Origin: a virus | Strand: one strand, 5' to 3' | DNA: 25,517 nt | Virus record (IMG/VR): IMGVR_UViG_3300025138_000316 | Location: 1-25,517 of that record | In this document: piece after piece, positions 1-25,517 of the stretch | Position numbering within the stretch: position 1 is the stretch's first letter | Layout: each line of letters opens with the position of its first letter | Position numbers and translations under genes: made by a program | Notes under the pieces: generated by a model | The model's input: only the letters and a program-made list of their open reading frames with translations | The model's database searches: none | Told to the model about the DNA's origin: nothing

Positions 1-749
1 CTGACAATGCCATTAATTCTGAGCATTATACTGATGGCTCCATTGATACAGCACATATTGCAGACAGCCAGATTACAGTAGCTAAAATGGCGGCTAACAG
101 TATTGATAGTGCTCAGTATGTAGACGGATCTATTGATACAGCACATATTGCTGATGGGCAAATTACAGCAGGTAAACTAGGTGCTGACTGTGTTACTGCT
201 GCTAAGATTGGTGACAATGTTTTAAACAGTGAGCATTATGCGGCAGGCTCTATTGATGCAGAACACTTAGCCTCAGATTCTGTAACTGAAGCTAAGATGG
301 CTGCTAATAGTGTTGACTCTCAGGCTTACGTTGATGGCTCAATAGACCAAGTACATCTAGCTGATGCTATCGTCAATGAAGCTAAGATGCAAATTTCTAA
401 CGGCCCTACAAATGGTTATATGCTTACAGCACAAAGTGGTAATACTGGTGGTATGACGTGGGCTGAAGCTCCAACCTCTAGTTCAACTGTAGGTGCAGTT
501 ACTACATATGCATGGTTAGGCAAGCCCTATAACAGTGCGGGGGCTTTTAGTACTGGCTCAGATTATGCAGGCAGTGGTTTAAGGTATGCTGGTACTATTA
601 TGGTAGACCAGTCTGCTCATAACCAATATAACTACAATACAGCCAATGACACTCACGGCGCTGCTCCTAGTGGTACATGGAGATGTATGGGATATGCGGC
701 AAAAGTAAGTAATCATATAGCTGCATCATTATTTTTAAGGATCTCATAA
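1..749 (+). CDS. Tail fibre protein, 5'-truncated by the window edge
   Basis: The reading frame is already open at position 3, so the start lies before the window and the ATG at 87 is probably internal. The visible part is about 249 residues. The first two thirds is an array of ten-residue repeats (YVDGSIDTAH, IADGQITAGK and similar), as in elongated trimeric beta-rich phage fibre shafts. The last third (from about 'GPTNGYML') is rich in Gly, Ser, Tyr and Asn and ends with GTWRCMGYAAKV and ASLFLRIS. Closely related endings close many phage fibre or tail-spike proteins, where the tip contacts the host. A tail assembly chaperone-like gene follows directly. Role inferred: host recognition at the cell surface. 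The distal tip probably sets host range. Fibre identity is fairly safe; the receptor is unknown. Confidence 0.82.
   Translation, partial: DNAINSEHYTDGSIDTAHIADSQITVAKMAANSIDSAQYVDGSIDTAHIADGQITAGKLGADCVTAAKIGDNVLNSEHYAAGSIDAEHLASDSVTEAKMAANSVDSQAYVDGSIDQVHLADAIVNEAKMQISNGPTNGYMLTAQSGNTGGMTWAEAPTSSSTVGAVTTYAWLGKPYNSAGAFSTGSDYAGSGLRYAGTIMVDQSAHNQYNYNTANDTHGAAPSGTWRCMGYAAKVSNHIAASLFLRIS
27..386 (+). repeat. Twelve tandem 30-nt (10-residue) coding repeats in the fibre shaft
   Basis: Twelve consecutive decads are seen with no insertion. Consensus: [YILM]-[AGTV]-[DAS]-[GNDSA]-x-[IVL]-[DTN]-x-x-[HKQA]. The order cycles roughly Y-type, I/L-type, M-type, so near-identical 90-nt super-repeats appear (for example around 111-180 and 24-90). 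Position 6 is always I, V or L and position 10 is mostly H or K, as expected for one beta rung per decad. The array probably extends upstream of the window. Confidence 0.85.
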
Positions 750-1169
750 ATGGAAACAATAAATATAATAAATGTAAGAAATGCACAATCTTTGTCGGCT
801 GACAATTTGCATATGGATGTTGAAATAGAACATCCGATACATGGATGGATTCCGTATAGTGTCACTCCGCAAGACACAGACACAACCATTGACAACGCAA
901 AAGTTATGGCTTTAATTGGAACAGACTTTGTGGCTTACGTTGCGCCCACACAGGCAGAATTAGATGCAGAAGCTGAGATACCAATTCGTACTGAACGTGA
1001 CAACACCCTATTCACAGTCGTTGATCCGCTAGTATCTAACCCACTGCGTTGGGCCGATCTAACAACAGTCAAGCAGGGTGAGTGGGCTACTTATCGTCTA
1101 GGACTTTTAGACGTACCACAGCAGGCGGGTTTTCCACACAAGGTAGTGTGGCCCACTAAGCCTAGCTGA
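750..1169 (+). CDS. Tail fibre assembly chaperone-like protein (Phage_tail_APC type)
   Basis: A 139-residue protein starting one base after the fibre stop. The N-terminal half (HPIHGWIPYSVTP, then 'ELDAEAEIPIRTERD') matches the layout of small phage proteins encoded next to fibres. The C-terminal third has the signature of the phage tail assembly chaperone family as I recall it (Pfam PF16778): RDN-x-L-x7-NPLRW, then W-x-TYRLGLLDVPQQAGFPHKVVWPTKP. Members are thought to help fold or attach fibres, or to be minor fibre-associated proteins. The stop TGA shares its last base with the next ATG (TGATG), so translation is likely coupled. The family call rests on this motif and on position, not on a search. 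Confidence 0.7.
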   Translation: METINIINVRNAQSLSADNLHMDVEIEHPIHGWIPYSVTPQDTDTTIDNAKVMALIGTDFVAYVAPTQAELDAEAEIPIRTERDNTLFTVVDPLVSNPLRWADLTTVKQGEWATYRLGLLDVPQQAGFPHKVVWPTKPS

Positions 1170-1423
1170 TGGATATTAACTGGACAGTAGTAACAATCGT
1201 AGGTGCACTACTAGCACAAGGGGCTGCTATTGTTTGGGCAGTATCAGGCATGGTGTCTGACATTAAGTATAACAAAGCTAACATAGCTGAAGTACGTGTA
1301 GGTAGTGCTAGACTAGCTAATGACATACATGAGAATGACGTAATGATTGCTCGTATAGACGCTAACGTTACTGCTATTAAGGAAGCATTGAATGTGGTTG
1401 CTAACAATCACGCAAAGAGATAA
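1169..1423 (+). CDS. Small membrane protein with one N-terminal TM segment (holin or spanin candidate)
   Basis: An 84-residue protein. Residues 5-27 (WTVVTIVGALLAQGAAIVWAV) form one strong transmembrane helix near the N-terminus. The rest is a polar helix (NKANIAEVRVGSARLANDIHENDVMIARIDANVTAIKEAL) with hydrophobic residues spaced like a coiled coil. This shape fits an inner-membrane spanin subunit or a small holin-like protein, and the place after the fibre genes fits a lysis role. No sequence motif proves either. No outer-membrane spanin with a lipobox and no separate soluble endolysin was seen nearby. Start chosen because its ATG overlaps the upstream stop by one base. Function is inferred. 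Confidence 0.55.
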   Translation: MDINWTVVTIVGALLAQGAAIVWAVSGMVSDIKYNKANIAEVRVGSARLANDIHENDVMIARIDANVTAIKEALNVVANNHAKR

Positions 1424-1427
1424 CTAA

Positions 1428-1904
1428 ATGATAGACCCTCTCACAGCTTTTGCTGCAGCTAATGCAGCCTTCAAGGGGGTCAAGATGCTTGTTGGGGCTG
1501 GCAAGGAAATACAAGACATCTCAGGTCAACTAGGGGCTTGGTATGGTGCAGTAGCTGACATAACTAGGGCTGAGTCACAAAGAAAGAACCCTACGTTCTT
1601 AGACAAGATGTCTCAAGGTACTGCGTCTATAGAACAAGAAGCAATGGACATTGTTGTCCGTAAGAAGACGTTAGTAGAAAAAGAAAAAGAAATAAAGTTT
1701 ATGCTTGACATGCGGTTTGGCTTTGGAACTTACGATGAAATGCTTACAATGCGTAGACAGATACGCAAGGACAGGGAGAAAGAAGTATACGCTGCAATGG
1801 AATCTAAAAGACAGATTGCAAATAACATGGCTATACTTGGTTTGTCTATTATGATTATTGGTATTATAGGTGGTGGTGTGTATATGATTGCATTGGTAAT
1901 ATAA
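1428..1904 (+). CDS. Conserved phage protein with a C-terminal TM segment, function unknown
   Basis: A 158-residue protein starting five bases after the previous gene. The N-terminus (MIDPLTAFAAANAAFKGVKMLVGAGKEI) is a small-residue-rich amphipathic helix. The middle is a charged helix ('KKTLVEKEKEIKFMLDMRFG', then 'MRRQIRKDREKEVYAAME'). The last 25 residues (MAILGLSIMIIGIIGGGVYMIALVI) are a clear transmembrane helix with almost no tail after it. I recall similar 'DPLTAFAAA..AFKGVK' proteins in marine phages, annotated as hypothetical. A tail-anchored protein in a run of small membrane proteins could take part in lysis or envelope passage. That is inference. Confidence 0.6.
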   Translation: MIDPLTAFAAANAAFKGVKMLVGAGKEIQDISGQLGAWYGAVADITRAESQRKNPTFLDKMSQGTASIEQEAMDIVVRKKTLVEKEKEIKFMLDMRFGFGTYDEMLTMRRQIRKDREKEVYAAMESKRQIANNMAILGLSIMIIGIIGGGVYMIALVI

Positions 1905-1905
1905 T

Positions 1906-2169
1906 ATGAATACCGTTATACTACCACTTGTATTAACCAGTAGTTTGCTTTATCCTGAGTATGTAACGTGCAACTTATGGAAGTATACTGAGAGTGAACG
2001 TGAAGGTAAGATATGTATTTACTTAGGTAAGAACAAAACTATTGCATATCACTACGCACAGAGTAGCTTTCGTGAATGCCCTAAGCAGTTTCAATGTAGG
2101 TACTCACCTAACTCTAAGGCTAAGGTTAATATAAAAGATATACTTAAAGGTTTAAGTGATGGCTTTTAG
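1906..2169 (+). CDS. Small exported cysteine-containing protein, unknown function
   Basis: An 87-residue protein. The first 15 residues (MNTVILPLVLTSSLL) are hydrophobic but lack a strong basic N-terminus, so this is a weak signal peptide or membrane anchor. Four cysteines follow (C22, C37, C58, C64), which would suit disulphides in the periplasm. The TC at residue 22 is not a good lipobox, so an outer-membrane spanin lipoprotein is doubtful. It starts two bases after the stop of the TM protein before it, so the two are probably co-translated. Not recognised; real-gene status rests on tight packing and strand. Confidence 0.5.
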   Translation: MNTVILPLVLTSSLLYPEYVTCNLWKYTESEREGKICIYLGKNKTIAYHYAQSSFRECPKQFQCRYSPNSKAKVNIKDILKGLSDGF

Positions 2170-2224
2170 AAGTACACTGTGTTATAATAAAGAAATACTT
2201 GAAGCACTAGAAGGTAGATTTTAG
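2159..2224 (+). CDS. Candidate 21-residue micro-ORF bridging two genes
   Basis: An ATG at 2159 opens a 21-codon ORF (protein begins MAFRSTLCYN, ends EALEGRF). It overlaps the previous gene by 11 bases and its TAG ends one base before the next ATG, so it fills the gap exactly. An AAAGG lies about 8-10 bases upstream. It may serve to couple translation into the 775-residue gene or encode a peptide. A small ORF that fills a gap by chance is also possible. Confidence 0.3.
   Translation: MAFRSTLCYNKEILEALEGRF
2180..2188 (+). promoter_or_regulatory. Possible extended -10 promoter (TGTTATAAT)
   Basis: TATAAT at 2183-2188 is preceded by TG one base earlier, an extended -10 element. No convincing -35 box stands 17 bases upstream. 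It lies 37 bases before the ATG of the 775-residue virion gene and could strengthen late transcription of the internal virion genes. It falls inside the candidate micro-ORF. Confidence 0.3.
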
Positions 2225-4552
2225 ATGATGAACTCAACAAACCCAAATAGAATTGCTGAAAAGGTTGCTAGTAGATTTGGCATCTCTGTAAAGGACATTG
2301 GGGATGACCCTGTTGCTAGTCAAGTATTAAATAGAGTTATGCTTACTATGTCTAAAAAGTATGCTGAAGGAGGTTCTGTACCAAGGCAGACTACTATTGC
2401 TGGTCAGCCCCACGCACTAGCTTATATTAATCCTAGAGAAGAACAGATGCTTCTTGATGCTGGCGGTTCAGGACGCCCCGGCCCCGGTGGTATTCCTGCT
2501 TATGAGGATGGCTACATAACGGATGGTACAAATGAAATATATGTATCTGAAGATATGGCTGACGCACTGAGGCGCTACCCCGGTTATAGACGAGGAAGAG
2601 CGCCTACACAAGCTGAGCAGAGTGCTGCAGCGACTGCTGCTGCTGCGGGTACAGAAGAAGACAAAACTGCAGCCGATGCTGCTGTTAAGGCTGCTGAAGA
2701 AGCTACGGCAGCACAAACTGCAGACCTAGTAGCAGCACGTACAACCCAACAAGAAAAAGTTGATAAATTAAGACTTGAGCTATCAAAGCTTCAAACTAGT
2801 GATCAAGACAACCCTGCTATAGTAAGTGCTATTTCTGCAAAGAACCAGCAGCTTCTTGGAGCACAAAATGATTTAGCTGCTATTGGTGCAAGTGAAAGAG
2901 CAGACGTTGCAACTAATCAAAAAACGACTGCTGCAGATTTCTTAAAAGACCCTGCATCTTCTGTTACAAAACAATTAGTAGACAAGATAGATGCTACAAC
3001 AGAAGGTACGTCTTTAGACCCTGAAAAAGTAGGGGATGCAGGTGATGCTACTGATGCTTTACTTGAGCAAGCCACTGCAACTACAGCGGCCACACCTGCG
3101 TCTTTAGGTACAGAAACTTATGACGCTTCTACATCTAAAAAACAAGCAGAAAAAGCTCTTGAGTCTGTGGATGCAGAACAAGGTGACGTATCCAAAACTA
3201 TTACTGCTGCAACAGCAGATGCAGAAGAAATGGCGGGTTTAGGCACGGACGATATAGAAACCATAGATGATCCTACTACTGTAATAGCGCCTCCTAAACG
3301 TGTACTTATGGCTGGTGAGGAGCTTGAAGGTTCCTCTGTAGATATGGAAGCAGTAAATGAGGCTGTGCAAGTAGCTACAGCCACAGCTAATCCATCTAAG
3401 AAAGCTACCGTCAAAGGGCAACTCTCAGAGCTTATGCAGGACTTTGAGGGAGGTGAACCACCCGCTTGGGCAGCAGGGGCCATGAGAGCCGCAAACACAG
3501 CTATGGCGGCACGTGGTTTAGGGGCGTCCTCTATGGCAGGACAGGCCATTGTACAGGCTGCTATGGAGTCTGCTTTACCTATTGCTTCACAGGACGCTTC
3601 TACGTTTGCTAAGTTTGAAGCACAGAACTTAAGTAACCGTCAGCAGTCTGCTATGTTTGCTGCAGAGCAACGTGCTGCTTTCCTTAACTTAGACTTTAAT
3701 CAAGACTTCCAAGCACGTGTAGCTACAGCCGCTAAGATCAGTGACATAGCTAACGTTAACTTTACTGCTGATCAACAGATTGCTTTAGAGAACGCTAAGA
3801 TTGCTTCAACGGCTGACCTTGCAAACATGTCAGCTAAGAATGCAAAAGTTGTGGCAGATGCTGCAGCTATGGCTAGTATGGAAATGACTAATCTCAATAA
3901 TAGACAACAAGCAGAAGTTCAGAATGCTAAAAACTTCCTGTCTATGGATTTAGCTAACTTAGATGCAGCACAACAGACTACTTTGTTTAAAGCTAAGTCA
4001 GTACAAGATGCTATCTTAAGTGATACTGCAGCAACAAATGCAGCACTACAGTTTAATGCTACAAGTGAAAATCAAACTAATCAATTTATGGCTACACTAA
4101 AGTCAAACACAGATCAGTTTAACGTTAGTCAATCTAACGCAATGGCAAAGTTTAACACAGATGAAGCTAACGCTTTAGCTGAGTTTAACAAAGAACAAGA
4201 GAATGCAAGAGATGAGTTTAACACAGAGAATGGTTTGCTTATTGCTCAAGCTAACGCCAAGTGGCGTCAAGGTGTTGTAACATCTAATACTGCTGCACAG
4301 AATGAAGCTAACATGAATGACGCTAAAGTAGCCAACGCTATGACTGCAAAGCAGATTGATAACATCTGGCAGGAAGAGCGTGACCTTATGTCGTTTGCTT
4401 GGAAGACTGCTAATAGTGACGCTGAGAGAAAGACACAGATTATGGCTGCACATATTAATGCTAATGCAAGTTTAGAGGCACAACAGCTAAAAGGTAAGTG
4501 GGATTCTTGGGGAGCAATAGGTGCAGCTATTATATCTTATAAGCCTACATAA
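2225..4552 (+). CDS. Alanine-rich coiled-coil virion protein, likely internal or tail structural protein
   Basis: A 775-residue protein. Residues 1-55 are a short helical region followed by KKYAEGGSV, a motif I associate with structural proteins of marine phages. A glycine/proline-rich segment comes next (GGSGRPGPGGIPAYEDGY). From about residue 130 it is almost entirely Ala-, Gln-, Asn-rich helix, predicted coiled coil, with repeated NLxNRQQ motifs and six perfect 11-residue repeats near residues 610-675. The C-terminus turns back to normal composition (SWGAIGAAIISYKP). In T7-like phages, internal core proteins between connector and DNA have such long helical rods. The gene opens a run of five virion genes. 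Two ATGs stand in tandem at 2225 and 2228; a GAAGG sits about ten bases upstream. Exact role unknown. Confidence 0.65.
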   Translation: MMNSTNPNRIAEKVASRFGISVKDIGDDPVASQVLNRVMLTMSKKYAEGGSVPRQTTIAGQPHALAYINPREEQMLLDAGGSGRPGPGGIPAYEDGYITDGTNEIYVSEDMADALRRYPGYRRGRAPTQAEQSAAATAAAAGTEEDKTAADAAVKAAEEATAAQTADLVAARTTQQEKVDKLRLELSKLQTSDQDNPAIVSAISAKNQQLLGAQNDLAAIGASERADVATNQKTTAADFLKDPASSVTKQLVDKIDATTEGTSLDPEKVGDAGDATDALLEQATATTAATPASLGTETYDASTSKKQAEKALESVDAEQGDVSKTITAATADAEEMAGLGTDDIETIDDPTTVIAPPKRVLMAGEELEGSSVDMEAVNEAVQVATATANPSKKATVKGQLSELMQDFEGGEPPAWAAGAMRAANTAMAARGLGASSMAGQAIVQAAMESALPIASQDASTFAKFEAQNLSNRQQSAMFAAEQRAAFLNLDFNQDFQARVATAAKISDIANVNFTADQQIALENAKIASTADLANMSAKNAKVVADAAAMASMEMTNLNNRQQAEVQNAKNFLSMDLANLDAAQQTTLFKAKSVQDAILSDTAATNAALQFNATSENQTNQFMATLKSNTDQFNVSQSNAMAKFNTDEANALAEFNKEQENARDEFNTENGLLIAQANAKWRQGVVTSNTAAQNEANMNDAKVANAMTAKQIDNIWQEERDLMSFAWKTANSDAERKTQIMAAHINANASLEAQQLKGKWDSWGAIGAAIISYKPT
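4052..4249 (+). repeat. Six 11-residue (hendecad) repeats in the coiled-coil virion protein
   Basis: Six successive units begin with F and are exactly 11 residues apart: FNATSENQTNQ, FMATLKSNTDQ, FNVSQSNAMAK, FNTDEANALAE, FNKEQENARDE, FNTENGLLIAQ. Hendecad spacing favours a nearly straight or slightly right-handed coiled coil rather than a heptad one. At the DNA level this gives 33-nt imperfect repeats. Confidence 0.85.
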
Positions 4553-4578
4553 TAATAAAAAGACAGAGGTACTATTAA

Positions 4579-5475
4579 ATGGGTTTTCTACAATCTGGTA
4601 ATACAGTAGACGAGACTTTAACTTCTATAAAAGAAGAGATAGAAGCACCTACTAAGGCTGCAGAAGAAACAGGTGAGGCAACTCGTAAAGGTTTAGTTAC
4701 TCAGCCTTTTACTGTAGTAGAAGAAGAAGAGAAAAAAAGTACGTTTGATACTGTACTGGAAATGTTTGAATCTTTTAGGTCATCTTGGTCTGATAATAAC
4801 ATTGATGTCACGCCTGTTGAAGATGATCCTGAACAGGCTACCTTAAAGTTTTCTTCTGCTGAGATGGCTGCTAAAGAAAAAGCAAGAGGTCTACCTACTG
4901 CAGAGCAGACAAGTGATAAGTATGCTTTAGTTATGAAGCGTAGAGGTGGCCCTAGAAAAAACAAGATGCCTACTCTATTAAAGGATCAAGTATTCTTAGA
5001 TGGTATAAACCGTCTTAAGAGAGATCATCCAAAATTACCTTTGGACAAGTTCTATCAAATAATTGAAGGTGAGTCAGCAGGTAATACAGACGATAGAAAC
5101 GCAAACTCTGGTGCTGTAGGTTTATGGCAAGTTACCACTGATGCTTTAACGGACCTCAAAGAAAGAGATTTAGTACCTCAAGACCTTACCCTAGATAAGA
5201 TACGCTATATGGATGCAGGAAAACAATTAGACTTGTATTCAAAGTACTTGACTAGATGGGGTTATGATGGCAAAATGTCTTTAGGTGTTCTTCAGGCAGC
5301 ACCTATTAAAAGAAAAGTAGAAAATAAAGAACAAGTAATATTTAAAAAAGGCAGTAAAGCGTGGAATCAAAACCCCGGTTGGCGCGGTCCAAAAGCTATT
5401 ACACTTAAGTCTATTGATGAGTATTACTTTGGCGACCCTGTTAAGGTGTCTTTACGTCCTCAACTCAGGCCATAA
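4579..5475 (+). CDS. Virion-associated lytic transglycosylase (SLT-like domain)
   Basis: A 298-residue protein. The first 130 residues are acidic and poorly ordered. From about residue 135 a lysozyme-like SLT domain is visible: FYQIIEGESAGN (E165 followed by S166, the usual catalytic Glu-Ser), NANSGAVGLWQVT (the GxxGLxQ helix) and a later 'LDLYSKYLTRWGYDGKMSLG'. Such domains cleave the MurNAc-GlcNAc bond of peptidoglycan. The gene lies among internal virion genes, so it most likely opens a local hole in the cell wall during genome entry, as the transglycosylase part of T7 gp16 does. Here it is a separate protein. It could also serve in lysis, as no other endolysin is present in the window. 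RBS AGAGGT upstream. Domain call good; timing inferred. Confidence 0.78.
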   Translation: MGFLQSGNTVDETLTSIKEEIEAPTKAAEETGEATRKGLVTQPFTVVEEEEKKSTFDTVLEMFESFRSSWSDNNIDVTPVEDDPEQATLKFSSAEMAAKEKARGLPTAEQTSDKYALVMKRRGGPRKNKMPTLLKDQVFLDGINRLKRDHPKLPLDKFYQIIEGESAGNTDDRNANSGAVGLWQVTTDALTDLKERDLVPQDLTLDKIRYMDAGKQLDLYSKYLTRWGYDGKMSLGVLQAAPIKRKVENKEQVIFKKGSKAWNQNPGWRGPKAITLKSIDEYYFGDPVKVSLRPQLRP

Positions 5476-5501
5476 AAGATAAAAAAAAAGAAGGATAATA
5501 A

Positions 5502-6098
5502 ATGTCTCAAGAACTACTAACAGGCCCAATACCGGGGCAATCTTTAACGGATACACCGGGGAACTACCCTTGGGAGCAACCACCTGAAACTGAACAGCCA
5601 GAAGAAGCACTAATGATGCACATTGAAAAGATGTCTTCTCCTGAGTTCATGGAAGGGGCATCTGTTCTTATGCAAGTTGGTGTACCTGTATCTGTCCTTA
5701 CCAATACAGCTATCTCAGGGGCTGTCTCTGCAGGTCTTCACAGCATTGACGTAGGTCTTATAATTGCTCCCGGCATTCAGAAAGAGATTGTGTCTATTGC
5801 TGAGATGACAGGGGTTAACTATAAGTTAGATTTCTCTAAGGATGATGAAGTAGAGCAAAGACAGAAAGATAACCTTAAAGCTCTTGTAGCATCTAAACTT
5901 AAGAAAGGTGACTCTAAGCTAGACAAGGGTGATGTAACTAAGACTATGGAAGCTATGACTAGCCCAGAGGTAGAGGAAATAGAAGACATGCGAGAGCAGG
6001 ACGAAAGTGCCAGCACTGAGATGGATCAAGCTCCCCAAGAACAACCAGAAGCTCAAGTACCAGAGGGTAACATGGGCTTAATGAGTAGAGGAGCATAA
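5502..6098 (+). CDS. Putative virion protein of unknown function
   Basis: A 198-residue protein with an AAGAAGGA ribosome-binding site. The N-terminus is proline-rich (GPIPGQSLTDTPGNYPWEQPPE). Residues 45-105 form a small folded part with a hydrophobic stretch (VGVPVSVLTNTAISGAVSAGLHSIDVGLIIAPGI) that could be buried or membrane-active. The C-terminal 90 residues are highly charged and acidic and end in GLMSRGA. I associate the PGQSLTDTPGNYPWE opening and the GLMSR ending with structural-module proteins of marine podoviruses, but know no function. It sits between the transglycosylase and two large internal proteins, so membership in the ejected core complex is a reasonable guess. Confidence 0.6.
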   Translation: MSQELLTGPIPGQSLTDTPGNYPWEQPPETEQPEEALMMHIEKMSSPEFMEGASVLMQVGVPVSVLTNTAISGAVSAGLHSIDVGLIIAPGIQKEIVSIAEMTGVNYKLDFSKDDEVEQRQKDNLKALVASKLKKGDSKLDKGDVTKTMEAMTSPEVEEIEDMREQDESASTEMDQAPQEQPEAQVPEGNMGLMSRGA

Positions 6099-6101
6099 GC
6101 T

Positions 6102-7655
6102 ATGGGCATTGAACAGATATTAGTACCTCTTTTAGGCGGTGCAGCAAAAGGCTTTGTTGCTAGACAAGATGATCTCCGCAAAGAGTACCGTGTAAAGAAA
6201 GATCGCCAGAAAGCTTGGGCAGATGCTAATGGCAGGAAAATAATGGCTGACTTAGAGGCTAAGTCTGACTTTGTGTTAAACGCTGGTGAGTCTTTAGAGA
6301 ATGCTGGCCTTGCGACAGAAAACGTAAAGTACATAGTTGATACCTATGGAACAAATGCTTTAATAAAACTAAAAGAGCAAGTAGATAAACTGGGTATTAG
6401 TGAGCTAGAGGCATTAAAGGTTGCATCTACTGATGGAAAAGGCGGCTTGAATACTGTTATTAAAATGTCAAACGAATATGAACCTGATGATACAACATGG
6501 GCAGAGACTGTAGTAAAAGATTTTCAAGTCAATCAGATTTCTGATAAAGATGCACCTGATAGACCTAAAGGCTTCCTAGCTAATCTTAGATACCAGATGT
6601 CAGGTGGCTCTTTTGAAGATGAACATGATGAATGGATGAATGAAGATTTCATTACAGATTCAAGGGGTCAAGGTGTTTCCATAAGAGAGCTTAGAGCAGC
6701 GCCTTTAGGTAGACCTTCACGTGGTACTGTAGCTAACTTTGATTTGACTGCTTTGGACGAGAGTGAAGGTATTTCTAGGAAAGATCAACAGCAATGGAGA
6801 TTAGCCACAACATCAATCTTAGATTATGCTAGAAATGCTCTAAGTAACGACCCAACGTTAATGGATGCACTTACTAGTGATATTGATGGACAGCGTGTGT
6901 CTGCTGCTGATCAATTATCAAATCTAAAGAATAAGCCAGAGCTAAAAGAGGTATTTGATGATGCCTTAAATGATGTAAACAAAGCTATACCTTTAAGCGG
7001 TAATACTGCAGCAGAACTGTATTTAAGGAATTATGATGGGGCTTTCGGGGGTATTCTTAATCCTATCTCACCAGAAGAACAGGAACAAGCACTATTAGCT
7101 GACCTAGAAGAGAACAATTTAAAAAGAGAAGATATAGCTGAAGTTGCTACAGAAGCAGAAGGTATAAAACACTTCAAGGACCATAACGTAGATTACGTTA
7201 TAGTAGATGGTGAGTTAAGGAAGCGTGATGTAGATAATCTTTTTGATCCTAAAAAAGCTGTGCCAGTAGAGGATAAATCTTTAGTTAAAGCTAGAGAAGA
7301 TCAAGCAGAACGATTATTAGAAATAGAAAAACTACCTGATGTAGAACCTTTTCCAGAAGGCTCTGATGCTAGGGCATATATGAATCAAAGGGAGTGGAAT
7401 ATAAATAATAAAGGCCGTTACAATAAAGAGGGAAAAGTAATTGCAGCACCTAAATATCCAACTAATGAAACAGAAATGAAACTTCTTTTTGGGCCTCCTT
7501 GGAATTTACCTAAAACTAGAAGAGGTACAGGTATGAATTCAACAAAAGTAGAGCGTACATTGGAAGAATTACAAAACTATTGGATAAAAACATACGGTGA
7601 GACTCATGATAAGCTTACAGGCTTTCCTACTATTGTAGATCAGGAGCCTGAATAA
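6102..7655 (+). CDS. Putative internal virion protein, 517 residues
   Basis: Starts three bases after the previous stop, with GAGGAG inside that gene's end as its ribosome-binding site. The first 50 residues include a hydrophobic start (IEQILVPLLGGAAKGFVA) followed by a basic helix (RQDDLRKEYRVKKDRQKAW). The rest is charged, mostly helical and without transmembrane segments or recognisable catalytic motifs. The C-terminus includes KLLFGPPWNLPKTRRGTG. The last base of its TAA is the first base of the next ATG (TAATG), so it is translationally coupled to the 1203-residue protein. Size and place resemble T7 gp15, an ejected internal core protein. Equivalence is by position only. Confidence 0.6.
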   Translation: MGIEQILVPLLGGAAKGFVARQDDLRKEYRVKKDRQKAWADANGRKIMADLEAKSDFVLNAGESLENAGLATENVKYIVDTYGTNALIKLKEQVDKLGISELEALKVASTDGKGGLNTVIKMSNEYEPDDTTWAETVVKDFQVNQISDKDAPDRPKGFLANLRYQMSGGSFEDEHDEWMNEDFITDSRGQGVSIRELRAAPLGRPSRGTVANFDLTALDESEGISRKDQQQWRLATTSILDYARNALSNDPTLMDALTSDIDGQRVSAADQLSNLKNKPELKEVFDDALNDVNKAIPLSGNTAAELYLRNYDGAFGGILNPISPEEQEQALLADLEENNLKREDIAEVATEAEGIKHFKDHNVDYVIVDGELRKRDVDNLFDPKKAVPVEDKSLVKAREDQAERLLEIEKLPDVEPFPEGSDARAYMNQREWNINNKGRYNKEGKVIAAPKYPTNETEMKLLFGPPWNLPKTRRGTGMNSTKVERTLEELQNYWIKTYGETHDKLTGFPTIVDQEPE

Positions 7656-10600
7656 TGAGAACACTTTCATATAAAGAGGATGACACTCTTGCTGCCTTAG
7701 AGTATACTGGCGGGGAAGAAGGAACCTTTGGTTTAAGTGACCTCACTGAAGATCACAACTACAAAGTCATAGAAGATCAGATGAGCCGCAGGTTTGGCAT
7801 GAGTGAGAAGTCTCACACCAGACAGGAGGTAGTTGACAAGTACATAAATTACATGCGTAACTTCAACTCAGGTAATAGTATTAGTATCTTGACAGAGACC
7901 TCTTATCTCAATGAGGCTGATGATGAAAAGAAGGTAGCAGCTTTTAATGCCTATAAACTTTGGGATAGCTCCAAGGGTGCTTTTGATGGTGGAACAGCAG
8001 GCCAGAAACTTGACAGTGTATTTGACTACGCTAGGTCTTTGGTAGCTGACCCTATTAACCTTGTAGGCTTTGGTGCAGGTAAGCTGGCTTCTGGTAGTGC
8101 TGCTAAGATTACAACTACAGCAGCTAAGAAGGCACTAGAGCTTTCTGTAAATCGTATACTTAAGAAAAACAATCTTGCCTTTAACACACCTCGCTCTCAG
8201 CTAACTCCTAAAGTCATTGCAGCTATAGATCAAGACCGTAACCGTATCCTGACTAAAGCCCTGCGTGGTGATGCGTTAGAGATAGCTGAAGATACATTTG
8301 ATGAAACTGCCATAGCTAAAACTGCTGCTTTAGGTATAGCAAAAGCAGGTCAAAAAGGTCTTAAAGTAGGATTTGGTACAGATGCGGTTGCAAGTGTCAC
8401 TATTGACTCTATTCAACAGAATGCTTTGATGGGTGTAGGCTTTCAGGATGAGTTTAGTTATCTTAATGCCCCCCTGATAGCTGGCATAGGTTTCTTTGGC
8501 TATAAGCTGGCAGGCGCTGCCCCTTTCTTGTCTGGCAGGGATGGGCTATTGCCTCAGTCTGTAGCCTTTGATCTTTTTGATCACACAGCTATGGCAGAGG
8601 CTGGATTTAAGAAAAGGATAAGAGAAGAGGGCGTTAAAACTAATAAAGAACGTCTAGCTGAATTGATGAAAGACACAGAAAAACAAGAAGCACTAGCCCA
8701 GCTTGCAAAGACAAACAATGAGGCTGCTGAACGTTGGGCTGAGAAAGTACGCTTAGGTACAGCTTCAGGTGCAGGTAAACCTGCTGACCTCAATGATGTA
8801 GAAGGTTTGAAAGGCTTCTTGTTAGGTAACGAAACAGGGGATGAGGCTACACACTTTGATGGGCTATCTCAAATCTTTGAGAAGGCGGGTCTTGAGCTAC
8901 AGTTTGAAGAAGGCTCTTTTGTTCACTTAACTGACTTTATTACTGAGACTGTAAAGGTAATGGATAAGGACAGCATAGTTAAAAAAGAGATTGAAAACCT
9001 GTATGACATAACTCTTAAAAAGCTAGACAAGACTTTCAATGGTATAGAGTTTGGTGATGAGGCTATGAATACTCTTGCAGCTAAATCTAGTGATGCAGGT
9101 AGACGTATGCAAGTCTTTTCTCAGTTAGCTAAAACTGGTGAGGAGATTATGAAGCGTAAAGTATTACTTGGAGAGGAACGTGTAGTAACCCCTATGGAGA
9201 TACTAGACGATGAACTAGCACCAGCTACGAAAGACCTCAGAGATTACTTTAATGATAAACAAAACGGCTTCCAAGCTAACTTTATTAAGACCTTAGTTAC
9301 TCATCCCGGCACTACAGCGTTGAACTTGTTAGGCTGGGCGCAGGCTAGTGTAATGCAGTCTGGTAGTGATTTGGTTCGTGGTACACTTTACGGAACCAGA
9401 GCTTTAGGTGATTACGTTATGGGTAACAAGACTAGTGCTGTTGAGTATGCATCCCTTGCTAAACATATGCTGACGTTACAGGGGCAAAAGATAAAGAACT
9501 TAATTAACCCTTTTGCTACACAGCAAGAGACACTTAACTTCTTATCCCAAAACCCTAAACTACAGAAAGACCTTTTTCGTTATGTGTCAGGTGGTGTAGA
9601 GAGTAAGGATGTAGCAAGAGACTTAGGTATAAGTGTTGATGACTTAGAGAAACCGGGAATGTTTGAGAAGTACATTGATACATTTCAGACCCTATACGGT
9701 GTTAAGGCTGTAGACATTACCTCCAAGACACAGGAGTTTATGTACAATATAGATAAGCAGATGCGTTTAAAGTACAACCTTTCCTATAATGACTTTATGG
9801 GTCAGACTGTAGATGTTTTAGACTCCAAGGGTGCTAAGGTTCTGGAAGAAGGGACTTCTCAAGTTAAACAAGAGCCTAAACACTGGCAACTAATGAATGG
9901 TAATGATTTCTTTGAAGTACAAACCAAAGCCTTAGACGATACGTTGCGTACTGTATTCTCTAAGTCCTACGGTGGGGGCGACTTCAATGCCAATCGTGGA
10001 GCAGTAGAGAGTGTAGCAAAGATAATTGAGGATGCTCGTAAGATTCCCGGCGTTGGTGCTATGATCCCGTTTGGTCAGTTCTTTAATAACACTATTGCGT
10101 TTATGTCAGATCACGTAGGCATAACATATGCTCACAAATTCTTTACTAAGTCAGACAGAGACATCATGGAGTTACACACCAAGTTTGCTACAGGTATGGT
10201 TTTGGTTAAACTTAATATGGAGTTTGAGTATAAGAACATGGAAGAAGGCTTGGCTTGGCATCAGGAACGTGACTCTGATGGGCAGGTAAGGTCAAGACTA
10301 TATGACTTCCCGTTCAGCTTCTGGAAGGGTATAGGTCGTATGGCAGCACACGTAAAACGTGATGGAGAAATACCTAAAGAACTTTTTGAAGACATAACTA
10401 AGACTTTTGGCCCTGCTAACTTGACGAGAACTTTAGGTGATACTGCAAAGGGTATCAGTGATATGTTTGAAAATGCTGCTATTGGTAACACTCCTGAACT
10501 TTTAGACTTCCTTGAGAAGTCACTAGGGGGAACAGCCGCTTTGTATGCTTCTGGTTTCACTAGACCCCTAGACCCTTTTAATCAAATTGCTGCTATGGCT

Positions 10601-11266
10601 ATGGGTGACGCCTATAACGAGAAAGACCGTAAGATAGGCAACAGGGCTATCAACAACAGTGTGCGTTACGTTGAGAGCATATATGATAGCTTAGAGATGG
10701 TAGTCATGGGAGAGGATGAGAAAGCTTTCTCCAAGCAAAGTGCTGTAGAGGAAGGCTCAAGAGGCGTACCTATCGGGCGTATCTTTGGCTACAGGGCAGA
10801 GGCTGCACCTAATGCCGTTACTAGAATGTTTGCTGATATGGGCAGACCTAACTGGAAGGCTGGCATTAAATCGGCTGTACCTGAAGCTGACAACAGGATC
10901 AACTCCGTTATAACTAAATACTTGGATGAGTACGCTGAGAGGATTCTGGATGATCCTAAATGGAAAGATATGAGCCAAGAAGTAAAACGTAGTACCTACA
11001 CAAAAAGAGTTCTTGCCCCTTCTAAAAAGAGAGCTTTACGTGAGCTTTACCGAACAGGCAATACTGATGACAGACGATACAGGCTGATTTATAAGTTAAG
11101 TAAAAGAGGTAGTGACGTTAAAATGCTTGACATGGAAAGGGCTTTAAAAGAACTAGGTATAGACAAAGAGGTGGCTGACCTGTCTTACAGAGAGCTAATA
11201 ACTCTACGTAGTTTTTTACGAAAAGAAGCTAGAGATGCTAAAAGAGAAGTTAGACGTGCAGGATAA
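7655..11266 (+). CDS. Large internal virion (DNA ejection) protein, 1203 residues
   Basis: The largest gene and the last of the late run. The protein is mainly helical. It has a glycine-rich amphipathic stretch near residue 130 (ADPINLVGFGAGKLASGSAA), a hydrophobic stretch near residue 275 (LNAPLIAGIGFFGYKLAGAAPF), and a second one near residue 555 (HPGTTALNLLGWAQASVMQ). The C-terminus is strongly charged (KEARDAKREVRRAG). No peptidoglycan hydrolase or protease motif was recognised, although T7 gp16, of similar length (about 1300 residues), carries a transglycosylase at its N-terminus. Here that activity is in the separate 298-residue protein. Size, late position and alternating hydrophobic segments support an ejected protein that spans the periplasm or inner membrane during genome entry. 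Transcription is expected to stop at the hairpin seven bases after the stop codon. Confidence 0.65.
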   Translation: MRTLSYKEDDTLAALEYTGGEEGTFGLSDLTEDHNYKVIEDQMSRRFGMSEKSHTRQEVVDKYINYMRNFNSGNSISILTETSYLNEADDEKKVAAFNAYKLWDSSKGAFDGGTAGQKLDSVFDYARSLVADPINLVGFGAGKLASGSAAKITTTAAKKALELSVNRILKKNNLAFNTPRSQLTPKVIAAIDQDRNRILTKALRGDALEIAEDTFDETAIAKTAALGIAKAGQKGLKVGFGTDAVASVTIDSIQQNALMGVGFQDEFSYLNAPLIAGIGFFGYKLAGAAPFLSGRDGLLPQSVAFDLFDHTAMAEAGFKKRIREEGVKTNKERLAELMKDTEKQEALAQLAKTNNEAAERWAEKVRLGTASGAGKPADLNDVEGLKGFLLGNETGDEATHFDGLSQIFEKAGLELQFEEGSFVHLTDFITETVKVMDKDSIVKKEIENLYDITLKKLDKTFNGIEFGDEAMNTLAAKSSDAGRRMQVFSQLAKTGEEIMKRKVLLGEERVVTPMEILDDELAPATKDLRDYFNDKQNGFQANFIKTLVTHPGTTALNLLGWAQASVMQSGSDLVRGTLYGTRALGDYVMGNKTSAVEYASLAKHMLTLQGQKIKNLINPFATQQETLNFLSQNPKLQKDLFRYVSGGVESKDVARDLGISVDDLEKPGMFEKYIDTFQTLYGVKAVDITSKTQEFMYNIDKQMRLKYNLSYNDFMGQTVDVLDSKGAKVLEEGTSQVKQEPKHWQLMNGNDFFEVQTKALDDTLRTVFSKSYGGGDFNANRGAVESVAKIIEDARKIPGVGAMIPFGQFFNNTIAFMSDHVGITYAHKFFTKSDRDIMELHTKFATGMVLVKLNMEFEYKNMEEGLAWHQERDSDGQVRSRLYDFPFSFWKGIGRMAAHVKRDGEIPKELFEDITKTFGPANLTRTLGDTAKGISDMFENAAIGNTPELLDFLEKSLGGTAALYASGFTRPLDPFNQIAAMAMGDAYNEKDRKIGNRAINNSVRYVESIYDSLEMVVMGEDEKAFSKQSAVEEGSRGVPIGRIFGYRAEAAPNAVTRMFADMGRPNWKAGIKSAVPEADNRINSVITKYLDEYAERILDDPKWKDMSQEVKRSTYTKRVLAPSKKRALRELYRTGNTDDRRYRLIYKLSKRGSDVKMLDMERALKELGIDKEVADLSYRELITLRSFLRKEARDAKREVRRAG

Positions 11267-11272
11267 CAAAAA

Positions 11273-11297
11273 AGGGGCGGTCAAAGCGACTGCCCCT
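11273..11297. terminator. Bidirectional intrinsic terminator between convergent operons
   Basis: AGGGGCGGTC (11273-11282) pairs with GACTGCCCCT (11288-11297) around an AAAGC loop. The stem is ten base pairs with one G-T wobble. The plus strand is followed by TCTTCTTTT and the minus strand by a run of six T (AAAAAA at 11268-11273), so it can stop transcription from both sides. It lies between the two convergent gene blocks, exactly where such an element is expected. Confidence 0.9.
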
Positions 11298-11304
11298 CTT
11301 CTTT

Positions 11305-11320
11305 TGTTTCACGTGAAACA
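11305..11320. other. parS: Perfect parS palindrome (ParB-binding, centromere-like site)
   Basis: TGTTTCACGTGAAACA is a perfect 16-bp palindrome and is identical to the consensus chromosomal parS (TGTTNCACGTGAAACA) bound by ParB across most bacteria. It lies eight bases beyond the terminator stem and just outside the 3' end of a small minus-strand gene, in the only spacer between the two convergent operons. No parA or parB gene is in the window, so the likely reader is host ParB, or a phage ParB encoded elsewhere. An alternative reading is a weak second terminator (six-base stem, ACGT loop, followed by TTTACTTT). The exact match argues for parS. Confidence 0.8.
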
Positions 11321-11321
11321 T

Positions 11322-11525
11322 TTACTTTATACCGTGTAACTCAGAGCAGTACTTAGCCCAAAGGTATACTTCTCTTATGCGTTGTTCAATCATCTTGCGT
11401 TCATAACAAGGAGCCAAGCTAGAGATTACAAGGTTCTCTACGTCTTCACATATATCTGATATCTTTTCAACAAAGATTGCCTCTTTACCTTTACTGTAGT
11501 TAATTGCTTCTTCTTCCAAGTTCAT
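11322..11525 (-). CDS. Small protein of unknown function next to parS, 67 residues
   Basis: The chosen start is the ATG at 11525 with AAAGGGG seven bases upstream. A longer form from a TTG at 11585 would add 20 residues and overlap the endonuclease VII stop, but it lacks a comparable RBS and would run through a good promoter candidate. The protein (MNLEEEAINYSKGKEAIF...) is helical, with two cysteines in the middle (C25, C40) and one near the end. It ends IREVYLWAKYCSELHGIK. No family was recognised and no DNA-binding motif is evident. It is the last gene before the terminator, so its own promoter would make a short monocistronic RNA. Being beside parS is suggestive but not evidence of a link. 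Confidence 0.6.
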   Translation of the reverse strand: MNLEEEAINYSKGKEAIFVEKISDICEDVENLVISSLAPCYERKMIEQRIREVYLWAKYCSELHGIK

Positions 11526-11558
11526 TGTACCTACCCCTTTATTATTTACAATATATAC

Positions 11559-11585
11559 TTTATAGGTAGCAAGTAGCTTTGTCAA
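11559..11585 (-). promoter_or_regulatory. Sigma-70-like promoter for the 67-residue gene
   Basis: On the minus strand a perfect -35 box TTGACA (11585-11580) is followed after 15 bases by TATAAA (11564-11559), with TATAT sequence just after. A 15-base spacer is shorter than the optimal 17, and a shifted -10 is possible. It lies 35-60 bases upstream of the 67-residue gene and overlaps the end of the endonuclease VII gene. Confidence 0.45.
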
Positions 11586-11998
11586 GACTTTTGTAGGTGT
11601 CTTTTAAGATACTCATGTGCTTTTCCTACTCTGTTTATATCGTCTTTTAATGCTCCTAGTCCTGTATTACAATTACTACAAAGCCAGCCTCTAAATTCTT
11701 CTGTTTTATGACAGTGATCTAAATTCCAGCCTTGTAGTTTAGGCTGGCCCTTTCTTGCAACCTCTTCTAGTGTACGTTCACAAATAGGGCATCTATAGTA
11801 TTCATCAGGGTAAGCATTCGTAGACTTTAAGTGCTTTAAAATTGATGAATGTTTTTGTTTACACTTCTTACACTTTCTTTTTATTTCTCCTGACGGCATA
11901 CTTTGAAATTCTTCTACAGGCTTTATAATACCACAGTCATTGCACTCAAGTCCGTCTGTAATCTCTTGCTGTATTATTTCAAAGAGTTCTAGTTGCAT
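11582..11998 (-). CDS. Recombination endonuclease VII-like Holliday junction nuclease
   Basis: A 138-residue protein. The C-terminal 70 residues carry the T4 endonuclease VII signature: C70-x2-C73, LDHCHKTEEFRG (D94, H95 and H97 in a His-Me finger), C107-x2-C110 and CNTGLGALKDDINRV. The four cysteines bind zinc and the DHCH segment holds the catalytic metal. An extra N-terminal zinc ribbon is visible (C19-x2-C22, C43-x2-C46), common in phage relatives. The enzyme cleaves Holliday junctions and branched DNA, which is needed before packaging. Its ATG shares a base with the upstream TAA (TAATG). A second, unrelated junction nuclease (endonuclease I-like, 15280-15726) is also present. Confidence 0.88.
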   Translation of the reverse strand: MQLELFEIIQQEITDGLECNDCGIIKPVEEFQSMPSGEIKRKCKKCKQKHSSILKHLKSTNAYPDEYYRCPICERTLEEVARKGQPKLQGWNLDHCHKTEEFRGWLCSNCNTGLGALKDDINRVGKAHEYLKRHLQKS

Positions 11999-12192
11999 TA
12001 TGTGTCAATGTCCTTTGGTATCTTTATACAGGTTGCATAAAACTTAGCTGCTGCTGTAGGACTCTCTGATCTTAACTTAAAAGAGTTCATAGCTTTAACC
12101 TTTAAGCAGACCTCTAGGTCTGAAAACACTACATTAGGTGCTTGAACGGAGTATCCCCCGTCCAGCATTAGTACTACTAAGTATACGTACAT
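11998..12192 (-). CDS. Small protein of unknown function, 64 residues
   Basis: The protein begins MYVYLVVLMLDGGYSVQAP, with a hydrophobic start too short to be a sure membrane segment, and ends KIPKDIDT. It has a very good ribosome-binding site (AAGGAGAGACAATATG). It sits 16 bases after the RNR stop and its stop overlaps the endonuclease VII ATG, so the three genes form one unit. Not recognised. The good RBS and tight overlaps support a real gene. Confidence 0.6.
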   Translation of the reverse strand: MYVYLVVLMLDGGYSVQAPNVVFSDLEVCLKVKAMNSFKLRSESPTAAAKFYATCIKIPKDIDT

Positions 12193-12208
12193 ATTGTCTC
12201 TCCTTGAG

Positions 12209-14131
12209 TTAGGTTATATCCACCATCTCGCAGACATCACCAGTACACGCCATAGTTTGCATACCTGACGTATTATCTGTTTGTTCATAGGATGAAAGTT
12301 TACTCCAATCAATATTATCAGGTGACTTAGCTACCATGCCAAGATATTCTGTATCAGTACATTCTTGATAAGGTGCTTGCTGATACGTATGCTCATTGAA
12401 GGGTAAGAAAGATACACCAGACATCTCATCAAAGTGTTTGTATACAAAGGCTCCTACCTCAAGCCACTCATCAGACTTAACGTTAATAGTTACACTAGGC
12501 TTATGCTCACACCAATGACGTTGATACATTAGCCACATCTCTAGCTGCTCTAGTGCAGTCATGTCAGCGGTATGAACAGCATTATCTGGTGACTGCATAG
12601 GAAAGCTGAACACAGTAGTTTGATCAGGCTTCATTACGTCAGGCTCAGAAGGGACACCTTGATCAATCATAAACTGTGTCAGTGGGTCTTTGTTATCGCC
12701 TCGTACAGTTCGTATGTAATAAGGAGAGTGACGAGCATGAATCCCAGACGCACTATCCACCAACTGTGAGACAGTTCCCGATGGCTTAATGCAACTAATA
12801 GCAGTTGCGACAGGTATACCAAGGCGATCAGCCCACTCAGCATTAGTAGAAACAGCAACATCTTTTAAGTACTCCAATGTATCCTCTAGTCCACTATTAG
12901 CCATTGTCATCAGTGGGTTATCCATTATCCCTGTGAGTGACACACCAAGCAGTCTCTCAGCGGATGTGTTCGTCTGCCACACTTTACGCAGATAGGGGAA
13001 GTGTGTGTAGGTTGATTGAATAGTTCCAAGGATAGTTGCAACTCTGACTTTACGTGCAATATCTTCCAGACCATCTGGCGCACGGATGACAACCTCTGAG
13101 AGATTGCAGAACTGATTCGGGCGTAAAATGATTTCCGAACATGGGTTGGTCCCGAACTCATAGCAAGACTCTCTACGGCCATTTTTTGCAGCTTGTTTAA
13201 CCGATGCCTCTCTATTAAATATACCTCTTTCACCACTACCACTCTCCATCAAAGAAGTCCACTCACGCATAAATGCAATACTGTCAGGCTTCTCTGAATA
13301 CGACACAGAGTTATTAGCCAATGCACGGTGTGGTGCATTCTCCCACCAGTTGCCTGACTTAGCGTGACGCATACGGTCATCACTAAGGTTACTCAAAGAG
13401 ATCATAGCACTACGGCGTACACCACCAACGACTACTACTTCTCCTATCTTACACATCAAGTCATGACATTCAACAGATGAAAGTTTACGCCCTGATGCAC
13501 CTCTGAAAGTATTTACAGCAAACATAAACAGATCAACCAAAGGTGCAGGACCAGAGGCTCTACCACCAAACGTTTTAAGCCTAGCACCTGCAGGACGAAC
13601 CCTGCTTACATCCCACTTAGGTACTTCACCAGCCCACAGGAGAGCCAGCACTTGACGCAGACCTTTAGCCCAACCTTCCTTAGAGTCCTTGATGACAACC
13701 GTAGTCTCACTATCAAACAAGGTTGGTACATCAGGGAGCTTACTGATGAACTGACGCTCAACACTGAAACCAACCCCCGTACCACAGAGCAGGATGAACA
13801 TAGCCTCATCAAAGGACTTAAGATCATCTACGGGTAGGTAGCTACAATTATACATACAAGTATTATCACGTATACTAGCCTTACCTGCTGTCATCATTGA
13901 TCTCATACTAGGCATTACCTGTAGTGACAAAAGATGATGACGGATCAAGTCAATCTCAGAGTTATGACCATTACTATTGTCATCCTCTAATAGGGGTTTT
14001 ACAATGTTGTCAATGTAACGCTCAACAGTTTCACTCCAAGTTTCACGTCTTCCCTCTTTGTCTAGCCATCGTGCGTAGCGGCTGGTAGCAATGAAGGTCT
14101 GGTAGTCTGTGGGTAGGTAATTGTTTTTCAT
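12209..14131 (-). CDS. nrdJ: Adenosylcobalamin-dependent ribonucleotide reductase, class II, monomeric RTPR type
   Basis: A 640-residue enzyme that reduces ribonucleotides to deoxyribonucleotides with coenzyme B12. The key residues can be placed. NPCSEI holds the radical cysteine C331 and general base E333. C342 lies 11 residues on, as in the Lactobacillus enzyme (C408 and C419). The partner of C342 is probably C96 in CMYNCSY. A C-terminal shuttle pair C629-x4-C634 (ACTGDVCEM) has the same spacing as in that enzyme. FILLCGTGVGFS and GVRRSAMISL are typical core segments. It is about 100 residues shorter than the roughly 740-residue bacterial enzyme. Using B12 suggests a host that makes or takes up cobalamin and an oxygen-independent activity. 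The leader TAAAGGAAGACACATGA is repeated at another gene (15710-15910). Confidence 0.93.
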   Translation of the reverse strand: MKNNYLPTDYQTFIATSRYARWLDKEGRRETWSETVERYIDNIVKPLLEDDNSNGHNSEIDLIRHHLLSLQVMPSMRSMMTAGKASIRDNTCMYNCSYLPVDDLKSFDEAMFILLCGTGVGFSVERQFISKLPDVPTLFDSETTVVIKDSKEGWAKGLRQVLALLWAGEVPKWDVSRVRPAGARLKTFGGRASGPAPLVDLFMFAVNTFRGASGRKLSSVECHDLMCKIGEVVVVGGVRRSAMISLSNLSDDRMRHAKSGNWWENAPHRALANNSVSYSEKPDSIAFMREWTSLMESGSGERGIFNREASVKQAAKNGRRESCYEFGTNPCSEIILRPNQFCNLSEVVIRAPDGLEDIARKVRVATILGTIQSTYTHFPYLRKVWQTNTSAERLLGVSLTGIMDNPLMTMANSGLEDTLEYLKDVAVSTNAEWADRLGIPVATAISCIKPSGTVSQLVDSASGIHARHSPYYIRTVRGDNKDPLTQFMIDQGVPSEPDVMKPDQTTVFSFPMQSPDNAVHTADMTALEQLEMWLMYQRHWCEHKPSVTINVKSDEWLEVGAFVYKHFDEMSGVSFLPFNEHTYQQAPYQECTDTEYLGMVAKSPDNIDWSKLSSYEQTDNTSGMQTMACTGDVCEMVDIT

Positions 14132-14141
14132 GTGTCTTCCT

Positions 14142-14516
14142 TTATACGAGATCAGCGAGATCAGGCTTCTTATAGTTTGGCCCCTTTAGTACTTTACCAT
14201 CAGGTCTTTTGAGTGGCTTTCCATCAACGCCTAGCTTAGACATATTAGACTTATGCACACGGCGCACTGCCTCATCCAAGTCCCACCCATACGTTGCAGC
14301 GTATCCATACGTGACGTATACTAGATCAGCAAGCTCTTTAAGTATGTCAGCGTAGCCGACTGCATCCCTTACTTCTGCAAACTCTTCTTTTATTAAACCC
14401 CAACGCATTTTCTCAAGGCGATTACTGAAACCGTGTTTTTCATCCAAGGGCTGACTCATGGCATAAGTGAACTCACGCACCATGTCAAGAGGTGTAGCAT
14501 ATATCTGATTAATCAT
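14142..14516 (-). CDS. MazG-like nucleotide pyrophosphohydrolase
   Basis: A 124-residue protein with the all-alpha NTP pyrophosphatase pattern: E44-E45-x2-E48 (IKEEFAEV), then ELADLVYVTYG (E61-x2-D64) and an ending AVRRVHKSNMSKLG common in phage members. These metal-binding acidic residues hydrolyse NTPs or dNTPs to monophosphates. In phages, MazG-type enzymes may clean the dNTP pool or recycle host nucleotides; an older proposal of ppGpp control is disputed. The gene sits just upstream of RNR, which suits dNTP metabolism. Its ATG overlaps the stop of the small gene before it (ATGA). Fold call good; substrate not visible. Confidence 0.85.
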   Translation of the reverse strand: MINQIYATPLDMVREFTYAMSQPLDEKHGFSNRLEKMRWGLIKEEFAEVRDAVGYADILKELADLVYVTYGYAATYGWDLDEAVRRVHKSNMSKLGVDGKPLKRPDGKVLKGPNYKKPDLADLV

Positions 14517-14686
14517 CCGTGCTCCCTTATGTTTATATTATGTACTTTAACGTCATCTATATCAAACATCAAGTTGTCTAGCAAGTCCCTGATGTCTTCA
14601 TGGTGATGGGCTTCATGTGAAGATAAGATGTTGTTGTCTTCATCTATTTCAACCACAAAAGTAGCACTAAACTTCCTACTTGACAT
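14513..14686 (-). CDS. Small acidic protein, 57 residues, unknown function
   Basis: Found by reading the spacer between the MazG-like and DUF3310 genes. ATG at 14686 has GAGGAG about ten bases upstream and overlaps the upstream gene by 11 bases. The TGA overlaps the MazG ATG (ATGA), so the fit is exact at both ends. The protein begins MSSRKFSATFVVEIDEDNN, has a His cluster (SSHEAHHHED) in the middle and ends NINIREHG. The beta-strand-like start and acidic helix suggest a small folded domain. No family recognised. Confidence 0.75.
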   Translation of the reverse strand: MSSRKFSATFVVEIDEDNNILSSHEAHHHEDIRDLLDNLMFDIDDVKVHNINIREHG

Positions 14687-14948
14687 CTTTTTCTAACTCC
14701 TCAATAAGACGGTCAATGTACCACAATGCTTTCCTCAAGTCTTCTACTCCATTTTTGTAAGGCCAACGCCATATATACTTGAAGGCGTTCTGCCAACAAT
14801 AACTCTCATGAGGGTCTACACAGACACCTTGTACCATAGCTCTCATAGCATCAATACACTCAATAATAGATGCGTTGTAGTGTGCTGGTCTATTTACCAT
14901 GTCAGCACCTAAAATTGACTCTTCCTTATTTAATGTCCACTTAGCCAT
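14676..14948 (-). CDS. DUF3310 family protein (SaV-like)
   Basis: A 90-residue protein from the ATG at 14948 (the frame extends two codons to a TTG). The chosen ATG shares its first base with the upstream TAA (TAATG) and has GAAGG about nine bases before it. The DUF3310 pattern is clear: NRPAHYN near residue 20, IECIDAMRAM, YCWQNAFKYIWRWPYKNG, then EDLRKALWYIDRLIEELE. The family is widespread in phages near nucleotide-metabolism and replication genes and is sometimes called nucleotide kinase-like, but its biochemical role is not established. Its place beside MazG and endonuclease I fits an early gene. Confidence 0.85.
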   Translation of the reverse strand: MAKWTLNKEESILGADMVNRPAHYNASIIECIDAMRAMVQGVCVDPHESYCWQNAFKYIWRWPYKNGVEDLRKALWYIDRLIEELEKDVK

Positions 14949-15280
14949 TAACAACTGCCTTCTGTTTTAGTAAACCTGTTAATCTTTATAATGTTACCTT
15001 CTGAAGTATAACTAGGTCTTACATTTTCTTCCTCAATCTCTTCCATGATTTGTTTTATCTTAGCCTCAACACTTAGCTTTACATCCTCCATGAAAGTTAA
15101 CTCATCATCAAGTGCTAACTCAAACAAAGCAGTCATAGTCAGTGCTACATCAAGAGCTAGTTCTAGGCTTTCATCCCCTAGAGAATTGTCAGGTGCTCTG
15201 TATATACAAGTCTCAATACGCCCATCTTCTAAAGGCTTTATCAGTATTGCAATTTCTTCTTCACCTACTTCATGAGACAT
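14948..15280 (-). CDS. Acidic protein of unknown function, 110 residues
   Basis: A very acidic protein (MSHEVGEEEIAILIKPLEDG..., with EEIEEENV near the end). Residues 9-30 could form beta strands, followed by a long helix (LELALDVALTMTALFELALDDELTF). It shares a base with both neighbours: TAATG with the upstream endonuclease I stop and TAATG with the DUF3310 start. I recall similar proteins in marine phages without a function. Coupling to endonuclease I suggests the early recombination set, but no role can be assigned. Confidence 0.65.
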   Translation of the reverse strand: MSHEVGEEEIAILIKPLEDGRIETCIYRAPDNSLGDESLELALDVALTMTALFELALDDELTFMEDVKLSVEAKIKQIMEEIEEENVRPSYTSEGNIIKINRFTKTEGSC

Positions 15281-15726
15281 TAATCTTTCCTTTTTGTTTT
15301 AAGAGGTATTACCTTATCACTAACACATGATCCTGCAAATGTCAACCACTCATTAGGTATTAGCCTATGGGCATACAAAAAGGCATTCTTCTCACACCAA
15401 TCCCCATATGTAGTCTTTGAGCCTTTGTAAAGCTTACCCTTACAGTTACTAAATATAAATCTTATGTCTAACTCAGGGTGCTGCTTACGGACTTGCATGT
15501 GCTTGTGTCTGTCCTCGCTGTCAAAGATACCTTTAGTCTCAATAAAGATACCGTTGTCTAACTGAAAGTCGGGTGTGTAAGTGCGGTAGCGCAGGTCTTC
15601 CCACTCTATCTTTAGCTGCTCGTAGCGTACAGCCTTCTGACACTCAGCCAATACAAGAGCAGTATCTCTTTCAAGACCACTTCTGTACTTAGCTCTAGCG
15701 TGACGCCTCTTAGGTTTCTTTGGCAT
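15280..15726 (-). CDS. T7 endonuclease I-like Holliday junction resolvase
   Basis: A 148-residue protein from the ATG at 15726 (an in-frame GTG at 15729 is an alternative). The nuclease motif aligns closely with T7 endonuclease I: E19 in YRSGLE, D53 in YTPDF, and E63 and K65 in IETKG, against E20, D55, E65 and K67 in T7. A basic N-terminus (MPKKPKRRHARAKYRSG) and FDSEDRHKHMQV are also typical. In T7 the dimer cuts four-way junctions and branched DNA and helps break down host DNA. It overlaps the end of the upstream 66-residue gene by about 17 bases. Strong call. Confidence 0.9.
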   Translation of the reverse strand: MPKKPKRRHARAKYRSGLERDTALVLAECQKAVRYEQLKIEWEDLRYRTYTPDFQLDNGIFIETKGIFDSEDRHKHMQVRKQHPELDIRFIFSNCKGKLYKGSKTTYGDWCEKNAFLYAHRLIPNEWLTFAGSCVSDKVIPLKTKRKD

Positions 15727-15910
15727 CACTTACCAAAGACTTTTTTAGGCGGTCTACAAGGATGGAGCCAAGGGTAGCAACACTATGTAGCTGGTAATCT
15801 AGCTGACGCTTTATGTTAACGTTGTATTGAATCTCCTGTAAGACTTTAGTTTGCTCTTCAGAAAAGTCTTCTGAGTCATACTCAACATCGTTCAATGTAA
15901 TCTTAGTCAT
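15710..15910 (-). CDS. Small conserved phage protein (DUF6447-like), 66 residues
   Basis: The protein begins MTKITLNDVEYDSEDFSEEQTKVLQEIQ, then a helix (NVNIKRQLDYQLHSVATLGSILVDRLKKSL). This layout, a short beta hairpin with 'xxYdxEdlSee' followed by a coiled-coil helix, resembles a small family I recall as DUF6447, function unknown. The start is supported by the leader TAAAGGAAGACACATGA, identical to that of RNR. Its end overlaps the endonuclease I start. Confidence 0.6.
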   Translation of the reverse strand: MTKITLNDVEYDSEDFSEEQTKVLQEIQYNVNIKRQLDYQLHSVATLGSILVDRLKKSLVSDAKET

Positions 15911-15920
15911 GTGTCTTCCT

Positions 15921-16793
15921 TTACTTTGTTAAAAATCCTACGCTTGTATATGATACCATAGGAGGCGTTTGTTTGCCTTGATAAACCTTAGAAGGCAGTT
16001 CTTGATAGTCAGGCCAACAAGCCTTCTTGAATGAACAGAAGTTACACTCTCTGCATAGAACTCTATTACCTGACGCCTTTTTACGGTATGTCTCTGGCTC
16101 GTCTGTGTATTGCCTTTGTAAAGGCGCATCGTTCTCTAAGTAATCATATGTATTCCTCATCTTATCTAGTTCTACATCAACATCTACGTGCTTAGCTGAT
16201 ACGTACTTGTGATTACCGTTAGCCTTGTTGACTACCCACCAGCCACCTACCTTCTTACCTGCCCCTACAGCATAGCCTACAAGCTGTGCTACGTAGCCAA
16301 AAGGGTCGCTGGCTTGTAGTGTTTCAAGGTCAACAAACTTCTTAGTGTAAGAGTAGTCAGACGCTGACTTGATGTCATCAACTCTGTCATTCATAACTAA
16401 GTCATACTCACCTTGTATTGGACGCCTACCTCCTCCTAAGTCTAGGTTTATAACATCGTTGTCTTTAAATTTAACTCCTGCTGTACGTAGAATACCTTTG
16501 AACACAGCCTCAACTATGTCACCTAGCATCATGTTCATCATAAACTGATCTTGAAAAGGGGCTTTCTTTTCGGGCATGTTCTTTTCAAACCAGAGTTGAC
16601 ATATAGGTTTACCAATGTTTGACATTCTAAGTTTGAACTTACCTCTTGGACCCCCGTTGAACTGCTTATCTAAGCCATCTTTGACATCAGAGGAAACCTT
16701 ATTCATGATCCCCTCCGACATACTAGACTTACCTAGAGTAGCATCCCGCATGAGCATCTTGATAGGAAGCTCAGCGGCATGACCCATATCCAT
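15921..16793 (-). CDS. Cas4-like PD-(D/E)XK exonuclease with an iron-sulphur cluster motif
   Basis: A 290-residue protein. Nuclease motifs: EYDLVMND (D131), VDDIKSAS (D140, K142) and QLVGY (Q170-x3-Y174), the QxxxY motif of the RecB/AddB/Cas4 clade. Four cysteines that could hold a 4Fe-4S cluster are C65 (PICQLWFE) with C250, C253 and C259 in CRECNFCSFKKAC; C247 is an extra candidate. This cysteine arrangement, one N-terminal and three C-terminal, is the Cas4/AddB pattern. The likely role is DNA end processing for recombination or breakdown of host DNA. It starts one base after the upstream stop. No other CRISPR gene is nearby, so a CRISPR role is not supported. Confidence 0.82.
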   Translation of the reverse strand: MDMGHAAELPIKMLMRDATLGKSSMSEGIMNKVSSDVKDGLDKQFNGGPRGKFKLRMSNIGKPICQLWFEKNMPEKKAPFQDQFMMNMMLGDIVEAVFKGILRTAGVKFKDNDVINLDLGGGRRPIQGEYDLVMNDRVDDIKSASDYSYTKKFVDLETLQASDPFGYVAQLVGYAVGAGKKVGGWWVVNKANGNHKYVSAKHVDVDVELDKMRNTYDYLENDAPLQRQYTDEPETYRKKASGNRVLCRECNFCSFKKACWPDYQELPSKVYQGKQTPPMVSYTSVGFLTK

Positions 16794-16794
16794 A

Positions 16795-17682
16795 TTAATA
16801 AGGAGCCTCTTCTACTTGAACGATAGCATCCAAGATAACTGGATCAATAGCAACGTCAGGCTTGTTTAGACGCTTCCACTCACTCAGTACGTAATCATTA
16901 GCCCTATCAATGTAGTCCATAAAGTCTCTTGCTAGTTCCTGATCTCCTGATTTCATGGCTGACTTGCTGCCTAATGAGGCTACAACAACAGCATACTTAT
17001 TACCAGAAGGAAGCTTTTCTTTGCGTGACCCTAGTACAATGGTATGTTCAATAGGCAAAAGCCTCATAGCTGAAATTTCATCTAATGAAGCAGCCAAAGA
17101 CTTCTTACTATCATTGTTCTTCAAATCAAAGACAAAAGAAGTCTCCTTATCATAACCCTTTACATTATTACCTTTTGCGTCTACTGCCTTACCTAAGATT
17201 ACTTTACCAAAGATAACCTGAGTATTCTTTACAGTACGTAAGACTTCCTTAGTCTTATCGTCTATTGAATCCCAATCTGGAACGTACTTACTAGGGCGAT
17301 TTAAGTTAAACGTACCACGTGTATCCTTGTGTTCTCCTTTAATTACACCCCTTATAGTCTGAACCATTAAGCTCTTGTGCATCTTGCCCTCTGTTGTATC
17401 CCACTGAGTCCACTGGTGACGGTGAGCAAACAGACGAACAGTAATAGAACGGCTGTACACCTCATTACCTTCAGCATCTTTAAGCTTAAAGGCCCCAAGA
17501 GGTACAATTACCTTCTCTTCTAGTTCACCATCTTCATCTACAACCTCATGCATAATAGGCGCTTGCATCTGTGTCAGACGTGCAAGGTTAGGGCCAGAGG
17601 GTGCTGGCTCTCCTGCCCCACCAAAACCCATAAGTGCTGCCAAGTCTGACCCAGCAAAATTAGTACTCAACTCATTGCTCAT
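16795..17682 (-). CDS. Candidate single-stranded DNA-binding protein, 295 residues
   Basis: No firm motif was recognised, so the function is inferred from context. The protein has a low-complexity start (TNFAGSDLAALMGFGGAGEPAPSGP), a middle with alternating beta-like segments (RSITVRLFAHRHQWTQWDT, SLMVQTIRGVIKGE, TQVIFGKVILGKAV, YAVVVASLG) with many basic and aromatic residues, as in OB-fold SSBs, and a helical C-terminal part ending DAIVQVEEAPY, mildly acidic. Phage SSBs often end in an acidic tail, but this one is weak. It lies between polymerase and exonuclease, where T7 and related phages place ssDNA-binding or annealing proteins. RBS AAAGGAT. A recombination annealing protein paired with the exonuclease is another possibility. 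Confidence 0.45.
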   Translation of the reverse strand: MSNELSTNFAGSDLAALMGFGGAGEPAPSGPNLARLTQMQAPIMHEVVDEDGELEEKVIVPLGAFKLKDAEGNEVYSRSITVRLFAHRHQWTQWDTTEGKMHKSLMVQTIRGVIKGEHKDTRGTFNLNRPSKYVPDWDSIDDKTKEVLRTVKNTQVIFGKVILGKAVDAKGNNVKGYDKETSFVFDLKNNDSKKSLAASLDEISAMRLLPIEHTIVLGSRKEKLPSGNKYAVVVASLGSKSAMKSGDQELARDFMDYIDRANDYVLSEWKRLNKPDVAIDPVILDAIVQVEEAPY

Positions 17683-17724
17683 TATATATCCTTTCTGAGC
17701 TTCAAACGAACCGTAGTTATATCA

Positions 17725-19806
17725 TTAAACATCAACAGTGTCAAGCCAATTAGGCCCTATCTTGGCCTCTAAAAGTAAAGGTACATTCATTTCTACCCCA
17801 TAGTATCTGTTGATGATTGCATCTAGGTTTTCATTAACATCGTCAATAACATCTAGCACCTCCTTCTCTTCTTGTGGGTGTATGTCTATCACTGCTGAAT
17901 CATGAACACTGTTCACCAACCTTGAGTGTAAACCTTTGAGCCTGTTATCAATCTCAAGTAGTACAACAGGTACAACGTCACCAGTAGCAAACCCTTGTAC
18001 TGGGTAATTTTTTATTCTAGTGAAGTTAGTAGGTGTGCCATTGGCTCTACGATGTGTGCCGGGAAATGCATACTGCCTACCTGACACATTAGTTATCTTC
18101 TGTAATCGTATAGCTTCACTGCCTAGCTTCATGTGCCACTTTCCTATGCCTTCATACTTCTCAAGGAAGTGGTGGTAGTAAGCAGCTTCAGCCTTAGTCC
18201 TGCCAAAGCCTGTAGCCCCAAACAGGGGAGCAAACGTGTGTTCCTTGGCAGCTTGCCTAGTTGTAGGTTGACCTGCATCACTGATAACCTTTGCAGTGTA
18301 TGCGTGAACATCAAACCCTGTATCTATCTCTTCCATAGCTACAGCATCTTGTGATAAGAACGCTGCCGCACGAAACTCTAACTGTGCAAAGTCGGCCTCC
18401 ATTATCTTACCTCCCTGCCATCTTGATATAAACACCCGTTTCACAGGAAAAGTACCACCTCTAGGCATGTTCTGCATGTTAGGCTCACGGCCTGAGAACC
18501 TACCAGTAGACGTAATGTGTTGCGTTAAAGACACATGCAGTAGATTATCGGGCTTAGTGTAGGTGTCAATACCATCAACAAAGCTTGACAAGTAACTAGA
18601 CACAGCATTTAGCCGTTTTAAGTCCTCAAGAAACTTAACAGCTACGTTCATCTTATTATCTATTGCTGTGGACCTGAGTGTGTCAAGTATGTCTTTCCCT
18701 GTAGAGAAGCCACTAGCACTAACCCAAGAAGCGTTAGGAGGAAAGAACCCAAACCCAGCCATACGAGGTTGCTTCCTAAGTTGATAGCCTCTGGCGTCAC
18801 AGTCCTTACACTTGTTTGGTCTGGCATACTTTGATCCATCTTTCTTTATTTTATACGTTTCAGAACTGCCCTTACATGTTGAGCAAGTGTACGCTTCAGT
18901 ACGATACAGAATGTCACTGTTAGCATTGATTATTTCCTTTAGTTCACTCAGTTTCTTACAGTTGTCAAACAAGTTGGGCCAATCATCCTTAGAGTGAGGC
19001 TTGCGGCTGAATATAACTTGAGACATTTGTTCTGGGCTGTTTAAGTTAACAGGTGTGTCGCCCATTACCTCACGTACCTGCATCTGTAAGCGTGATTGGA
19101 TAGCACCTCTCTCTTCTTCATACTCTTTACGTACTGCATCAAGAGCCTTACGATCCACCTTCATACCTGTCTGCTTCATTCGTGTAAGTAACTTACATAC
19201 ATTAAACGTAATGTCTCTCACTTTGATAAGACTTGCTGACTCAGGACTAGCAAAGTCTGCAACCTGAGCGTGAAACAGTGCAGCAGTGGTATTGCAATCT
19301 GCCTCAAGATAAAAAGTCAATTCTGATAATGGTATCTCGTCAGTGTTGTAGCCCTCCTTAAAGTATTTCTTTAGTGTGTCATCCTTTTGAAACTCAAGCT
19401 TCCTACGGATAGCAGTGTTACCCAGCGACATAGAGATTTTCTTAGCTACACCATTGGGTGTGATCTCTAGGTTGTTTCCTCTCAGTAAAATACTCTCAGC
19501 TAACATGGTGTCCCATATATCACCTTCGTACTTGAAGCCACACTCCCATAGCCAAGCCAAGTCATGCTGTGCGTTGTGCATGATAAGTAAAGTAGTGTTG
19601 TCTAGTACACGCTGTATGCGTCTAGCTTCTAAGCCTGTCTGATCAACGTACTCTTTGTGCTGAAGATCAAAGGTCAAGGATTCCGTACCGTCATCTACAT
19701 CACGCACACCCACATTGACCAAGAAGTTATCAGGCTCCCAAGGGTCTAAAAATAACTTGTTGTGCCTCTTCTGCGTTGTGTTCTCTACGTCCAATACAAA
19801 GCGCAT
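17725..19806 (-). CDS. polA: Family A DNA polymerase with 3'-5' exonuclease and a DnaJ-like zinc insertion
   Basis: About 693 residues. I chose the ATG at 19806 because AAAGGA stands six bases upstream; the ATG at 19812 is too close to that site. In the numbering from 19812: exonuclease motifs D8-x-E10, HNAQHD (N80, D84) and Y168-x3-D172; polymerase motif A MEADFAQLEFR (D474), motif B R519-x3-K523-x3-F527, motif C VHDSAVID (D638). Between them, residues 310-338 hold two CxxC pairs (CSTCKGS and CKDCDARGY) like part of a DnaJ zinc domain, reported for the HMO-2011 phage polymerase. F527 matches the Phe762 position of E. coli Pol I. Motif C has Ser where Glu is usual (HDE). This is the replicative polymerase. 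Confidence 0.94.
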   Translation of the reverse strand: MRFVLDVENTTQKRHNKLFLDPWEPDNFLVNVGVRDVDDGTESLTFDLQHKEYVDQTGLEARRIQRVLDNTTLLIMHNAQHDLAWLWECGFKYEGDIWDTMLAESILLRGNNLEITPNGVAKKISMSLGNTAIRRKLEFQKDDTLKKYFKEGYNTDEIPLSELTFYLEADCNTTAALFHAQVADFASPESASLIKVRDITFNVCKLLTRMKQTGMKVDRKALDAVRKEYEEERGAIQSRLQMQVREVMGDTPVNLNSPEQMSQVIFSRKPHSKDDWPNLFDNCKKLSELKEIINANSDILYRTEAYTCSTCKGSSETYKIKKDGSKYARPNKCKDCDARGYQLRKQPRMAGFGFFPPNASWVSASGFSTGKDILDTLRSTAIDNKMNVAVKFLEDLKRLNAVSSYLSSFVDGIDTYTKPDNLLHVSLTQHITSTGRFSGREPNMQNMPRGGTFPVKRVFISRWQGGKIMEADFAQLEFRAAAFLSQDAVAMEEIDTGFDVHAYTAKVISDAGQPTTRQAAKEHTFAPLFGATGFGRTKAEAAYYHHFLEKYEGIGKWHMKLGSEAIRLQKITNVSGRQYAFPGTHRRANGTPTNFTRIKNYPVQGFATGDVVPVVLLEIDNRLKGLHSRLVNSVHDSAVIDIHPQEEKEVLDVIDDVNENLDAIINRYYGVEMNVPLLLEAKIGPNWLDTVDV

Positions 19807-19819
19807 TGTCATCCTTTCT

Positions 19820-21043
19820 TTAGGCTAGATACTGTGACCTTGCCCCGTCTAACTCACAGTGAACAACCCCATGCCATCCACCCTTTAGTTTGTTCTTAGC
19901 TACATTTATGTGCCGCTGATTGTCATCATCATCACCCTCAGTAACTTGATTCTTAGCTATAAGCAACATAAGGTCTGCTTCTGCTGCCTTGCCTGTCTTA
20001 CTACCTTCCAGCATAGACTGATCTAAGTAGACTTTATCTTGTGCATCTGCTGACAACTGACTCATCCATATAATAGCACAGCTATACTTCTTAGCTATAT
20101 TACGAGCATGGATAGCAGCAGCCTTGAGATAGACATCCGACTTGTCACTACTCTTTACAGCAAACTTATCTCCCATGTCAAGTACTACTATGTCGGGCTT
20201 ACTATGCTTAATGATATTCTCAACCCATCCTAAGTCTTTTCCTGTGCTATCAAACATGCTGATCTTATCACGGACCTTCTTGTAACGAGCAGCGGCTAAC
20301 GCATAGTTAGACTTAATCTCATCTGTATCCATACTGGCAGCAGCACACAAGTAGCGTTCCGCTACACGCACATACTCTTCTTCATTGCACAGTACCATAC
20401 ACTTAGCTCCCTGCTCAGCAAAACCACTAGGTGATGCTATAGTGGATGCATGGAAGCTTGTCTTACCTGTGTTAGGTCTAGCACCTACGATAATGAAATG
20501 ACCACTACTGATGCCTTCTATGCGCCCAGCCAAACTAGGTATGTTCCACTTCCATTGTGACTGTGTGTTACCAGCCTCAAGAATTGTATCAATGTCAATG
20601 TCAGCCCACTCAACATTCATGTTAGGCATGAAGTTATCCTCATGCGCCTCTAGCACCTGACGTAACGGCTCAAGAGAGGTGAGCTTACCGTTAACGTAGT
20701 CAAAACCTAAGTTAGCTACTTGCTCACCTACATGCTGTTGAAACATACGAGACAGAACGTCAGACGCTACGTCCCTAGACAGAGGCTGCTCTTTGCGTAG
20801 CTTGGCGAACAGCCCCTCATAGAGAACCTTATTAGCAGTGGTCAGTGTGTTGTACTCAGAGAAGAACAAAGCTTCTAGCTCTGATGTGGATATAGTACGG
20901 TCATACTTCTCCATTGCGTTATCTAAGACCTGCTTAATCTTGCGTATGTCTTTAGTAAATAACTTGTCAGGACATTTGATACCCTTGTGATCTTCATAGA
21001 ACTCCTGATCATGTAGAGTTCTTATGAGCGACAAATCCATCAT
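19820..21043 (-). CDS. DnaB-like replicative helicase (RecA-fold ATPase)
   Basis: A 407-residue protein. Residues 1-140 are a helical N-terminal region and the rest is a RecA-like motor: IVGARPNTGKTSF (Walker A, K194), VLCNEEE (H1a region), KPDIVVLDMGD (Walker B, D289), AIIWMSQLSADAQ (H3 with the sensor Gln), then a C-terminal KNKLKGGWHG. This is the DnaB/T7 gp4 helicase class that unwinds DNA 5' to 3' on the lagging strand. It has no zinc-binding or TOPRIM domain, as the primase is a separate gene about 1.5 kb upstream. The ATG is shared with the upstream TAA (TAATG); two ATGs stand in tandem. It lies just before the polymerase gene, as expected for a replisome operon. Confidence 0.88.
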   Translation of the reverse strand: MMDLSLIRTLHDQEFYEDHKGIKCPDKLFTKDIRKIKQVLDNAMEKYDRTISTSELEALFFSEYNTLTTANKVLYEGLFAKLRKEQPLSRDVASDVLSRMFQQHVGEQVANLGFDYVNGKLTSLEPLRQVLEAHEDNFMPNMNVEWADIDIDTILEAGNTQSQWKWNIPSLAGRIEGISSGHFIIVGARPNTGKTSFHASTIASPSGFAEQGAKCMVLCNEEEYVRVAERYLCAAASMDTDEIKSNYALAAARYKKVRDKISMFDSTGKDLGWVENIIKHSKPDIVVLDMGDKFAVKSSDKSDVYLKAAAIHARNIAKKYSCAIIWMSQLSADAQDKVYLDQSMLEGSKTGKAAEADLMLLIAKNQVTEGDDDDNQRHINVAKNKLKGGWHGVVHCELDGARSQYLA

Positions 21044-21216
21044 TATAGCTCATCCTCCTTCTGTGACTCTATACCCTTCTGTATCAACGAAACAAAGCCT
21101 ACATTAAATATAGCTGCGAATGTCTCAGGGTCACACTCTACCTGTAATGTAGCACTGCCATCCTTATGCTCCTCCACTGCGATTACTTTGATTGCTTTGT
21201 TGACATCTTCACTCAT
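21043..21216 (-). CDS. Small protein, 57 residues, unknown function
   Basis: Read by hand in the spacer upstream of the helicase. ATG at 21216 has an excellent ribosome-binding site (AAGGAGATAAAAG). The TAA shares its last base with the helicase ATG (TAATG), so the two are coupled. The protein begins MSEDVNKAIKVIAVEEHKDG, has beta-like segments (SATLQVECDP) and a helix (ETFAAIFNVGFVSLIQKGIE), and ends acidic (SQKEDEL). Its place suggests a partner of the helicase, such as a loader or inhibitor, but nothing in the sequence proves that. Confidence 0.75.
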   Translation of the reverse strand: MSEDVNKAIKVIAVEEHKDGSATLQVECDPETFAAIFNVGFVSLIQKGIESQKEDEL

Positions 21217-21364
21217 CTTTTATCTCCTTATTATATTTACGAAACCTTTTATTGTAGGCCTTTTTAATCTTCTTTAACTGTCCAGCTTTCCATACATAAA
21301 ACTTACGTGCTTTAGTAAGTCCATCATACTCATCACCGCCCTTCATTGATATACGTTTATTCAT
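21209..21364 (-). CDS. Small, strongly basic protein, 51 residues
   Basis: ATG at 21364 has AGGAG seven bases upstream. It overlaps the next gene by eight bases, and the RBS of that gene is inside this one. The protein begins MNKRISMKGGDEYDGLTKARKFYVWKAGQLKKIKK and ends NKRFRKYNKEIKDE. It is rich in Lys, Arg and Tyr, so binding to nucleic acid is possible. Phage proteins with a 'DEYDALTKARK' core are known to me, but not their function. Confidence 0.7.
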   Translation of the reverse strand: MNKRISMKGGDEYDGLTKARKFYVWKAGQLKKIKKAYNKRFRKYNKEIKDE

Positions 21365-21434
21365 TCATCATCTCCTACTACTGGGGTGTTAGTACTAGCA
21401 AGTATTGCCGCTTAACTAATACAGTGATGTCAGT

Positions 21435-22055
21435 TTACTCATCTCTCAGTGCTACCCATGACACAGGGAATAGGTCTTCCATCTTTAAGCTGATAGCCCA
21501 TGCTACCTCTTGTGTTTCTGCCTGTGTGTCAGGCTCACACCTTAGCTTACACATATCTGCAAAGGCGTCAAGGCTACCTGACCAATACCATTCAGTCATG
21601 GTGCTTTGTGGCAACACCATACGTGCTTGCTCTGGGCATACACTATGCTCTAGTAACTCGTTGTAACTGCGTAGTGCAGTATGATTGTAAAAACTTATAA
21701 TGTCTGGATCAGGATAAATAACTCCTTCACTACCCTGCTTCTTATCATCAGCCCTACCACGCCATTCATTAGGCTCATAGAACTCAGGCTCATCATCCAC
21801 ATACCTACGACTGATCTCATTCCATCGTAGGAACTTATGCTTGACTAACTGCCTAGCTACAAAGATGGGTGCCTTAACGTGGAAGCTGGCAAAGGCATGA
21901 CCAAAGGGTGACATGTGTCTGTGCTTGGCTAGGTACTTGATTAGTCTAGTGTCACCCTCTGTCATAGCCTTGTGTGTCTTACCAAAGGATACACGTGCTG
22001 CATTGACTACAGACAGATCACTACCCATGTGGTCTATGTATGTTACTTCAATCAT
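21435..22055 (-). CDS. thyX: Flavin-dependent thymidylate synthase ThyX
   Basis: A 206-residue enzyme making dTMP from dUMP with FAD, NADPH and methylenetetrahydrofolate. Hallmarks: NAARVSFGK, HRHMSPFGHAFASFHVKAPIFVARQL, then the ThyX signature in the altered form K72-H73-K74-x7-S82 with NEISRRY. The family usually has RHR-x7-S; both arginines are lysine here, while His and Ser are kept. LRSYNELLEHSVCPEQARMVLPQSTMTEWYWSGSLDAFADMC is the usual C-terminal part. It supplies thymidine for phage DNA together with RNR and allows synthesis without host ThyA. The ATG overlaps the preceding small gene. Confidence 0.92.
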   Translation of the reverse strand: MIEVTYIDHMGSDLSVVNAARVSFGKTHKAMTEGDTRLIKYLAKHRHMSPFGHAFASFHVKAPIFVARQLVKHKFLRWNEISRRYVDDEPEFYEPNEWRGRADDKKQGSEGVIYPDPDIISFYNHTALRSYNELLEHSVCPEQARMVLPQSTMTEWYWSGSLDAFADMCKLRCEPDTQAETQEVAWAISLKMEDLFPVSWVALRDE

Positions 22056-22200
22056 CTGTAGTTATCTCCCATGTCTCTACCCAATGCTTCATGGCATACT
22101 TACCTTGTATAAACAAGGCACGTTCATCTGCTTTACTTTTCTTACCGAACACAGAGTTGATACCTAAATCATTCATAACAACATAGACTTTGCTAGCCAT
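22048..22200 (-). CDS. Small protein, 50 residues, unknown function
   Basis: Read by hand. ATG at 22200 with GAGGG about nine bases upstream; the stop lies within the first codons of ThyX (8-base overlap). The protein begins MASKVYVVMNDLGINSVFGKKSKADERAL and ends HWVETWEITTDD. A short beta strand, a loop with GKKSKA and a helix suggest a minimal folded unit, of a kind often seen in phages as 'cell-surface/phage protein'. No family is recognised. Overlaps on both sides and strand continuity support a real gene. Confidence 0.72.
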   Translation of the reverse strand: MASKVYVVMNDLGINSVFGKKSKADERALFIQGKYAMKHWVETWEITTDD

Positions 22201-22348
22201 TCCATGTTCCCTCATCTTTGTAATCCCTCATAGCTTGCTTACGTTCTTGGTTAAATAATTCATCTAACCTTGGATTGCCATTCAAGTACTCAGGTATATC
22301 ACCTCTGTCAAGTTTTTTCTTTATCCAATCTAATAATCTTTGTATCAT
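22193..22348 (-). CDS. Small protein, 51 residues, unknown function
   Basis: Read by hand. ATG at 22348 overlaps the previous stop by four bases (ATGA) and its own stop overlaps the next gene by eight. The protein begins MIQRLLDWIKKKLDRGDIPEYLNGNPRLDELF and ends DEGTWNG. It is mostly helical with an amphipathic N-terminus. It shares the first four residues MIQR with the gene directly upstream, which may be a remnant of duplication at the start region. Function unknown. Confidence 0.72.
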   Translation of the reverse strand: MIQRLLDWIKKKLDRGDIPEYLNGNPRLDELFNQERKQAMRDYKDEGTWNG

Positions 22349-22560
22349 GGTGCTGTCCCTTTCCATAGCTTAAGTTGTGCTTCTAGCTGCATAATATCTT
22401 TTTCTAGCTTAATACATGTCTTATTAAGGTACTTAGCTTGATATTCCCAGTGGTCTGACTCACGTTCAATCATTTCTATCTGGTTACGCAGTTGTTCATT
22501 CTCTTTCTGCACTTTCTTTAACTTAGTCACTGCTTGTTCCCACTCATATCTCTGTATCAT
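22345..22560 (-). CDS. Short coiled-coil protein, 71 residues
   Basis: The whole protein is one predicted coiled coil with heptad-like spacing (EQAVTKLKKVQKENEQLRNQIEMIERE, then LNKTCIKLEKDIMQLEAQLKLW). Its start is at the TAATG junction with the primase stop, so it is coupled to primase, and its stop overlaps the next gene. Coiled-coil proteins of this size in phages can be oligomerisation or anti-host factors, but none is recognised here. Confidence 0.65.
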   Translation of the reverse strand: MIQRYEWEQAVTKLKKVQKENEQLRNQIEMIERESDHWEYQAKYLNKTCIKLEKDIMQLEAQLKLWKGTAP

Positions 22561-23318
22561 TATAGTAACTCCTTAAGTCTTTCAATGTCAGACTCTACAC
22601 GATACTTTATGTCATCGTCAAGCCTGAATGCTATAGTAGTTACCCCTGTCCACTCCTCTATCTCTCGTCTGTACTTCAAGGTCTTGTGTGTAGCATCAGG
22701 ATCTAACGCTACTATGATCTGAGAATAATCTCCTAAGTGTGACATATGTGCCGCACTCAAAGACGTACCAAGAATAGCCATACCTGTGAACCCTAGCTTG
22801 GCTACAGTGATGGCACTGATGACATCCTCAACTACCACCACAGTCTCACCTGTACCAGCAACAAAGTAGTCAGCCTTGCCAGTGTAGCGTAGCCACTTAG
22901 GGTTGCCGCCCTGCAATGCCCTGCCTACAGCATCAATCATTACACCCTTGTGAAAGATAGGAAACACAGCACGTGTATCTTTAAGGTCAAACATCAGCCC
23001 CTGATCCCACAAGTCCCACTTGTCTCTGAACTCATCTAAGCCATCACCACTCTTTACCATATGCTCTGGTATATTCATGGCCTCAATCTTAGGTTTAGCT
23101 TTAGGTATATCTTTCATCCTAGCCTCTATGTCAGCAGCAGTCATACCTACAGTATGGATGCCCTGTATCTTACAGCCTAGCTTGTAACAGTTATACACTA
23201 CCGCACCACCTGACTTGTGTGCAGTAAAAGTATTCTTACCACCACAGTCAGGGCAGTCACCCCTTACAGTGTCACCCTCACTCAAGTCTAAGTCATCTAT
23301 GTATTTATCCATACTCAT
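22560..23318 (-). CDS. DnaG/T7-type DNA primase, zinc-binding plus TOPRIM, no helicase domain
   Basis: A 252-residue protein with the order of the T7 gp4 primase half. Zinc ribbon: C22-x2-C25 (CPDCGGKNTF), C44 and C49 (YNCYKLGCK). TOPRIM fold: VVVVEDVISAI (E164) and IIVALDPDATHK (D206, D208), the metal-binding acidic residues, with GRALQGGNPKWLRY typical of the RNA polymerase region. It makes RNA primers for the lagging strand. The helicase is encoded separately at 19820-21043, so the two parts fused in T7 gp4 are split here. RBS AAGGA six bases before ATG. Confidence 0.9.
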   Translation of the reverse strand: MSMDKYIDDLDLSEGDTVRGDCPDCGGKNTFTAHKSGGAVVYNCYKLGCKIQGIHTVGMTAADIEARMKDIPKAKPKIEAMNIPEHMVKSGDGLDEFRDKWDLWDQGLMFDLKDTRAVFPIFHKGVMIDAVGRALQGGNPKWLRYTGKADYFVAGTGETVVVVEDVISAITVAKLGFTGMAILGTSLSAAHMSHLGDYSQIIVALDPDATHKTLKYRREIEEWTGVTTIAFRLDDDIKYRVESDIERLKELL

Positions 23319-23327
23319 TATATTTCC

Positions 23328-23570
23328 TTAATTGCCCATAATAATAGGCCGTATGGAGCAAAAGTTATAGGACACTCCATCTATTTCCCAATCATATGAT
23401 CCGTCTACAGATAAATCTATTTGATCATGCCCGTCTTTTTCATATGACCAAAACTCTATGCGGTCATGGAATGTTTCAGCAAAGTCAGTCTTTATTATTC
23501 TAAGATTAACAACTTCACCATCGTCATTAACTGCATCCCTTAGATGTATATACACATATTTACTTCTCAT
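23328..23570 (-). CDS. Small acidic protein, 80 residues, unknown function
   Basis: The ATG overlaps the recombinase stop (ATGA). The protein begins MRSKYVYIHLRDAVNDDGEVVNLRIIKTDF, continues with alternating strands and an aromatic-rich part (RIEFWSYEKDGHDQIDL, SYDWEIDGVSYNF) and ends IRPIIMGN. The pattern suggests an all-beta small domain. It lies between recombinase and primase and is not recognised. A recombination directionality factor would be small and near an integrase, but would normally be basic with a winged helix, which is not evident here. Confidence 0.6.
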   Translation of the reverse strand: MRSKYVYIHLRDAVNDDGEVVNLRIIKTDFAETFHDRIEFWSYEKDGHDQIDLSVDGSYDWEIDGVSYNFCSIRPIIMGN

Positions 23571-24493
23571 ATCAAGTCATCCTTTCTGTTAGATAGTGCC
23601 TTAGTAGCACCTGCCAGTGTGTTGACCAAGTAAGGTGTGACACTCTGAGGACTAGCGTGACCACTAACCTGCATGATACCCACCACATCAACACCACGCT
23701 CAACCATCTGTGTAATAGCTGTACGCCGTAAGTCCATAGCTGTCAAGCTAGTAGGCAAACCAGCCTCTTCTTTAACTTCATTGACTAAGCCACATATCTC
23801 ATGATCCTCATAGGGTGTGTATGCACCTGCTCTAGGCTCCACTCTAGGGGTGACATAGGGCTGGAACCCAAAGTCTTCTTTCTGCTGCTTGAGCATATCA
23901 ACCAAGCCGCCTTGTATAGGTAAGAATACACTCTCTCCACGCTTGCTTTGTTCTAGCTCCAACTGATTGCTATCTAGATCTAGGCTAGTCCAAGGAAGCA
24001 TACGCATGTCACCTACACGCTGCGCCCAGTGAAACGCCATGTGTACAATCAAGCCAATGCTACGCCACCGCCACTGATTGTAAGCAGTGTCAAGGAATAG
24101 TCTGACTTGAGGTGTAGTCCACTTGATTTTACGAGGCTTGGCTTTCTTGCGCTTGATAAGTGATACAGGATTACTCACCATAGCCTCATGCCTGATTGCT
24201 GTATTGATGACAATGCTAAGGCAAGTAGACATATAGTTAGCACTACGCACCCCATGATTTACCAGCCAGAAGTCATATGCAAAAGTAACATGCTTAAAAC
24301 GTATATCTTTTAGCTTGATGCCACCTAGCATACGTCCTGACTGTACTGTAGTAAGGCAAACAGCCTTTAGCTTTCTTTCGTAGTCGTACTGTGATTTGCC
24401 ACCTATAGCTGCGAAAGAAGGTGTACGCATGTATAAGTCACACGCCTTGCGTAGTGCATCTGTGTTCTTCATTTCAACAGCTTTAGTTGCCAT
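23567..24493 (-). CDS. int: Tyrosine recombinase / integrase
   Basis: A 308-residue protein with an N-terminal SAM-like core-binding part (residues 1-115) and a catalytic domain. Catalytic residues: R159 (WAQRVGDMRML), K184 (EQSKRGES), R256 (MDLRRTAIT), H279 (VSGHAS) and the nucleophile Y288 (TPYLV). The family's first histidine (HxLR) is M253 here, so the set is R-K-M-R-H-Y; substitutions at this position occur in active members. RBS AAGGAG eight bases before ATG. It is embedded in the early operon next to primase instead of at the end of a lysogeny module. No repressor and no recognisable att site or tRNA fragment was seen. It may integrate the phage or resolve genome multimers. Confidence 0.9.
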   Translation of the reverse strand: MATKAVEMKNTDALRKACDLYMRTPSFAAIGGKSQYDYERKLKAVCLTTVQSGRMLGGIKLKDIRFKHVTFAYDFWLVNHGVRSANYMSTCLSIVINTAIRHEAMVSNPVSLIKRKKAKPRKIKWTTPQVRLFLDTAYNQWRWRSIGLIVHMAFHWAQRVGDMRMLPWTSLDLDSNQLELEQSKRGESVFLPIQGGLVDMLKQQKEDFGFQPYVTPRVEPRAGAYTPYEDHEICGLVNEVKEEAGLPTSLTAMDLRRTAITQMVERGVDVVGIMQVSGHASPQSVTPYLVNTLAGATKALSNRKDDLI

Positions 24494-24512
24494 GTCGGTA
24501 GTCTCCTTGTAT

Positions 24513-24602
24513 TTAAAAAACGCCTACAGCCGCACATACAAATATTACAGCCATCATTACAAAACATAACCAGTATACTAACTGATTAAAAAAGTGGTTC
24601 AT
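24513..24602 (-). CDS. 29-residue single-span membrane peptide
   Basis: Read by hand in the gap before the recombinase. ATG at 24602 has AGGA about seven bases upstream and overlaps the preceding gene by 17 bases. The protein (MNHFFNQLVYWLCFVMMAVIFVCAAVGVF) is one hydrophobic helix. It could be a small membrane toxin-like or host-envelope-modifying peptide; too short for firm assignment. The lack of stops, hydrophobic pattern and RBS favour a gene. Confidence 0.5.
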   Translation of the reverse strand: MNHFFNQLVYWLCFVMMAVIFVCAAVGVF

Positions 24603-24771
24603 ACAGTGATCCTTTAGTTATACAGTCATTGATATGTTCAAGCTCAATACCTAGTGAATCACTATGATCAAACAAACCTTCCCACTGTGCTTCCTCAACA
24701 GCATCCATAAGACGCTGTCGCTCCTCTGATAAGGGAGTGAGGTGCTGAAGGTTAGGCTCACCTCTACGCAT
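24586..24771 (-). CDS. Small protein of unknown function, 61 residues
   Basis: The protein begins MRRGEPNLQHLTPLSEERQRLMDAVEEAQWEGLFDHSDSLG and ends GSLYEPLF. Mainly helical and acidic. It overlaps the preceding gene by eight bases; no clear Shine-Dalgarno sequence, so it probably depends on coupling. Its C-terminus overlaps the 29-residue membrane peptide. The 'LSEERQRLMDAVEEAQWEG' segment reads like a small helical hairpin; I do not recognise a family. Confidence 0.5.
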   Translation of the reverse strand: MRRGEPNLQHLTPLSEERQRLMDAVEEAQWEGLFDHSDSLGIELEHINDCITKGSLYEPLF

Positions 24772-25141
24772 CGTTCACACATGATGTGTTCATCGTAAAG
24801 GTAACACCTACCTCTGCGTCAGGCCAATGCTCATACGCTTTCTTCAGAGCATCTACAGTCTCAAGAACTCTCTCTAGCTTCTCTTCATCATCCCAATCCA
24901 ATTCATAACTGAATTGCAGAGGCACAACTGCAATTACTTCTTGGTGGTGATCATACTTGTAGTAATGCTCCGTGCCATCGTGGTGGGTAGTAGGTGAAGG
25001 CATGTAACCGTGCTTGTTAGGCTTGGTAGGCTTGTCTATCTCAGTACGATTATAGCAATCCTCATACACAGTTATCACTGCATCATGGAAAGAGTAAGTC
25101 TGGATCGTGTACTTCTTGTTTATTTCTATTCTAGTAGCCAT
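24764..25141 (-). CDS. Hypothetical phage protein, about 125 residues
   Basis: The frame extends to 25183 (GTG), with ATGs at 25153 and 25141. I prefer 25141 (MATRIEINKKY): AAAGGA sits 11 bases upstream, whereas at 25153 that sequence touches the ATG. The protein has a beta-rich start (YTIQTYSFHDAVITVYEDCYN), a His/Tyr/Pro-rich middle (HGYMPSPTTHHDGTEHYYKYDHHQE, possibly metal-binding) and an acidic helix (DDEEKLERVLETVDALKKAYEHW), then a final strand. Not recognised. Confidence 0.5.
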   Translation of the reverse strand: MATRIEINKKYTIQTYSFHDAVITVYEDCYNRTEIDKPTKPNKHGYMPSPTTHHDGTEHYYKYDHHQEVIAVVPLQFSYELDWDDEEKLERVLETVDALKKAYEHWPDAEVGVTFTMNTSCVNDA

Positions 25142-25184
25142 GTCTTCTGTCATCCTTTTGATTAAATGTGTAACCCCTGCCACC

Positions 25185-25212
25185 CATACAGTAGCAGAGG
25201 TATAGCTGTCAA
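25185..25212 (-). promoter_or_regulatory. Weak promoter candidate in a 67-base gap
   Basis: On the minus strand a perfect -35 box TTGACA (25212-25207) overlaps the stop of the 80-residue gene. Sixteen bases later is TGTATG (25190-25185), only three of six matches to TATAAT. It stands about 45 bases upstream of the 125-residue gene. The gap holds nothing else that I can recognise. Confidence 0.22.
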
Positions 25213-25436
25213 CCAGCGAAGTGTCGGATCAACCGCCCACTGTTCCTGTTTGATTTAGTCTCAATGTAGACAGTACGCTTGAAGAAGTGCAGCGCAGTCA
25301 TAGAGCTAAGACGCTCAATCTTGACACCACGGCTCTTGAACTTGCGGCGGCGGGTCAAGCCCTTGATGCCCAAGAAGTTGAAACGGCATCCATAGGTACG
25401 GTCATTGAGAGGCTTAGTGGCGATAATTGCAAACAT
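25209..25436 (-). CDS. Small basic protein, 75 residues, unknown function
   Basis: I chose the ATG at 25436, which has GAGGA eight bases upstream; a start at 25451 would add MRTTN and overlap this site. The protein is very basic (MFAIIATKPLNDRTYGCRFNFLG, then GLTRRRKFKSRGVKIERLS, then FFKRTVYIETKSNRNSGRLIRHFAG), which suggests contact with nucleic acid or with acidic host factors. First gene of the visible minus-strand operon, close to a 15-bp palindrome, so it is likely expressed early. Function unknown. Confidence 0.55.
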   Translation of the reverse strand: MFAIIATKPLNDRTYGCRFNFLGIKGLTRRRKFKSRGVKIERLSSMTALHFFKRTVYIETKSNRNSGRLIRHFAG

Positions 25437-25455
25437 GTTAGTAGTCCTCATTAGT

Positions 25456-25470
25456 GTAGGATGATCCTAC
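25456..25470. promoter_or_regulatory. 15-bp inverted repeat near the start of the early operon (operator candidate)
   Basis: GTAGGAT-G-ATCCTAC is a perfect inverted repeat of seven bases around one central base. It is 20 bases upstream of the likely start codon (25436) of the first visible minus-strand gene and could be a repressor operator. As RNA it could form only a five-base stem with a five-base loop. The remaining bases to 25517 hold no gene I can support. Confidence 0.35.
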
Positions 25471-25517
25471 GTTAAGTTAAAAGTTGATATGAAAGGCTTA
25501 CCTGTGTCACTGCGTTA

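Follow-up and report, generated by a model that had tools for sequence, protein, structure and literature searches.

An apparent host-type centromere site in a clade of marine phages without recognizable partition genes

Introduction

What role could an exact copy of the bacterial chromosomal centromere, parS, play between two phage operons? The site was found in the window, i.e. the whole 25.5-kb virus record that was analysed, which belongs to the HMO-2011-type podovirus group, marine phages that have been called dominant and widely distributed (accessible part of PMC9038755). ParB in general uses parS as its loading site; once loaded, it closes with CTP and goes on to spread (PMC12704722, available in part). 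The earlier note on this DNA had proposed that the phage borrows the ParB of its host. Our verdict, as far as sequence comparison alone can carry it, is that a clade of marine phages appears to carry a host centromere with no partition genes found, that this centromere is kept by selection, and that in relatives one copy lies inside a gene.

Genomic context of the site

Around the junction of the two operons, the gene content and order of HMO-2011-type phages are met (ribonucleotide reductase (RNR), MazG, endonuclease I, DNA polymerase A and a large structural protein), and the gene order resembles that of the Roseobacter phages CRP-9, CRP-207 and CRP-603 in the stretches compared. The leftward operon encodes endonuclease VII, a B12-dependent RNR, a MazG-like pyrophosphohydrolase, endonuclease I and DNA polymerase A, as well as a DnaB-type helicase, ThyX, a primase and a tyrosine recombinase (Table 1). 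At the DNA level, the RNR region is about 66-74% identical to 20 phages among the matches listed, mostly Roseobacter phages. The 1203-aa protein encoded at the end of the rightward operon matches Roseobacter phage CRP-9 at 37% and has no PHROG match, and the 87-aa protein at the end of the leftward operon has neither a Pfam nor a PHROG match; a gene end resembling that of the 87-aa gene is visible, by eye, in several relatives that lack parS.

Table 1. Coordinates of the parS site and of the other window features discussed in the text
Feature	Position	Strand	Basis or remark
parS palindrome TGTTTCACGTGAAACA	11305..11320	.	exact match; kept in relatives; same as Rhodobacterales sites
Intrinsic terminator hairpin between convergent operons	11273..11297	.	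A-tract before, T-rich tail after
Last gene of rightward structural operon, 1203 aa, unknown function	7655..11266	+	ORF; marker for placing relatives
87-aa gene, unknown function, end of leftward replication operon	11322..11585	-	ORF; stop codon adjoins parS
Endonuclease VII, leftward operon	11582..11998	-	PF02945, phrog_2633
B12-dependent ribonucleotide reductase, leftward operon	12209..14131	-	PF21995, PF02867
Tyrosine recombinase (integrase), bears on lifestyle	23567..24493	-	PF00589, phrog_1

The operons converge on a spacer (11266-11322) in which TGTTTCACGTGAAACA, a perfect 16-bp palindrome, matches canonical chromosomal parS at 16/16 positions; it lies between the terminator hairpin and the stop codon of the minus-strand 87-aa gene, one base from the latter. 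The terminator scan gave two terminator-like sites in 1 kb (shuffle mean 0.6), the folding z of the terminator stretch with its flanks is about -5 on both strands, and either strand of the parS palindrome is itself able to form a 6-bp stem with a 4-nt loop. CtrA-type sites (TTAA-N7-TTAA) are absent from the window.

The flawless palindrome that the earlier note had reported between convergent operons is exact, and its view that a chance match is very unlikely is borne out: this is the sole parS match in the window even when up to three mismatches are allowed, a laxity at which shuffled sequences give a mean of 0.11, and the exact site recurs in all 18 close relatives (see below). A chance origin is ruled out by the shuffles, by a control palindrome in viral contigs and by the pattern at the junction (18/18 versus 0/63 loci). 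Contamination of the window with host DNA is likewise ruled out; parS sits between phage genes in 18 relatives.

Conservation at the junction

Relatives were collected via the 1203-aa protein (the best 80 of 468 in viral contigs), and the junction was compared in 81 loci, leaving out L126, L127 and L296, which end before it. Within this sample, the exact 16-mer is present at the junction in 18 of 18 loci with 48-100% identity in the 1203-aa protein, and absent from the junction in 63 of 63 loci at or below 42% identity. These 63 loci contain no match elsewhere at up to one mismatch; one distant match with two mismatches was seen in a single locus. Most of the relatives without parS still have a terminator hairpin at the junction, as judged by eye.

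In an alignment of the junction comprising the window and 14 relatives (168 columns; L122, L125, L272 and L278 not included), parS falls within a block of 25 invariant columns, the only run of at least 16 invariant columns among the 15 sequences, and the terminator loop and the spacer drift. The palindrome is thus kept at the same spot while its flanks vary, a check that the earlier note had proposed. In L272 and L278, about 480 bases separate the upstream gene from parS, yet parS is kept. The terminator region is replaced there by some 480 bases of other sequence (after 9696 in L272 and after 3443 in L278), which perhaps represent an HNH-type gene, a guess from reading the sequence.

A quick maximum-likelihood tree was built from 51 near-complete proteins (47 loci, the window and three isolates), with several long branches flagged. 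Fifteen of its members have parS and 36 do not, a distribution for which a single change suffices, on a branch with a support of 100; path lengths within the parS-bearing clade reach up to about 0.98 changes per column from the window. The simplest history would be one gain at the junction, followed by unchanged retention in every clade member seen. Whole-record scans of 15 related isolates, including 11 Roseobacter phages, gave no exact parS (CRP-603 has one match with two mismatches), and because related isolates lack the exact site, it must be dispensable for phages of this kind.

Additional copies and their placement

In one relative, G001 (57,846 bases), 112 bases of the start recur at the end, and the alignment with the window runs through the point where the two ends meet, so that the map of G001 appears to be closed and complete. 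The search for further copies suggested by the earlier note yielded two in this genome, which has three exact parS sites: at 48059 (the site of the window), at 10394 in a divergent spacer and at 17064 in frame within the terminase gene terL. They are spaced 6.7, 31 and 20 kb around the 57.7-kb map. The window corresponds to about 37.9-57.7 kb and 0.1-5.8 kb of this map; it has a single copy and lacks the part in which the other two would lie. The remaining 17 clade records, all of them shorter and fragments, have one parS each.

The terL copy was followed in the best 80 of 600 terminase relatives. It is present in 10 of 10 sequences (G001 and nine loci at 90% or more terminase identity), exact in four and at 15/16 in six, and absent from the other 71 loci at or below 85% identity among these best 80 (L436, without the linker, is uninformative). 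The site encodes VSRET in a linker, with the codons GTT TCA CGT GAA ACA identical in all ten, and the residues and codons around VSRET vary. In the terL body (400 codons), 208 of 329 comparable codons (63%) vary synonymously, and conserved five-codon runs without synonymous change make up 9 of 325 windows. Since such invariant runs occur elsewhere, the codon constancy of VSRET alone is modest evidence; it is the drifting linker that makes it telling. The criterion that selection acts on the DNA itself and not on its context can be regarded as met: the site is invariant in 15 junctions, it is kept despite the insert in L272 and L278, and its codons are fixed in a drifting terL linker.

Upstream of terL, L375 and L376 carry two more exact parS sites; L094, whose terL is about 79% identical and which falls outside the closest terminase clade, has one in a divergent spacer (L094:6750). 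In L375 (3344-3415), the divergent-spacer site lies 28 bases downstream of a promoter-like match. A location away from promoters, which the earlier note had considered fitting for a loading site, thus does not hold as a rule, given the copies in divergent spacers and inside terL.

Partition proteins and the likely host

Neither ParB_N (PF02195) nor the ParA-type AAA_31 (PF13614) was matched in the 19 clade records, G001 included, with control genomes positive for both. Only these two models were searched and the records besides G001 are fragments; a phage-encoded ParB or ParA is rejected to the extent that no PF02195 or PF13614 match exists, which leaves room for a divergent protein. A ParB profile built from just two sequences gave no match on the first 120 parS loci, but the profile is weak and the loci are partial, and it was not relied on. 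The absence of par genes from the window that the earlier note had remarked on therefore holds for these two models, and extends to the closed map of G001.

The phage host is inferred to be of Rhodobacterales type from the kinship with Roseobacter phages, and is not shown. For this group, 12 loci were picked from the 80 listed, and 11 genomes were examined. Nine of the 11 Rhodobacterales genomes have the exact 16-mer, eight of them in two exact copies about 1.9 kb apart; all four Planktomarina genomes have it, three as an exact pair. The other two of the 11, both metagenome-assembled genomes (MAGs) by title, have no parS match at up to two mismatches, and a reversed control word gave 0-3 matches per genome at the same laxity. 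In both regions inspected, the parS copies adjoin parA and parB, and one of these host ParBs aligns along most of its length with ParB chains of known structure, 6t1f among them (E 9e-74). The phage site is thus identical to parS sites in nine of 11 genomes of the likely host group, the host itself being only inferred; the objection foreseen in the earlier note, that the parS of the host might differ, is not borne out in these nine genomes.

The chromosomal sites of Rhodobacterales resemble the phage site in having the same 16 bp and in including gene-start copies, one in the VSRET frame as in phage terL. They differ in lying near parAB and being read by the ParB of the same genome, whereas the phage parS resides in genomes without a ParB_N match. 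The Planktomarina and Lentibacter copies (L360, L361) are both at the starts of protein genes, in the frames FHVKH and VSRET; these two genes are presumably mnmG and rsmG. Tolerance of coding is thus a trait that chromosomal parS has in common with the copy in phage terL.

Function and alternative explanations

We consider it probable, without binding data, that the phage site is a pirated bacterial centromere, on which host ParB loads and thereby couples phage DNA to the ParABS and SMC machinery of the host. That parS has some function depending on host ParB, whichever it may be, is held with equal or slightly greater confidence; ParB binding, spreading and benefit are inferred. The core inference of the earlier note is in this sense supported, by computational checks only. 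The proposed sequence of events is as follows: The phage parS would be recognised by host ParB, not by a phage-encoded protein. ParB would load there as a CTP-dependent clamp and spread over the adjoining phage DNA, and the phage genome may then be handled by host ParA and SMC and, in alphaproteobacteria, probably by MipZ and polar factors. The benefit under selection would most likely be that phage genomes are positioned and apportioned when host cells grow slowly or divide; the chief competing benefit, which would probably also arise as a side effect, is a disturbed segregation and division of the host once the phage copies exceed the few parS sites of the host. We rank segregation or positioning of phage DNA first, with about half of the weight within a host-ParB function, and sabotage of the host second, with about a third; promoter control and SMC-mediated compaction come after these and, together with silencing, take up the remainder.

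Studies in Caulobacter provide a guide to what additional sites might do (all from the available excerpts of PMC5815017): (i) ParB is reported to spread over at most 2 kb around individual parS sites; (ii) viability drops about 1000-fold when a plasmid carries a strong parS, and two strong sites on one plasmid are reported to be lethal; (iii) this toxicity is attributed to plasmids being segregated in place of chromosomes; (iv) extra chromosomal parS sites disturb ParB and MipZ foci; and (v) the cost of extra parS in an integrated state could depend on position. Judged by the toxicity of parS in Caulobacter, a replicating phage with several sites should both ride and drain the host machinery. 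An extrachromosomal or lytic state is inferred despite the integrase gene, which would permit integration, because an integrated prophage with multiple parS sites may be costly in a position-dependent manner.

The alternative that survives best, sabotage as the sole purpose, appears possible but rather unlikely, and is counted inside the preferred explanation. It holds that the sites titrate host ParB (with ParA, MipZ and SMC) off the host origin and thus block segregation or division, the segregation of the phage being irrelevant. The complete relative G001 would confront usually two exact sites per host genome with three of its own, multiplied by phage replication, and the toxicity of plasmid-borne parS as well as the disturbed MipZ foci in Caulobacter point in the same direction (excerpts of PMC5815017). 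However, titration alone requires no spread-out copies, and those of G001 are many kilobases apart. Moreover, the parS of the element SGI1 both stabilises the element and destabilises its rival, so that the two effects need not be separate (PMC10954446, as far as available).

Distinctly less favoured is a regulatory role, in which ParB at parS, via host ParB or its CTP state, would silence or time early phage promoters, forming a switch for deferment akin to the CtrA or Spo0A sites of other phages. Such a switch would suit the divergent-spacer copies of G001, L375 and L094, in particular that of L375 with its nearby promoter-like match, and host CtrA has been proposed to act in lytic deferment in alphaproteobacterial phages (accessible portion of PMC9437464). 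It suits the other copies less well: that of the window lies at a convergent terminator, and that of terL sits within a late gene. Furthermore, scanning for promoters gave no promoter-like match at the divergent-spacer site of G001, and the matches in L375 are no more numerous than in shuffles (2 versus a mean of 3.1).

That the palindrome is merely an RNA hairpin or part of a bidirectional terminator, protecting or ending the converging transcripts and resembling parS by coincidence, is very improbable. It does abut the terminator and can form the stem-loop described above on either strand, but an RNA stem would tolerate compensatory changes, and all 16 bases are unchanged in the window and 14 relatives. 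In addition, relatives without parS mostly keep the terminator hairpin (by eye), the 16-mer recurs in terL coding sequence and in a divergent spacer, and the control palindrome is far rarer in viral contigs. As a main role, a hairpin or terminator was rejected on the basis of the relatives that have the hairpin without parS, the invariant alignment and the folding results.

It was judged similarly unlikely that proteins of the phage itself act at the palindrome, be it the tyrosine recombinase at an attP-type recombination site or replication proteins at a replication-associated site: short palindromes can serve as recombinase or origin motifs and the window encodes such a recombinase, but three copies per genome as in G001, one of them in terL, would by inference invite self-recombination, parS is missing from relatives including HMO-2011 and the CRP isolates, and the 16-mer or a 15/16 version is found in unrelated phages, including an inovirus and Bacillus phages.

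Precedents and significance

The idea of a borrowed ParB is not without precedent, as the available parts of PMC9437464 (phi29 and Spo0J) and PMC10954446 (SGI1) attest. Host Spo0J is reported to trap phi29 DNA in spores (Meijer et al. 2005, as cited in PMC9437464), a genuine earlier case of host ParB serving a phage; novelty cannot be claimed for the principle. The phi29 genome (NC_011048; record W20, here L566) has four copies of TGTTCCACGTGAAACA in 19 kb, each matching the window site at 15/16 positions; the copy at 17243 comes immediately after gene 16, where converging genes meet, next to terminators annotated on both strands. A host-type parS in a phage without ParB is thus a criterion that both the clade and phi29 meet: phi29 likewise has no ParB_N match and relies on host ParB, and one of its sites is placed beside terminators between convergent genes as in the window. 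It differs in its sporulating Gram-positive host, its 19-kb genome, the spore as destination and its 15/16 sites; the window phage has likely non-sporulating marine alphaproteobacterial hosts, the exact 16-mer and, in relatives, a copy in the terminase linker.

SGI1 hijacks the parABS of IncC plasmids: it mimics the plasmid parS, gains stability and destabilises the owner of the system (excerpts of PMC10954446). The two cases are alike in that an element exploiting the ParAB of another replicon carries the parS of that replicon, and unlike in that SGI1 has a plasmid as victim, a plasmid-type parS and an added small protein, Sci, whereas the phage mimics a site of the host chromosome.

Phage-plasmids with their own ParABS are also known, namely P1, N15 and the cluster A mycobacteriophages. 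They, too, partition phage DNA by means of a centromere, but they encode the partition proteins, none of which were found in this clade; the criteria for a self-encoded ParABS (parB and a parA-type ATPase in the same replicon) are not met in the 19 records.

New aspects appear to be the clade of alphaproteobacterial phages, the copy embedded in a gene and how broadly such sites occur. Among the entries listed from the open-access literature, which excludes preprints and subscription papers, none dealt with this site in HMO-2011-type phages, with a parS located in a terminase gene or with host-type parS being a trait of phages in general. The portions available of PMC10197239, PMC12416852, PMC13190303 and PMC10294663 do not mention natural parS in phages, and a word search of the accessible text of PMC7022226 returned no mention of phage. 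If the pirated-centromere reading is true, lytic or plasmid-like phages would use a host centromere system in trans; the location of phage DNA in the cell, the inheritance of infection and a cause of host division failure would become predictable; and ParB, perhaps with SMC and MipZ, would be a host infection factor in this marine phage group. The single precedent of phi29 would then be linked to what may be a common strategy, for which culturable pairs are at hand (Ruegeria pomeroyi DSS-3 with DSS3P8, and B. subtilis with phi29).

Occurrence in other phages

The exact 16-mer is present in at least 120 viral-contig stretches of IMG/VR, compared with 20 for one palindrome of the same composition. 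A 19-mer around parS likewise occurs in at least 120 stretches, and in 21 of the 120 parS stretches among the matches listed. Among these listed matches, and excluding sites less than 150 bases from an end, parS is intergenic in 69 cases and coding in 63 (control: 6 and 13). A total of 348 phage records match the 19-base probe over at least 16 bases, versus four for a single control word. The 348 include matches to only 16-18 of the 19 bases, 27 records with a mismatch and short contigs. In Microbacterium and Listeria P100-type phages, the matches seem to reflect a single site for each phage group, frequently within genes; the Listeria LM 4-11-1/4-14-1 pieces are fragments without annotation, and they may include host DNA. 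Because the counts are redundant and only one control word was used, 348 versus four overstates the number of independent cases.

Of 50 hand-picked parS-bearing viral records, mostly carriers of the 19-mer, 48 have no ParB_N match. Two or more parS sites at up to one mismatch occur in 17 of 50 hand-picked, mostly longer records scanned whole, and in none of the 50 for the reversed control. Seven hand-picked whole isolate records were without a ParB_N match: (i) Roseobacter phage DSS3P8 (host Ruegeria pomeroyi DSS-3; KT870145), with three exact sites within about 6 kb across the record start (L562 100000-146135 and position 841); (ii) Lactobacillus phage LpeD, with two sites; (iii) Bacillus phage vB_BcoS-136, with four; (iv) Butyrivibrio phage Arian, with three; (v) the rodent-faeces inovirus bajarodino virus 3 (L567, PQ006097), with six exact sites in 6.2 kb; (vi) phi29; and (vii) Pseudomonas phage Amme-3, with one site at 15/16. 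We regard the odds as even that centromere piracy is a widespread and overlooked strategy. On this view, exact host-type parS would have been acquired time and again by unrelated phages of ParABS hosts, in many cases in several copies per genome and even within genes; these phages would have no ParB of their own and leave the handling of their DNA to host ParB and SMC.

Dense arrays were also seen: L016 and L043 have five exact parS sites within about 1 kb, and G065 (the record of L475) has seven within about 8 kb when one mismatch is allowed; these may be plasmid-like centromeres or host DNA.

Follow-up and report, generated by a model that had tools for sequence, protein, structure and literature searches.

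In the replicative DNA polymerase of a marine phage of the HMO-2011 type, four invariant cysteines lie at the tip of the thumb, in a module predicted to fold as a single hairpin that resembles half of the cysteine-rich domain of DnaJ. The likeliest role of this hairpin, proposed here with moderate confidence, would be that of a built-in DNA or processivity clamp. The zinc module itself is already known as a group hallmark: publications from 2019 to 2022 (PMC6918029, PMC8528129, PMC9038755) describe the partial DnaJ central domain of the polymerase as the feature defining HMO-2011-type phages, two CXXCXGXG motifs being the group criterion (PMC9038755), and the GenBank record of HMO-2011 names PF00684 (polymerase ADW08435.1). 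The domain is absent from related OM43 phages (PMC10580990). Few marine viruses are as abundant as the HMO-2011-type phages, yet the module has so far served only for classification. Added here are its position at the tip of the thumb, its one-site nature and its conserved basic residues, evidence, blind to the module, that possession of the cysteines is a general trait of the group, and evidence that the CXXCXGXG definition is too narrow. Placement at the thumb tip turns the module into a concrete processivity question.

The polymerase and its gene neighbourhood

The window analysed is the whole virus record of 25,517 bases. Structural-type genes occupy the plus strand, and the minus strand harbours a replication block composed of integrase, primase, ThyX, DnaB-like helicase, polymerase, Cas4-like exonuclease, endonuclease and ribonucleotide reductase (Table 1). 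An Endonuclease VII-like gene (11582-11998, minus strand; PF02945, E 1e-13) lies at the end of this block. The polymerase is 64% identical to that of Roseobacter phage CRP-2, 54% to that of Puniceispirillum phage HMO-2011 and 38% to that of HTVC033P; it clusters with the HMO-2011 and CRP polymerases in the tree (group support 90/94), and the gene order around it matches that of HMO-2011. As the polymerase is closest to those of CRP-2 and HMO-2011 and the gene order is that of HMO-2011, the record belongs to an HMO-2011-type phage, of which this protein is the replicative family A enzyme. The carboxylates of a proofreading family A polymerase are present, with D8, E10, D84 and D172 conserved in the exonuclease and D474 and D638 in the polymerase domain, and so are the two CxxC pairs of the partial DnaJ domain by which HMO-2011-type polymerases are recognized. 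The preliminary description had likened this feature to the partial DnaJ domain reported for the HMO-2011 polymerase, and the two are indeed the same: to the identity and gene order given above can be added the same four cysteines.

Adjoining the polymerase is a further minus-strand gene (16795-17682) with a counterpart at the same place in HMO-2011 (phage1322_13) and CRP-2 (CRP2_gp30). It has no match in Pfam or PHROG, and our guess is that it may be a candidate replication partner, perhaps SSB-like. Matches to HMO-2011-type polymerases, some of them partial, also occur in marine genome-assembly contigs labelled archaea, Flavobacteriales and others (L336-L345); it is likely that these are phage contigs caught up in the binning, not prophages.

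Table 1. Features of the polymerase and neighbouring replication genes in the 25,517-base window; residue numbers refer to the polymerase.
Feature	Position	Strand	Remarks
Family A DNA polymerase with 3'-5' exonuclease, HMO-2011 type, 695 aa	17725..19812	-	
Exonuclease part, about residues 1-195	19228..19812	-	weak PF01612 match; conserved DxE and Asp residues
Thumb helix before the insert, residues 256-270, NLNSPEQMSQVIFSR	19003..19047	-	equals E. coli Pol I N579-K593
Thumb-tip insert, about 98 aa, residues 271-368	18709..19002	-	
Zinc module, residues 301-352	18757..18912	-	invariant residues; AlphaFold2; match to DnaJ zinc centre II
First CxxC pair, Cys310 and Cys313 (CSTC; CSTCKGSS)	18874..18885	-	conserved 327/327
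Basic hairpin KIKKDG, residues 321-326	18835..18852	-	between the CxxC pairs
Second CxxC pair, Cys335 and Cys338 (CKDC; CKDCDARG)	18799..18810	-	conserved 327/327
Remaining thumb, residues 369-418 (FSTGKDILDTL...)	18559..18708	-	equals E. coli 607 onward
Palm and fingers, residues 419-695	17725..18558	-	PF00476; Bst/Klenow alignments
DnaB-like replicative helicase	19820..21043	-	adjoins polymerase; possible partner; order as in HMO-2011
DNA primase (Toprim, own Cys-rich N-terminus)	22560..23318	-	

An insert at the tip of the thumb

The alignment with Bst polymerase covers residues 206-270 and resumes at about residues 369-392. In E. coli Pol I the equivalents of N256, R270 and F369 are N579, K593 and P607, which places the insert boundary at K593/P607. 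These alignments place residues 271-368 in the loop just after the thumb helix NLSSTKQLQTILFEK, equivalent to residues 594-606 of E. coli Pol I. The insert belongs to the polymerase domain because homologous thumb sequence flanks it on both sides. The preliminary description had assigned the CxxC pairs to the thumb of a family A polymerase, and the Bst and E. coli alignments, which bracket the insert, bear this out; its further statement that they lie between the exonuclease and polymerase domains has to be abandoned, as the site is inside the thumb subdomain. The central domain of HMO-2011-type polymerases has been published with that same location, instead of the thumb placement found here, and the wording probably comes from the start points of the Pfam models.

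Position relative to the thioredoxin-binding domain of T7 gp5 is defined by the same helix. The T7 insert lies one loop earlier, before the N335 helix (NPSSRDHIQKK); the residues named for it in PMC5984650 range from about 268 to 330. Because the T7 insert precedes the corresponding helix and the HMO-type insert comes after it, the two occupy neighbouring, non-identical loops, as the preliminary description had proposed in calling the T7 loop a different one. Where the NPSS/NLNS helix lies rules out a shared loop. Since the T7 insert is wrongly placed by MAFFT, the loop assignment is founded on the NPSS/NLNS motif together with the Bst and E. coli alignments.

The thumb-tip insert measures 95-125 aa in relatives and 19-21 aa in StenR_269-like polymerases. 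Stenotrophomonas phage StenR_269 (L086), a non-HMO relative with this short thumb loop, has a thioredoxin-domain gene just upstream of its polymerase. Autographiviridae polymerases (H4/4, RHEph08, Luutsna-6) usually carry an insert of about 90-140 aa at the same thumb loop but without the Cys4 module. The loop at E. coli 594-606 is an insertion hot spot. One Autographiviridae-type sequence (L377, IMGVR_UViG_3300025652_000198) shows an unrelated CxxC pair (CPKCRGQNHTTGNGTCEHC) in this loop, absent from all its relatives fetched for comparison; this single contig may represent an independent gain of zinc. In the tree a single branch (support 90/94) separates all sampled zinc-bearing polymerases from the rest, a pattern compatible with a single gain of the module, although long branches leave the deepest part of the tree uncertain.

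Conservation of the four cysteines

Relatives were gathered from viral and genome contigs and only full-length sequences were retained (n=327). All four cysteines are kept in every one of these HMO-2011-type polymerases, down to 33% identity, so that their loss among relatives, which the preliminary description had named as grounds for giving up the idea, is ruled out; five non-HMO polymerases in the same alignment do not have them. The pairs also lie where that description put them, Cys313 and Cys335 being separated by 21 residues, close to the 22 it had counted. Removal of sequences more than 85% identical left a non-redundant set of 70 members with a minimum pairwise identity of 33%. Cysteine occurs in 76 alignment columns, and only those of Cys310, Cys313, Cys335 and Cys338 are invariant. 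At all four codons TGT and TGC are swapped without the amino acid ever being altered, and because the codons vary in this way the conservation reflects purifying selection and not chance.

Two later scans used search patterns that lie outside the zinc module. Among the sequences scoring best to the 695-aa polymerase, 81 of 83 carry all four cysteines; the two exceptions (L395, L396), which score about as well to outgroups as to this polymerase, bear a different 48-aa insert. None of the 327 HMO-type polymerases is devoid of the module. A tblastn search with the module alone for copies in other phage proteins returned nothing but HMO-2011-type polymerases and some marginal matches with E of about 8-10.

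Read literally, the double CXXCXGXG motif is present in 33 of the 70 non-redundant members, and CSTCKGSS and CKDCDARG of the 695-aa polymerase do not fit it. As the criterion, taken to the letter, is too narrow and the published checks were done by eye, the polymerase stays in the HMO-2011 group.

A single putative zinc hairpin resembling half a DnaJ domain

The AlphaFold2 model of the whole polymerase, built on an alignment that left out rows from annotated phage records, has a pLDDT of 93 and a pTM of 0.87, with values of 87-96 for the blocks of the module. Modelled alone, the module yields a hairpin with a pLDDT of 85. Its invariant residues are A307, C310, C313, G315, C335, C338 and G342, and the spacing between the CxxC pairs is 21 or 33-34 residues depending on the subgroup. 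Among solved structures, Foldseek searches with the isolated module rank DnaJA2 first (39 columns, rmsd 2.8, prob 1.00, E = 0.13), with BSD2 and anti-TRAP next among the top matches; the E-values, all at 0.13 or more, are weak, and no better would be expected of so small a module. Against viral models only weak matches were obtained, mostly to short proteins of unknown function, and the whole model leads to Bst and other Pol I structures, which are uninformative on the insert.

Profile comparison points in the same direction: a profile of 24 modules matches residues 26-64 of the E. coli DnaJ cysteine-rich domain (1exk), that is motifs 2 and 3, with E = 5e-5. PF00684 is matched by 24 of 24 modules, that of the 695-aa polymerase being below the cut-off (21.5 vs 32.7 bits), and Pfam finds no J-domain in this protein. 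A true, full DnaJ domain is excluded, with two of the four motifs present and a score under the Pfam cut-off. On the sequence comparisons and the predicted structure, the module would be a single Cys4 hairpin similar to zinc centre II, half of the DnaJ cysteine-rich domain, with zinc as the presumed ligand. The term DnaJ-like is therefore apt for a zinc-compatible Cys4 arrangement that resembles one DnaJ zinc centre, and goes too far for what is half a domain. Some 40 residues are too few to establish descent from a DnaJ gene, because the same CXXCXGXG hairpin occurs in unrelated proteins such as anti-TRAP, BSD2 and Q.

Possible functions of the module

The thumb of family A polymerases holds the duplex. 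If zinc kept the hairpin as a rigid two-stranded finger standing out from the thumb alongside the nascent duplex, the conserved Lys and Arg residues at 275, 304, 321, 323 and 334 could touch the DNA backbone, and a thumb equipped with the module would hold the primer-template for longer, acting as a built-in processivity clamp. This proposal draws on the position, the conservation, the single Cys4 site and the basic residues, all read from sequence, and on the predicted fold; from these we infer zinc, DNA contact and processivity, by analogy with the family A thumb inserts of Pol theta, plant organellar polymerases and T7. Once the glycines and presumed zinc ligands are set aside, most conserved positions are basic: a basic residue is found at 275 in 70 of 70 sequences, at 304 in 69, at 321 in 69, at 323 in 70 and at 334 in 59. 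The average net charge of the module is +7.3 vs -12.5 for the remainder of the protein. By charge, only 23 of 70 modules rank in the upper 5% when set against equally long windows of the protein they belong to, and in most members the module is not the most basic stretch. The conserved basic residues favour, and do not prove, contact with DNA. Many zinc ribbons that do not bind DNA are basic too, which counts against a clamp, and so does the T7 precedent, by which a thumb insert may act mainly through a partner protein.

The main rival follows from that precedent: the module would dock a replication partner, be it the DnaB-like helicase, the primase, an SSB-like protein or a host factor. In the polymerases of T7 and of human mitochondria, processivity factors attach to insertions in the thumb (PMC7699545 and, for the T7 thioredoxin-binding domain, PMC5984650); besides thioredoxin, further replisome proteins dock on the T7 insert, and the helicase and polymerase genes are adjacent both in this record and in HMO-2011. 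The most conserved non-cysteine positions are, however, glycines and basic residues and not a hydrophobic patch, and the partner is so far hypothetical. Docking is judged less likely than the clamp, albeit a serious competitor. The 25,517-base record yielded no gene for thioredoxin or glutaredoxin, which would fit a partner other than a T7-type one encoded in cis and led to rejection of a redox partner encoded next door; yet CRP-2 encodes a glutaredoxin, and absence from a record that is a fragment proves nothing.

Less probable still is a zinc site that simply staples a long thumb loop and has no specific ligand. The strictly invariant residues, A307 aside, are cysteines and glycines, and the tip between the CxxC pairs differs in length among subgroups, as a staple would allow; against it, residues 304, 321 and 323 stay basic in 69-70 of 70 sequences without being zinc ligands. 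That the module works as in DnaJ, by recruiting host DnaK or as a thiol oxidoreductase, is very improbable: zinc centre II of DnaJ is reported as needed for DnaK interaction (Linke 2003, as cited in PMC4428491) and a role of DnaJ in lambda replication is cited in PMC9038755 as a hint in this direction, but the protein has half of the cysteine-rich domain only and no J-domain, its PF00684 match is below cut-off despite the hits from all 24 modules, and such hairpins also occur in unrelated proteins.

As to origin, HMO-2011-type phages may have evolved a self-contained, zinc-stabilised processivity clamp by inserting half of a DnaJ-type zinc domain into a loop distinct from that of T7, a statement offered tentatively and with somewhat more doubt than confidence.

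Comparison with known systems

The module shares with the DnaJ cysteine-rich domain (PF00684; 1exk) the similarity to motifs 2 and 3, or zinc centre II, and a predicted hairpin. DnaJ, however, has four CXXCXGXG motifs, two zinc centres and 18 residues between pairs, whereas the phage module has one Cys4 site, 21 (or 33-34) residues between pairs and no substrate-binding domain. Functional parallels may be found among thumb inserts. Insert 1 of Pol theta is described in PMC9962433 as contacting the minor groove and being important for processivity, and insertions 1 and 2 of plant organellar polymerases are modelled against duplex DNA in PMC7699545; both are thumb elements near duplex DNA that are tied to processivity or DNA contact, but they are unrelated to the HMO module, and the passages describing them mention no zinc. 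The thioredoxin-binding domain of T7 gp5 is likewise inserted in the thumb of a family A phage enzyme and has basic residues, and together with thioredoxin it forms a clamp (PMC5984650); in contrast to the HMO module it has no zinc, and the two show no similarity. If the clamp proposal is true, the family A thumb would possess a second loop for accessory modules beside the one used by T7, and in a dominant group of ocean phages the zinc module would replace an accessory processivity factor.
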